In this document: positions 1 through 64,000 of the stretch, in pieces | Numbering within the stretch: the first letter of the stretch is position 1 | Layout of the letters: each line of letters begins with the position of its first letter | NCBI GenBank assembly: GCA_007745835.1 | Contig: CP036424.1 | Coordinates: 4,389,968 to 4,453,967 of the forward strand | Source: Planctomycetes bacterium MalM25 | GTDB taxonomy: Bacteria > Planctomycetota > Planctomycetia > Pirellulales > Lacipirellulaceae | DNA: 64,000 nucleotides | Direction: 5' to 3' | Made by a program: the position numbers and the translations under genes | The notes under the pieces: model-generated | Seen by the model: the letters and a program-made list of their open reading frames with translations, nothing else | What the model was told of the DNA's origin: nothing | Database searches by the model: none

Positions 1-1
1 G

Positions 2-3000
2 GAACGCCGAGCGGACGGCCCGATCGTGGTGCTGCTGCCCCACCTGAGCGACGTCCGCACGCTCGCGGACGACCTGGGCAGCTTCTACGACGCGCCGGAC
101 CGCGTCGCCCTCTTCCCGGCCTGGGAGAGCGAGGCGGCCGAACGCCGCGTGGCGGACGACGCCTTCGGCGCGCGGCTGCGGACCCTCAAGGCGCTGGCCG
201 GCCCGGCGGCGGGGGCTCCGCGGATCGTCGTCTCCTGCATCCAAGCGATGCTCCAACCGACCCCCACGCCGATCGATCTGGTCGAAGCGACCCGCGGCCT
301 AGCCGTGGGAGACACGCTCGACGTCGATGAGCTGTGCGAATGGCTGGTCGAGCACGGCTGCCACCGCACGACGGCGGTCGAGCTGCCCGGCGAGGTCGCC
401 GTACGGGGTGGCATCGTCGATCTCTTCGCCCCCGAGGCGGAGCACCCGGTGCGGATCGAGCTGTTCGGCGATGAGGTCGAATCGATCCGATCGTTCGACG
501 CGGCGACCCAGCGGAGCCTCGCTTCGCTGCAAGCGGCGTCGATCACGATGCTCGACCCGACCCGCCCCGGACGGTCGCACTTCACGGCGCACCTCTCCGG
601 CCCGGCCGGCGCGGGGGCGTGGTTCGCGCTCATCGAACCGGCCGACCTGCAAGAAGAGGGCAAGTTCTTTCACGAGCGGGCGGTCGAATCCAAATCGTTG
701 CACAGCGTCCGCACGACCCTCGCCGAAGTGTACAAGCACCCCTCGATCACGCTCGCGGGCGTGCCGCCCGGGTCGTTCGAGGAGTCGGGGCACTTGGCGT
801 TCGAGTCGGTCGAGCGGCTGAGTTCCCAGACGTTGGGCGGCGAGCTGAACAAGGTCAAGGAAGAGCTCGAATCGATCGCCGTCGGCCAGCGGGCGGTGAT
901 CGTCTGCCCGACCGACGCCGAGATCCAGCGGCTGCACGAGCTGTTCGACGACTCGGCGCTCGCGCGCGAGGGGCGGCTCGAACTGGTTCGCGGGGCGCTC
1001 TCCGAAGGCTTCCGCTTCGTCGGCGACAAGACAATCGTCCTCGGCTCCGGCGAGCTGTTCAACCGACGCGAAGTCGCCCGCCAGCGCGGCCGCGCAATCA
1101 CGGGACGGGCGATCGATTCGTTCCTCGAGCTGCGCGAGGGCGATCTGGTCGTCCACGTGGCGCACGGCATCGGCCGCTACCGCGGCATGCGGTTGGTGGA
1201 GAAAGAGGGCCGCGCCGAAGAGCACCTCGAGATCGAGTACGACGGCGGCACCCGGATCTTCGTCCCCTGCTCGCGGATCGAGCTGGTCCAGAAGTACGTC
1301 GGCGGCAAGAAACTCAAACCACCGCTCGCGAAGATCGGCGGCAAGGCGTGGGCGCGGCAGAAGAAGGCGGCCGAGCAGGCGGTCAACGACCTGGCGAGCG
1401 ACATGCTCGAGGTCCAGGCCAAGCGCGACGCCCGCCCCGGCATCCGCTTCCCCGACGACACCGAGTGGCAGGGCGAGTTCGACGCCGCCTTCCCTTATGA
1501 GCTGACCCCCGACCAGAAAACGGCGGTCGCCGCGATCAAGGAGGACATGCAGTCGACCCGGCCGATGGACCGGCTCCTCTGCGGCGACGTCGGCTTCGGC
1601 AAGACCGAGGTCGCCATGCGGGCCGCCTTCAAGGCGATCGACGCGGGCTACCAAGTCGCCGTCCTCTGCCCGACGACGGTCCTCGCCGAACAGCACCTGC
1701 GGACGTTCCGCGAGCGGATGGCGGAGTTCCCGTTCGTCATCGAAGGGATGAGCCGATTCGTCTCCGCCGGCCGACAGAAGAAGACGCTCGCCGCCGCCGC
1801 GGAGGGGGGCGTCGATGTCCTGATCGGCACGCACCGGCTCGCGTCGGCCGACGTGGAGTTCGCCAACCTGGGGCTCGTCATCATCGACGAGGAGCAGCGC
1901 TTCGGCGTCGCGGTGAAGGAGCGGCTCAAGGCGCTCCGCGCAATGGTCGACGTGCTCACGATGACCGCCACGCCGATCCCGCGGACGCTGCACATGGCGC
2001 TCTTGGGCGTGCGGGGCATCTCGAACCTCGAAACGCCCCCCGCCGACCGCCTGCCGGTCGAGACACGCGTCACCCGCTTTCAAGAGGAGATGATCCGCCA
2101 CGCCCTGCTACGCGAGCTGGGCCGCGACGGGCAAGCGTACTTCGTTCACAACCGGGTTCACGACATCCTGAACGTCGCCGCGCGGCTGGCGCAAATCGTC
2201 CCCGAGGCGCGGATCGGCGTCGGGCATGGCCAGATGGCGGACGGTGAGCTCGAGAAAGTGATGACGCAGTTCGTGCGGCACGAGTACGACATCCTGCTCG
2301 CGACCACGATCATCGAGTCGGGCCTCGACATCCCGAATGCGAACACGATGATCATCGACGACGCCGACCGCTACGGCCTCTCCGATCTGCACCAACTCCG
2401 CGGACGCGTCGGGCGCAGCGGTCGGCGGAGCTACTGCTACTTGCTGGTGGACGAGGACCGCCGGCTCTCGCCCGAAGCGGCCCGCCGGCTGCGAGCCATC
2501 GAGGAGTTCAGCCAGCTCGGCGCCGGCTTCGCGCTCTCGATGCGCGACCTGGAGATCCGCGGAGCCGGCTCGCTGCTGGGCACGCAGCAATCGGGGCACA
2601 TCGCCACGGTCGGCTACGAACTGTACTGCTCCCTGCTCGAGAACGCGGTGCGCCAGCTCAAGCAGCTGCCGCCCCGCCTGTCGGTCGACGTGAACATCGA
2701 TCTGCCGAGCGAGGCGTTCTTGTCGGCGGGGTACGTCGGGCGGCAACGTGACCGGATCGATCTCTATCGCCGGCTCGCTCGCGCCGCTAGCGAGGCGGAG
2801 GTCGATGATTTCGCCGCCGAACTGACTGACCGCTTTGGCGCTCCGCCCGCGTCGGCGGAACGGCTGCTAGAGCTAGCACGGCTTCGTGTCGCGGCGCACA
2901 GCTGGGGCGTGCAATCGATTCGGCGGGAGGAGAAGTACCTGGTGTTCGGCTACACCCAGCGCCCCGCGATCCGACGGCTGGTGGAGTCTTCTGGGGGCGA

Positions 3001-3118
3001 TCTCCGCGTCGCCGACGACGCCGAGGCCTACCTGCCGATTCCCCCCGAAGCCGACTCGCCCGACGGCATGCTGGCGCTCGCGGAATCGCTCTTGCGGGGG
3101 GACGCGGCGGGTTCCTAG
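2..3118 (+). CDS. mfd: Transcription-repair coupling factor Mfd (5' end cut by window edge)
   Basis: Mfd is a DNA translocase that removes RNA polymerase stalled at lesions and recruits UvrA. The frame is open to the window edge, so roughly the first 100 residues of a usual ~1150-residue Mfd are missing; GTG at 26 is simply an internal codon. Visible parts in order: the UvrB-like N-terminal module, the polymerase-interacting domain (DLVVHVAHGIGRYRGM), Walker A GDVGFGKT, DEEQ box (IIDEEQRFG), TATPIPRTL, the helicase motif with HQLRGRVGRS, and the C-terminal TRCF domain. It shares the nucleotide excision repair pathway with uvrC, which lies 3.7 kb downstream on the other strand. The gene is followed after 51 nt by the isomerase gene on the same strand. 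Confidence 0.97.
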   Translation, partial: ERRADGPIVVLLPHLSDVRTLADDLGSFYDAPDRVALFPAWESEAAERRVADDAFGARLRTLKALAGPAAGAPRIVVSCIQAMLQPTPTPIDLVEATRGLAVGDTLDVDELCEWLVEHGCHRTTAVELPGEVAVRGGIVDLFAPEAEHPVRIELFGDEVESIRSFDAATQRSLASLQAASITMLDPTRPGRSHFTAHLSGPAGAGAWFALIEPADLQEEGKFFHERAVESKSLHSVRTTLAEVYKHPSITLAGVPPGSFEESGHLAFESVERLSSQTLGGELNKVKEELESIAVGQRAVIVCPTDAEIQRLHELFDDSALAREGRLELVRGALSEGFRFVGDKTIVLGSGELFNRREVARQRGRAITGRAIDSFLELREGDLVVHVAHGIGRYRGMRLVEKEGRAEEHLEIEYDGGTRIFVPCSRIELVQKYVGGKKLKPPLAKIGGKAWARQKKAAEQAVNDLASDMLEVQAKRDARPGIRFPDDTEWQGEFDAAFPYELTPDQKTAVAAIKEDMQSTRPMDRLLCGDVGFGKTEVAMRAAFKAIDAGYQVAVLCPTTVLAEQHLRTFRERMAEFPFVIEGMSRFVSAGRQKKTLAAAAEGGVDVLIGTHRLASADVEFANLGLVIIDEEQRFGVAVKERLKALRAMVDVLTMTATPIPRTLHMALLGVRGISNLETPPADRLPVETRVTRFQEEMIRHALLRELGRDGQAYFVHNRVHDILNVAARLAQIVPEARIGVGHGQMADGELEKVMTQFVRHEYDILLATTIIESGLDIPNANTMIIDDADRYGLSDLHQLRGRVGRSGRRSYCYLLVDEDRRLSPEAARRLRAIEEFSQLGAGFALSMRDLEIRGAGSLLGTQQSGHIATVGYELYCSLLENAVRQLKQLPPRLSVDVNIDLPSEAFLSAGYVGRQRDRIDLYRRLARAASEAEVDDFAAELTDRFGAPPASAERLLELARLRVAAHSWGVQSIRREEKYLVFGYTQRPAIRRLVESSGGDLRVADDAEAYLPIPPEADSPDGMLALAESLLRGDAAGS

Positions 3119-3169
3119 ACTCCGCCGCCTATTTCCCTGACCGCACCGACCACCCACGAGGGGCCGGCC

Positions 3170-4294
3170 GTGCCGCTGCGCCGCTGCTGCCTGTTGTTCG
3201 TCACCGCCGTGCTAGCGTGCGCGCCCTTGAGGGCCGCAGCTCAGGCGACCGCCAACGCTTCCGACGCCCAGTTGCTGTCGGAGTGCGAGGTCATTGCGAG
3301 GATCAACAGCGAGGTGATCCTCGCTTGCGAGCTAGAGTGGCAGGTGCGGCTCATGTTCGAGCAGCGTTTCGGACCTCAGGCAACGAAGCTCATCGACTCG
3401 CCGCTGCTGGCGCAAGCGCGAGAGGGTCTGCTCAAGCGGATCATCCTGAACCGCATCGACGTCGCGTTGCTGTACGCCGACTTCCGCAGCAACGCGCCGC
3501 AAGCCGATATGGATTCGATCGAGAAGCAACTCCAAGGGCCCTTCGAGGAGAGCGAAATCCCGCGCCTCATGAAGACAACCGGCGTCGAGGATCGCGGCGA
3601 ACTGGAAGCCAAACTGCTCCAGCTGGGCACCTCGCTCGAAGAACGCCGGCAGGACTTTGTTCGCACGATGATCGCCCAGACCTGGATGCGTCAGGCGGTG
3701 AAGTACGACAAGGAAGTCACCCACGACCAGATGCTCGACTACTACCACGAGCACGAGCCCGATTACGACCAACCCGATCGAGCACGGTGGGAAGAGCTGA
3801 TGGTCCGGTTCGACAAGCACCCCGGCAAGCGGGAGGCTTGGGCCGCTTTGGCGCGGCTAGGCAACCGGGCGCACACGGCCGCCGCCTTGAAAGCTGCCGA
3901 TCAGCCCGCTTTCGAGGCGCTCGCCGAGAAGCACTCCGATGCTTTCAACGCCGACGATGGGGGTCAGTACGACTGGACGACCAAGGGTTCACTCACCGCG
4001 AGCGCCGTGGACGACGCCTTGTTCAGCCTACCCATCGGCCAAATGAGCCCGATCCTCGAGGGCCCGATGGGCTTCCACGTCGTCCGAGTCCTCGAGCGCA
4101 AGCCGGCGGGGCCCACCCCCTTCAGCGAGGTGCAGGCCGACATCCGCAAGAGCCTGCACGATGAGCGTTTCAAGGTGGCGATCGATGACAAGCTCAATGA
4201 GCTGAAACGCAACGCCAGGCTGTGGACCGTCTTCACCGGCGACCTGAGCTACGAGAAGCTCTCCGAGATGCAGAAACCAGAAGTCCGGCGCTAG
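3170..4294 (+). CDS. Secreted PpiC-type peptidyl-prolyl cis-trans isomerase
   Basis: Predicted exported folding catalyst of 374 residues. The GTG start gives a signal peptide (two Arg, then a hydrophobic stretch to about residue 25, ending ...RAAAQA). Residues ~35-190 are a helical SurA-like chaperone region. Residues ~205-330 form a parvulin/rotamase domain with the late motif GPMGFHVVRVLE. A Lys/Arg-rich helical tail follows. An in-frame GAGG lies about 10 nt before the GTG. It probably acts outside the cytoplasmic membrane on exported proteins. It sits 51 nt after mfd with no functional link. Parvulin family assignment is good; the exact orthologue (SurA, PrsA or PpiD) cannot be fixed. Confidence 0.85.
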   Translation: MPLRRCCLLFVTAVLACAPLRAAAQATANASDAQLLSECEVIARINSEVILACELEWQVRLMFEQRFGPQATKLIDSPLLAQAREGLLKRIILNRIDVALLYADFRSNAPQADMDSIEKQLQGPFEESEIPRLMKTTGVEDRGELEAKLLQLGTSLEERRQDFVRTMIAQTWMRQAVKYDKEVTHDQMLDYYHEHEPDYDQPDRARWEELMVRFDKHPGKREAWAALARLGNRAHTAAALKAADQPAFEALAEKHSDAFNADDGGQYDWTTKGSLTASAVDDALFSLPIGQMSPILEGPMGFHVVRVLERKPAGPTPFSEVQADIRKSLHDERFKVAIDDKLNELKRNARLWTVFTGDLSYEKLSEMQKPEVRR

Positions 4295-4363
4295 ATTGGC
4301 AAGAACCGGCTAAGCGGGGCGAAGGACGACCGTCACCGCCTTCCGCTTTCCGGGGAGAACGCC

Positions 4364-4702
4364 ATGCTGAGAAGTCTTTACTCTTCGCCCACGGTGCGAC
4401 GCTACGGACTGCAGACCATCGGCCTCGCGCTCTTCGGTCTCGCGATCGTGCGGCAGTGGCCGATTGACTCGCTTCAAGACGACGGGACAACGCTGTTCGA
4501 AGCCCTATTCGGTCTCGCCTGCGTGCTCGGTCCGGATGAAGTGGTGCAGTACGGCTCCCTGCGGGGTCAGGGTTACAGCTCCTACACAGCCAGCGAAGCC
4601 CGGACTTTCGAGGATGCCGACGCGGTACGGGTGATTGGCTTGGTGCTGCTGATCGACGCCCACGCGGGCGTGGGGAAAAGGCTGATTGGGGCGTGCCTGT
4701 AG
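4364..4702 (+). CDS. Small hypothetical protein with one membrane segment
   Basis: 112 residues; I do not recognise a family. A GGGGAG sequence lies 8 nt before the ATG. Residues ~14-33 form a likely transmembrane helix (YGLQTIGLALFGLAIV). The rest is short, with a second mildly hydrophobic stretch near residue 90 (VIGLVLLI). It lies 69 nt after the isomerase gene and before the HTTM-DCC gene, all on the same strand. It could be a lineage-specific membrane protein or, less likely, a non-coding stretch that happens to be open. Confidence 0.5.
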   Translation: MLRSLYSSPTVRRYGLQTIGLALFGLAIVRQWPIDSLQDDGTTLFEALFGLACVLGPDEVVQYGSLRGQGYSSYTASEARTFEDADAVRVIGLVLLIDAHAGVGKRLIGACL

Positions 4703-4749
4703 GCCTTTTTTGCACGCGGCGTCGAGCGGACTAGGCTGGAAGGGTTCGC

Positions 4750-4772
4750 CCCCTCCCTCCGCCCCTCCCTCC
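4750..4772 (+). repeat. Two tandem CCCCTCCCTCC units in the leader of the HTTM-DCC gene
   Basis: Two 11-nt CCCCTCCCTCC copies separated by one G lie immediately before the ATG at 4778, leaving no Shine-Dalgarno sequence. The complementary strand is G-rich with several G3-4 runs and could fold as a quadruplex. Function unknown. Confidence 0.6.
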
Positions 4773-4777
4773 CGGCT

Positions 4778-6841
4778 ATGCGAGACTCTCGACTCGCCAC
4801 GGTTCAGCGCGGTTTGCTAATCGTGCTGCTCTTGGGATGGCTGGGGGTCGTCGTGGGCGCCCGCGTGGCGATGCCCGCACTGATCGGGGCCGCGTACGAC
4901 GGCGAGTCGATCACCTGGCTCAACCAGAAGATCGAAAAGCACCGCGCCTACCGCGCGGGCGGTGGGCTCCCTTCCGATCGCGAGTGGTACCTCGACTGGG
5001 CCCGCGGCTACGCGCTCAAAGCCGCCGCCCTAACGACGCTCGGCGCCGGCGTCGCCGCGGCGCTCATCGCCTGGCCGGCCGCCCGACGGCGCGTGAAGCG
5101 CTACCTCTTCGCCTCCGCGGCGCCGCTGAACCTCGCGGTGCTCCGCGTCGCCGCGTTCGGCATGCTGCTCTACCTGTTGCGCACCGAAAAGATCCTCTAC
5201 TACGCCGCGTGGTCGCGTGAGATGTACGACTGGCCGGCGGTCGCGGGGCTGTACTACAAGTTCCTCCCAATCACGCCCGAGGTGGTCGGCCCGCTGCTGG
5301 TCGTCGCACTCGTGACCACGACGCTCGCCATCGTCGGTCTCTTCACGCGATTCAGCGCGATCGCCAGCGTCCTGCTCGCCGTCTACTTAATCGGCGTGCC
5401 ACAGCTCTCGGGGAAGGTGAACCACCTGCACCACGTTGTGCTGATCTGCGCGGTGCTTGCGTGCTCGCGTTGCGGCGACGCGCTGTCGCTCGACGCCGTC
5501 TGGCGGGCGATCCGCCGGGCGGATCGGGGCGTCGTGGCGCCACCGGGCCGGGGCGTGCGGTACGGGATGCCGATCCGCATCGCGATGCTGGTGCTGGCGA
5601 CGGTCTACTTCTTCCCCGGCTTCTGGAAGATCGCCAGCAACGGCCCGCAGTGGGTCTTCAGCGACAACCTCACAAACCACATGTACCAGAAGTGGTTCGA
5701 GTTGGAGCACTACACACCGCCGATCCCGCTGCACAAAGCCCCCTTCGCCGGGCCGGGCGGAGCGCTGTTCGCGGTGGTCTTCGAGCTCGGCTTCCCGCTC
5801 GCCCTCCTCTGGCGGCCGACGCGGGCGCTGTGGGGCGTGATGGGGATCGCGTTCCACAATCTGACCAATCTGCTGATGCAGATCAGCTTCGTCACGCTGC
5901 AGTCGATGTACGTGATGTTCGTCGATTGGCAACGCCTGTTCTGCTGGCTCGGCGGCAAGCTCTTTGGGGAACCGATCCGCGTGTTGTACGACGGCAATTG
6001 CGGCCTCTGCCGGCGGACGATGGCCGTACTGGGCGTGTTCGACTGGCTCCAATCGCTACGTCCTGTGAACGCGCTGAACCGCGCGGCCGTCGAGTCGGAG
6101 GGCCTCGGTCAACTCGATGACGCCGCCCTGATGCAGGACATGCACGCCGCATGGCGGGACGGCGATGGCTGGAAAGTTGCTAAAGGGTACGCCGCGTATC
6201 AAGCGATTGCTTGGCGGGTACCGTTGCTCTGGCCGCTGCTGCCGGTCCTCTACCTGCCGCCCGTCGCCGCGATCGGTCGCCAGGTCTACCGCCGTGTGGC
6301 GGACAGCCGTGCGTGTCGGGTCCCGACGGCGCCGACCGGTGAGAGACCTGCGGTGCGTTCGTCCCTCGGTTGGTCGTGGCTCCCGCTCGCTTTGGTCGGC
6401 GGTGTCATCCTGGCCGGGCAGTGCCTCCTCGGCGCCGGCCGGCTGCACACGGCGTGGCCAATCGCCTGCTACCCGCTGTTCGATCAGATCGAGGACCGCA
6501 CCGTCGTGTGGCCCGAGTTCACGCTCGTCGACTCCACGGGCGAGTCGATGGTGCTCGACGACGACCCGATTCGCGATCACCTCGGCTCGGCGCGTTACGT
6601 CGTGTCCATGAAATCGCTCATCGCTCAGCCCCTCGATCCCGAAGCGGCACGGCTCACGCTCCGCAAATTCGTCGAGGCATGGCGGGCCGAGGAAGCTCTG
6701 CCGAGGGACGAGTCCTCGCTCGATCAGCTCGTCGTCTCTCGGGCGACTTACGAACTCTCGGGACCCCAGCGGCCCCAGGCGCCGATCGAGAGCCAACCTC
6801 ATCACGCCGTTGATTGGTCCGAGCTGATCGCCGACGAGTAG
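4778..6841 (+). CDS. HTTM-domain membrane protein fused to a DCC thiol-disulfide oxidoreductase-like domain
   Basis: 687 residues in two parts. Residues ~1-395 are a multi-spanning membrane module like the HTTM / vitamin K-dependent gamma-carboxylase-like family: many helices, aromatic-rich loops, an FFPGFWK segment and a conserved FHNLTN segment. Residues ~400-520 form a DCC (DUF393-like) domain with the diagnostic DGNCGLC (DxxCxxC) motif. A further membrane segment near residues 535-550 precedes a ~130-residue C-terminal region I do not recognise. HTTM and DCC genes are often adjacent in bacteria; here they are one protein, which supports a shared redox or modification role. The substrate is unknown. 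No Shine-Dalgarno sequence precedes the ATG; the leader is C-rich. It converges with uvrC with 6 nt between the stop codons. Confidence 0.8.
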   Translation: MRDSRLATVQRGLLIVLLLGWLGVVVGARVAMPALIGAAYDGESITWLNQKIEKHRAYRAGGGLPSDREWYLDWARGYALKAAALTTLGAGVAAALIAWPAARRRVKRYLFASAAPLNLAVLRVAAFGMLLYLLRTEKILYYAAWSREMYDWPAVAGLYYKFLPITPEVVGPLLVVALVTTTLAIVGLFTRFSAIASVLLAVYLIGVPQLSGKVNHLHHVVLICAVLACSRCGDALSLDAVWRAIRRADRGVVAPPGRGVRYGMPIRIAMLVLATVYFFPGFWKIASNGPQWVFSDNLTNHMYQKWFELEHYTPPIPLHKAPFAGPGGALFAVVFELGFPLALLWRPTRALWGVMGIAFHNLTNLLMQISFVTLQSMYVMFVDWQRLFCWLGGKLFGEPIRVLYDGNCGLCRRTMAVLGVFDWLQSLRPVNALNRAAVESEGLGQLDDAALMQDMHAAWRDGDGWKVAKGYAAYQAIAWRVPLLWPLLPVLYLPPVAAIGRQVYRRVADSRACRVPTAPTGERPAVRSSLGWSWLPLALVGGVILAGQCLLGAGRLHTAWPIACYPLFDQIEDRTVVWPEFTLVDSTGESMVLDDDPIRDHLGSARYVVSMKSLIAQPLDPEAARLTLRKFVEAWRAEEALPRDESSLDQLVVSRATYELSGPQRPQAPIESQPHHAVDWSELIADE

Positions 6842-6847
6842 AACGCC

Positions 6848-8242
6848 TTACTCACCTAACGTCCGCTTTCGGCGGAGCAGGTGGTGGTAGTGCTGGGCGA
6901 AGCGGTGCGACTCGTCGCGGACATATTGCAGCAGACGCAACGCGAAGGCGTGGCGGCTGAGGCGGATCGGCTCGCTCTCGCCGGGCCGGTAAACCAGCTC
7001 CTCTTTCTTTGCGAGCGAGATCACGGTCGGCGGGGTGATGCCGAGCGACTCGAACGCCTGCATGCCGCGCGAGAGCTGGCCTTTGCCGCCGTCGATCAGC
7101 AGGATGTCGGGGAACGCCTCGCCCGACTTCTCCAGCCGCCCGAACCGCCGCGCGACCACCTCGCGGATGCTCGCGAAGTCGTCGATGCCCTGGACCTCGC
7201 GGATGCGGAACCGGCGGTAGCCCGGCTTGAAGGGGAGGCCGTCGATGAACTGCACGAGCGAGGCGACCGTCTCGTTGCCGCCCAGGTGGGCGATGTCCAC
7301 GCCCTCGATCACCCGCGGCTGCTCGGGGAGCTTCAAGACCTTCTGCAAGCCGGCGAGGCCCTTCTTCGGATCGACGTAGAAGACCTCCGGCTGCACGTCC
7401 TCCTCAAGCTCGCCTCGCTCGTCGAGCCGCTCGAGCAAACGGATCTCGTCACGCAGCCGGGCCGCCTTCTCGAAGCGCAGCTCCTGGGAGGCCACGTCCA
7501 TCTCGGCGGTCAATTCTTTGAGGAGCTTTGTGCGGCCCCCCTCCAGAAAGGTCCGCAGCCTTGCAATATCGCGGCGGTAGTCCTCTTTCGACACCCGCAG
7601 ATTGCACGGCGCCGTGCATTGGTCGATCGATGCCAGGAGGCAGGGTCGGAACCACCGCCAGCGCTCATCGTTCTCTTCAATGTCGAGGCTGCACGTGCGG
7701 AACTTGAAGATCTTCTGCAGGACCTGCAGCGCCCCGCGCAGCGCGTAGACGCTCGTGAACGGCCCGTACAGCTTCGCCGCGGAAGACTTCGGCTCGCGGG
7801 TGATCTCGACACGCGGAAAGTCCTCGTGCGTCGTGATCTGCAGGTAGGGGAAAGTCTTGTCGTCGCGCAGTTCGCGGTTGAACTTCGGCTGGATGTCCTT
7901 GACCAGCCGTGACTCCAGCAGCAGCGCGTCGACCTCCGACTCGGCGTCGAGGAAGTCGATGTCGTACGCCTCGCGGACCAGCTGCGCGGTCCGCTGGTCT
8001 TCCGCAGCCGCCTGGAGGAAGTAGCTGCCCGCGCGGGCGCGGAGGTTCTTCGCCTTGCCGACGTAGAGGACGCGGGCCTTCTCGTCCTGGAACAGGTAGA
8101 CGCCCGGCGTGGTGGGGAACTTGCTGCGCACCTTCTCCCCGGCTCGGGCGAAGAACTCGGCCTGGGTCTTGGGCAGCTCGGGCGCGGCCTCGCCGTCGTC
8201 GCCGGCGGGGTCGGTTTCGATTGTGGTCGGGTCGTCCGCCAT
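6848..8242 (-). CDS. uvrC: Compact excinuclease ABC subunit UvrC
   Basis: Makes the dual incisions in nucleotide excision repair. I chose the ATG at 8242 because AAGGAGAG lies just upstream; the open frame to 8425 is not protein-like. The protein is 464 residues against ~600 usual. Visible: GIY-YIG nuclease ~44-125 (Y60, R68, E110, N122); four Cys (184, 201, 209, 213) at the Fe-S cluster positions reported for UvrC; UVR motif ~240-275; RNase H-like endonuclease ~310-455 with D316, D384 and H446. Two parts are missing: the ~130-residue region normally between UVR and the endonuclease, and the C-terminal tandem helix-hairpin-helix domain. The protein ends about 20 residues after the catalytic His. 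All catalytic residues are present, so it is probably active rather than a decayed copy. It diverges from the sigma factor gene across a 165-nt gap. Confidence 0.93.
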   Translation of the reverse strand: MADDPTTIETDPAGDDGEAAPELPKTQAEFFARAGEKVRSKFPTTPGVYLFQDEKARVLYVGKAKNLRARAGSYFLQAAAEDQRTAQLVREAYDIDFLDAESEVDALLLESRLVKDIQPKFNRELRDDKTFPYLQITTHEDFPRVEITREPKSSAAKLYGPFTSVYALRGALQVLQKIFKFRTCSLDIEENDERWRWFRPCLLASIDQCTAPCNLRVSKEDYRRDIARLRTFLEGGRTKLLKELTAEMDVASQELRFEKAARLRDEIRLLERLDERGELEEDVQPEVFYVDPKKGLAGLQKVLKLPEQPRVIEGVDIAHLGGNETVASLVQFIDGLPFKPGYRRFRIREVQGIDDFASIREVVARRFGRLEKSGEAFPDILLIDGGKGQLSRGMQAFESLGITPPTVISLAKKEELVYRPGESEPIRLSRHAFALRLLQYVRDESHRFAQHYHHLLRRKRTLGE

Positions 8243-8407
8243 GCTCTCTCCTTCTGGAAGGCTAGACGGCGCCCGACGCCCGGAGAAGGGGCAATTCCGT
8301 GCGGAAAGAATGCGGATTCTCCTTGTAACAACCCGGGGGGTCGCGCAACTAAGGTCTGTAGAGGCGAAACAAGACCGGCCACCGGCCGCCACCCTCCAGG
8401 CCGGCGG

Positions 8408-8914
8408 ATGCCTGCTCCCGACCAATCAGCCCGCTTCCGCGATCTGCTCCAGCGCAATCAACCGCGCTGGGTCGGGATCGCACGGGCGTACGCGCCACCG
8501 CCGGACCGGGAGGACCTGCTGCAAGAGATCGCCCTGCAGGTCTGGAAAAGCCTTGAGGCATTTGACGGGCGAGCGAGTATCGACACGTGGGCCTACCGCG
8601 TGGCGCTGAACACCGCGCTCGCCTGGAAGCGTAAGGCGGCTGGTCGGGCAAACAAGCTCCCTCAGGCGGCCGACGACGTGAACCAACTGCCCGGCGACGG
8701 CGGCAGCGAGGAAGCGGTCACCCGGGTGCTCGACCAATTCCTCGCCTCACTCTCCGAGGCGGACCGCGCCGTGATGCTGATCTTCCTCGATGGCCTCCCG
8801 GGCGGCGAGGCGGCCGAGGTGCTGGGCGTCTCCGAGGGAGCCTACCGCACACGCCTGAGCCGCCTCCGCACCCGCTTCGAAGAGACCCACAGCCAGCCGG
8901 GGGCCGAACGATGA
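8408..8914 (+). CDS. ECF-like sigma-70 family RNA polymerase sigma factor
   Basis: 168 residues. Region 2 spans ~30-75 (DREDLLQEIALQVWKSL followed by the TWAYRVALNTA segment). Region 4 spans ~115-160 (LSEADRAVMLIFLDGLPG, then a helix-turn-helix VLGVSEGAYRTRLSRLR). There is no region 1.1 or region 3, as in ECF sigma factors. The stop overlaps the start of the next gene by 4 nt (ATGA), so the two are translationally coupled. The downstream membrane protein occupies the position where an anti-sigma factor is usually encoded. Target promoters cannot be read from this window. Confidence 0.88.
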   Translation: MPAPDQSARFRDLLQRNQPRWVGIARAYAPPPDREDLLQEIALQVWKSLEAFDGRASIDTWAYRVALNTALAWKRKAAGRANKLPQAADDVNQLPGDGGSEEAVTRVLDQFLASLSEADRAVMLIFLDGLPGGEAAEVLGVSEGAYRTRLSRLRTRFEETHSQPGAER

Positions 8915-9999
8915 ACTTCGATCAGCTCGGCCAATCCTGGCGCGACGAGAACCAGACCGTTTCGGCGGAGGAGCATCTCGAACACCACGTGAAGACGACG
9001 CGCTCCGTCGAACGGTTCACCGGGAGTATTTTCCGCAGAGACCTGATCGAGAGCCTTGTCTGCTTGTATCTGATCTACACCTTCGGATCGATGCTGTTCA
9101 ACAAAGGCCTGATCGCCTCGACCGCGCTGCCATCAGTCTTTGTGTTCGGTGTCGTGGTGAACGTGCTCGGCTCGGTGTACGTCTGCTATCGACTGAACCG
9201 CGCCCGGATGAGCACGCCACAACCCAAGGTCGATGCCCCGATGCGCGAGTACGTGGAGACGGAGCTAACGCGAGTCGAGAAGCAGATGGCCCTGCTGCGG
9301 TCGGTCCACCTCTGGTACCTCGGTCCGTTCTACGTCGGCGTGAACGCGATGTTCCTCAGCTACGACGGGTTCTGCATCGAGTTCGTCATCGCGGCCGCCG
9401 CGGTCACGGCGTTGTACGCGTTCATCTACGCGATGAACCGTCACGCCGAATCAACGTCGATGCGGCTGATCCGTGATGAACTGACCTGGATGAGGGACCA
9501 GCTCGACGAGAAGGAGGGAACTCCGCCTGCCTCCTACGACCCGGTGGCGGCCGGCAAGGAGACGCTGCGTTTCGTGCTGCGATGGTTCCTGATCCTGATC
9601 ACGGTCGGGGTCGGCGGCGCCCTCCTAGGCTGGTGGCTCGACGTGGATTACCCGAAGCGATCCCCCTTCGACGCCGTCCGCTGGCACGAGAACCAGCCAG
9701 AGGTCCGCCTGAATGACGAGTGGTTCCGCCTCGTCTCGATCGACGGCGTGACAGCCGATGAGATCGTTGAGTACTGTGACTGGACCTACTTCCAGAAGTC
9801 GCGGAAGCGGTTCGAGGAAGACCTTGTCGAGGTGCTCACCCACATGGGGCACGAACCGGACGAGGCGGTCACGCTCGTCGTCTCGCCGCTCGACGGCGAC
9901 GAGCCGGTCACCCTCCAGAACGTCCCGATGAGCGAAAAGAAACGCTGGAGGATCAAGAACGCCGCCCGGCTACGAGAAGAGAAGACCGAAGCCGACTAG
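8911..9999 (+). CDS. Membrane protein, candidate regulator of the adjacent sigma factor
   Basis: 362 residues, no family recognised. A ~45-residue cytosolic N-terminus precedes two helices (~48-68 and ~73-95), a charged coiled-coil-like stretch (~105-130), two more helices (~135-155 and ~158-175), a basic/acidic linker and another helix (~218-240). A ~120-residue soluble C-terminus then contains a phrase like a degenerate PDZ-type ligand-binding region (DEWFRLVSIDGVTADE), which I cannot confirm. No zinc-binding HxxxCxxC anti-sigma motif is seen. The ATGA overlap with the sigma gene supports a partner role, perhaps as a membrane-bound anti-sigma or sensor. Function is inference from context only. 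Confidence 0.72.
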   Translation: MNFDQLGQSWRDENQTVSAEEHLEHHVKTTRSVERFTGSIFRRDLIESLVCLYLIYTFGSMLFNKGLIASTALPSVFVFGVVVNVLGSVYVCYRLNRARMSTPQPKVDAPMREYVETELTRVEKQMALLRSVHLWYLGPFYVGVNAMFLSYDGFCIEFVIAAAAVTALYAFIYAMNRHAESTSMRLIRDELTWMRDQLDEKEGTPPASYDPVAAGKETLRFVLRWFLILITVGVGGALLGWWLDVDYPKRSPFDAVRWHENQPEVRLNDEWFRLVSIDGVTADEIVEYCDWTYFQKSRKRFEEDLVEVLTHMGHEPDEAVTLVVSPLDGDEPVTLQNVPMSEKKRWRIKNAARLREEKTEAD

Positions 10000-10056
10000 G
10001 CAAGATGTCGGCGTCGACTACGAAGACCTACCTCCCCCCACTCACCGAGGTTCCTC

Positions 10057-11424
10057 ATGAATCGGTTGCTTCTCATCCCACTCGCCCCGCTGGTTGCTGC
10101 GGCGTCGAGCGTCTGCGCCGATCTCCCCGAGCAGATCGACGCCCTCTGCCAGCCCTACGTCGAAAGCCAAACCGTCGGCGGCATGAGTGTCGGTATCATC
10201 AAGGGCGGCCAAGCCTTCGTTCGTGGCTACGGCCAGCTGTCGGCGGACGATTCGACTGAGCCGGACGGCGAAACGATCTATGAGATCGGCTCGGTCTCCA
10301 AGGTCTTCACCGGGCTGCTTCTCGCCGAGGCGGTGATCGACAGCCGCGTGTCGCTCGTCACGCCAGCCGATGAGTTGCTGCCCAAGGGGGTCACCATGAA
10401 TCGCCGGCACGAGTCGCTGCCGATCCGGCTGTGGCACCTGTCCACCCACACCTCGGGCCTGCCACGCCTCCCCTCGAACCTCGACACCTCCGACCCCGAC
10501 CCGTACGCCAACTACGGCGGCCGCGAGCTCGCCGCGTTCCTCAAGGAGTTCCAACCACGCAAGCGGCCCGGCGAGCAGCAGGCGTACTCGAACCTGGGTG
10601 CCGGCTTGCTCGGCAGCCTGCTCGCTCGCGAGCAGAAGACCGGCTACGACGACCTCCTGCAGAAGCGGGTCGTCGAACCGCTCGGGATGAAGGACACGCG
10701 GGTCAAGCTCGCTGGGGACCAGCGTGATCGGGTCGCCCCGCCGCACACGGGCGGGGGACTCGCGGCGCGCGAGTGGGGCTTCGACCAGCTCGCCGGCGCC
10801 GGGGGAATCCACAGCACCGCCAACGACCTCTTGAGCTTCGCTCAGGCCCAGCTCGACCCGCCCGAAGGCGATCTCGGCCAGGCGATCGATCTCGCTTGGA
10901 TGATCCATCAGCAGCCGATCGACGAGGACGATTTCGCCATGGGGCTCGGCTGGCACGTCGCGCGCGACGGCTCGACCCGCTGGCACAACGGCCAGACGAG
11001 CGGTTACCACGCCGCGCTGTTCATCAGCCGTCGGTTCGACGCGGCGGCGATCGTCCTGACGAACACCGCCACGGGCGAAGTCGACGCGCTGGCGGGCCAG
11101 ATCATCCGACTGCTGGCGGGACAGAAAGAGAAGCCTCGCGAGTTCGAGAAGACGCTCGAAATCGATCCCGAGCTGATGCGGGGCTACGCGGGCGTCTACC
11201 GGTTCGCTCCCGGCGTGGACCTGACCGTGACCACGCAGGGGGGCCGGCTGATGGCTCAACTCACGGGGCAGCCGGCGGTGCGTGTCTACCCGCGCAGCGA
11301 GACCGAGTGGTTCTACAAGGTGGTCGAGGCCACACTCACCTTCCAAGCCGACGGCAAGGGACGCGGGACCGCCGTGGAACTGTTCCAGAACGGAATCCGC
11401 CAGACCGCCAAGCGGGTCGATTAA
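10057..11424 (+). CDS. Secreted serine hydrolase, class C beta-lactamase / DD-peptidase fold
   Basis: 455 residues with a signal peptide (~1-21, ending SSVCA). The catalytic set of the family is present: S79-V-S-K82 (SxxK), a YSN triad in AYSNLGAGLLG near residue 175, and HNG near residue 310 in place of KTG, as in many esterase or D-aminopeptidase-like members. A C-terminal ~90-residue lipocalin-like region (MRGYAGVYRFAPG...) matches the common architecture of these proteins. It may be a peptidase or esterase on cell-surface or extracellular substrates. Calling it an antibiotic-resistance beta-lactamase is not justified. It stands alone on the + strand. Confidence 0.85.
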   Translation: MNRLLLIPLAPLVAAASSVCADLPEQIDALCQPYVESQTVGGMSVGIIKGGQAFVRGYGQLSADDSTEPDGETIYEIGSVSKVFTGLLLAEAVIDSRVSLVTPADELLPKGVTMNRRHESLPIRLWHLSTHTSGLPRLPSNLDTSDPDPYANYGGRELAAFLKEFQPRKRPGEQQAYSNLGAGLLGSLLAREQKTGYDDLLQKRVVEPLGMKDTRVKLAGDQRDRVAPPHTGGGLAAREWGFDQLAGAGGIHSTANDLLSFAQAQLDPPEGDLGQAIDLAWMIHQQPIDEDDFAMGLGWHVARDGSTRWHNGQTSGYHAALFISRRFDAAAIVLTNTATGEVDALAGQIIRLLAGQKEKPREFEKTLEIDPELMRGYAGVYRFAPGVDLTVTTQGGRLMAQLTGQPAVRVYPRSETEWFYKVVEATLTFQADGKGRGTAVELFQNGIRQTAKRVD

Positions 11425-11478
11425 GCGTCGGCGAGCGATAGACTGGGGGCGCCGCCCTCTCTCTCAGTACGCAGCCCA

Positions 11479-12090
11479 ATGGACCCGACCGAAAACGCCG
11501 CCGTCTACGACCGGATCGCCGAGCATTGGGCGAGCGATGCGTTCGAGGCGACGAACGGCGTTGCGCAGCACGAGCGGGCGCTCCGTTTCGCCCCCGGATC
11601 GGGCGCCGCGCTCGACGTCGGTTGCGGAGCCAACGGCCGGCTGATCGATCTGCTGCGGCGCCACGGGTACCAAGTCGAAGGGCTCGACCATTCGACGAGG
11701 ATGCTCGAGTTCGCCCGGCGCCGTCACCCCGAGGTGACGTTCCATCACGCCGACATCCGCGTGTGGCCATTCGAGCGGCGGTACGCCTTCATCTCGGCCT
11801 GGGACAGCCTCTGGCACGTCCCCCTGGCGGACCAGATCGCCGTGCTGAAGAGAATCTGCGACGGGCTCGCCCCGGACGGGGTGCTCGTCTTCTCGGCCGG
11901 CGGTCTCGACGCCCCCGGCGAGGTGACGAACCCGTGCCACGGCCAGCCGCTCTACCACGCCACGCCCGGCGTCCCGCAGCTGCTGCGGGCGATCGAAGCC
12001 GCCGGCTGCGTCTGTCGGCATCTGGAGTACGACCAGTTGCCGGAGAAACACGTCTATTTCGTCGTGCAAAAGGCCCAAGCCGGCGCCTGA
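11479..12090 (+). CDS. Class I SAM-dependent methyltransferase
   Basis: 203 residues. Motif I is ALDVGCGANG (residues 44-53), followed by an acidic loop (VEGLDHSTRMLEFAR) that would contact the SAM ribose. A motif IV-like segment (FISAWDSLWHVPL) comes before a strand-rich C-terminus. This is the standard Rossmann-type small-molecule methyltransferase layout; the substrate cannot be told. It lies 54 nt after the serine hydrolase and may be co-transcribed with it. Confidence 0.85.
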   Translation: MDPTENAAVYDRIAEHWASDAFEATNGVAQHERALRFAPGSGAALDVGCGANGRLIDLLRRHGYQVEGLDHSTRMLEFARRRHPEVTFHHADIRVWPFERRYAFISAWDSLWHVPLADQIAVLKRICDGLAPDGVLVFSAGGLDAPGEVTNPCHGQPLYHATPGVPQLLRAIEAAGCVCRHLEYDQLPEKHVYFVVQKAQAGA

Positions 12091-12199
12091 CCCTGGTTGA
12101 ATCTGGGCCTCGATCCGCTCAAGATATCCCGCTACTCAGGCGGACTTGAGCCGGCGGTTGGACCGGCCCAGTCTTTTCAACAAATCAGCAGGCGGATCG

Positions 12200-13612
12200 A
12201 TGGTCTTCGCACCCAAATTGGCGGCGTTGTTGTTGGCGTTTTTTGCGGCACTGGCGGTGGCGACCCCGGCCGTTGCCCAAGAGCCGAGCTTGGCCGACCT
12301 GGCCGACGGCGTGGAGGAGGCGAAGCTCGCCGGCCACAACGCCTGGATGCTCACCAGCTGCGCCCTCGTGCTGTTCATGACCGTGCCCGGCCTCGCCATG
12401 TTCTACGGCGGCCTGGTGCGGCGGAAGAACATCCTCAGCGTCCTGATGCAGTGCATCTTCCTGATGGGCCTGATGACCACCCTCTGGGCGATCTACGGCT
12501 ACTCGCTCGCCTTCGGCGGTGACGACCCGTATATCGGCAACGGCGAGTTTCTCTTCATGGAGAACGTCGCCCGGACTTGGAACGCCGAGACCGGCGCTGC
12601 AAACGAGCCGATGGTCGATTTGGATGGCAGCAAGATCCCGACGCTCACGCACATGCTCTTTCAGGGCATGTTCTTCATCATCACCCCCGCGCTGATCTGC
12701 GGCGCCTTCGCCGAGCGGATGAAGTTCTCGTCGATGGTCGTCTTCAGCGTCCTGTGGGGCACGCTGGTCTACTGCCCACTCTGCCACTGGGTCTGGGACG
12801 GTGGCATCCTGGCCTACGGCGGTGAGAACTCGTGGGGCAACGGCGCCCTCGACTTCGCGGGCGGCACGGTGGTCCACATCAGCTCGGGCATCTCCGCCCT
12901 CGTGCTCGCCCTGATGATCGGCAAGCGGAAGGGCTTCGGCACCGAGGACATGCGTCCGCACAACCTGACCTACACCGCGATCGGAGCCGGCATGCTGTGG
13001 GTCGGCTGGTTCGGCTTCAACGCGGGCAGCGAGCTCCTCTCGGACCACCTCACCTCGCAGGCGTTCGCGGTCACCCACTTCGGCGCCGCGGCGGGCGTGC
13101 TCGCCTGGTCGGCCTACGAGTGGCTCACCCGCGGCAAGCCGAGCGTCCTCGGCGCCGCGTCCGGCGCGGTGGCGGGCCTCGTCTGCGTGACCCCCGCGGC
13201 CGGCTTCGTCTCGCCCATGTCGGGCCTGATCATGGGCGCCGCGGGCGGCGCCGTCTGCGCCTGGGCCGTCGGCCTCAAGGGCAAACTCGGCTACGACGAC
13301 GCCCTCGACGCCTTCGGCGTGCACGGCGTCGGCGGCACGCTGGGCGCCATCCTGACGGGCGTCTTCGCGACTCGGGCGGCCTGGGACATCGCCGACGGCA
13401 AGCCACTCGGCCTGATCGAAGCGGGCTCCTACGGCGAATCGGTCCTGGGCGGCCAACTCTGTGCGACCGCCGTCACCTGGCTGTTCAGCATCGTGGCGAC
13501 CGTCATCATCGCCGGCGTGGTCAACGCCGTGATGGGCTTGCGGATCGACGAGGAGGGCGAACGCCGCGGCCTCGACCTCGCCGACCATGAGGAAGAGGGC
13601 TACCTGCTCTGA
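12200..13612 (+). CDS. amt: Ammonium transporter Amt
   Basis: Ammonium channel of the Amt/Mep/Rh family, 470 residues. The ATG at 12200 begins a cleavable signal peptide (to ...ATPAVAQ), which many bacterial Amt proteins have; an upstream in-frame TTG at 12146 gives an unlikely N-terminus. About 11 membrane helices follow. Diagnostic segments are GLAMFYGGLVRRKN, DFAGGTVVHISSG with the first pore His, WFGFNAGSE, and DAFGVHGVGGTLG with the second pore His. No glnK/glnB gene is adjacent, unlike many amt loci. I found no convincing sigma54 promoter in the 109-nt upstream gap. A GC-rich hairpin follows the stop. Confidence 0.95.
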   Translation: MVFAPKLAALLLAFFAALAVATPAVAQEPSLADLADGVEEAKLAGHNAWMLTSCALVLFMTVPGLAMFYGGLVRRKNILSVLMQCIFLMGLMTTLWAIYGYSLAFGGDDPYIGNGEFLFMENVARTWNAETGAANEPMVDLDGSKIPTLTHMLFQGMFFIITPALICGAFAERMKFSSMVVFSVLWGTLVYCPLCHWVWDGGILAYGGENSWGNGALDFAGGTVVHISSGISALVLALMIGKRKGFGTEDMRPHNLTYTAIGAGMLWVGWFGFNAGSELLSDHLTSQAFAVTHFGAAAGVLAWSAYEWLTRGKPSVLGAASGAVAGLVCVTPAAGFVSPMSGLIMGAAGGAVCAWAVGLKGKLGYDDALDAFGVHGVGGTLGAILTGVFATRAAWDIADGKPLGLIEAGSYGESVLGGQLCATAVTWLFSIVATVIIAGVVNAVMGLRIDEEGERRGLDLADHEEEGYLL

Positions 13613-13626
13613 CCCTCTGAATCCAC

Positions 13627-13657
13627 CGCCGCGGGCCCCAGCCAGGGACCCGCGGCG
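13627..13657 (+). terminator. GC-rich hairpin after amt, possible terminator
   Basis: Arms CGCCGCGGGCCCC and GGGACCCGCGGCG pair over 13 positions with one mismatch, starting 15 nt after the amt stop. No T-run follows, so this is at best a weak intrinsic terminator or an mRNA 3'-end stabiliser. Confidence 0.45.
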
Positions 13658-13842
13658 ATTCGGCGGCTCCCACCTTCCCGCGGACAGGCGGTTGGGTTAG
13701 GCTACAAAGTCTCGGAAGCGGCCCCGGCCGCCCCCCGGGGATGCTCAGACGGCGGCTGCCCCCAGCACCCGCCCCTCGACCGGCTCCACAGGGCCATTCG
13801 CGGTAGAACTCTGAGCCCCCAACTTCGGATTCCGAGCACGGT

Positions 13843-13916
13843 CGGGCCGTGGCGCAGCCTGGTAGCGCGTTTGACTGGGGGTCAAAAGGTCGCAGGTTCG
13901 AATCCTGTCGGCCCGA
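13843..13916 (+). tRNA. tRNA-Pro (anticodon GGG)
   Basis: 74-nt cloverleaf: acceptor CGGGCCG/CGGCCCG, D stem GCGC/GCGC, anticodon stem TTTGA/TCAAA with loop CTGGGGG (anticodon GGG at 13877-13879), variable AGGTC, T arm GCAGG-TTCGAAT-CCTGT with one G-U pair, discriminator A. The 3' CCA is not encoded. It reads CCC/CCU proline codons. It sits alone in the 559-nt gap between amt and the sulfatase; apart from this tRNA and the repeats listed next I see no gene there. Confidence 0.97.
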
Positions 13917-13923
13917 CTTGTTT

Positions 13924-13997
13924 TTGGCTCGGCCGATTTAACGGCCGTTAGCCTGTGGCCCCTTGGCTCGACCGATTAGCGGCTGTTGCCTACAGCC
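13924..13997 (+). repeat. Imperfect direct repeat directly after tRNA-Pro
   Basis: Two copies (13924-13960 and 13963-13997) both start TTGGCTCG and continue CCGATT...CGGC.GTT.GCCT....GCC with a few substitutions and two single-base gaps. They are separated by 2 nt. The second copy carries the phrase GATTAGCGGCTGTTGCC, similar to the AGC-rich tracts in the ribosomal cluster gaps. Confidence 0.6.
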
Positions 13998-14002
13998 ACG
14001 AC

Positions 14003-14026
14003 ACCCGATCGCTTCGACGATCGGGT
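14003..14026 (+). repeat. Perfect 9-bp stem-loop between tRNA-Pro and the sulfatase gene
   Basis: Arms ACCCGATCG and CGATCGGGT with a 6-nt loop. No T-run follows. It could be a processing or termination structure for the tRNA transcript, or part of the repeat cluster here. Confidence 0.5.
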
Positions 14027-14171
14027 CCGACAGTTTGGCAGGTTCCTTTGAGGACCTTGCCCTGCGTCGGTTGGTCTATCGATCGCACTCTCTACCCCGG
14101 TCGGATGATACAATGACCGTGCGCTTGGCGGTGCTGCCGGCGTTGGCGAAACTCCTCTCCTCGGGTGTCCC

Positions 14172-15749
14172 ATGCGGCCAGCATTCGGTGTCGTGTTGTT
14201 GTCACTCTGCGCGCCGACTTGGGCCCCGGCGGCGGAACGCCCCAACCTCGTCGTCATCATGGCCGACGACCTGGGGTTCGCGGATCTCGGCTGCTACGGA
14301 TCGGAGGTCGAAACCCCTCGCCTCGATGAGCTCGCCTCCGAAGGGCTCCGCTTCACGCAGTTCTACAACACCGCGAAGTGCCATTCGTCGCGGGTCTCGC
14401 TGCTGACCGGCCTCTACTGCGATCAAGCCGGCAGCGAATCCTTGAGCCGGGGCGCCACCTTCGGGGAGGTCCTTTCAGAGGCCGGGTACTTCACCGCCAT
14501 GGTCGGCAAGTGGCACCTCCACAAGCAGCCGACCAACTTCGGCTTCCAACGCTACTGGGGGCACCTCTCGGGCGCGACGAACTTCTTCACGGGCGATGAC
14601 ACGTTCCGCCTGAATGGCGCCAAGTGGGCGGTGCCGAAGAGGCTGAACGGTCGTCCCTTCTACACCACCCACGCGATCACCGACTTCGCCCTCGGGTTCC
14701 TGGACGAGGCGACCAGCGGCGACAAGCCGTTTGTGCTCTACACCGCTTTCAACGCGCCGCACTACCCGTTGCAGGCCCCCAAGGAGGCCGTGCTCAAGTA
14801 CGACGGTCGCTACGATCGCGGATGGGACGAGATGCGCCGGGAACGGCACAAGCGGCAGATCGAATCGGGGCTGCTGCCGGCGAAGTGGGGGCTCAGCCCG
14901 CGCCCAGATCACGTCCCCGCTTGGGACAGCCTCAGCGAAGAGGACCGCCAGTGGGAAGCGGACCGTATGGAGGTCTTCGCCGCGATGGTGGACGAACTCG
15001 ACAAGAGCATCGGCCGCCTCGTTGATTATCTCAAAGCCAAGGGTGTTTACGACAACACGCTGATCCTGTTCTGTTCCGACAACGGGGCGTGTCCTTTCGA
15101 GCGCACACGCGGCCGGTACCTGGCGCCGTGGGACCCCGATTCTTACTGGACCTACGACGCCAGCTGGGCCCACGTCGGGAACACCCCGTTCCGCCTCTAC
15201 AAGCAGAACCAACACGAGGGGGGGATCGCCTCGCCGCTCATTGTCCATTGGCCTGCGGGCCTCAAGACCGAGCCGGGAGCGATCACGCGCCAGCCCGCCC
15301 ACCTCATCGACTTGATGGCGACGATCCTCGAGCTGGGCGAAGCGAGCTACCCAACTCGCCTGGGCGAACGCACCATCGATCCGCTGCAAGGCAAATCCCT
15401 GCTGCCGATCTTCCACGGAGAAGAACGCGATCCCCACGAGACGCTCTACTTCCACTTCGGCTCCGATCGCGCCCTCCGACAGGGCCCTTGGAAACTGGTC
15501 TCCGCCAAGCAAGGCAAGTGGGAGCTCTACAACCTCGACGCCGATCGAACCGAACTCGACGACCTCTCCGAGAGGGATCCGAGACGGGTCACGTCGATGG
15601 CGGCCGAGTGGTTCCGCATCGCCGAGGAGGTGGAGCGTTTAGAAGGGCGCTCCCTCGCCCCAGCTGGGGATCGGGTCAAGCGGCTCAACTTCCGTAGGGA
15701 CACCAGCTCGGGAAAGGCCGTCAACAAACCGAAAGCCCGTCGGCCTTGA
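14172..15749 (+). CDS. Secreted arylsulfatase-family sulfatase with CxSxR active-site motif
   Basis: 525 residues, signal peptide ~1-21. Starts the mature part with RPNLVVIMADDLGFADLGCYG, of which the DD pair binds Ca2+. The formylglycine site is C70-H-S-S-R74, followed by SLLTG, so the third position is Ser rather than the usual Pro of CxPxR. Other family segments are visible: VGKWHLH, NAPHYPLQAPKE and CSDNGACP. It would hydrolyse sulfate esters, perhaps of algal polysaccharides, outside the cytoplasm. The non-standard motif may alter modification by the formylglycine-generating enzyme. No other sulfatase or polysaccharide genes are adjacent. Confidence 0.9.
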   Translation: MRPAFGVVLLSLCAPTWAPAAERPNLVVIMADDLGFADLGCYGSEVETPRLDELASEGLRFTQFYNTAKCHSSRVSLLTGLYCDQAGSESLSRGATFGEVLSEAGYFTAMVGKWHLHKQPTNFGFQRYWGHLSGATNFFTGDDTFRLNGAKWAVPKRLNGRPFYTTHAITDFALGFLDEATSGDKPFVLYTAFNAPHYPLQAPKEAVLKYDGRYDRGWDEMRRERHKRQIESGLLPAKWGLSPRPDHVPAWDSLSEEDRQWEADRMEVFAAMVDELDKSIGRLVDYLKAKGVYDNTLILFCSDNGACPFERTRGRYLAPWDPDSYWTYDASWAHVGNTPFRLYKQNQHEGGIASPLIVHWPAGLKTEPGAITRQPAHLIDLMATILELGEASYPTRLGERTIDPLQGKSLLPIFHGEERDPHETLYFHFGSDRALRQGPWKLVSAKQGKWELYNLDADRTELDDLSERDPRRVTSMAAEWFRIAEEVERLEGRSLAPAGDRVKRLNFRRDTSSGKAVNKPKARRP

Positions 15750-15791
15750 GGTCGAGCCGATGACCGCCCGACACTTCGCCACGGACTCCCC

Positions 15792-15820
15792 TTGGCGGCG
15801 TCGGGCATCTGCTCAATAGT
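15792..15820 (+). promoter_or_regulatory. Candidate sigma70-type promoter for pntAB
   Basis: TTGGCG, a 17-nt spacer and AATAGT, about 46 nt before the pntA ATG. Each box matches the consensus at 4 of 6 positions. Weak but well spaced and suitably placed. Confidence 0.35.
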
Positions 15821-15865
15821 ACGATCGCTCGGTTTCTCTTCCTCTTGGCTAGTTAGGCGCCCACG

Positions 15866-17458
15866 ATGCGGATCTTCATCCCGGCCGAGACAGCGGCCCG
15901 GGAACGCCGGGTCGCCGGCGTGCCCGACTCGGTTTCGCGGCTGATCAAGCTCGGTCACCGGTTGGTGATCGAATCGGGGGCGGGCTCAGCGGCCGGCTTC
16001 GATGACGACGCCTACCGCGGGGCGGGGGCGGAGATTGCGACCGAACCGATAAACGCGTGGGCGGACGCCGACGCCGTCTTCAAGGTGCGCCCCCCCAACG
16101 ACGACGAGATCGCCAAGCTGCGGCGTGGCGCCATCCTCGCTTGCTACCTGCAGCCCGGCACGAACGGCGAGCTCCTCGAGAAGCTCTCCAAGGCGGGCGT
16201 GACGGCCCTGGCCCTGGACGCCGTGCCGCGGACCTCGCGCGCCCAGTCGATGGATACGCTCAGCGCGATGGCGAACATCGCGGGCTACCGCGCCGTGATC
16301 GAGGCCGCCGGAGCCTTCGGGCGTTTCTTCGGCGGCCAGATGACCGCCGCAGGCCGTTTACCGCCCGCCAAGGTGCTGGTCATCGGCGCCGGAGTGGCGG
16401 GGCTGTCGGCGGTCGGCGCCGCGAAGAACCTCGGCGCGATCGTCCGCGCCTTCGACACCCGCGCCGCGACAAAGGACCAAGTCGAGAGCCTCGGCGGCGA
16501 GTTCCTCACGATCCAGATGGAGGAGTCGGGCGAGGGCGCCGGGGGCTACGCGAAGGAGATGTCGCAGGCCTTCCTCGACGCCGAGTACGCCCTCTTCCGC
16601 GAGCAGGCCGACGAGGTCGACATCGTCATCACGACGGCGTTGATCCCGGGCAAGCCGGCGCCCAAGCTGTGGCTCAAGGACATGGTCGAGCGGATGCGGC
16701 CCGGCTCGGTCGTGGTCGATCTCGCCGGCGAGCAGGGCGGCAACTGCGAGTACACCCGCCCCGACGAAGCGGTCGTCGAGCACGGCGTCACCGTGATCGG
16801 CTACACCGACCTGCCTAGCCGCATGGCGGACACGGCGAGCTCGCTCTACGCGAACGTGATGGTCAACCTGGTGAAGCACCTCGGTGGCGCCGAACCGACC
16901 ATCGACATGGAAGACGACGTCACCCGGGCGATGACGGTCACGCACGACGAGGCGGTCACTTGGCCGCCCCCCGCGGCCCCCGCCCCCTCCTCTCCTCCCC
17001 CGCAGCCGGCGCCCAAGCCGACCATCGAGGAGGAAGCGATCGAGGAGGCGCCCTCGCCGACCCGTTTCGACACGTTCCTCGTCGCCGCCGGCCTGTTGCT
17101 GGCCGCCTGCTGGGCGTTGCTGCGGTTCGGCGTCGAAGGCTCGGCCGGCGCGGAAGACGCGGGCGAGCTGCGCGACTTCGTCCAGCACCTCACCGTGTTC
17201 GTGATGGCCTGCTTCGTCGGGTATCAGGTCGTCTGGAACGTCACGCCCGCGCTGCACACGCCCCTCATGGCGGTGACCAACGCGATCAGCGGCATCATCA
17301 TCCTGGGCGGCCTGCTGCAAGCGGGGGCCGTCTCGGGGTCCGCAGGGATCGGCGTACCGGTCGTGCTCGGCCTTGCCGCGATCCTGCTGGCGATGATCAA
17401 CGTCGCGGGAGGGTTCTGGGTGACCCACCGCATGCTGGCGATGTTCCGCAAGGACTGA
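15866..17458 (+). CDS. pntA: NAD(P) transhydrogenase subunit alpha
   Basis: Proton-translocating transhydrogenase: exchanges hydride between NADH and NADP+ coupled to the proton gradient. 530 residues, so this is the full-length single alpha subunit (not the split alpha1/alpha2 form). Domain I carries an alanine dehydrogenase-like NAD fold starting [17 protein letters not shown] and the Rossmann loop [20 protein letters not shown] (~171-190). A Pro/Ala-rich linker (~370-400) leads to four membrane helices (~410-525). pntB follows after 106 nt, so the two probably form one operon. Confidence 0.95.
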
Positions 17459-17564
17459 AGCGAAGGCGGGAGGATCGCTCGCTCGATTCCCGCCTTCGAG
17501 CCTCTCTCTTCGACAACGATCCGATTCACCTCCCTATCACGCCCCCTATCTCGGACCGGTCACC

Positions 17565-18962
17565 TTGAACCAAGTCCTCCTCTCGCTGCCGTACCTGGTC
17601 GCCTCGGTGCTGTTCATCCTGAGCCTCAAGGGCCTCAGCAGCCACGAGACCGCGCGGCGGGGAGCGCTGTACGGGATGATCGGGATGGCGATCGCCATCC
17701 TGGCGACGCTCACGGCCGAAGACATGACGCCGCGAGGCCTGACGTACATCGCGGTCGCGATCCTGATCGGGTCCGCGATCGGCGCCGTGATGGCGGCCCG
17801 GGTCGCCATGACGGCGATGCCCGAGATGGTGGCCCTCTTGCACAGCTTCGTGGGGGCGGCGGCCGTCTTGGTGGGCTTCGCCAGCTTCTTCGATGAGCAC
17901 ACCCAGAGCGCCGCCGGCCGGGCGATCCATCTCGGCGAGGTCTACCTCGCGGTCTGGATCGGCGCGATCACTTTCACAGGGTCCGTGGTCGCTTTCCTCA
18001 AGCTGCGGGGCAGCCTCTCCGGCAAGCCGCTGCTGCTGCCGCTGCGGCATCAGCTGAACCTGCTGGCGGTCGTCGCCAGCCTGGTCCTCGCGGTCCTGTT
18101 CGTGATGGGCGTGGGCGGCCAGCTCACACTGCTCGTCGTCGCCACGCTGATCGCGTTGGCCCTGGGGGTTCACCTCGTCGCCGCGATCGGCGGCGCCGAC
18201 ATGCCGGTGGTCGTCTCGTTGCTGAACAGCTACTCCGGCTGGACCGCCGCCGCCGCCGGCTTCATGCTCTCCAACGACCTGCTGATCGTGACCGGCGCCC
18301 TGGTCGGCGCCAGCGGGGCCATCCTCAGCTACATCATGTGCCGGGCGATGAACCGCTCGATCGTTAACGTGGTGTTCGGCGGCTGGGGCGCCGACGCGCC
18401 GGCGGCGGCCGCCTCGTGCGAGTTGGGCGAAGCGGGCCAGGTCCGCGAGACCTCGATCGAAGAACTCGGCGGCGAGTTGCTCGCAGCGAACCGCGTGGTG
18501 ATCGTGCCGGGCTACGGCATGGCGGTCGCCCGGGCGCAGCACGCCGTGTGCGAGGTGGTCGAACTGCTCCAGAAGAAGGGCATCGAAGTCCGCTTCGCGA
18601 TCCACCCCGTCGCCGGCCGGCTGCCGGGTCACATGAACGTGCTGCTGGCCGAGGCTTCCGTTCCTTACGACATCGTGCTGGAACGGGATGAGATCAACGA
18701 CGACTTCCCCGAGATCGACGTCGTGCTGATCATCGGCGCCAACGACATCGTGAACCCTAGCGCCCTGACCGACCCGGGGAGCCCGATCGCGGGCATGCCG
18801 GTGCTGGAAGTGTGGAACGCCCGCCGCACGGTGATGCTCAAGCGGGGCCGCGCCGCGGGCTACGCCGGCGTGGACAACCCGCTCTTCTACTACGACAACA
18901 CGCGGATGCTCTTCGGCGATGCCCACGAGAGCATGACGGCCCTCGTGGGCGAGCTGAAATAG
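17565..18962 (+). CDS. pntB: NAD(P) transhydrogenase subunit beta
   Basis: 465 residues. The TTG start gives [17 protein letters not shown], the expected family N-terminus, with no clear Shine-Dalgarno sequence. About eight to nine membrane helices fill residues 1-270 (domain II, proton channel). The NADP-binding domain III lies at ~305-465, with [30 protein letters not shown] and GANDIVNP. It pairs with PntA to form the membrane enzyme that maintains NADPH. It converges with obgE 25 nt away. Confidence 0.95.
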
Positions 18963-18987
18963 CGAGCTTCGGCCTTCGGCCCTGGGC

Positions 18988-19998
18988 TCAGTCGTCGTCG
19001 CGGCCCGAGAGCTCAGCCCAGATGCGCTCGGTCAACTCCTTCAGCCCGTCGCCCGTGGCGGCGCTGAAGCGCAGCACCTCGGCGCCGGTCTCCTTGGCCA
19101 GAGCCGCTTGCAACTCCTCGCTGCCGGGCAGCTCCGCCTTGCTCACAGCGACGATCTCCGGCCTGCCGGCCAGGTCCGTGCCGAGCCGTTCGCCGTACGC
19201 CTCGACCTCGTGGCGGATGGTGCGGTAGTTCTCGAGCGGGTCCGACAGATCGTCGGGCGTGGGCTCGACGAGGTGGACCAGCACGCGGGTCCGCTCGACG
19301 TGCCGCAGGAACTCGTGCCCGAGGCCGTGCCCCTCGCTCGCCCCCTCGATCAGGCCCGGGATGTCGGCCATCACGAACTGGCGGTCCCAGTCGATCTCGA
19401 CGATGCCCAGGTTCGGTCGCTTAGTCGTGAACGGGTAGTTGGCGATCTCCGGGCGAGCGCGGCTCATGCGGCTGAGGAGGGTGCTCTTGCCCGCGTTGGG
19501 CAGGCCGAGCAGGCCAACATCGGCGATCACCTTCAGCTCGAAGGTCAGGCGACGCTTCTCCGGCTCGCCGCCGGGGGTCCACTCGCGGGGCGCCTGGTTG
19601 GTGGACGACTTGAACCGCGTGTTCCCCTTGCCCCCCTTGCCGCCGCGGGCGGCGACCACCGTGTCGCCGTCGCTGGCCAGGTCGCGGAGCACGAGGTCGT
19701 GGGCCTCGTCGCGGAGGATCGTGCCGGGCGGCACGTGGATCGTCAGGTCGTCGGCTTTCGCGCCGTGGCAGTTGGAGCCCTTGCCGGGCGTGCCCCCCTT
19801 CGCGCGCCAGTGCTTGCGGTGGACCAGCTCTTGGAGCGAATCGACGCCCGCCTTCGCGACGACGATCACGCTGCCGCCGTCGCCGCCGTCGCCGCCGTCG
19901 GGTCCGCCGCGCGGGACGTACTTCTCACGCCGGAACGACATGCAGCCATCCCCGCCACGCCCGGCTTCGACTTCGACGGTGATGCGATCAACGAACAC
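18988..19998 (-). CDS. obgE: GTPase Obg (ObgE/CgtA)
   Basis: Essential GTPase that acts in 50S subunit assembly and stress responses. The GTG at 19998 gives the expected start MFVDRITVEV; AAAGG lies about 11 nt upstream, and the in-frame extension beyond it runs through palindromic repeats. 336 residues: Gly-rich Obg fold ~1-158 (RGGDGCMSFRREKYVPRGG), G1 GLPNAGKST, G3 DIPGLIEGAS, G4-like VSKAEL (a variant of NKxD), G5-like SAATGDG. It has no C-terminal OCT extension. It shares strand and neighbourhood with rpmA, the usual partner, but a 227-nt repeat-rich gap and a terminator separate them. Confidence 0.95.
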   Translation of the reverse strand: MFVDRITVEVEAGRGGDGCMSFRREKYVPRGGPDGGDGGDGGSVIVVAKAGVDSLQELVHRKHWRAKGGTPGKGSNCHGAKADDLTIHVPPGTILRDEAHDLVLRDLASDGDTVVAARGGKGGKGNTRFKSSTNQAPREWTPGGEPEKRRLTFELKVIADVGLLGLPNAGKSTLLSRMSRARPEIANYPFTTKRPNLGIVEIDWDRQFVMADIPGLIEGASEGHGLGHEFLRHVERTRVLVHLVEPTPDDLSDPLENYRTIRHEVEAYGERLGTDLAGRPEIVAVSKAELPGSEELQAALAKETGAEVLRFSAATGDGLKELTERIWAELSGRDDD

Positions 19999-20020
19999 AG
20001 TGGCAGAGCCTTTAGTCGGC

Positions 20021-20147
20021 TGGCTAGCCCACCACGTGAGTGGTGGGATGGGTCTCGAGTGGGGCTCGTTCTCGGGTGAGAACGTTTTCTGATGAACGCG
20101 GTCCCACGACTGGAGTCGTGGGCTGGCCATCCCACAGAGGGCCAGCC
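20021..20147. repeat. Cluster of REP-like palindromes in inverted arrangement between obgE and rpmA
   Basis: Unit A (20021-20047) is TGGCTAG followed by a perfect 8-bp stem CCCACCAC/GTGGTGGG with loop GTGA. Unit B (20103-20129) is the stem CCCACGAC/GTCGTGGG with loop TGGA followed by CTGGCCA. On the opposite strand unit B reads TGGCCAG plus the palindrome, so A and B are an inverted pair of the same element. A third stem GGCTGGCC/GGCCAGCC (20121-20128 with 20140-20147) overlaps unit B. The arrangement resembles BIME-type REP doublets. Confidence 0.75.
20067..20090 (+). terminator. Hairpin with T-run inside the REP cluster
   Basis: Perfect 7-bp stem CGTTCTC/GAGAACG with loop GGGT, followed by TTTTCT on the + strand. 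It has the form of an intrinsic terminator on the + strand, but no + strand gene directly precedes it. It lies between REP units A and B and may be part of that element. Confidence 0.4.
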
Positions 20148-20168
20148 GTCGCGCGTTGGGCGAGGCGC

Positions 20169-20201
20169 AAAAAATAGGACGCGTCGTCACCGACGCGTCC
20201 T
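20169..20201 (-). terminator. Intrinsic terminator of rpmA
   Basis: Perfect 11-bp stem AGGACGCGTCG/CGACGCGTCCT with a 4-nt loop, followed on the - strand by ATTTTTTG. It starts 25 nt after the rpmA stop. It separates rpmA from obgE. Confidence 0.88.
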
Positions 20202-20225
20202 GGTCGCTGAATCGTTTGGCCGAGT

Positions 20226-20522
20226 TCAGTTCGACGCGGCGGCCGCTTGCTTGGCAGCGACGTGCTCGTCGAGGGCCTCTTTCGAGATCACGTTGATGCG
20301 GCGACCCTTCTGGTCGAACATCACGTGGCCCTCGGTCAGGGCGAACAGGGTGTAGTCCTTGCCCTGGCCGACGTTCTTGCCGGGGCGCCACTTGTTGCCG
20401 AGCTGGCGGATCAGGATGTTGCCTGAGATGACGTGCTCGCCACCGAACTTCTTCACGCCCCGACGCTGGGCGTTCGAGTCGCGGCCGTTGCGGCTGGAGC
20501 CTTGTCCCTTTTTGTGAGCCAT
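20226..20522 (-). CDS. rpmA: 50S ribosomal protein L27
   Basis: 98 residues, start [16 protein letters not shown], the typical L27 N-terminus that reaches the peptidyl transferase centre (no cleavable N-terminal extension). GAGGG lies about 9 nt before the ATG. The usual partner rplU (L21) is not upstream here; a secreted hypothetical gene is. A strong terminator follows, so it is probably a monocistronic unit. Confidence 0.96.
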
Positions 20523-20574
20523 TTCGGGCCCTCGCTATGGTTCTGCTGGCGGACGCGGCGGCCCGTTCTTTATG

Positions 20575-20619
20575 ACGGGGGCGTCCCCGGCTAGGGGAAA
20601 ATCGATTTCCGAGCCCCGC
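20575..20619 (-). repeat. Copy 1 of an element with core GAAAATCGATTTC
   Basis: The 13-nt core (20597-20609) is identical to one at 34959-34971. Both are flanked by GGGG/GCC-rich arms (one arm side ending in GAGCC) and both lie directly downstream of a stop codon on the - strand, here that of the secreted hypothetical at 20623. It may be a dispersed repeat or a 3'-end structure. Confidence 0.55.
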
Positions 20620-20622
20620 AGA

Positions 20623-21606
20623 CTAGTGGTAGACCCACCGATAATCAACCCCTTCCTCGACCCCGTAGAGGGAGGCCTTGCCCGGCGCGGCGCCGTAGCG
20701 GACCTCGTTCTCGTGTTGGAGGAATCGGTCGCCCGGGCGCCAGAAGTTGAGCTGGAGCGTCTTGCGGACGAATTCGCGGCCCTTCCCCGGAGGGTCGCCC
20801 GGCTGGTAAACGCCCGGCGGGTCGGTCCAGTCGTAGGCGTTCGAGAGGCCCCGGACGTACACGCTGAAGAAGTCGATCTCCGGGTCGATCTCGGTCCAAA
20901 TCGCCACGCCCCACCGCTCCTGGCCCGCCGGGATCGGCTCCAGCGGCATCGTGGTCGAGGTGTAGAGCTTGCGGCCGGGCGTCTCACGCTGGCGGATCGC
21001 CTCGACCGCTTCGGGCATCGGCTGGTCGAGGTAGGCCCGGTAGATCTTGCCCCCGTCCGGGGCGACGTCCTGCCCCTGCAGCACCAGATGCGGTTGAAAG
21101 CGAATCGGCCCGATCTCGGCGGCGACCGCCTCGAAACCACCATCCTCGTCGCTGCGGGTCGGCTTGAGCCCCTCGCCCGTGTTCTTGACCCGGTAAACCA
21201 GGTACCAGACGAGCCGTTGGCCCGAATCGGCCTGGGGATCGACCAGCCGGATCATCCGCAGCGGCTTGAAGCCGAACTCGAGGCACCAGGCCTCGCGGGT
21301 GAATTGGGCGTCGGTCGCCATCTTGTAGAGGGTCTCCTCGGCCAGCAGCTTCGGCTCCCAATCAAGCGACTTGTCCGCCCGTAGCTCGACCATGTCGTGC
21401 TGCGAGAGGGTCTCTTGGGGGTCGATCACCGCTGGGATTACGGTTTCGACGCCCGGGGCGAAGCTCCGAGGCGTGGCGCCGGGGGGGGGTTCGACCGAGG
21501 CGAATTGGGCCGCCACCGGCTGCGTCAGGCAGGCCAGCAAAGCGAACGCCAGGGGGCCGCTCAAGCGGATCGAACGCGAGCGGGTGTTGATCGACACGTT
21601 GGGCAT
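20623..21606 (-). CDS. Secreted hypothetical protein of planctomycete type
   Basis: 327 residues with a signal peptide (~1-34, ending QPVAA then QF). I recognise no enzyme family. The mature part is rich in Trp, Tyr and Pro and in beta-type segments (LVWYLVYRVKNTGEG; WGVAIWTEIDPEIDFFSVYVRGLSNAYDW split across ~235-265), suggesting a soluble beta-rich exported protein. No Cys pairs, catalytic motifs or membrane helices after the signal peptide. It lies upstream of rpmA on the same strand with a 100-nt gap. It diverges from the antiporter gene; the 298-nt gap holds GC-rich short palindromes but no clear promoter. Confidence 0.75.
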   Translation of the reverse strand: MPNVSINTRSRSIRLSGPLAFALLACLTQPVAAQFASVEPPPGATPRSFAPGVETVIPAVIDPQETLSQHDMVELRADKSLDWEPKLLAEETLYKMATDAQFTREAWCLEFGFKPLRMIRLVDPQADSGQRLVWYLVYRVKNTGEGLKPTRSDEDGGFEAVAAEIGPIRFQPHLVLQGQDVAPDGGKIYRAYLDQPMPEAVEAIRQRETPGRKLYTSTTMPLEPIPAGQERWGVAIWTEIDPEIDFFSVYVRGLSNAYDWTDPPGVYQPGDPPGKGREFVRKTLQLNFWRPGDRFLQHENEVRYGAAPGKASLYGVEEGVDYRWVYH

Positions 21607-21904
21607 CGTCGTCGCCCCGGGGGAGTCGGGGGCGGCCTAATCGAGGGGGGAGCGTGGGTCGGCGGGCCGGGGTCTCTTGGCGGGCCGGTCCTTCGTCCAC
21701 CTAACCCTTTGAGTCTAATTCCGGGGGGAAAGCGAGGCAACTTACGGCCCCCGGGAGGGCCGCACAAAGAACGCCGATATGCCGGCTCTGCCGGTTGTTC
21801 CCGTGGTTCTGGTCGAAGCACGCTGGCGTCGGGGGCCCGGGGCCGTCATACACTGCCATAGCCCCCCTCCCCCAACACCGCCCCGCCCCAGGAACCGCCC
21901 CCCC

Positions 21905-23746
21905 GTGACGGAACCGCTCAGCACGCCGATCTACCTCGCCCTGGTCCTCTTCCTAGGGGTGGGCGCCCAGTGGCTGGCCTGGCGGATCAAGCTGCCGGCG
22001 ATCGTCCTGCTGCTCGGCTTCGGCTTCGCCCTCGGCATGGCGGTCGGGCCCCCTGAGGACTACGTCGGCAAGGAGGCCCTGCTGCCGATCGTCTCGCTCG
22101 CGGTCGGCGTGATCCTGTTTGAGGGGGGCCTGAGCCTCCATGTGAAGGAGGTCAAAGAGACCTCGTCGGTCGTGCTGCGGCTGGTGACCGTCGGGCTGTT
22201 GGTCACCTGGGGCGGCACCGCGATGGCCGCCCACTGGCTCATGGGCTTCTCCTGGCCGATGGCGACCCTCCTGGGCGCCCTGCTCACGGTCAGCGGGCCA
22301 ACAGTCATCCTCCCCCTGCTCCGTCAGGTCCGGCCCACGGGGCGGATCGGCTCGGTCATCAAGTGGGAGGGGATCGTCAACGACCCGATCGGCGCCGTGC
22401 TCGCCGCCCTGGTGTTCGAGGTCGTCCGCCACGGCGCGGGCGAGCACCTCGCCTGGGAGAGCGCCGGGATGCTGCTCAAGACCACCCTCATCGGCCTGGT
22501 GCTCGGCGGCGCCACGGCGTGGGTGCTTGTTCAGCTCCTGCGGCGGTACTTGATCCCCGATTACTTGCAGAACCCGGTGGTTCTGGGCGTCGTTGTGCTG
22601 GTGTTCGCGGTCTCCAACTGGTTGTCTCACGAGTCGGGCCTGGTCACGGTCACGGTGCTCGGACTCTTCCTCGCCAACCAAGAGCGGGCGTCGGTCAAGC
22701 ACGTCATCGAATTCAAAGAGAACCTCCGCGTGCTGCTGATCGCGGTGCTGTTCATCGTGCTCTCGTCGCGCGTGTCGATCGGCTGGGCCGAGCTGGGACA
22801 GATCGGCTGGGGGGGCCTCGCCTTCCTGGCCGCGTTGATTCTGGTGGTCCGCCCCCTGGCGACGCTCTTCGCTACCGTCGGTAGCGATCTCGACCGCGAA
22901 GAGCGCTTGCTGCTCGGCTGGATCCACCCTCGCGGCATCGTGGCGGCGGCGGTCGCCTCGCTCTTTGCAATCGATCTGCAAGGGACCGAGCTGGCGGCCG
23001 AGGGCGACCGCCTCGTGCTGGCGACGTTCCTCGTGATCGTCGGCTCCGTGCTGACCTACGGCCTCACGCTCGGCCCGCTCGCTCGCAAGCTCGGGCTGTC
23101 GCAGGCCGACCCGCAGGGCGTGCTGTTCGCCGGCGCCTCGCTGCTGGCTCGGCAGATCGCCGAGGCCCTGGGCAAGGAGGGGGTCCCGACGCTGCTGGTC
23201 GACACCAACCCGCAGAACGTCGCCGCCGCCCGGATGAGCGGGTTGCGGGTGCAGTACGCGAGCATCGGCAGCGAGTTCGTTCAGCACGGGATCGACCTGG
23301 GCGGCATTGGGCGGATGCTCGCGATGACGCCCAATGACGAGGTCAACTCGATCGCCGCCATGGAGTTCCGTGAGTTGTTCGGCAGCAAGAGCGTTTACCA
23401 GCTCGCCCCGCCCGAGAAGACCAGCGAGCGCCAACGCCGCATCCCGCAGCACCTCCGCGGCCGACTGCTCTTCGGGGAGGGGATCACCCACGACGACCTC
23501 CGCCGACGCGTCGAGGCGGGCGCGATCCTCAAGAAGACCACCCTCAGCGACGACTTCACTTACGAAGACTTCATCGGCAAGTACGGCGAGACGGCCCTCG
23601 TCCTCTTCACCTTCCCCGAGCCGGGCCGCGTCCGCATCGGCGCCGCCGACCAGCCGCTCGACCTCAAGTCGGGCGGCAAGATCCTCGCCCTGATCGATCC
23701 GCCGCGGGAGGGATTCGACCCGGCCGAGAGCGGCGTGCTGCCGTGA
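21905..23746 (+). CDS. Cation/proton antiporter (CPA1/NhaP type) with C-terminal nucleotide-binding-like domain
   Basis: 613 residues from the GTG at 21905 (AGGA 11 nt upstream); the in-frame ATG at 21779 would add a Pro-rich, unlikely N-terminus. About 12-13 membrane helices fill residues 5-400, with CPA1 signatures GGLSLHVKEVKE, GPTVILPLL, the EGIVNDPIGAVLAA (ND) motif and HPRGIVAAAVASL. Residues ~400-520 form an RCK/TrkA-N-like Rossmann region (LFAGASLLARQIAEALG... LLVDTNPQNVAAAR), which suggests ligand gating; a TrkA-C-like tail may follow. It exchanges Na+ or K+ for H+ at the cytoplasmic membrane; the ion is not predictable. The C-rich leader resembles that at 4750. Confidence 0.9.
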   Translation: MTEPLSTPIYLALVLFLGVGAQWLAWRIKLPAIVLLLGFGFALGMAVGPPEDYVGKEALLPIVSLAVGVILFEGGLSLHVKEVKETSSVVLRLVTVGLLVTWGGTAMAAHWLMGFSWPMATLLGALLTVSGPTVILPLLRQVRPTGRIGSVIKWEGIVNDPIGAVLAALVFEVVRHGAGEHLAWESAGMLLKTTLIGLVLGGATAWVLVQLLRRYLIPDYLQNPVVLGVVVLVFAVSNWLSHESGLVTVTVLGLFLANQERASVKHVIEFKENLRVLLIAVLFIVLSSRVSIGWAELGQIGWGGLAFLAALILVVRPLATLFATVGSDLDREERLLLGWIHPRGIVAAAVASLFAIDLQGTELAAEGDRLVLATFLVIVGSVLTYGLTLGPLARKLGLSQADPQGVLFAGASLLARQIAEALGKEGVPTLLVDTNPQNVAAARMSGLRVQYASIGSEFVQHGIDLGGIGRMLAMTPNDEVNSIAAMEFRELFGSKSVYQLAPPEKTSERQRRIPQHLRGRLLFGEGITHDDLRRRVEAGAILKKTTLSDDFTYEDFIGKYGETALVLFTFPEPGRVRIGAADQPLDLKSGGKILALIDPPREGFDPAESGVLP

Positions 23747-23828
23747 CCGCGGCGGCGTGGCTTGCCCGGCAGGGCGTTTCGGTTCAGGCTTACCCTGACG
23801 CCCCCTCCCCTCGCCCGCGCGAAATGCC

Positions 23829-25391
23829 TTGAGTGAACTCGAAGCCACGCCCGAGCGTTACCGCGACCTGCTCGACCGGACGCGTTGGCTGTACCACTCG
23901 TCGGCACGGCTGATCGAGCGCGAGCACCCCGAGCTGATCCCCGCGGGTCAGGACTTCATCGCCCTGCTGCACGACCTGCACTGCGGTCTGTTGCTGAAGG
24001 TCTACTCGACGATCTGCCAAGCCGATCAGATCTGGACCCAGGCGGAACTCGACCTCGCCCAAGAACTGGCCGAGCACCTCACCGGCCAACGGCTCACCGG
24101 CGGCGACCTCAACCGGGCGATCAACGACGCCGCGGAGCGGAGCGCCAAGCTCGAGTGGTCGGCGCTCGTCGGACCGTTCGCGCGGCTCACGCCACTGCAC
24201 GACCGGGTCGCCGAACTCGAAACGCTCGTCGTCCGCCAGTCGAACCTCATCGCCCGCATCGACGGCGTCCTCGCCGCCAGCGAACAAGCCGCGATCAAGC
24301 GGATCACCAAAGAGCTGCAACGCTGCCTCGGCGAGAACGCCGCGACGCAGGATGCCGCCCCGATTCCGACACCACAACGCAGCGGTCCGAAACGCGAGGC
24401 GCCGGCGCCCCTCGAAGAACCCGAGGAGCCGCCCCGCTCGCTCGAAGAGGTGCTCGCCGACTTTGATCAGTTGGTCGGCCTCGGCGAAGTGAAGCACGAG
24501 CTCCGTTCGCTCTCCAATTACATCACGCTGCAGAAACGCCGCGCCGACTCGGGCCTCCCCGCGACCGACATCAGCCTGCACCTCGTCTTCACCGGCAACC
24601 CGGGCACCGGCAAGACGACCGTCGCCCGCCTGTTCGGCGAGGCGATGCGGGCGCTGGGCGTGCTGCCGCACGGGCGGATGATTGAGACCGATCGGTCCGG
24701 CCTGGTCGCCGAGTACTCGGGCCAGACGGCGCCCAAGACCAACGAGAAGGTTAACGAGGCGCTCGGCGGCGTCCTCTTCATCGACGAGGCGTACGGGCTG
24801 GTTGGCTCCGAGGGGGACGACCCGTTCGGGCGCGAAGCGGTGCAGACCCTGCTCAAGCGGGCCGAGGACGACCGCAAGGAGCTCTCCGTCGTCCTCGCGG
24901 GCTACCCGAACGAAATGGACGAGCTCCTCGCCACCAACCCGGGCCTCGCCTCGCGGTTCAGCAAGACGATCCACTTCCCCGACTACGCCCCGCTGGAGCT
25001 GTGCGAGATCTTCGGCGGGTTGCTCGACAAGCATCACTATCGGCTGAGCCAAGCGGGCCGCCTTCGAGTCATCCAGGCGATCACCTCGCTACACGCGGAT
25101 CGCGACCACCACTTTGGCAACGGCCGCGCGGTGCGCAACCTGTTCGAGAAGGCGATCCTGCGGATGGCCAACCGGCTGGCGAGCGAGCCGGAGATCACCG
25201 AAGAGCAGCTCGTCACGCTCGAGGCCGAGGACATCCCGGGCGGAGCCGCGGGCGACGACGAGCCACGCCTCCGCATCGCCTGCCCCGCGTGCCACCACGC
25301 CAGCGCCGCCCCTCCGCACCTACTCGCCTCGCGAGTGAAGTGCCCGAAGTGCGACGAGCGTTTCGTGGCGGAGTGGGGTGACTTGATCTAA
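23829..25391 (+). CDS. AAA+ ATPase (CbbX/SpoVK/EccA-like) with C-terminal zinc ribbon
   Basis: 520 residues. The TTG start is the only one that fits (the nearby ATG at 23824 hits a stop). Residues ~1-180 are helical and charged, with no family recognised; ~185-210 is a Pro/Glu-rich linker. The AAA+ module at ~220-470 has Walker A GNPGTGKT (~254-261), Walker B VLFIDEAYGL (~315), an arginine-finger region and the lid typical of the CbbX/SpoVK group. The last ~40 residues carry CPAC and CPKC pairs about 17 residues apart, a MJ0042-type zinc ribbon. Zinc ribbon plus AAA+ suggests a protein-remodelling ATPase that recognises a partner through its C-terminus. Its partner is unknown. Confidence 0.85.
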   Translation: MSELEATPERYRDLLDRTRWLYHSSARLIEREHPELIPAGQDFIALLHDLHCGLLLKVYSTICQADQIWTQAELDLAQELAEHLTGQRLTGGDLNRAINDAAERSAKLEWSALVGPFARLTPLHDRVAELETLVVRQSNLIARIDGVLAASEQAAIKRITKELQRCLGENAATQDAAPIPTPQRSGPKREAPAPLEEPEEPPRSLEEVLADFDQLVGLGEVKHELRSLSNYITLQKRRADSGLPATDISLHLVFTGNPGTGKTTVARLFGEAMRALGVLPHGRMIETDRSGLVAEYSGQTAPKTNEKVNEALGGVLFIDEAYGLVGSEGDDPFGREAVQTLLKRAEDDRKELSVVLAGYPNEMDELLATNPGLASRFSKTIHFPDYAPLELCEIFGGLLDKHHYRLSQAGRLRVIQAITSLHADRDHHFGNGRAVRNLFEKAILRMANRLASEPEITEEQLVTLEAEDIPGGAAGDDEPRLRIACPACHHASAAPPHLLASRVKCPKCDERFVAEWGDLI

Positions 25392-25422
25392 GAATCACTA
25401 GAATTATTGCCACGAAACCACC

Positions 25423-26289
25423 ATGAAGCACATCCGCTTGAACTCCATTAGCCTCAAGAATCACTCGCACTGCGATGAAGCGTGGTTGCAAAGTGTCATC
25501 GCAGAAGACCCGAGCATCCTCGGTCTCGGCGATCTCATCCTGAAGGACCGCGAACGCCGGCATGCGAACGCGGGGAGGCTCGACCTGTTGCTCCAAGACG
25601 TCAACTCTTACGAGCGATACGAAGTGGAGATTCAGCTCGGGGCGTCGGATGAGTCGCACCTCGTTCGCACCATCGAGTATTGGGACATTGAAAGGCGCAG
25701 GTATCCTCAGTACGAGCACACAGCGGTCATTGTCGCCGAAGATATCACCTCACGATTCTTAAACGTGATCAGCCTGTTCAATGGCTTCATACCGATTGTT
25801 GCCTTGCAACTATCGACCATCGAAACCACGGAAGGCTTGGGGCTCATCTTCACCAAAGTTGTCGATACGGTGCGGCTAGGATTCGTGAATGAAGATGAAG
25901 AAACAGCGGAAACCACTGACCGTTCGTATTGGCAGGCGCGTGCGACAGAAGAATCCTTGCAGGTTGCTGATACGATCTTTGAGATCGCGCGTGAGCTGAC
26001 TCCTACCGCCGAACCAAGCTACAACAAGCAGTACATAGGATTCCGAGTAAACAACAAAGCCTGCAATTTCGCTGTCTGCAAACCTCAGAAAAGAGCGTTG
26101 CGACTAGAGCTGAAACTGCCCGAATCCCTAGAGCTTGACGAGCGACTAGAAACAACGGGCTTGAACGTGCTCGACTATGACAAGCGGCGTGGACATTACT
26201 GCCTCTCCATCAGAAAGCAAGGCTTCGATGAGCAACGTGGCCTGATTAAAGAGCTCATGGAAATCGCGCTGCGTCATCGCAACGGTTAG
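25423..26289 (+). CDS. Hypothetical protein with PD-(D/E)XK-like nuclease motif, low GC
   Basis: 288 residues, family not named with certainty. Residues 51-71 read GRLDLLLQD, then YEVEIQLG: D54, E67/E69 and Q71 fit a D...ExQ form of the PD-(D/E)XK nuclease core, with E28 in a preceding helix as a possible extra acid. A strongly patterned strand-helix region follows (TIEYWDIERRRYP, VIVAEDITSRFLNVISLFN). The C-terminal ~90 residues are charged and basic. Sampled 60-base stretches are about 42-55% GC against ~67% for neighbours, and the 31-nt leader is AT-rich, so acquisition by transfer is likely. No Shine-Dalgarno sequence is clear. It could be an orphan defence or mobile-element nuclease; no partner gene is present. 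Confidence 0.65.
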   Translation: MKHIRLNSISLKNHSHCDEAWLQSVIAEDPSILGLGDLILKDRERRHANAGRLDLLLQDVNSYERYEVEIQLGASDESHLVRTIEYWDIERRRYPQYEHTAVIVAEDITSRFLNVISLFNGFIPIVALQLSTIETTEGLGLIFTKVVDTVRLGFVNEDEETAETTDRSYWQARATEESLQVADTIFEIARELTPTAEPSYNKQYIGFRVNNKACNFAVCKPQKRALRLELKLPESLELDERLETTGLNVLDYDKRRGHYCLSIRKQGFDEQRGLIKELMEIALRHRNG

Positions 26290-26292
26290 CCT

Positions 26293-27075
26293 TCACGGTT
26301 TCAACAGCCACGTCAGCTCGGCTGGCTCGCGAGCCGCGGCGAGGCCCTTGGCGTCGCCCGGCTCCGCCGGCGCCACGGAGGCGTCGATGCGTATGTCGAG
26401 ACACGGCTCAACAAACGGCCACGGTGTCACACGCATCCCACCCCGCACGTGAGGCGTGAACGTCACCGCGGTCCAGGCGAGCCGCGGGTTCGCTTCGCCG
26501 CCGATCACGAGCGGTTCGATCGGCTGATCCTCTTTCTCGGCCGGGCAGAGGCAGCAGAGCCACAGGCTCAGCCAATCCAGCGCCTGCAACCAAGCGAGGC
26601 AGCGGTCGGCCAGCTCGGGCGTGTTCTGCTCGGACGCGTCGAGCCACTCGGCGAGCCAGGCGTCTCGGCGCTCGCGTACCAGCTCCAACCAGTCGACCCA
26701 CTCGGCGTAGTCCTCGTCCGGCTTCGATTGCAACTCGGTGAAGTGCGACGCGACCACCCAGCCCGCCAGCGGACCGATCGCGCGGCACGCGTCGATCGAA
26801 TCGGACCAGATCCGCTGCGCCTCGGCGGGCGGCATCTCGGTGAAGGCGCTGGGCCGGCCGTGTTCGGGGTCGATCAGCGGCTCGGCGTCCCAGCCGAGCC
26901 AGCCGTCGTCGTGATGCAAGACCGCCGCGAGGAACTCCTCGCGTACGTGCGATGGCAGAAACGACGGGGTCCACGCCGCCGCGAGTTGGTGGCTCAGCCG
27001 GGCGTGCTCGACCTGCGAGATGAGATACCACCGCTCAGCCGGCTCGGCGCCCCGCGGCCAATCGCGCCGGATCAT
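26293..27075 (-). CDS. DUF3891 family protein
   Basis: 260 residues. The ATG at 27075 overlaps the stop of the rhodanese gene by 4 nt (ATGA), which fixes the start; the longer open frame to 27357 lies inside the rhodanese gene. Recognisable DUF3891 segments are WYLISQVEHARLSHQLAAAW near the start and LHHDDGWLGWD (~70), a His/Asp-rich motif that could bind metal. A Trp-rich helical middle follows. The family has no established function. Translational coupling with an exported rhodanese suggests co-expression, though this protein has no signal peptide. Confidence 0.75.
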   Translation of the reverse strand: MIRRDWPRGAEPAERWYLISQVEHARLSHQLAAAWTPSFLPSHVREEFLAAVLHHDDGWLGWDAEPLIDPEHGRPSAFTEMPPAEAQRIWSDSIDACRAIGPLAGWVVASHFTELQSKPDEDYAEWVDWLELVRERRDAWLAEWLDASEQNTPELADRCLAWLQALDWLSLWLCCLCPAEKEDQPIEPLVIGGEANPRLAWTAVTFTPHVRGGMRVTPWPFVEPCLDIRIDASVAPAEPGDAKGLAAAREPAELTWLLKP

Positions 27076-27983
27076 GGCGCCGCCTCGGCGTCGGGACGCT
27101 CGATCGGAGCGTCGGGTAGCTGGCTCCACTCGTTCCAGCTGCCGTAGTAGTTGGCGACCCGCTCCGAGCCGAGGGCGGCCAACGCGAGGACCGTCACCGA
27201 CGCGCGCCCGCCGCTGCGGCAGTACGCGATCGCCGGCTCCCGCGGATCGATCCCCGCAGCGGCGAACTTCGCTCGCAGCTCGTCGGCGGGCAAGAGTTCG
27301 CCCGAATCGGCGTCGATCAACCCGGACCACTCCAGCCGCTTCGCGCCGGGCAAACAACCGTCGGCGTACTCGCGCTCGCTGCGGGCATCGATGAGGGTTG
27401 GACTATCTCTGGAAGCAATGAGCGCTCTTAGCTTGCCTCCTACGACCAGTCTATGCGTTTGCGGTTGAACCTCAAACACCGACAGGGGCCCAGCAAAATC
27501 GCCGACGATCGCGCCGCCCTGAGCTTGCTCGACCGGGCCATCGACTGCCTGCCAGGCTTGCCACCCCCCATTGAGCACCATGGCGCCCCGCACCCCGAGA
27601 TAGCGAAGCTGCCACCAAGCACGGGCGACTGACGGATCGAGCGAATCACCGAGCAACACCACCCGTGACGGTGGATGCTGCCCGAGGAGGTGGTGCAGCG
27701 TCATCCCGACCCCCTCTCGTGGCTCGGGCTTGCCGCCCGGTCCGAACGCCGAGCGAAAATCGAAGAAACCGCCAACAGCCTTTGCGCCGGGAACGCTGCC
27801 GTGTCGCTGCTCATCTGGCGATCGGATATCCAAGACGCAAAGGTCTCGGTCTGAAGACTCGATCAAGCGTTTGAGCTCCTCCGCTTCGATCAGCACCCCG
27901 GGCGCGTACTCTTCGGCAAACAATGGGCCCACCGCGCACAGCATCGCGACGGGGAGCAGCGCAGCGGGGAATGGCTTGTGCAT
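27072..27983 (-). CDS. Exported tandem-rhodanese sulfurtransferase
   Basis: 303 residues: signal peptide ~1-23 (ending GPLFA), then two rhodanese domains. The first (~32-155) has the VLDIRSPDEQ opening but no Cys at its active loop (LLGDSLD). The second (~185-290) has the active loop C255-R-S-G-G-R after DARSEREY. This is the architecture of thiosulfate or 3-mercaptopyruvate sulfurtransferases, in which only the C-terminal domain is catalytic. Loop type CRSGGR does not settle the substrate. Location is probably periplasmic. It is the first gene of a coupled pair with the DUF3891 gene. Confidence 0.85.
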   Translation of the reverse strand: MHKPFPAALLPVAMLCAVGPLFAEEYAPGVLIEAEELKRLIESSDRDLCVLDIRSPDEQRHGSVPGAKAVGGFFDFRSAFGPGGKPEPREGVGMTLHHLLGQHPPSRVVLLGDSLDPSVARAWWQLRYLGVRGAMVLNGGWQAWQAVDGPVEQAQGGAIVGDFAGPLSVFEVQPQTHRLVVGGKLRALIASRDSPTLIDARSEREYADGCLPGAKRLEWSGLIDADSGELLPADELRAKFAAAGIDPREPAIAYCRSGGRASVTVLALAALGSERVANYYGSWNEWSQLPDAPIERPDAEAAP

Positions 27984-28017
27984 ACGCCCAATCTACCGCA
28001 TTCCGCCGCTGCGCAGC

Positions 28018-28051
28018 AAAACAGCCGGCGGGGCCAAGCCCCGCCGGCTGT
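28018..28051 (-). terminator. Intrinsic terminator of the aldolase gene
   Basis: Perfect 14-bp stem (ACAGCCGGCGGGGC/GCCCCGCCGGCTGT, 28021-28051) with a 3-nt loop, followed on the - strand by TTTTGC. It starts 36 nt after the fba stop codon. Confidence 0.85.
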
Positions 28052-28087
28052 TGGTTGTCTGCTTACTATCGTCTGCCTACGGCCGAC

Positions 28088-29125
28088 TCACTTGTAGAAG
28101 CTCACGAACTCCTTGGCCGACTGCGGCTTGATCTTGCCGGCGTGGCCGGCTTGGCCGAAGGCGGTCATGCGGGCGATGCAGGTCTGCTTCATCGCTTCGC
28201 GGGCCGGCTTCATCCAGTCGCGGACGTCGAACTTCTCCGGGGCCGTGAACAGTAGCTTGCGGACCGCGCCGGTCATCGCCATCCGGTTGTCGGTGTCGAC
28301 GTTCACCTTGCGGACGCCGTGCTTGATGCCCTTCTGGATCTCTTCGACGGGCACGCCGTACGTCTGCTTCATCTCGCCGCCGTACTCGTTGATGATGTCC
28401 TGCAGCTCTTGCGGGACGCTCGAGCTGCCGTGCATCACGAGGTGGCAGTTCGGGAGCTTCTTGTGGATCGCTTCGATGCGGCCCATGTCCAGCACGTCGC
28501 CGGTCGGCTTCTTGGTGAACTTGTAAGCGCCGTGGCTGGTGCCGATGGCCACGGCCAGGGCGTCGACGCCCGTGTCGGCGACGAACTGCTCGGCCTCGTC
28601 CGGGTCGGTGAGGAGCTGGTCGTGCGACAGCTCGCCGGTGGCGCCGTGGCCGTCCTCCTGCTCACCGCCGCCGGTCTCGAGCGAGCCGAGGCAGCCGAGC
28701 TCGCCTTCGACGCTGATGCCTTGGGCGTGGGCCGAGTCGACGACCTTCTTGGTCACCGCGACGTTGTAGTCGTAGTCGCCCGGCGTGCAGCCGTCCTCTT
28801 GCAGCGAGCCGTCCATCATGACGCTCGTGAAGCCCTGGTCGATCGCGCTCTGGCAGGTCTCCGGGCTGTTGCCGTGATCCTGGTGCATCACGATCGGGAT
28901 GTTCGGGTGCAGCTCGGCGGCAGCCAGGATCAGGTGACGCAGGTAGGCGTCCTGCGAGTAGTTCCGCGCTCCGCGCGACGCCTGGATGATGACCGGCGAC
29001 TCGGTCTCCTCCGCGGCGGCCATAATGGCCTGGATCTGCTCCATGTTGTTCACGTTGAACGCGGCCAGGCCGTAATCGTTCTCGGCGGCGTGGTCCAAAA
29101 CCAAACGCAACGGGACCAGGGGCAT
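28088..29125 (-). CDS. fba: Class II fructose-bisphosphate aldolase (Calvin-type subclass)
   Basis: Cleaves fructose-1,6-bisphosphate to dihydroxyacetone phosphate and glyceraldehyde-3-phosphate in glycolysis/gluconeogenesis. 345 residues from the ATG at 29125, which has AGAGGAG 9 nt upstream; the open frame continues 27 codons further but is not protein-like. Zn-binding and substrate motifs are visible: [56 protein letters not shown] and VNVDTDNR. Length and the long acidic insert after GGGE fit the Calvin-type long form. It is monocistronic, with its own terminator. Confidence 0.95.
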
Positions 29126-29279
29126 CGGGGAACTCCTCTTAGGTACTTCGCGACGCGGGACGCGATCGCAGGGGGTGGGATTCAGATTCGCTTGATAGCC
29201 CCACAAGATACCGCGGAAGGGACCCCAAGACGAGGCCCCGCGGAAGGCGGCTCGGGCCGATTCGGCCCCCGGCGAAGGC

Positions 29280-30176
29280 TCAGAACTCGGGGCGATCGGC
29301 GCTCCGCCGGACGCCCCCGAAGTCGGCCTCGGGGGGGGCCTGCACCAGCCGGACCAGGATCGCTTTGCGGGCGCCGGAGACCTCGCCGTCCGCCTTGTGG
29401 AAGAACCCGCCGAGGCGGCTCTCCGAGCCCGGCAGGCTGGTCACCATGAGCATCTCGCCCACGACGAGCGACGCCTCGATCCGCAGCTCGGGAAACGCCC
29501 GCTCCTCGCGGAGCGGCTTCGCCCGCGTGATGCCCGCGGAGCCGGCGGCGACGAATTTCATCCGTGGCTCGCCGAAGTGCAGCTCCGGCCCGATGGCGAC
29601 CTTCTGGCCCCCTCCCGCCAGTTCCTCGACGCCCACCCGGTAGACCGCCTGCACCTGGTGGAAGGTCTCGCCCCACGGGCCGCGGTCGCCGGTCAGCAGC
29701 AGGCTGGCCTCGGGGGCGACCTCGCTGGCGTTCACCAGGGCGGGCACGCCGGGGCGGACGGTCATCTCTTGTTGCTTCACCCCGGTCGATCCGGCGATCA
29801 GGGCGACCGAGCCCTCGCCCTCGTCGCGGGCCAGCTCGGGACGCGGGTTCAGCAGCCGGGCGATCTCGCGAGGCGGCACCCCGCCCACCACGCCCGCCCG
29901 CAGGCCGTTGCGCCGGAGTCGGGCGCGGAGCCCCTCGTCGAGGCGTTCCTCTTGGACGAACTTCCAGAGGCTCGCTTGGCCATCGACCTCGGCGTCGGGG
30001 GGAAGCGTCGCCCAGGAGACCTGGAACCGCAGCCCGTCCGACGAGGCGTCCGCCGTGCGCAACGGCGAACCGACCGGCAGCGGCTTGTCGCTCTCAAGGT
30101 GCAGCGTGCTGCAGCCCGCCAGCAAGAAGCCGACGAGGAGGGGCGAGCAGCGGATCGCTTGATGGGTTCGGAACAC
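29280..30176 (-). CDS. Hypothetical lipoprotein
   Basis: 298 residues. Lipobox LLAGC at residues 18-22 (Cys22), preceded by a short basic N-terminus and hydrophobic stretch, so a membrane-anchored lipoprotein. The rest is soluble, beta-rich and without a motif I recognise (for example [30 protein letters not shown]). No metal or catalytic signature is visible. The gene lies between the metallopeptidase-like gene (upstream on this strand, 79-nt gap) and the aldolase gene. Confidence 0.72.
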
Positions 30177-30255
30177 GGGTGACCTAGGTGCGCACCGCTA
30201 GCTAACGCGGAGTCCGCGGACCGTAGAGAATCCGGCGGCCCAAGAGAAGGTCAGC

Positions 30256-30840
30256 TCACCCCGCCGCCCGGCCCTCGACGGGCGCCATCCGCGGCGTCTT
30301 GTATCGGGCTCCGATCACGGCGCCGTGCTCTGCTAGCAGCTCGTCGAAGCCAACCTCCAGCAGCGTGAGCAGATCGGCGGGCGGGTCGCCGGCGAGCCAC
30401 TGCCGACCGAGCGCCGCCGCGTGCTCGTCGAAACCCTTCTGGCTCGGTCCGTGGGCGTAGCAGCGGCCCTCGTGGCGGCGGAGGTCGCCGTCCATCTCCG
30501 GGCTGATGTGCCACAGCTCGTGCACGACGGTCGTCAGCCGCTCCTCGAGCGGGTGATCGAAGAACCGGGGGAGGTAGAAGTTCAGCACGTACAGGCACTC
30601 GTTCCCGTGCCGGTCGATGACCCGCGGGCAGGCGTACCGGCGGCGGCGGATGAGGCCGGTCTCGGCGCCCCCCTCGAACCGCAATGGCGTGAGCGACGCC
30701 TGCAAGCCGTGGGTCGCCCGCGTGCGTGTCTGGCGGTAGCCGACCGCGACCCGCGTCATGTCGATGTGCGACAGCTCGTCGACCCGCGCACACAAGCTGC
30801 GGCAGAGTCGCTCCATCGCTTCGGTGAAATCGAACGGCAT
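30256..30840 (-). CDS. Putative zinc metallopeptidase-like protein (HELWH)
   Basis: 194 residues from the ATG at 30840. An in-frame GTG at 30858 adds six residues but lies in a repeat-like CCACGGAG tract, so I prefer the ATG; neither start has a clear Shine-Dalgarno sequence. The motif TVVHELWHISP gives H107-E108-L-W-H111, a canonical HExxH zinc site, and a candidate third ligand follows in the GRCYAHG segment (~130). A single-domain cytosolic protein with no signal peptide. Small HExxH proteins of this kind have no settled function. Peptidase activity is inferred from the motif alone. Confidence 0.7.
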   Translation of the reverse strand: MPFDFTEAMERLCRSLCARVDELSHIDMTRVAVGYRQTRTRATHGLQASLTPLRFEGGAETGLIRRRRYACPRVIDRHGNECLYVLNFYLPRFFDHPLEERLTTVVHELWHISPEMDGDLRRHEGRCYAHGPSQKGFDEHAAALGRQWLAGDPPADLLTLLEVGFDELLAEHGAVIGARYKTPRMAPVEGRAAG

Positions 30841-30902
30841 GGCGGGGAGATTAACCACGGAGCCACGGAGGGCCCAGAGCGTTTATCGGGGCGTTTGGAG
30901 GC

Positions 30903-30939
30903 CAAAGAAAAAGGGCGATGCCGTACGGCATCGCCCTTT
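30903..30939 (-). terminator. Intrinsic terminator at the end of the ribosomal protein cluster
   Basis: Perfect 14-bp stem (AAAGGGCGATGCCG/CGGCATCGCCCTTT) with loop TA, followed on the - strand by TTTTTCTTT. It lies 28 nt after the rplQ stop and closes the S10-spc-alpha unit. Confidence 0.92.
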
Positions 30940-30967
30940 GGGTTGGTCTTCGGGAAGAAGAAGCGAG

Positions 30968-31654
30968 TCAGTCCTTCTTCTCTTCTTCGGCCGGGGCCTC
31001 GGCGGCCTCTTCGGCGTCGGTCGTGGCCTCTTCCTCCGTGGCGGGGGCGGGCTCGTCGGCGGGAGCCTCGTCCTCGGGGGCGTCGAAGGCGGGCTTCGCG
31101 GCCTTCTCGACGACGCGGTCGTTCTTGCCAACAAACTCGAGGATCGCCCGGGTGCCGGCGTCGCCCAGGCGGGGCTCGGCCAGACGCATCACGCGGGTGT
31201 AACCGCCGGGGCGATCGACGTATCGCGGGGCGACTTCTTCAAAGAGAACGGCCACGGCGTTCTTGTCGCCGAGCAGCTGCAGGCAGCGACGCCTGGCGGC
31301 GACGGCCGGGGCCATCGCGGCATTCCAAGCCTGCCACTTGTCGCTGGTGCGCCACTTCTTCCAGCCTTCCGAACCGCGTTCGTCCGACGACGCGTGCTCG
31401 CCCGCGGCCTCGATCGCGGACTGGGCCTTCTTGGCGATCGTCACGCACTTCTCGACTAGCGGGCGGACTTCTTTCGCCTTGCTGATGGTCGTGACGATGC
31501 GTCCCTTCACCTTCGGCTCGGACTCGAGGTCGAGGAACCGGAGGTCCTCGGAGTCCCGCTCCGTAAGGATCAGGTTGCTGGCCAAACTGCGGAGCAACGC
31601 CCGCTGGTGGCTGGGATTGCGGCCGAGCTTGCGGCCTCGTTTGCGGTGACGCAT
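30968..31654 (-). CDS. rplQ: 50S ribosomal protein L17, with insertion and acidic tail
   Basis: 228 residues; typical L17 is ~120-130. The start MRHRKRGRKLGRNPSHQRALLRSLA and the segment RVMRLAEPRLGD are standard. The excess is a ~50-residue insert (~90-135, containing WKKWRTSDKWQAW) and a ~45-residue C-terminal tail made almost only of Glu, Ala, Asp and Pro ending EEEKKD. The last gene of the cluster; 77 nt after rpoA. The tail is probably disordered and on the solvent side. Confidence 0.95.
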   Translation of the reverse strand: MRHRKRGRKLGRNPSHQRALLRSLASNLILTERDSEDLRFLDLESEPKVKGRIVTTISKAKEVRPLVEKCVTIAKKAQSAIEAAGEHASSDERGSEGWKKWRTSDKWQAWNAAMAPAVAARRRCLQLLGDKNAVAVLFEEVAPRYVDRPGGYTRVMRLAEPRLGDAGTRAILEFVGKNDRVVEKAAKPAFDAPEDEAPADEPAPATEEEATTDAEEAAEAPAEEEKKD

Positions 31655-31731
31655 GGTTCTGAAAGGGGTTAGCTGTTAGCTACTTGCTTGACGCGTCCTG
31701 CTGGCGAACGATCGATCGACGGGGGCTTGGA

Positions 31732-32724
31732 TCAGACTCCGACCGGGGGACCGACCCGCATGCCGAGGTGCAGGCCGAGGTCGCGGAGCTTCTCTTGAAC
31801 TTCGGTGAGGGTCGTCTCGCCGAAGTTGCGAACCTCCAGCAGGTGGTCTTCCGAGCGGGAGACCAGCTCGCGGACCGTCAGGATGTTCTCGGACTCGAGG
31901 CAGTTGCCGGCGCGGACGCTGAGGTTCAGCTCGGCGATCGGCATGTTGAGCTTCGCCTCGACCGCCGGATCGACACCGCCGGTGGAGGTGGCGCGGGCCG
32001 GCGAGCGGACCTGCGGGCCGAGCTCGGAGTACTGCACGAACGGGTTGAGGTGCTTGCGAAGGATCTTCGCCGACTCGACCATCGCCATCTCGGGACCGAC
32101 CGAGCCGTCGGTCCAGATCTCGAGGGTCAGCTTGTCGTAGTTGGTCTTCTGACCGACACGCGTCTCTTCGACTTCGTAGCGGACGCGGGTGACCGGGCTG
32201 AAGATGGCGTCGACCGGGATGATGCCGATCTCTTGCACGCCCGCGCTGTGCTCAGTCGAGGGGACGTAGCCGCGGCCGTTCTCGATGACCATTTCCATGA
32301 CGAACGGTACGTCGTCGGTGAGCGTGGCGAGCACGTGGTCCTTGTTGACCACCTCGACCGACTCATCGACCTCGATGTCGCCGGCGAGCACGTCGCCCGC
32401 ACTGTTGCGCTCGACGCGGAGCACCTTCGTCGAGTCGAGGTGGTTCTTCACCACCAGCGACTTCACGTTCAGCACGATGTCGGTCACGTCCTGCAGGACG
32501 CCCGGGATCGTGGTGAACTCGTGCTGCGCGTTGTGCAGCTTGATCTGCGTGACGGCGCTGCCCTCGAGGCTCGAGAGCAGGATGCGACGCAGGCTGTTGC
32601 CCACGGTCGCGCCGAAGCCGCGGTGGAACGGCTCCGCGACGAACTTGCCGTAGGTCGGCGAGAGGGTCTCCTGCTCGCAGGTGACCATGCTGGGCAGCTC
32701 AAGTCCACGCCAACGAATATGCAT
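31732..32724 (-). CDS. rpoA: DNA-directed RNA polymerase subunit alpha
   Basis: 330 residues. N-terminal assembly domain with [20 protein letters not shown] (~37-56), then the linker and a C-terminal domain (~255-320) with [20 protein letters not shown] and [21 protein letters not shown], which contacts UP elements and activators. Position in the alpha operon between rpsD and rplQ is canonical. The 138-nt gap to rpsD contains one of the TAGC/GGC-rich tracts. Confidence 0.97.
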
Positions 32725-32862
32725 CGGGTGTCTCCTGCGGAGAGGCTTTCGGCGGTTGGCCGTCGGCTATCGGCCGAGTTCTAGTATGTATTCTTCTGAG
32801 GGACGCGTGATAAAGCTTCCGCCGACAGACAAACAACTGACTGCCGACGAGAGCCATCCGCA

Positions 32863-33489
32863 TCAACGGGAGCAGAGCTCGACGATCAACTGCGTGTCGA
32901 CCGGGATCGAGGTGTCGCCCGCGTCGGGCAGGCGGCCGACGATCCCCTCGGGGACCTGGCTCTCGGTCACGGCCAAGTAGTCAGGGATGTCCTTGGTGTT
33001 CTCGGACTGCGCTGAGCGGACCGAGTCGAGGCTATTGGCGCGGTTCTTGACCCGCACGACATCGCCTGCCCGGACCTGGGCACTGGCGATCGTGCACTTG
33101 CGCCCGTTCAGGGTGATGTGCCCGTGGGCGATCAGCTGGCGGGCCTGCGAGCGGCTCACGCCGAAGCCGAGCCGGTGCACCACGTTGTCGAGGCGACGCT
33201 CGAGCAGCATCATGAGCACGTCGCCCGTGTTGCCCTTGGAGCGTTCCGCCTTCTGGAAGTAGAGGCGGAACTGCTTCTCGAGCACGCCGTAGAAGTGCTT
33301 GACCTTCTGCTTCTCGCGGAGCTGCTGACCGTAGTCGGTCATCTTGCCGCGACGCGGGGGCGCCTGGCCGGGGGGGCCTTCGCGGCGTTCGAAAGCGCAC
33401 TTGGCGGAATCGCAGCGCGTGCCCTTCAAGAAGAGCTTCGCGCCGTCGCGACGGCAGAGGCGGCAAACGGGTCCGGTGTAACGAGCCAT
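32863..33489 (-). CDS. rpsD: 30S ribosomal protein S4 (zinc-binding form)
   Basis: 208 residues. The N-terminus MARYTGPVCRLCRRDG with Cys9, Cys12, Cys26 and Cys31 is the zinc-containing C+ form of S4. An S4 RNA-binding domain follows (LDNVVHRLGFGVSRSQARQL). It nucleates assembly of the 30S 5' domain and in many bacteria feeds back on alpha-operon translation. Its gene lies between rpsK and rpoA. Confidence 0.97.
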   Translation of the reverse strand: MARYTGPVCRLCRRDGAKLFLKGTRCDSAKCAFERREGPPGQAPPRRGKMTDYGQQLREKQKVKHFYGVLEKQFRLYFQKAERSKGNTGDVLMMLLERRLDNVVHRLGFGVSRSQARQLIAHGHITLNGRKCTIASAQVRAGDVVRVKNRANSLDSVRSAQSENTKDIPDYLAVTESQVPEGIVGRLPDAGDTSIPVDTQLIVELCSR

Positions 33490-33577
33490 AAGGGGCTTGC
33501 TGGTTTCGGGCTTCAGACTTCAGTGTGTATCCGTGAACCGCGGCCCCATCGGCCGCGGTCGATCTTTTGACTCGGGA

Positions 33578-33967
33578 TCAGACGCGACGCTTCTTGCGGG
33601 GGCGGCAGCCGTTGTGAGGCAGCGGCGTGACGTCTTCGATCGACTTGACCTTCAGGCCGGCGGCCTCCAGGGCGGTGATGGCGCTCTCGCGCCCGCTGCC
33701 CGGGCCCTTCACCTTCACGTCGACGTCGCGGAGGCCAAACTTCTTGGCCTTCTCCGCCGCTTGCTGGGCGGCGCACTGACCGGCGAACGGGGTCGCCTTG
33801 CGGCTCCCCTTGAACCCGCTGGTGCCGGACGTGGCCCAGCAGAGCGTGTCGCCCTTCGTGTCCGTGATCGTGACGGTCGTGTTGTTGAACGTTGCGCTGA
33901 TGTACGCCACGCCAACCGCAATGTTGCGGCGGGTGCGTTTACGCGACTCGGACTTGCCTTTCGCCAC
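33578..33967 (-). CDS. rpsK: 30S ribosomal protein S11
   Basis: 129 residues, containing the S11 signatures [34 protein letters not shown] and the C-terminal [14 protein letters not shown]. Part of the 30S platform near the mRNA exit. 66 nt after rpsM and 88 nt before rpsD. Confidence 0.97.
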
Positions 33968-34033
33968 GGCGGGGTCTCTTGCTTAGTGACTGAGTGAATG
34001 TGTTTGGATGAACTCAAAGGACGCCGCGATGAA

Positions 34034-34417
34034 TCAGCGGAGGTCCTTCACGCCCTTCTTACCGGCGACGGTCTTCTTTGGACCCTTGCGGGTGCGGGCG
34101 TTGGTCTTGGTGCGTTGGCCGCGGACCGGCAGGCCGCGGCGGTGACGCAAGCCGCGATAGCAGGCGATCTCACGCAGACGCGAGATGTTCTGCGACGTCT
34201 GGCGACGGAGCTGACCCTCGACCGTGTAGTCCTTGTCCAGCAAGGCGGCGATCCGCGCCGCCTCGTCCTCGGTCATCTCACGGGCGCGGGCGGTCGGGTT
34301 CACCCCGGCCTTCTCGCACAACTCGCGAGCGATCTGCGGGCCGACGCCGTACAGGTAGGTCAGCGAGATGACCGTCGGACGGTCGCCCGGGATATCGACA
34401 CCTTGGAGACGTGGCAT
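34034..34417 (-). CDS. rpsM: 30S ribosomal protein S13
   Basis: 127 residues. Start [19 protein letters not shown]; helix-two-turn-helix region [19 protein letters not shown]; basic C-terminal tail [19 protein letters not shown] that reaches the P-site tRNA. It contacts L5 across the subunit bridge. 138 nt after rpmJ. Confidence 0.97.
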
Positions 34418-34555
34418 GATTCTTCGAGGAAAGAAGCTGCTGGAGTTGAATTCGGTTTAAGCCGCCGGGCGGCTCGCTGTTCGGTCGGTCGCGGTCGCAA
34501 CCGCTCGGCTTGACGTGTCGGCCGAGGCGGGTCGAAACCGCTCGGCCCCTAAATG

Positions 34556-34669
34556 TCAGCCCTGGCGTTGCTTATGGCGAGGGTTCTCGCAAACGACGCG
34601 CACGACGCCCTTGCGCTTCACCACTTTGCACTTAGGGCAGATCGCTTTGACGCTCGCTCGGACTTTCAT
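34556..34669 (-). CDS. rpmJ: 50S ribosomal protein L36 (zinc-binding form)
   Basis: 37 residues starting [15 protein letters not shown]. Three Cys and one His (CPKC, then C and H in [11 protein letters not shown]) form the zinc site of the C+ type. The frame is open far upstream, but the ATG at 34669 gives the exact family N-terminus. It is followed by rpsM, as is standard. infA, which often precedes rpmJ, is not present. Confidence 0.96.
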
Positions 34670-34979
34670 CGGATGATCTCGTTCGGGGTGGGGCCTCGCC
34701 GGCGCGGCGGGCGCCGGGCGTAGCTCGCCCATCTTCTGCAGGCGAAAGCCCTCCGCGAGGGGGGCGCCTTCACCGGCTTGTTCGGGGGGTCGCTTACCAG
34801 TGGCCCCTACCGAGGCCCGGGAAGCGTAGAGAATCGAGGATAATAGGGGACGGCGCCCCCGGTGTTCAACCCCTCTTGCCAGCGCTTTCCGGTTGATTCT
34901 TGGCTCCGGGGCCAAGAATGCCGGTTGCGGCGACCGGCGGGGTCCTCGCCGGGGGACAGAAAATCGATTTCGGGAGCCG
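34670..34979. other. 310-nt gap between map and rpmJ; no gene seen
   Basis: This is the slot where infA commonly lies. I find no reading frame that codes for IF-1. The map-proximal end holds the second GAAAATCGATTTC element; the rest is GC-rich with CCGGCG-type short palindromes. No convincing promoter was found. Confidence 0.6.
34938..34979 (-). repeat. Copy 2 of the element with core GAAAATCGATTTC
   Basis: The core at 34959-34971 matches that at 20597-20609 base for base. GGGG(A)CA and CGGCG arms lie on one side and GGGAGCC on the other. It directly follows the map stop codon on the - strand, the same placement as copy 1. Confidence 0.55.
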
Positions 34980-35795
34980 TCAGTCATCCTCCAGCAGCGC
35001 CAGCTCGTCCTCTGCCGGCGCCTCGGTTAGCCGCTTGGGGCCATCCTTGGTGATCGCGATCGTGTGCTCGAAATGGGCGCTCGGCTTCCCGTCCTTCGTG
35101 ACCTGGGTCCAGTGGTCGGGGGCCAGCTTCACCTGCTTGGTCCCCATATTCACCATCGGCTCCACCGCGATCACCAGGCCGGGCTCGATCCGGAAATCGC
35201 CCTGTCCCCGCAGGGATCGGCTCACGTAGTTCGGCACCTGAGGATCTTCGTGCATCTTCCGTCCGATGCCGTGACCGACAAAGTTTTCCACCGACGCGAA
35301 GCCGTGGTCCTTCACGTACCGGTCCATCGTCGAGGCGATCTGCGACCAGCGGGTCTTCGAGTGCAGCAGATCGAACGCCAGGTCGAGCACCGCCTCGGTG
35401 CAGTCGAGCAGCTTCTGGACGTCCGCGGAGACCTCGCCCACCTTGTAGGTGCGGGCGGCGTCGCCGCACCAGCCGCCGATCCGCACGCCCGTGTCGAGCG
35501 AGAGGATCTCGCCCTCCTTGAGCGGCTCGTCGTCCGGGATGCCGTGGACGACCGCCTCGTTCTTGGACATGCAAGTCACCGCCGGGAACGCGGGCTTGCC
35601 CTCTTCGTGGTTCGGGTAGTTCAGGAAGAGGGGCTCGCCGTTCCGCGAGCGGAAGTAATCGGCGACCGCTGCGTCGATCTCTCGGGTGGTCGCCCCGGGG
35701 CGGACCATCGACCCGGCGATCTGGTGCGCCTTCCAGACGGCCAAGCCGGACCGGCGCATCAGGCGGATCTCGCGTTCACTCTTGAGCTGGATCAC
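34980..35795 (-). CDS. map: Type I methionine aminopeptidase
   Basis: Removes the initiator Met from nascent proteins; two-metal enzyme. 271 residues from a GTG start ([10 protein letters not shown]). All five metal ligands are visible: D in LSLDTG, D in CGDAA, H in [13 protein letters not shown] in AVEPMVN and E in HFEHT. There is no N-terminal zinc finger, as in short bacterial forms; a ~15-residue acidic tail ends the protein. It is placed between adk and rpmJ, as in many spc operons, with 35 nt to adk. Confidence 0.96.
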
Positions 35796-35830
35796 CGCCT
35801 CGTCATGCCTCCGATGTGGGAGCTGTGGCT

Positions 35831-36394
35831 CTAAGCCGCCTTGAGTTCTTTGAGGGCCGTCAACACGCGTTGGAAGACCTCGTCCGGCGAACCGAGGGCG
35901 TCGATTCGGCAGAGCACGCCCCGGCCGTGGTAGTAGCCCAGCAGCGGCTCCGTCGCCGAGGCGTACAGCCGGAGGCGCTCACGCACGGTCTCCTCGCTGT
36001 CGTCCTCGCGGCCGCGTTCGGAGAGCCGCTTGAAGAGCTCGTCCTGCGGGATCGCAAACTCGATCACCGCGTCGAGCGGCGTGCCGCGTTCGTTGAGCAG
36101 ATCGTCTAGGGCTTCAGCCTGGCCCAGGGTCCGCGGAAAACCGTCGAACAGGTAACCCTGCTCGCAGTCGTCAGCCGACAGTCGTTCACCGACAAGCTTG
36201 ACCACTAGGTCGTCCGGAACCAGGTGGCCCGCTTCAAAGTGCTTGGCGGCCTCCAGGCCGATGGCGTGGCCCGCGTCGCGAGAGGCCCGCAGGATGTCGC
36301 CAGTCGACAGGTGAGCCAAATCGAGCGTGTCAGCCACCCGCAGCGACTGGGTCCCTTTGCCCGCGCCTGGCGGTCCGATGAATACTACTCGCAT
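35831..36394 (-). CDS. adk: Adenylate kinase
   Basis: Interconverts ATP + AMP and 2 ADP. 187 residues, so the short form without the LID zinc domain. P-loop GPPGAGKGTQ (7-16), AMP-site STGDILR, GYLFDGFPRT, and a short lid around RGREDDSEETVRERL. Lies 53 nt after secY, the usual position in the spc operon. Confidence 0.96.
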   Translation of the reverse strand: MRVVFIGPPGAGKGTQSLRVADTLDLAHLSTGDILRASRDAGHAIGLEAAKHFEAGHLVPDDLVVKLVGERLSADDCEQGYLFDGFPRTLGQAEALDDLLNERGTPLDAVIEFAIPQDELFKRLSERGREDDSEETVRERLRLYASATEPLLGYYHGRGVLCRIDALGSPDEVFQRVLTALKELKAA

Positions 36395-36447
36395 GGCTCG
36401 CTACCCTCAGACGGCCGGTGGGACGCTCGGGCGCGTAGCCTCGGACG

Positions 36448-37812
<1,365 letters not shown>

Positions 37813-37868
37813 GACGCCGTTCGCACTTCCTACTGGCGGGCTGTGTGGCGGTCCCGGTCAATTCGACC

Positions 37869-37890
37869 GACCGGAAGGCTCCTTCCGGTC
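37869..37890. repeat. Perfect 10-bp palindrome in the rplO-secY gap
   Basis: Arms GACCGGAAGG and CCTTCCGGTC with a 2-nt loop. It sits 57 nt upstream of the secY start in a 262-nt gap. No T-run follows on either strand. It could be an RNA structure that sets secY expression relative to the ribosomal genes; I see no promoter with confidence. Confidence 0.5.
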
Positions 37891-38074
37891 GAGGTGGGCC
37901 CGCTAGGGAGCCCATTGATAACTGCCGAGCGGGGGCGTGCCAAGCGAAGGCGGTCGGGTCAGGGAGATGGTGCTGGCGCCAAGCGTCCCTCCGGGACACC
38001 CAACGCCCAAGCCCTGACGTTAGGCTCTGGGGCGAATCGACCGCAACCCCGGCCCGCGCAGGCGGTCCTCACGA

Positions 38075-38578
38075 TTACGTCGATTTCTTCTGCTGCCGCT
38101 TCTCGCGCTGCTTCTCGGCGACCGGCGTCTTGCCGGGCACGATCACCATCTCGCCGCCCGCCTTCTCGATCTTCTCGGCGGCGGACTTGCTGAAACGGTG
38201 AGCGGAGATCTTGAACTTCTTGGTGAGGTCACCCTCGCCCAAGATCTTCAGCTCGTCGAATCGGCCCTTGGCGATGTTCTTGGCGACCAGCGCCTCGACC
38301 GTGACCTCGGCGCCGGCGTCGAAGGCCTCTTCGATCTGGCCGACGTTCACGACGACGACCGTCTTGGCCCACTTGTTATTGAAGCCGCGCTTGGGGATCC
38401 GCTGCCACAGGGTCGTGGCGCCACCGGCGAACATGCGGTGGGGCGACGAACCGGCACGCGAGCCGGCGCCGTTGTGGCCCCGGCCGGAGGTCTTGCCGTG
38501 GCCCGAACCGGGGCCGCGACCGATCCGCTTGCGCTTGCGGTTCTTCTGAATGCCGCGATGGACGTCGTTCAGGATCAT
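38075..38578 (-). CDS. rplO: 50S ribosomal protein L15
   Basis: 167 residues. N-terminal basic, Gly-rich tail [20 protein letters not shown] and the core RIPKRGFNN. The ATG overlaps the rpsE stop by 4 nt (ATGA), so the two are directly coupled and there is no room for rpmD (L30), which normally lies between them. The C-terminus is Lys/Gln-rich and a little longer than usual. Confidence 0.96.
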
Positions 38579-39078
38579 GACAGCGTCACTCCTCGGAGGC
38601 GCTCGACCTCCGATTTGGTCCGCAGCTTCTTCAGCGCTTCAATCGTCGCCTTCACAAGCGGGACCGGGTTATTCGAACCGAAGCTCTTCGTCAGGATGTT
38701 GTGGATGCCGGCCGACTCGCAGACAGCACGCACCGACGCGCCCGCGATCACACCCGTACCCTCCGAGGCGGGCACCAGGATCACTTCGGCGCCGCCGAAA
38801 CGGCCCTTCACCGTGTGGGGGATCGTCGACCCCTCCATCGGCACCGTGATCATGTTGCGCATCGCGGCCTTGCGAGCCTTCTCGACGCTGGGCGGCACCT
38901 CGTTCGCTTTGCCGTAGCCCTGGCCGACCTTGCCCTTGTTGTCACCAACCACCACGAGCGCGGCGAAGCTGAAACGCCGGCCGCCTTTCACGACGGCGCT
39001 GCAGCGCTTGATCTTCACCACGTTCTCGGAGAGTTCGCCTTGCTGGCGATCCTTTTTTTCGCGTCGGTCGCGAGCCAC
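38575..39078 (-). CDS. rpsE: 30S ribosomal protein S5
   Basis: 167 residues from the GTG at 39078 ([13 protein letters not shown] read as Met first), the first plausible start after the rplR stop; no clear Shine-Dalgarno sequence precedes it. S5 signatures: [33 protein letters not shown] and [17 protein letters not shown]. The 97-nt gap upstream is a GGAGGC-rich repeat tract, and the open frame through it is not protein-like. Confidence 0.93.
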
Positions 39079-39086
39079 GGCTATTC

Positions 39087-39123
39087 GGGAGGCTGGAGGT
39101 TGCAGGCGGGAGGCGGGAGGGCG
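39087..39123 (-). repeat. CCTCC-rich low-complexity tract in the rplR-rpsE gap
   Basis: On the - strand this reads as repeated CCTCCCGCCTCC and CCTCCAGCCTCCC phrases with a TGCAA interruption. It lies just upstream of the rpsE start and probably explains the absence of a Shine-Dalgarno sequence there. Confidence 0.6.
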
Positions 39124-39175
39124 CCGTTCGGCTGCGTTGCTTTGAATTGTTGTTGGGTTCGGATCGTGCTGGGTC

Positions 39176-39544
39176 TCAGAACTCGAGGCCGCCCTCGCGG
39201 GCCGCTTCGGCCAAGGCGGCGACTCGGCCGTGGTACCTGTAGGGGCCACGATCGAAGCAAACCGTCTTCACGCCCGCGGCGGTCGCCCGCTCGGCGATCG
39301 CCTTGCCGACCGCCGTCGCCGCGTCGGCGTTGCCGCCGTACTTCAGCGCCGGGGCGAGCTGCTTGTCCTGCGTCGAGGCCGAGGCGAGCGTCTTGCCCGA
39401 CTCGTCGTCGATCACCTGGACGGTGATGTTGCGGTGGGTGCGCGACACGCAAAGGCGAGGCCGCTCGGCGGTGCCGCGGGTCCGCTTGCGGACGCGGAAC
39501 TTCCGACGCGTGCGTTGCTTGTCGAGTGAGCGTTGCTTGTCCAT
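39176..39544 (-). CDS. rplR: 50S ribosomal protein L18
   Basis: 122 residues with a basic N-terminus ([23 protein letters not shown], given in part) and the core [20 protein letters not shown] near the C-terminus that binds 5S rRNA with L5. Directly follows rplF with a 63-nt gap, as in the standard spc order. Confidence 0.96.
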
Positions 39545-39607
39545 GGTCGATTGCGGGAATCGGTTGGCTGGTGATCGAGTCCGGGAGACCGTCGCTTAGA
39601 GGGCCGC

Positions 39608-40150
39608 TTACTTGGCGGCCTTGCCCGCCTTACGGCGGACCTGCTCGCCCTCGTAGCGGATGCCCTTGCCCTTGTAGGGCTCCGGCTTGCGCACCGCGCG
39701 GACCTCGGCGGCGAACTGCCCGACCTTCTGCTTGTCCAGCCCCTTCACGACGATGTGGGTCTGATCCGGGCAGGTGACGTCCAGTTCCTTGGGGATCTTC
39801 TTGTGGATCTCGTTGGCGAAGCCGACCCGCAACTGAAGCGTGTCGCCCGCGATGGCGCCCAGGTAACCGACGCCTTGGATCTCAAGCTTCTTCTCGTACC
39901 CCTCGGAGACGCCCACCACCATGTTCGCCAGCAGGGCTCGGGTCAAACCGTGGAACGCCTTGTCGGCGCGGTCATCGCCCCCACGCTCAACCTGTATCTG
40001 CTTGTCCTCATCGTTCACCGAGACAGAAACCTCGGGGCGGTGCTCGTAGCTGAGCTTGCCGAGCTTGCCTTCGATGGTGACGGTGCGATCGGCGACAGCG
40101 ACTTTCACGCCGCTGGGGATCGCTACGGGTTTTTTACCGAGTCGGGACAT
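39608..40150 (-). CDS. rplF: 50S ribosomal protein L6
   Basis: 180 residues from the ATG at 40150 (MSRLGKKPVAIPSGV), the family N-terminus; nine further in-frame codons upstream are not conserved in style. Two tandem L6 folds; C-terminal signature PEPYKGKGIRYEGEQVRRKAGK. It binds near the sarcin-ricin loop. The 101-nt gap before it holds an AGC/CAGC-rich tract. Confidence 0.96.
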   Translation of the reverse strand: MSRLGKKPVAIPSGVKVAVADRTVTIEGKLGKLSYEHRPEVSVSVNDEDKQIQVERGGDDRADKAFHGLTRALLANMVVGVSEGYEKKLEIQGVGYLGAIAGDTLQLRVGFANEIHKKIPKELDVTCPDQTHIVVKGLDKQKVGQFAAEVRAVRKPEPYKGKGIRYEGEQVRRKAGKAAK

Positions 40151-40165
40151 GGTTCTAAGGCTTAA

Positions 40166-40246
40166 GGCTGTCAGCAATCAGCTTTCAGCGGTCAGCGGTT
40201 GGTTGTTGTTCGTGTCTTGATGGTTGGCAGCTGACGGCTGACAGCG
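40166..40246. repeat. AGC-rich tract in the rpsH-rplF gap
   Basis: Two runs, 40166-40206 and 40222-40246, are built from repeated TCAGC / GTCAGCGG / GCTGAC phrases (for example TCAGCGGTCAGCGG and GCAGCTGACGGCTGACAGC). Similar phrases occur in at least six other gaps of the cluster, among them 31667-31683, 46938-46965 and 53745-53778. None encodes a protein. This is the clearest example. Confidence 0.6.
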
Positions 40247-40251
40247 AGTAC

Positions 40252-40653
40252 TCACCACAGCTCGCAAAGCACTTCGCCGCCCAGGTTCTTCTGGCGGGCT
40301 TCCCGGTCGCTCAGCACGCCACGGCTGGTGCTCACGATCGAGATGCCCAGACCGTTGAGGACCGGACGCAGGGTCTTGGCCTGAGAGTAAATCCGGCGCC
40401 CCGGCGTGCTCACGCGGCGGATCTTTTGGATCACCTGCTCGCCGTTGGGGCCGTATTTCAGGTCGAGGCGGAGCTGCTTTACAGGCTCGCCATCGACGTC
40501 CTCTTCTTGCCAATCCCAGATGTAGCCCTCGCGCTTGAGGACTTCGGCGACGCCTCGCTTCACCTTGGAGAGGGGCATCTGCACATCCGCACGCTCCACA
40601 CGGACCGCATTGCGGATCCGGGTCAGCATGTCGGCGATCGGGTCGGTCATCAT
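40252..40653 (-). CDS. rpsH: 30S ribosomal protein S8
   Basis: 133 residues. Start MMTDPIADMLTRIRNA and C-terminus GISIVSTSRGVLSDREARQK with the conserved STSRG. It binds helix 21 of 16S rRNA and in E. coli represses the spc operon; whether it does here cannot be told. Its gene lies 119 nt after rpsN. Confidence 0.97.
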   Translation of the reverse strand: MMTDPIADMLTRIRNAVRVERADVQMPLSKVKRGVAEVLKREGYIWDWQEEDVDGEPVKQLRLDLKYGPNGEQVIQKIRRVSTPGRRIYSQAKTLRPVLNGLGISIVSTSRGVLSDREARQKNLGGEVLCELW

Positions 40654-40772
40654 CGCGGGAGGGACTCCTCAGGGGGCCGGCGGACGGCGCCGCGAAGAAC
40701 AGCTAGGGGTTGGGAAAGGTAAACGCTGTCGCTTGTCTTGTGCTCTTACCGAGCGGGATCACCGGAGGGCGA

Positions 40773-40958
40773 TCACCAGCTCGCCTTGCGAACGCCGGGA
40801 ATGACGCCCTTGTTCGCCAGCTCGCGGAAGCAGATGCGGCAGATGCCGAACTTGCGGTACACCGCGCGGGGCCGGCCGCACATCTTGCAGCGGGACTCAC
40901 GCCGTGAGCTGAACTTGGGCTTCTTTTCCGCTTTCGCGATCTTCGATTTGCTCGCCAT
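40773..40958 (-). CDS. rpsN: 30S ribosomal protein S14 type Z
   Basis: 61 residues, the short zinc-binding form: CKMCGRPR, then CRICFRELA give the two CxxC pairs. It starts [19 protein letters not shown] and ends [11 protein letters not shown], the expected C-terminus. 65 nt after rplE. Confidence 0.96.
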
Positions 40959-41023
40959 AGCTGGCCAGGTTGTCTCGCAGGGAACGTGTCTCGTGGGGAG
41001 GACGCTTGTGTCGTGTCGCTCGG

Positions 41024-41581
41024 TTACTTCTCGGGTCGCTCGAAGGGGAAACCGAACATCTCGAGCATCTGCAGCGACTCTTCGTCCGTCGCGCCGGAGG
41101 TGCAGATCGCGATGTTCATGCCCTGCGGGCGGGTGTATTTATCCGGGTTCAGCTCGGGGAAAACCGTCTGTTCGGTCAGACCCAGGCTGTAATTGCCATT
41201 GCCGTCGAAGGCCTTCTTCTTCACGCCGCGGAAGTCACGCACACGCGGCAAAGCGATCGAGACCAGACGGTCGAGGAACTCGAACATCCGCACGCCGCGG
41301 AGCGTGACTTTGGCGCCGATCGGCATGCCCTCGCGGAGGCGGAAGCCGGCGATCGACTTCCGCGAGCGGCAGACCAAGGGCTTCTGGCCGGTGATCTCGG
41401 CGAGGGCGTTGGTCGCCTCCTCGATGTGCTTCTTGTCGCTGATCGCGCTGCCGACGCCCATGCTGACGACGATCTTCTCCAGACGCGGCAGGGCGAGGCG
41501 GTTCTTCCGGCCCAGCTTCTCCTGAAGCGAGGGGAGGATCTCGCTCTCGTAGCGGTCTTTGAGGCGTGCGGTCGCGATCAT
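41024..41581 (-). CDS. rplE: 50S ribosomal protein L5
   Basis: 185 residues. Signatures are [32 protein letters not shown] and [16 protein letters not shown]. Binds 5S rRNA and contacts S13 across bridge B1b. The 143-nt gap upstream holds a three-copy 15-nt tandem repeat. Confidence 0.97.
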
Positions 41582-41664
41582 CTTCGTGTCGGTTGGCTGG
41601 CCGGGTCGCCCGTGATGAGGAGCGTCCCGATAGCGTGCTGGTAGTGAAGTGGGGTCTTTACTTA

Positions 41665-41709
41665 ACTTGCTTCTGGCCGACTTGCTTCTGGCCTACTTCT
41701 TTCTGGCTT
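41665..41709. repeat. Three tandem 15-nt repeats in the rplX-rplE gap
   Basis: Units at 41665-41679 and 41680-41694 differ only in their last base (ACTTGCTTCTGGCC + G/T). The third (41695-41709) is ACTTCTTTCTGGCTT, with two further changes. The array ends 15 nt before the rplX stop codon. It is non-coding. Confidence 0.8.
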
Positions 41710-41724
41710 GCCGGGGCCTGCGAA

Positions 41725-42072
41725 TCACTTCTTGGCGTACTGAGCCTTGGGCGGGGCGAGTTCGCTAACGGTCGTGCTGCACTTGCGGCAGAAGCGTTCC
41801 TTGGCGCCCTCGTCCGTGAAGCGAGCGCCCAGCTTCGAGCGGCTGCCGCAGCTCTCGCAGTAGAACTGCACGTTGGAAATCTGAACCGGCATCTCCTTGC
41901 TCAGGCGGCCGCCCTGCGGGTGCTTCTGGCTCCGCTTGACGTGCTTGAGCGCCTTGTTGACGCCCTCGATGAGCGCCTTGCCGGCGAGGCGATCAATCTT
42001 GATCACGCGGCTACGAACGCCCTTGTCGGCGCCGGCGATCACTTCGACCGTGTCCCCAGTTTTGATCAACAT
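41725..42072 (-). CDS. rplX: 50S ribosomal protein L24
   Basis: 115 residues. KOW motif at the start ([21 protein letters not shown]), then [21 protein letters not shown]-terminal extension has two Cys pairs, CESC and CRKC about 20 residues apart, which would hold zinc; such an extension is seen in several bacterial L24 proteins. 46 nt after rplN. Confidence 0.96.
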
Positions 42073-42118
42073 GCTGCTGTTCTCGCTTGGCCTCGGGCGG
42101 TTGGCCCGGAGGTATGAA

Positions 42119-42487
42119 TCAAACCACTTCGCTGGCGAGGCTCACGATCTTCATGAAACGCCGATCGCGGAGTTCGCGAGCGACGGCGCCGAAGATACGG
42201 GTGCCACGCGGGTTGTTGTCCTTGTCGATTAGCACGATCGCGTTCGAGTCGAAGCGAACGTAGCTGCCGTCGGGCCGACGCGTCGGGGCCTTCGCCCGCA
42301 CGATCACCCCGCGGACGACGGCCTTCTTCTTGACGTCGCTGCCCGGGATCACGCTCTTCACGCTGCAGACGATCACGTCGCCCAGGCCCGCGAAGCGGCG
42401 CCGGCTTCCGCCGAGCACCTTCACGCACATGACCTCTTTGGCGCCCGTGTTGTCCGCGACGTTCAGCCGCGTCTGCATCTGGATCAT
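42119..42487 (-). CDS. rplN: 50S ribosomal protein L14
   Basis: 122 residues from the ATG at 42487 ([17 protein letters not shown]). The open frame upstream is not protein-like. Family segments: [29 protein letters not shown], and [24 protein letters not shown] at the C-terminus. 128 nt after rpsQ. Confidence 0.97.
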
Positions 42488-42615
42488 CGTTGACTCAATC
42501 TCCGCGGGTGTCGCCCGCCTTTGAATCGCTTCGCCTTGGCCAGCGGCCGTGGCGGTTGTTGTTCGGTTGGTGGCCGTCCCGCAGGACGCCCGTCTCGTCG
42601 CGTTCGCCTCAGCTA

Positions 42616-42951
42616 TCAGCCGTCGGTCTTCTCGCCTGTAGCTCCGGTCGAGCTCTCGGCCTCCAGCTGCGCCTTCTGCGCGGCCCGCAGAGCGCCGAGG
42701 TCGACCGCCTGACTCTTGGTAACCACGCGGACCAGCTCCCAACGCTTCAGCTTCGACTTGGGCGGGCACTCGATGATCTCGACCGTGTCCCCTTCGCCCG
42801 ACTCGTTCTGCTCGTCGTGGACGTGGCAAACGGTCTTGCGACGGATGATCTTGCCGTACTTCGGGTGCTTCACCATCCGGTCGATCTCGACCCGGCGGGT
42901 CTTGCTCGCCCGGTCGCTGGTCACGAGTCCGATGACTTGTTTCTTAGGCAT
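42616..42951 (-). CDS. rpsQ: 30S ribosomal protein S17, extended C-terminus
   Basis: 111 residues; most S17 are ~85. The core is normal ([52 protein letters not shown]). The last ~30 residues form an Ala/Gln/Glu-rich helix-like extension, ending in a Ser/Thr/Gly tail. 15 nt after rpmC, the shortest spacing in this part of the cluster apart from overlaps and rpsS-rplB. Confidence 0.95.
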
Positions 42952-42966
42952 GACTGCTTAACGCGG

Positions 42967-43185
42967 TTAGCTGGCGTCGGCCTCGGCCGGGGCGGCCTTG
43001 GCGCGTTCGCTCTGAATGGTCTTGCAACGGGCGATCAGCCGACGGTTGCGACGGATCTCGCTCGGGCTGTCGAGCTTCTCGGTCTGGGCCTGCACCCTGA
43101 GCCGGAACAGGTTCTCGGCCGCCTCGCTGATGGTGAGGCCGATCTGCTCGTCGCTCATCTCGCGCAGTTCTTTGGCATTGCTCAT
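42967..43185 (-). CDS. rpmC: 50S ribosomal protein L29
   Basis: 72 residues, two-helix protein at the exit tunnel: MSNAKELREMSDEQIG, then LFRLRVQAQTEKLDSPSEIR with the conserved basic RNRRLIARCKTI. Placed between rplP and rpsQ as in the standard order, 36 nt after rplP. Confidence 0.96.
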   Translation of the reverse strand: MSNAKELREMSDEQIGLTISEAAENLFRLRVQAQTEKLDSPSEIRRNRRLIARCKTIQSERAKAAPAEADAS

Positions 43186-43221
43186 GATTGTCCTCTCGCC
43201 GGCCGCTCGGAGCGGACTCGC

Positions 43222-43638
43222 TCAGATGGCCTCTCGTTTCACTAGCCGCACACGGACGGGCATCTTGTGAGCCAAGCGGGCGAAGCAGATCTTCGCCGCC
43301 TGCTCCGAGATGCCTGCCACCTCGAACAGCACCGTGCCGGGCTTCACCACCGCAGCCCAGTAATCGGGCTCACCCTTACCCTTACCCATGCGGGTTTCGA
43401 GCGGGATGGATGTGACCGACTTGTCCGGGAAGATGCGTATATAAAGCTTACCTTCGCCGCGCACGTACTGTTGCGCCGCGATACGGCCGGCTTCGATCGT
43501 TTGGGCGCTGATCCAGCCACCCTCAACGGCCTGCAAACCGAACTCGCCGTAGATCACGCGATTGCCGCGTGTGGCGTTACCTTTTATACGCCCTCTTTGG
43601 CTTTTTCGGTGCTTGACCCTCTTGGGCATCAGCGCCAT
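43222..43638 (-). CDS. rplP: 50S ribosomal protein L16
   Basis: 138 residues. Start MALMPKRVKHRKSQRGRIKG, and IFPDKSVTSIPLETRMGKGKG with the GKGxG loop near the A-site. GAGGA lies 8 nt before the ATG at 43638; this supports that start over an in-frame ATG nine bases later. The 5' end overlaps the 3' end of rpsC by 62 nt in another frame, so the L16 ribosome binding site and first ~20 codons are inside rpsC. Confidence 0.96.
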   Translation of the reverse strand: MALMPKRVKHRKSQRGRIKGNATRGNRVIYGEFGLQAVEGGWISAQTIEAGRIAAQQYVRGEGKLYIRIFPDKSVTSIPLETRMGKGKGEPDYWAAVVKPGTVLFEVAGISEQAAKICFARLAHKMPVRVRLVKREAI

Positions 43639-44272
43639 CGTTCTGGTCCTCGTACTCGCCTTGGTTGATCCACACCTGAATGCCGATGTGGCCTTGCGGT
43701 GTCTTAGCCTCTACGAATCCGTAATCGATCTTCGCCCGCAACGTGCTGAGCGGCATCGATCCGGCGATCTGCTTCTCGCGGCGGGCCATCTCGGCGCCGC
43801 CCAGCCGCCCCGCCATCTGGATCTTGATCCCTTTGGCGCCGGCCTCCATGGTTTGCTCGAGAGCTCGCTTCATCGTGCGACGGAAGGCCGCACGCTTCCC
43901 GAGCTGCTCGGCGATGTCTTCGGCCACGAGGTGCGCTTGCAGCTCGGGGCGTCCGATCTCCTCGATCTTGATGTTGATCCGCCGACCCACGAGGGCCTGC
44001 AGCTCGTCTTGCAGCTGTTCGACCTGCGTCCCCTTCCGCCCGATGATCACACCGGGACGGGCGGCGTGCAGGACGACCTTGACCTCGTCGCGGGTGCGCT
44101 CGATGTGCACCTGCGGGATGCCGGCCGACTTGTACTTCTTCGTGACGTAGTCACGGATCTTCTTGTCCTCGAGCAGCAGCTCGGCGAACTCTTTCTTCGA
44201 CGCGTACCAACGGCTCTTCCAATCCAGCATGACGCCGGTGCGGAAGCCGATCGGATTGACCTTTTGGCCCAT
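43577..44272 (-). CDS. rpsC: 30S ribosomal protein S3
   Basis: 231 residues. Start MGQKVNPIGFRTGVM; KH domain VIIGRKGTQVEQL; C-terminal domain GRLGGAEMARREKQIAGSMPL. The final ~25 residues are an acidic-then-basic tail (EDQNDGADAQEGQ, KPKRAYKR) that is encoded where rplP already begins. Part of the mRNA entry channel. 85 nt after rplV. Confidence 0.97.
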   Translation of the reverse strand: MGQKVNPIGFRTGVMLDWKSRWYASKKEFAELLLEDKKIRDYVTKKYKSAGIPQVHIERTRDEVKVVLHAARPGVIIGRKGTQVEQLQDELQALVGRRINIKIEEIGRPELQAHLVAEDIAEQLGKRAAFRRTMKRALEQTMEAGAKGIKIQMAGRLGGAEMARREKQIAGSMPLSTLRAKIDYGFVEAKTPQGHIGIQVWINQGEYEDQNDGADAQEGQAPKKPKRAYKR

Positions 44273-44357
44273 GAAGAGGCTTGGAGGTTTGAGGGATGAG
44301 GCCCGGGGGCCGTGAGCTTGTGAATGCTGTTCGACGGAGCGGCTGAGCGAGCTGAGC

Positions 44358-44684
44358 TTACTCGACGGCGACCGTGATGTGTGCGAAACGCTTCTTGATG
44401 ACGTGGGCCATGCCGCGGGCGCCGGGGCGCACTCGCTTGAACATCGGGCCGCCGTCGATCTTCACCTCGGTGACCTTCAGGCCCGCCCGGTTGGGCGCCC
44501 CGCGGTCCTCGGCGTTGGCGAAGGCGCTCTGGATCACCTTCTCCAGCATCCGGGCGCCCCGGTTCGGCTGGTACTTCAGGATGGCCAGGGCGTCGTCGAC
44601 CCGCTTGCCACGCACCAAGTCCGCGAGCGGACGCACCTTTTGGGCGCTGATGCGAGCGTGACGGTGAATTGCTGTGTATGCCAT
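44358..44684 (-). CDS. rplV: 50S ribosomal protein L22
   Basis: 108 residues. Signature RISAQKVRPLADLVRGKRVDD at the N-terminus and the tunnel-reaching hairpin ending in FKRVRPGARGMAHVIKKRFAHITV. Its loop lines the exit tunnel. Standard position between rpsS and rpsC. Confidence 0.97.
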   Translation of the reverse strand: MAYTAIHRHARISAQKVRPLADLVRGKRVDDALAILKYQPNRGARMLEKVIQSAFANAEDRGAPNRAGLKVTEVKIDGGPMFKRVRPGARGMAHVIKKRFAHITVAVE

Positions 44685-44740
44685 AATGATCTGCCTCTTT
44701 AACCCCGAGCCGAAGGCTCCGGGCTAACGGAGAACTTGGT

Positions 44741-45010
44741 TTACTTCTTGCTCTTGCCGCCGTGGCCCCGGAAGCTCCGCGTGGGCGAAAACTCGCCCAG
44801 CTTGTGTCCGACCATGTCCTCGGTGACAAACACCTTCAGGTGCTGCTTGCCGTTGTGGACCATGAACGTGTGGCCCACGAACTCGGGGACGATCGTGCAG
44901 GCGCGGGCCCACGTGTTGATCGGACTCTTGATGCCCTCGTCGTTCTGCTTCTCCACCTTCAGGTAGAGCTTCGGATCGACGTACGGGCCTTTTTTGAGGG
45001 AACGGCTCAT
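44741..45010 (-). CDS. rpsS: 30S ribosomal protein S19
   Basis: 89 residues. [32 protein letters not shown] and [16 protein letters not shown] are all family signatures. It contacts S13 in the 30S head. Only 9 nt follow the rplB stop, so tightly coupled. Confidence 0.97.
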
Positions 45011-45019
45011 GCTTGTCTC

Positions 45020-45883
<864 letters not shown>

Positions 45884-45939
45884 GTGAGCTGTCTTCGGTT
45901 AGCAGTTTGCTAGTCGCGTCTCGTGATCGTCGCGGCGGT

Positions 45940-46254
45940 TTAGAAGAAGTCGATGCGATGCTCGTCGTGAAGCGTCACCACGGCCTTCTTCCAGTCGGCG
46001 GTCCGGCCGAGGCGGAAACGCGTGCGGCGGGCCTTGCCCTTGCGGTTCTGCGTCGCGACCTTCAACACCTTCACGTCGAACAGCTTCTCGACCGCCTGAC
46101 GGATGTCGGCCTTGGTCGCCAGCTTGTTCACCTCGAACGAGTAGGCGTTGTTGCGTGTCGACTTGTGGACGCCCTTCTCGGTCACCAGGGGCTTAACGAT
46201 CACCTGGTGCGGCTCGAGAGTGAGCGACGTTTTTTGGGGGATGTGTCTTGGCAT
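45940..46254 (-). CDS. rplW: 50S ribosomal protein L23
   Basis: 104 residues. LEPHQVIVKPLVTEKGVHKS, YSFEVNKLATKADIRQAVEK and a basic loop RKGKARRTRFRLGRTADWKK. It forms the docking site for trigger factor and SRP at the exit tunnel. 25 nt after rplD. Confidence 0.96.
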   Translation of the reverse strand: MPRHIPQKTSLTLEPHQVIVKPLVTEKGVHKSTRNNAYSFEVNKLATKADIRQAVEKLFDVKVLKVATQNRKGKARRTRFRLGRTADWKKAVVTLHDEHRIDFF

Positions 46255-46279
46255 GACGGTTCGCCTTGCGGCTAATGAC

Positions 46280-46939
46280 TCAGTCGTTGTCGCTGGCGGT
46301 GTTCTTCTTGTGCTTGGCGGCCGATTCCTTCAGCTGATCGAGCGCGGCCTTTGTAACCAGCAACCGTTTCGCCGAGAGCAGGCTCAGGGCGTTCAGGTCG
46401 GTCGTCGGTGAGACGTCCACCCGAGGCAAGTTGCGGGCGCTCTTGTAGACGTTGGAATCGATTTCCGAAGTGGCGACCAGGAGCGACGCACCGTCGCAAC
46501 CGAGCGACCGGATGATGGTCGCCATATCGCGGGTCTTCGGCGAGGCGAAGGCGAGATCGTCGATGATCACCAGCTCGTCGTCGGCCACCTTCGAGGCGAT
46601 CGCCATGCGGGTCGCCAACTGCAGCGCCTTGCGGGGCATCCGGTAGCTGTAATCGCGGGGCCGGCGGGCGAAGATGTGCCCACCACCACGGCGGACACCG
46701 CTCGTGCGGTGGCCGGCACGGGCGTTGCCCGTGCCCTTCTGGCGGTACATCTTCTTGCGCGAGCTCGTGACTTCGGCGCGGTTCTTGGTCTTGTGCGAAC
46801 CCTGCCGCAGGTTGGCCTGGTACATGACCACGGCGTCGTGCAGCAGCTGCTTATTGATCGAAGGCGCGAAATCCTCCGGCTCGACATCGTAGGTGCCGAC
46901 CTTCGCGCCTTTTCGATCGTGAATGGTGAGTTTTGGCAT
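46280..46939 (-). CDS. rplD: 50S ribosomal protein L4
   Basis: 219 residues from the ATG at 46939 (MPKLTIHDRKGAKVG). Signature KNRAEVTSSRKKMYRQKGTG and the tunnel loop RAGHRTSGVRRGGGHIFARR. In E. coli L4 also autoregulates the S10 operon; no equivalent leader structure could be verified here. The gap before it carries a TTAGC/GGCC-rich tract. Confidence 0.96.
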   Translation of the reverse strand: MPKLTIHDRKGAKVGTYDVEPEDFAPSINKQLLHDAVVMYQANLRQGSHKTKNRAEVTSSRKKMYRQKGTGNARAGHRTSGVRRGGGHIFARRPRDYSYRMPRKALQLATRMAIASKVADDELVIIDDLAFASPKTRDMATIIRSLGCDGASLLVATSEIDSNVYKSARNLPRVDVSPTTDLNALSLLSAKRLLVTKAALDQLKESAAKHKKNTASDND

Positions 46940-47024
46940 AGTTAGCAGCCGGTGGCCGGTGGCCAATCGTCGGTTTTGTTCAGCAAAGCCCCTGGCGATC
47001 CGCCAACGGCTACTGGCGGCCCGT

Positions 47025-47756
47025 TTACTTCAACATGTTCGTGGTGCGGACGACAACGAAGGCGCCCTTGTGGCCCGGGACAGCGCCCCGCACCAGCAGC
47101 AAGTTGTTCTCGGCGTCGACGCGAACCAACTTCTGGTTGCGGACGGTGCAACGCTTGGCGCCGTACTGACCCGGCATCCGCACGCCCTTGAACAGGCGAC
47201 TCGGACTGGCACAGGCGCCGGTTCCACCCATGTGGCGGTGACACTTCTTGACGCCGTGCGTGGCCCGCTGGCCGGCGAAGTTGTGACGCTTCATGGCACC
47301 ACTGAAGCCGCGACCCTTGCTGGTGGCGACGACGTCAATGCGTTCGACCCCCTCGAGGGAGGCCACGGTCACCTCGGCGCCCAGCTCGACGCCGCCGGCA
47401 AACCCATCGGCCGGGGCACGGAACTCGCGGACCAGCCGCTTCGGCTCACAGCCCGCCTTCGGGGTCGGCTCAACGCCACCCTCAGCCCGCTTCTTCGATC
47501 GCTTGCTCTCGAGCTTGGCGACATGGCCACGCTCGCTGCGAATCGCTAGCCGGCGAGGCTTATCCAGATACCCCAACTGAACCGCTTCGTAACCGTCGCG
47601 ATCGGGGGTCTTAACCTGCAACACGTGGCACGGCCCCGCCTGAAGGACCGTGACCGGGACAACGGCTCCCGATTCGTCGTAAACCTGCGTCATCCCGACC
47701 TTACGGCCGAGGATCCCAGCGGTGGGGGCGCCAATGGTTTTCGAGGGAGCGGACAT
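47025..47756 (-). CDS. rplC: 50S ribosomal protein L3, somewhat long
   Basis: 243 residues from the ATG at 47756 (MSAPSKTIGAPTAGILGRKVGMTQ); the frame is open further upstream but not protein-like. Core signatures: GRGFSGAMKRHNFAGQRATHG, KKCHRHMGGTGACASPSR and KGVRMPGQYGAKR. It has a ~25-residue Lys/Glu/Pro-rich insert (SKRSKKRAEGGVEPTPKAG) after the first third. Separated from rpsJ by 190 nt. Confidence 0.95.
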   Translation of the reverse strand: MSAPSKTIGAPTAGILGRKVGMTQVYDESGAVVPVTVLQAGPCHVLQVKTPDRDGYEAVQLGYLDKPRRLAIRSERGHVAKLESKRSKKRAEGGVEPTPKAGCEPKRLVREFRAPADGFAGGVELGAEVTVASLEGVERIDVVATSKGRGFSGAMKRHNFAGQRATHGVKKCHRHMGGTGACASPSRLFKGVRMPGQYGAKRCTVRNQKLVRVDAENNLLLVRGAVPGHKGAFVVVRTTNMLK

Positions 47757-47914
47757 AGCTTCGCTGTCGGTACGCTGGGCCTGCCGACCCGGGGCCGGCT
47801 GGCTAGCAGTTCGTGTTGCGGTTTGTGCGGCCGGGAGACACGCCCCTAGGTCGGGACGGCTTACCCAGCTCACTTCCGGGCATGTTCAGTTGGCAGTCGG
47901 CTTCAGGCGGCAGG

Positions 47915-47934
47915 CGAGTGAACTAATTCACTCG
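47915..47934. repeat. Perfect 8-bp stem-loop just after rpsJ
   Basis: Arms CGAGTGAA and TTCACTCG with loop CTAA. It begins 12 nt after the rpsJ stop on the - strand, in a 190-nt gap before rplC. No T-run follows, so attenuation or mRNA processing between rpsJ and the rest of the operon is possible but unproven. Confidence 0.45.
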
Positions 47935-47946
47935 ACCCCCTCCGGG

Positions 47947-48264
47947 TCAGCCGGTGCTCGCTTTGATTTTGATATCGACACCCGCAGGCAAGCTGAGCTT
48001 GTTGAGGGCTTCGATGGTTTTGGCGGTCGCGTCCACGATGTCGATCAGACGCTTGTGCGTGCGGATCTCAAACTGGTTACGCGATTTCTTATCCACGTGC
48101 GGGCCACGGATGACCGTGTACCGCTCAATTCGCGTCGGCAGCGGAATCGGGCCGTGGACGACCGAGTTGGTCCGCTTCGCCGTATCGACGATATCGACGG
48201 CACTCTGGTCCAGGACCGAGTGGTCGTACGCCTCCATCCGAATGCGGATCACCTCTTTCGCCAC
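47947..48264 (-). CDS. rpsJ: 30S ribosomal protein S10
   Basis: 105 residues. [28 protein letters not shown] (start of the protein, given in part) and [22 protein letters not shown] are S10 signatures. First gene of the S10 cluster. A strong promoter lies ~200 nt upstream, so the unit begins here rather than reading only from fusA. tuf, which often directly precedes rpsJ, is absent. Confidence 0.97.
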
Positions 48265-48568
48265 GACGCTTTAACTCCCATCAGACGACGATTCGTGCCC
48301 AGCGATGGCCGTCGGGCGACAACCCGACCACCAGAAAACCGCTGGATCGCCCAACCCCAGGAACGGGGCCAGACCGTTTCAACTCTGAAGAATCCATTCA
48401 CAGCCGAGAAGGCATGCCGAGCTTATCGGCCGCCACTCCCCGCTGCTCTCCCCCAAGTTGGGCGGAGAATCGCAAAAGATACGGACCCGAGGCCGGGGCG
48501 TCAACGGGGTCGCTGGGGATTTGGGAAGTTCTTGGCCCGAACGAGCCCCAGGGCCCCGGCTTTACGGC
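48265..48568. other. 304-nt gap upstream of rpsJ; promoter and leader only
   Basis: Between the alpha/beta hydrolase stop and rpsJ start. It holds the promoter listed at 48476-48504 and a ~200-nt presumptive leader with no open frame of coding quality. I did not find a confident regulatory stem-loop in the leader. Confidence 0.7.
48476..48504 (-). promoter_or_regulatory. Strong sigma70-type promoter of the S10 operon
   Basis: On the - strand: -35 TTGACG (48504-48499), 17-nt spacer, -10 TATCTT (48481-48476). The start of transcription would be near 48468, leaving a ~200-nt leader before rpsJ. Five of six -35 bases and four of six -10 bases match consensus with ideal spacing. Confidence 0.75.
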
Positions 48569-49530
48569 CTAGGAAGACTCGGAGGACGGCGAAGCCCTGA
48601 GACTCGCTTTGAGGTAGCCAAGCACCGACCGCTCCCAAAGAGCCGGGTCCGCCTTAAGGAGATCGACGTGGCCGGCGCCCTGAAAGATCACGAGTTCCCT
48701 GGGAGAGCGGGCGGCGGCATGCATCCGCTCGGACTCCGCCAGGGGGGTCCTCCTATCGACCTCGCCCGCTAGCAGGAGAACGGGGCAACCCAGGCCCACC
48801 AGACCATCGATCGGGGCAAGATCATCGACCGAGATCCCCAGACGCAGGGGCAACTGACACAGCAGCAGGGGTCGGATCAGCGACGCGGCGGAGCCGACTC
48901 GGATCGCCAGGCGGTTGTGGACGGCCTCGCGGATACTGGGATAGACCGACTCGAGCACCACCGCCTTGGCCCCCTCGGGCCCCAACGGCGAGGCGAGCAG
49001 CGCCGAGGCGCCACCCAGGGACCAGCCGACCACGCCGATCGGGCGAGCGGGGTCCTCCTCCCTCAGCTGCCGCAGGGCGGCCCGCACCGCCAACCGGCCC
49101 CGCCAGCCGAAGGCGAGGCTCTCCGCGGGCGTCTCGCCGTGGCCAGGCAGATCGATCAACGCCACGTCGTAGCCCGCTCGGTGCAGCAAGCGGGCCCGAT
49201 CCAGCATCGCACGGCGGTCGGCGTGCAGGGGGTGCAGCAGCAAGACCGTCGCCGGGGCGTCGGTGGAGCGGGTCCGCCACCCGCCGATCTTGGGCAAAGA
49301 CTCCGAGGAGGGCTCGAAGGCCTCCAACGGCAGGTCCTGTGGCGGGGCTCCGACCGGATGATTCTCGGGAGCGACCAAGCGAGAGCCGACCCACGCCAGA
49401 CCACCGACGCCCAGCAATAGAAACACCCCGCAGGCGAGCAAACCTCGGCGTAGATGGCGGCGGAGCCGTTGGTGACGCGGCGCGGGCATGCCCGATCGAC
49501 GCCGCCGGGAGGGGCCGAGTTCCCCGGCGA

Positions 49531-49534
<4 letters not shown>
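48569..49534 (-). CDS. Membrane-anchored alpha/beta hydrolase
   Basis: 321 residues. A basic N-terminus and one hydrophobic helix (~33-50, LLACGVFLLLGVGGLAWVG) anchor it; the rest is an alpha/beta hydrolase. Features are a HPLHADRR-type oxyanion segment, LIDLPGHGET, nucleophile elbow GWSLGG, LLAGEVDRRTP with the acid, and GAGHVDLL with the catalytic His. The GTG start overlaps the fusA stop by 4 nt (GTGA), which suggests coupling; an ATG at 49489 is an alternative. It occupies the tuf position between fusA and rpsJ. Substrate unknown; esterase or acyltransferase-like roles are possible. Confidence 0.85.
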
Positions 49535-51726
<2,192 letters not shown>

Positions 51727-51825
51727 GCGAGCGTTTGGCGGTCAGCAGGCGGCTGCTGGGGAGCGGGACAAGCCAACCAGCTTAATAGACGCCGGGGGAC
51801 GCCGTAACCATCGCTGCGGACAGGA

Positions 51826-53082
51826 CTAGCGATCCGTCAGGCCGCGGCGGGCGTCCGCCAGCACCCGCACCCACTCGGCGAGCGACTCGCGGTAGTCCGC
51901 CCCGAGCCTCGCCTCGACGGCGCGGCGCATCGGCTCGGGGAAGAGCTCGGGCCCGTACAGGGCGCCGAACCAGGACCCCAGGAGCTGGGCCGCCGAGTCG
52001 CAGTCCTCGCCGAAATCGAGGGCCAAGTGGATCGCCGCCAGCGGCTCGCCCCGGCTGAACTCGGCGAAGGCGACCGCCTCGATCAGCAGGAACTTCGCCT
52101 CCCAGGCGTGGTCCCGCGGGCAGGCGGCCTCGATCAGCCCGTACAGCCGTCCCGGCGAGCCCTCGGCCTCTTCGGCGAGGGCCGTCGCCCGATCGATCGA
52201 TCGGGAGAGGGCCCGGTCCATGAACTCGACCTCGCCGTACCGGAGCGGGTCGGTCCGCTTCATCGCCGCGAGCATCTCGCGCCACGCGGCGTGGCGGGCG
52301 GCGGGCTCCGCGGCGGGGACCGGCCGGTCAAGAGCGTGCGCCAGGCCGGCGACGACCGCCGCGTTGAGGTCCTTCGCCTCGCCGTTATCGAACCAGGCGA
52401 GCTCGTAGGCGGCCAGGTACGCGCGATCCGGCTCGCCCGGGTAGATCGCCGCCAACGGGGGCAGCGTCATCTGCCCGCAGCACGTGCCCAACCCGCCCCA
52501 CATCCGCGAAGGCGGCAGCGCGACCGCCGGGTCACGCTCGCCTAGCTCCCAACGCGCGGCGAAGCCGAACTCACGCATCGAGTCCTCACACAGCGCCGGC
52601 CAGCCGGCGGTGCTCTTCATCTCGGGCCGATCGGCGAAGCGGAGGTAGGCCTCGGCGAGTGCGCGGCGCGTCAGCCCCTCTGACGACTGGAGTCGCTGGC
52701 TCGTCCGCAGCGTGTCGATCAGCACCATCTTGTGCCGCGTGTCGTCGGTCACCGTGCCGGCGGGGGCGTCGGCGGACCACTGACCGTACGGCTCGGCCTC
52801 GGGGCGGAACGCTCCGTAGGCGAGCAGCGGCAGCGTCTCGGCGAGCCGACGCAAGTCGGCCGCCTCGACTCGCTCCTCAGGCCGCGCCCGGTACCCCGGC
52901 AGCACGCCGGCGGCCGCTTCGGCTTTGGCGAACTCGACCGGCCCGCCCAGGGCGTCGCCCACCACAGAACCGGTTAGCAGGCCGAGCACGCGCTGATCGG
53001 CCTCCTCCGCCTGCCCAACGCCAACTGAGAGAGCAAGCAGAAGCGCCCACGAATCAACACGAATCAGGGCGAAGGAAGACAA
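51826..53082 (-). CDS. Exported ADP-ribosylglycohydrolase family protein
   Basis: 418 residues. The family Mg2+ motifs are present: GTVTDDTRH with T112-D113-D114-T115 near the N-terminal third, and DFGEDCDSAAQLLGSWFGA near residue 360. The opening of the fold is GLLTGSVVGDALGGPVEF. The predicted start is a TTG at 53082; a hydrophobic stretch (~12-25, ALLLALSVGVGQA) just before the domain looks like a signal peptide, so the protein is probably exported. The TTG lies in a CGAATCA repeat, which makes the first ~8 residues uncertain. These enzymes remove ADP-ribose from proteins or small molecules. It sits inside the str cluster between rpsG and fusA, after a terminator. Confidence 0.82.
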   Translation of the reverse strand: MSSFALIRVDSWALLLALSVGVGQAEEADQRVLGLLTGSVVGDALGGPVEFAKAEAAAGVLPGYRARPEERVEAADLRRLAETLPLLAYGAFRPEAEPYGQWSADAPAGTVTDDTRHKMVLIDTLRTSQRLQSSEGLTRRALAEAYLRFADRPEMKSTAGWPALCEDSMREFGFAARWELGERDPAVALPPSRMWGGLGTCCGQMTLPPLAAIYPGEPDRAYLAAYELAWFDNGEAKDLNAAVVAGLAHALDRPVPAAEPAARHAAWREMLAAMKRTDPLRYGEVEFMDRALSRSIDRATALAEEAEGSPGRLYGLIEAACPRDHAWEAKFLLIEAVAFAEFSRGEPLAAIHLALDFGEDCDSAAQLLGSWFGALYGPELFPEPMRRAVEARLGADYRESLAEWVRVLADARRGLTDR

Positions 53083-53201
53083 ACCGGGAGCCTCGCGGGT
53101 GGACAGCGAACGCCCCTTATCTTACTCACCACAATCACGCCAAACCTTCGCTTCGATTCCTGAAATCGGTCGTGAGATTGGTGGGCTGTTGAGGCGCACG
53201 A

Positions 53202-53240
53202 AAAAAGCCGGGGCCGGACTGCGTCCGACCCCGGCTTTTT
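53202..53240 (-). terminator. Intrinsic terminator after rpsG
   Basis: A 17-bp stem with one mismatch (AAAAAGCCGGGG... paired with ...CCCCGGCTTTTT) and loop around CTGCG, flanked by A- and T-runs so it works on both strands. It starts 27 nt after the rpsG stop. It should end rpsL-rpsG transcripts before the ADP-ribosylglycohydrolase gene. Confidence 0.88.
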
Positions 53241-53266
53241 GTTTCAAGCTCCGCGGAGCGACCGGC

Positions 53267-53737
53267 TCACCAAGCGAAGTGAGCGAACGCCTTGTTGGCG
53301 TCGGCCATGCGGTGGACGTTCTCGCGGCGGGTCATCGCGGCGCCCTCGCGGTTGAAGGCGGCGACCAGTTCGTCGGCGAGCTTCAGGTGGGTCGGGCGGC
53401 CCTTCTTGTCGCGGATCGCCATCAGCAACCAGCGGATCGCGAGCGACTGCTGGCGCGCGCGGTTGACCTGCATCGGAACCTGGTAGGCGGCGCCACCGAC
53501 CCGCTTCGAGCGGACCTCGATCGCCGGCTTGATGTTCTCGAGGGCCTGGTTGAAGACCTCGATCGGCTCCTCCTCGGGCACCCGCTCCTTGATGTTGTCC
53601 AGGGCGTTGTAGAACACAGCCTGCGCGGTGCTCTTCTTGCCGTCCTGCATCAAGCAGTTGATGAACTTGCTCGCCAGGAGCGACCCGTGAACGGGGTCCG
53701 GCTTGAGTGTCTTGCGGCTGGCGGTGATGCGGCCCAT
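53267..53737 (-). CDS. rpsG: 30S ribosomal protein S7
   Basis: 156 residues. [19 protein letters not shown] and [19 protein letters not shown] at the start, [19 protein letters not shown] in the middle, and [15 protein letters not shown] at the end. It nucleates the 30S head and lies at the E site. 94 nt after rpsL; followed by a terminator rather than reading straight into fusA. Confidence 0.97.
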
Positions 53738-53744
53738 GGCGGGG

Positions 53745-53778
53745 AGCTGTCAGCGGTTAGCGGACAGCCTACAGCGGT
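53745..53778. repeat. AGC-rich tract in the rpsL-rpsG gap
   Basis: Built from CTGTCAGCGGTTAGCGGACAGCC and CTACAGCGG phrases; a related ACAGCTGAGAGCC...TCTTAGC phrase follows at 53805-53830. Same family of low-complexity sequence as 40166-40246. Non-coding. Confidence 0.55.
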
Positions 53779-53831
53779 GTGATACGGATGGTATTTAAAT
53801 CTCTACAGCTGAGAGCCAATCGCTCTTAGCT

Positions 53832-54200
53832 CTATTCCTTCTTCGCGCCGTAACGGCTGCGAGACTGCTTGCGGCCATCGACGCCCAGCGTGTCGAGCGC
53901 GCCGCGGACGACCTGGTAGCGGACGCCCGGCAGGTCGCGGACACGACCGCCGCGGACCAGCACGATGCTGTGCTCCTGCAGCGTGTGGCCTTCGCCCGGG
54001 ATGTAGACCGTGACTTCCTTGCCGTTCGACAAGCGGACACGGGTGATCTTGCGGAGGGCCGAGTTCGGCTTCTTCGGCGTCATGGTCCGCACGTTGAGGC
54101 AGACGCCCCGCTTGAACGGGCACCGCTCAAGGACCGGGGCCTTGCTCTGCTTCCGCTTGCTCTTGCGGTTCTTGCGGATGAGCTGGTTGATCGTGGGCAT
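53832..54200 (-). CDS. rpsL: 30S ribosomal protein S12, Arg at position 88
   Basis: 122 residues. [20 protein letters not shown] start, [11 protein letters not shown] (K43, K44 present) and [13 protein letters not shown] near residue 88. In E. coli the last segment is GGRVKDLPGVRY, with Lys88 (K87 in the older numbering); here it is Arg88 (codon CGC at 53939-53937). K-to-R at this residue is a classic streptomycin-resistance change in E. coli. First gene after rpoC, with its own strong promoter. Confidence 0.97.
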
Positions 54201-54266
54201 AGCAGACGCTGGTTTTGGGCCGACTGGCGGCGTGGGGAGTCGCTTATCTCGTGCCGAGAGCCCCGC

Positions 54267-54294
54267 ATAATACGGGATCTCATCGGCCTGTCAA
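54267..54294 (-). promoter_or_regulatory. Strong sigma70-type promoter of rpsL-rpsG
   Basis: On the - strand: -35 TTGACA (54294-54289, perfect consensus), 16-nt spacer, -10 TATTAT (54272-54267, five of six). Transcription would start near 54260, leaving a ~60-nt leader. The best promoter match I found in the window. Confidence 0.85.
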
Positions 54295-54298
54295 TCGG

Positions 54299-54323
54299 CT
54301 CGCCCCGCCCAAACTGGGGCGAG
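54299..54323. repeat. Stem-loop between rpoC and the rpsL promoter
   Basis: 8-bp arms CTCGCCCC and GGGGCGAG with a 9-nt loop, directly upstream of the -35 box on the - strand and ~70 nt after the rpoC stop. There is no T-run, so it is at best a weak terminator of the rpoBC transcript. Confidence 0.4.
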
Positions 54324-54394
54324 GCGGCCGGAAATCGTTCGCATCGGGCGATCTTTGCCGGATCGGCCCTCTTTCATCACTCGGGGGAGCCCGA

Positions 54395-58744
<4,350 letters not shown>

Positions 58745-58769
58745 ACCAGCCGCTCCTCGCTAGGAAACG

Positions 58770-58818
58770 TTCGGAAGGGAGATGGGGGAGATGAAGGGGA
58801 GATCGGGGGGATGGTCAC
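58770..58818 (+). repeat. Left inverted repeat of the GxxExxY cassette
   Basis: Purine-rich on the + strand: TTCGGAA then GGGAGATGGGGGAGATG, AAGGGGAGAT and GGGGGGATG phrases. Pairs with 59211-59253 read on the - strand, which has TTCCGAA, GGGAGATG, GGGGA, TGAGGGGAGAT and AAGGGGATG in the same order with a few gaps. It includes the stop codon of the GxxExxY gene (58815-58817). Confidence 0.7.
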
Positions 58819-59207
58819 TCGGTGGATTTCAGTTCAACACGCCGAAAGTCCGCTTTCTCTTTGGCGAAGTTGATCAGCAATCCGATCTGCAGTCCGCTCG
58901 CTTTTAAGTACGACCTCAGCTGGGCGTAGTGCGCCTGGGAGAGGTCTTCTACCGCTTTCAACTCAAGGATGATCCGCTCTTCGACCACAAGATCGAGCCG
59001 GTGGTCTCCCACGGGCTCGCCCTCATAGGTCACGATGATTTTCTTCTCCGACTCGACGCTGAGCCCTTGGGAACCCAGTTCCAACAGCAGAGCGTTGTGG
59101 TAAATCGATTCGAGGAAACCGGGGCCCAAAGCACGGTGCACTTTGATGACCGCCCGGATGATCTGCTCGGTGATCGCGGCGTCGCCCGTCACGGCTCGCC
59201 CCGCCAA
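58815..59207 (-). CDS. GxxExxY protein (PD-(D/E)XK superfamily, PDDEXK_3-like)
   Basis: 130 residues. The name-giving motif is G30-F-L-E33-S-I-Y36; the nuclease core continues with D72 in RLDLVV and E82-L-K84 in LELKAVE, then Q91-x-x-Y94-x-x-Q-L-R-x-Y, a conserved helix of the family. All expected core residues are intact, so it is not a decayed copy. Start is TTG at 59207, with AGGGGA 8-13 nt upstream supplied by the flanking repeat; GTG at 59192 is an alternative. GC is lower than in rpoB/rpoC. These proteins are widespread, of unknown role. It lies in the sense direction of the rpoBC transcript. Confidence 0.88.
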   Translation of the reverse strand: MAGRAVTGDAAITEQIIRAVIKVHRALGPGFLESIYHNALLLELGSQGLSVESEKKIIVTYEGEPVGDHRLDLVVEERIILELKAVEDLSQAHYAQLRSYLKASGLQIGLLINFAKEKADFRRVELKSTE

Positions 59208-59210
59208 GAG

Positions 59211-59253
59211 GTCATCCCCTTATCTCCCCTCATCCCCACATCTCCCTTCGGAA
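59211..59253 (-). repeat. Right inverted repeat of the GxxExxY cassette
   Basis: Read on the - strand it begins TTCCGAAGGGAGATG and ends AAGGGGATGAC just before the GxxExxY start. It lies 13 nt after the rpoB stop. In the mRNA it can pair with the pyrimidine-rich complement at 58818-58770 to form a long imperfect stem around the gene. Confidence 0.7.
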
Positions 59254-59265
59254 GGTCACCAGTGC

Positions 59266-62988
<3,723 letters not shown>

Positions 62989-63462
62989 GGCGGGGAGCCT
63001 CCTAGCGAAACGACCTGGGGCGTCCGGCGGGCGCGACGGGTTCGATGGCGTTCGCCCCGGAAACAACGGGATCGAACCACCGAACAAGCGGGCACGCCGG
63101 GCGGCGTTACGCGGGTAGCGAGAGGGGGTGGCGACAACGACCGTACGCCGAACCGCGCGAGCGAAGCGAATCGCTCGGGCGTGCCGGCGCAGCGGGGAGG
63201 GGATCAGCCAGCGCAGCCCGAGCCGGGACCGCAGCGGGACCGAATACGCATGCTAGCGTGTTCGCCCGTCGGTCGTCAGCGCGAGTCGATGGCTCGTGGG
63301 AAGTCAGAACGAAACTCATCCCGGACAGCAGGAAGGAGCGGGAAACGATGGTCGTGCGGCGATCCGCTCACGGAACGCCGCCCAGCCTCTCGGCCCCGCC
63401 GACGCCGCCCCCGCACAGGCGGGGAGCGGGGCGTCGACACGAGGGGGGCCGACCGGCCGTGA
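62989..63462. other. 474-nt gap between rplL and rpoB; no gene seen
   Basis: This is the place where other bacteria have an attenuator or RNase site in the rplL-rpoB transcript. I see no coding frame on either strand. Short palindromes occur (for example CGAGCG/CGCTCG at ~63162-63182). A weak pair CTGACG-N18-TAGCAT on the - strand near 63245-63285 is not convincing as a promoter. Most of the gap is GC-rich without evident pattern. Confidence 0.6.
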
Positions 63463-63891
63463 TCACTTGATCTCGACCTTCGCGCCGGCTTCTTCGAGGT
63501 CCGCCTTGAGCTTCTCGGCCTCTTCTTTCGAGACGCCTTCCTTCAGCTTGGTCGGGACGCCCTCGACCGCTTCCTTGGCCTCCTTGAGGCCCAGGCCGGT
63601 CGCGCTGCGGACGACCTTGATGACGCCGATCTTGTTGTCACCGAACGAAGTCATCTCGACGTCGAACTCGGTCTTCTCCTCAGCGGCGCCGGCGTCGTCG
63701 CCACCGCCGGCCGGGCCGGCCATCATGACAGCGCCACCACCGGAAGCCGGCTCGATGCCGTGCACTTCCTTCAGGTAATCGCTCAGCTCCTTCGCTTCCT
63801 TCAGGGTCAGGCCGACGATCTTGTCGCCCATCTCCTTGATGGCGTCGGAGAAGGAGGTTTCAGCGGCTTCCGCCACGGCTTCATCGCTCAT
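63463..63891 (-). CDS. rplL: 50S ribosomal protein L7/L12
   Basis: 142 residues from the ATG at 63891 ([16 protein letters not shown]). N-terminal dimerisation domain with [19 protein letters not shown], Ala/Gly-rich hinge (~55-75), C-terminal factor-binding domain [21 protein letters not shown], then [22 protein letters not shown]. Longer than the usual ~125 residues because of an extended N-terminus and hinge. rplJ is expected upstream beyond the window. Confidence 0.96.
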
Positions 63892-64000
63892 CTTTGCTTC
63901 TCTCTTGAAAACGTTGCTACGGGCCGGCCGGCCCATCTGGGTTTGCCAACTGAGACCCGCCCCGCGGGGCCGTGCGGTCTCGAACTCGAAAAACCGGCCG
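63892..64000. other. Right edge, intergenic region upstream of rplL
   Basis: 109 nt with no coding frame. GAGAGAAG, a plausible ribosome binding site, precedes the rplL ATG. GC-rich palindromic stretches (GGCCCCGCGGGGC, GGGCCGGCCGGCCC) are present. Probably the rplJ-rplL gap. Confidence 0.5.

Follow-up and report, generated by a model that had tools for sequence, protein, structure and literature searches.

What is a small nuclease gene doing between rpoB and rpoC, and is it a solitary insertion or one of a kind found elsewhere? The question arises from a stretch of 64,000 nt of Planctomycetes bacterium MalM25, which as a whole is called the window here. Both RNA polymerase genes are on the minus strand, with rpoB upstream at 59266..63087 (by its listed ORF start; the true start is probably further in) and rpoC downstream at 54395..58744. 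Between them, and co-oriented with both, is a GxxExxY nuclease gene of 130 aa (58815..59207, minus strand) with H, GxGxxExxY, D, ExK and QxxxY motifs.

The cassette between rpoB and rpoC

The gene is bracketed by two arms. The rpoC-side arm (58767..58813) is purine-rich on the plus strand and contains four GGRGAT-type units at spacings of 9, 11 and 9 nt; the rpoB-side arm (59212..59256) is its inverted copy, purine-rich on the minus strand, with four units at spacings of 8, 10 and 8 nt. Together they form a true inverted repeat, with a score of 22.5 as against a mean of 8.0 and a maximum of 15.5 in 2000 dinucleotide-shuffled sequences (p≤0.0005). The first-pass annotation had reported the gene and its inverted repeat, and both are real; the four units per arm, 8-11 nt apart, are an addition to it. 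We use the term heptad arms for at least three degenerate heptad-type units, 8-11 nt apart and inverted around a gene, and the rpoBC cassette has such arms, built from a diverged GGRGATR unit instead of the CRCNRAG consensus described below. As first proposed, the rpoC Shine-Dalgarno sequence lies beyond the arms: it is the reverse complement of ctcctc at 58753-58758, within an rpoC leader (58745..58766, minus strand) that is outside the cassette and is similar in the congener G002.

The sequence TTCGGAAGG is found on the plus strand of the whole window at 58770..58778 and 59247..59255 only, and its reverse complement at two unrelated places. It had been taken for a target duplication, and a single homing-like insertion at rpoB-rpoC with a 9-bp duplication would account for its presence at both ends of the MalM25 cassette and for the gene-less spacer of another congener (G003). 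However, TTCGGAAGG is half of the inverted repeat, in which it is aligned as TTCCGAAGG/TTCGGAAGG, and is one base from its own inverse. Moreover, the GxxExxY gene also occupies this site in the congeners G001 and G002, where its arms have diverged and TTCGGAAGG is lacking, and the eight GxxExxY loci of MalM25 share no visible flanking sequence that could serve as a fixed homing target. The duplication is thus contradicted, and a homing insertion is hardly credible. What stands of the earlier description is a tiny nuclease-only cassette tolerated in an essential operon, with decayed-arm copies in three congeners and a gene-less spacer in the fourth; its architecture recurs across many phyla.

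Thirty rpoB-rpoC junctions were taken, of which 29 were delimited (L027 was left out of spacer scoring), and an inverted repeat at shuffle p≤0.01 was present in 14 of the 29 spacers. The G003 spacer is 101 bp, with a remnant of a pyrimidine arm visible by eye and an inverted repeat that is not significant; GxxExxY genes are entirely absent from this genome. Junctions of other genera have a short spacer, gene-less inverted repeats built from other units (CGCAAAGG-like at L013, L015, L019 and L029; CACGGAG-like at L023 and L025) or a decayed four-helix-bundle gene (G013). The junction is thus occupied again and again. No target duplication was seen at rpoBC in the congeners, and in 200 kb each of two further genomes (G017 and G043) the spacers are too diverged to display one; among the compared genomes, spacer divergence likewise prevented any insertion end from being resolved to a single base.

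The GxxExxY protein

GxxExxY proteins are a curated, uncharacterized family with multiple copies in many genomes. The 130-aa ORF matches TIGR04256 (E=1.4e-41; 141.5 bits, cut-off 35) and PF13366 (E=3e-41; 140.9 bits, cut-off 22), above the curated cut-offs of both, and PDDEXK_3 is the only Pfam family whose cut-off it exceeds. All of 29 aligned sequences, its own included, have H21, E30, D70, E80xK82 and Q94xxxY98, and the PD-(D/E)XK core is therefore intact. We take this H-D-ExK-QxxxY set to be that of Cas4 and RecB. An AlphaFold2 model of a relative (L003; pLDDT 95.6) has as its closest fold by VIA-align SSO0001, presumably a Cas4 (Z 9.8, rmsd 3.2, 98 residues); Foldseek also places SSO0001 at the top, with E 0.004 and no match at E≤0.001. 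Lower matches, which include Wolbachia CinA/CinB and EcoRV, have Z 8.1 or less. From the model and the motifs, GxxExxY appears to have the RecB-type nuclease fold and motif set by which Cas4 is recognized. Unlike Cas4, it has no invariant Cys in the 29 aligned sequences and is shorter (126 vs. 202 residues), and at rpoB-rpoC it has no CRISPR context but stands alone between heptad arms. The recombination-promoting Rpn (PDDEXK_2) proteins are also small PD-(D/E)XK nucleases in multiple copies, with a proposed role in DNA movement; GxxExxY belongs to a different Pfam family, and we know of no heptad arms around Rpn genes. Family profile searches recognized no strand-transfer domain in the ORF. 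The L003 protein, used as a single query, matched none of 50,697 phage records and 8 of 72,556 plasmid records, all of them predicted to be non-mobilizable.

Inverted arms at other GxxExxY loci

MalM25 (G000 in the comparisons below) has eight GxxExxY genes. All eight were seen by eye to lie between inverted arms, and all the arms are different. It had been expected that the other loci would share the GGGAGATG repeat of the rpoBC cassette, and none of the other seven does; the arm sequence differs from locus to locus. A strict GGGAGATG-based pattern had no match in this genome, which is weak evidence since it also missed the rpoBC arms themselves. Six of the eight loci score above the 95th percentile of swapped arms, with L007 and L002 below it. 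L002 (G000:C1:2740976-2741320) has an in-frame TAA before QxxxY and weak CGGGAT-type arms, and is probably a decaying copy.

Across 37 loci (36 distinct, as L045 is the same locus as L003) from MalM25 and its relatives, the mean arm score was 21.7, compared with 10.3 when the arms were swapped between loci, and 11 of the 37 exceeded the 99th percentile of swaps, even though swapped arms have the same consensus; a 38th locus, L054, lacks the motif and was left out. The common form of an arm is (TTA)ACC followed by three CRCNRAG heptads. In many bacterial phyla and in Methanosarcinales, 53 of 77 loci had arms at shuffle p≤0.005 and 24 did not, the 77 being the best 80 further loci among the matches listed, less L141, L143 and L187. 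CRCNRAG is present in both arms at least once in 93 of 124 distinct loci, at least twice in 76 and at least three times in 48 (126 loci less two duplicates, eight ids having been dropped beforehand). Successive heptads start 8, 9 or 10 nt apart in 127 of 140 cases; the self-identity of the arms peaks at lags of 8-10 (0.33-0.37, vs. about 0.28 in shuffled arms). The upstream arm is purine-rich in 99 of 107 loci. Dinucleotide-keeping shuffles were used for the rpoBC arms only; mononucleotide shuffles served for the 77-locus set, the four-helix-bundle loci, the exception genomes described below, the rpoB-rpoC spacers and the periodicity.

Gene-less and cargo-bearing elements

The first-pass annotation did not describe the gene-less and cargo-bearing relatives of the cassette. 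The CRCNRAG arm pattern matches 102 times in MalM25 and never when read backwards; in 59 Pirellulales genomes it yields 5160 arms, and its reversed control 311. GxxExxY is present in 48 of these genomes, which hold a median of 61 arms, with at least 10 in 44 of them and none in G037 and G056; nine of the 11 genomes that lack the gene have no arm, and the remaining two have 3 and 20. Uncorrected for relatedness, the association has a Mann-Whitney p=1e-6 and a Spearman coefficient of 0.71. Among 115 other Planctomycetota, at least 10 arms were found in 40 of the 55 genomes that encode GxxExxY and in 4 of the 60 that do not (p=6e-14, relatedness again uncorrected); the contrary genomes are those four, with 11-53 arms, and the 15 of 55 that have the gene and fewer than 10 arms. 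Most arms in GxxExxY genomes belong to gene-less elements or to elements with other cargo, for the most part tens to hundreds per genome.

In MalM25, 42 pairs were delimited around listed arms with a home-made gene caller. None lies in an ORF, and most are within about 30 nt of the neighboring genes; 35 are between co-directional genes, five are at convergent junctions and two at divergent ones. This does not support a preference for co-directional junctions, since the baseline in the window is also mostly co-directional (53 of 58 gene pairs). The loop is 132 nt or less in 30 elements and 289-742 nt in the other 12, three of which hold GxxExxY genes. An armed cassette at a cysE junction has as its only cargo a gene of the SUKH (SMI1/KNR4) immunity type (L104, 763-1164, minus strand); six other cargo ORFs had no Pfam match at E 0.01.

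Some arms are unusual in other ways. In L111 (788-858) and L113 (686-756) the pyrimidine-rich arm comes first, unlike the other 40 pairs of MalM25. Among the matches listed, G061 has about 30 or more identical CACAGATTACACCGATGGGCACTGAT arms, which suggests recent amplification of one family, and G002 has a long uninterrupted tandem array of CGCGAAGG units (G002:C1:399757-399859), possibly an expanded arm.

Nuclease relatedness and heptad class

GxxExxY could be merely the commonest cargo of cassettes whose generic ends arise or are moved through replication or repair by the host. The SUKH gene and the several ORFs without a Pfam family that are bracketed by MalM25 arms fit such a reading. Against it, arm number depends on the presence of GxxExxY in both genome sets above, and the type of heptad follows the nuclease. 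When heptads were assigned to the classes CAC/CGC and GAG/AAG, the nearest protein relative had the same class at 66 of 92 loci, vs. 28% in shuffled data (relatedness uncorrected). Protein similarity is likewise correlated with arm similarity (Mantel r 0.37 overall and 0.33 between Pirellulales and all others, p≤0.001, with no tree correction). Co-descent may contribute to the class match.

The genomes that have GxxExxY and few CRCNRAG arms provide a further test. Arms at p≤0.01 were found at 11 of 18 scored loci (20 in the set, less L349 and L354): 4 of 6 in G131, 3 of 4 in G161, 2 of 2 in G037, 1 of 1 in each of G122 and G087, and 0 of 4 in G124. Thus in G131 and G161 most scored loci (7 of 10) have arms, with variant units that include CRCNRAT; those of L340, L341, L346 and L347 read as CRCNRAT-type. 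Such variant arms also speak against GxxExxY being mere cargo. In 40 hand-picked genomes, a biased set in which the 17 GxxExxY-less ones already held 0-3 CRCNRAG arms, at least 7 CRCNRAT arrays were present in 19 of 23 GxxExxY genomes and 0-2 in the other four, and 0-2 in the 17 without the gene. This manner of choosing genomes makes the test of the exceptions weaker, as does G124, in which nine GxxExxY genes are accompanied by few CRCNRAG arms and none of the four scored loci is armed.

Four-helix-bundle elements

Of 30 Pirellulales loci of four-helix-bundle genes (TIGR02436, IVS-type; L289-L318), 23 had arms at p≤0.005, and CRCNRAG was found in the arms of none of the 30. The grammar of these arms is unlike that of GxxExxY arms: the units are contiguous and 7 nt long (CAGTAGG, GGTCGAG and TTTCAGC are examples), and the period is exactly 7 nt (identity 0.74 at lag 7 and 0.76 at lag 14 in 21 of 23 arms, L291 and L318 being left out). 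G028 has four four-helix-bundle genes, no GxxExxY gene and no CRCNRAG arm. Since four-helix-bundle genes are armed without the nuclease, such arms do not as a rule require it. These nuclease-free elements are the strongest point in favor of GxxExxY as cargo, G028 included. Weighed together with the dependence of the arms on the gene, this reading is in our judgment rather unlikely.

The 23S rRNA intervening sequences (IVS), with their S23 or four-helix-bundle ORF, resemble the cassette in being small single-ORF elements with inverted ends in a transcribed unit, and IVS-type genes have heptad arms. The Coxiella IVS, in which three tandem heptamers precede the S23 ORF, is cut out by RNase III (PMC4990558). 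The cassette differs in its position between protein genes and not in an rRNA gene, in its ORF (PDDEXK_3 and not a four-helix bundle) and in its heptad grammar. By analogy with Coxiella, the cassette could be an intervening sequence at the RNA level, its arms pairing in the operon mRNA and RNase III removing the cassette transcript, with the nuclease of secondary importance. In keeping with this, the IVS-type genes share its layout, and 8 of 8 GxxExxY genes of MalM25 are co-oriented with both neighbors, an arrangement that also fits read-through expression. However, an mRNA stem would predict that G.U mismatches are commoner than A.C on the sense strand, and they are not (134 vs. 153, or 136 vs. 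154 before removal of duplicates); by locus, 26 were for, 46 against and 33 tied. The GxxExxY cassettes therefore give no sign of a sense-strand RNA pairing constraint, which argues against action at the RNA level and leaves action at the DNA level or no constraint after insertion. In addition, 7 of the 42 elements, five of them gene-less, stand between convergent or divergent genes, and none of 19 loci matched an Rfam family at the gathering score. RNA excision is thus unlikely; it and GxxExxY as cargo are the main rivals to the DNA-level reading developed below.

Differences between congeners

Fourteen junctions filled in MalM25, plus rpoB-rpoC, were compared with three congeners, with occupancy judged by eye; they include argD/pyrD, gltB/gltD, hisE/hisG, queC/queE, sucC/sucD and moxR/DUF58. 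The fractions that follow are not genome-wide rates, as the junctions were picked as filled in MalM25. In G001 an inverted-arm element was present at 14 of 14 junctions, five of them with non-CRCNRAG units, and in G002 at 12 of the 13 junctions found, ABC/permease being empty (8 bp). In G003, 13 of the junctions were located (the left gene was not found for the remaining one), and none of them shows a CRCNRAG-armed element, though rplS/yraN holds a short perfect hairpin. G003 is the most divergent of the four congeners (0.867-0.872 in rpoC DNA), and for this reason gain and loss are indistinguishable at these junctions.

The occupant of a junction often differs in kind. At gltB/gltD, MalM25 and G002 both have GxxExxY, but between different arms; G001 has a four-helix-bundle gene flanked by CAATGAC arms, and the spacer of G003 is 93 clean bp. 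A GxxExxY cassette is present in all three of MalM25, G001 and G002 only at apgM/lysC, hom/apgM and rpoB/rpoC, and these copies look vertically inherited. Two of them are neighbors at L231 (G000:C1:626000-632600), in the order hom-L008-apgM-L004-lysC; their arms are different, and both cassettes are found in G001 and G002. At gcvPB/lplA, homologous cargo lies within one arm pair in MalM25 and within two concentric pairs in G001 and G002, as would be expected if GxxExxY were cargo like any other. In 200-kb syntenic stretches of G017 and G043 there are 8 and 10 elements, 13 of the 18 being comparable. Some of them are shared, some replaced and some absent, and in one case an element lies within another.

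These comparisons also bear on whether the arms are ordinary regulatory hairpins (attenuators, terminators or mRNA stabilizers) that chance to flank small genes. The arms are intergenic and hairpin-forming, and the purine-rich upstream arm resembles a Shine-Dalgarno sequence. However, they sit inside operons such as rpoBC, gltBD, hisEG and sucCD; the CRCNRAG-armed elements are absent at the compared junctions of the GxxExxY-less G003; the identity of the element changes between congeners; and the 19 loci searched against Rfam matched no family at the gathering score. Regulatory hairpins are accordingly a very unlikely explanation.

A possible mechanism and its relation to known systems

We lean towards reading the unit as a mobile DNA cassette. 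Its Cas4/RecB-type nuclease would act on the cognate arms and would also serve gene-less relatives in trans. The autonomous form would consist of one nuclease gene between two inverted arms, each of about 3-4 degenerate heptads. The arms, their heptad grammar, their match with the nuclease, the co-occurrence of arms and gene, the nesting and the differences between congeners are observed; we infer the recognition, the cutting, the chemistry of mobility and the route of integration. The GxxExxY nuclease would recognize the heptads of its own arms, either as duplex or as an extruded hairpin, and copying or movement of the cassette would follow from cutting or other processing of DNA at that place. 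The nuclease may also move, in trans, gene-less hairpins and cassettes that combine the same arm type with other cargo, as their co-occurrence with the gene suggests; this step is modelled on the proposed movement of REPINs by RAYTs. Surviving copies would be those in spacers, mostly between co-directional genes, with the cargo expressed by read-through.

In REPIN/RAYT systems a TnpA_REP gene is flanked by inverted palindromic repeats, and there are many gene-less intergenic copies. The cassette is similar in having one catalytic gene, inverted arms and gene-less copies, and in that the number of repeats tracks the gene. It differs in encoding a PD-(D/E)XK (Cas4/RecB-like) nuclease where RAYTs have an HUH Y1 transposase, and in its arrays of heptads spaced 8-10 nt and its other cargo genes. 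By analogy, then, it seems to act most like REPIN/RAYT without being a member, as no Y1 transposase was found.

The STRR sequences of cyanobacteria are intergenic heptamer repeats. Others of this kind are GGGAATC in Xanthomonas and GGGGATT in Nostoc (PMC4692102) and TAACTGA in Beggiatoaceae (PMC4679880). They are like the arms in being tandem heptamers in spacers, and those of Xanthomonas often stand as convergent inverted pairs (PMC4692102). In what was available of these two sources the repeats are not tied to a gene family, whereas in the genomes studied here four-helix-bundle genes are accompanied by contiguous 7-nt units and GxxExxY genes by spaced heptads. A full-text literature search of incomplete coverage found nothing linking either gene family to inverted heptad arms, and the heptad-armed cassette family is apparently widespread and undescribed.

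Implications

More tentatively, these elements may constitute an unrecognized class of mobile cassette in bacteria and archaea, in which the arms carry a short heptad code that is read by their own Cas4-like nuclease of 130 aa. Through its action the nuclease gene, gene-less hairpins by the hundred and cassettes with a single cargo gene would spread across operon junctions. The four-helix-bundle (IVS) elements would be a parallel branch with its own grammar, and the cassettes at a junction would be replaced over species-level time; we regard this broader picture as possible and short of probable.

As a putative defined DNA target, the arms make the function of GxxExxY directly testable. If the broader picture is true, there would be a single account for intergenic heptamer repeats, for IVS-type genes outside rRNA and for interrupted core operons such as rpoBC, gltBD, hisEG and sucCD. 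With clade-specific heptad targets, a nuclease of 130 aa would rank as an unusually small system for recognizing DNA. The exchange of single-gene cassettes at operon junctions would be a new way for operons to evolve.
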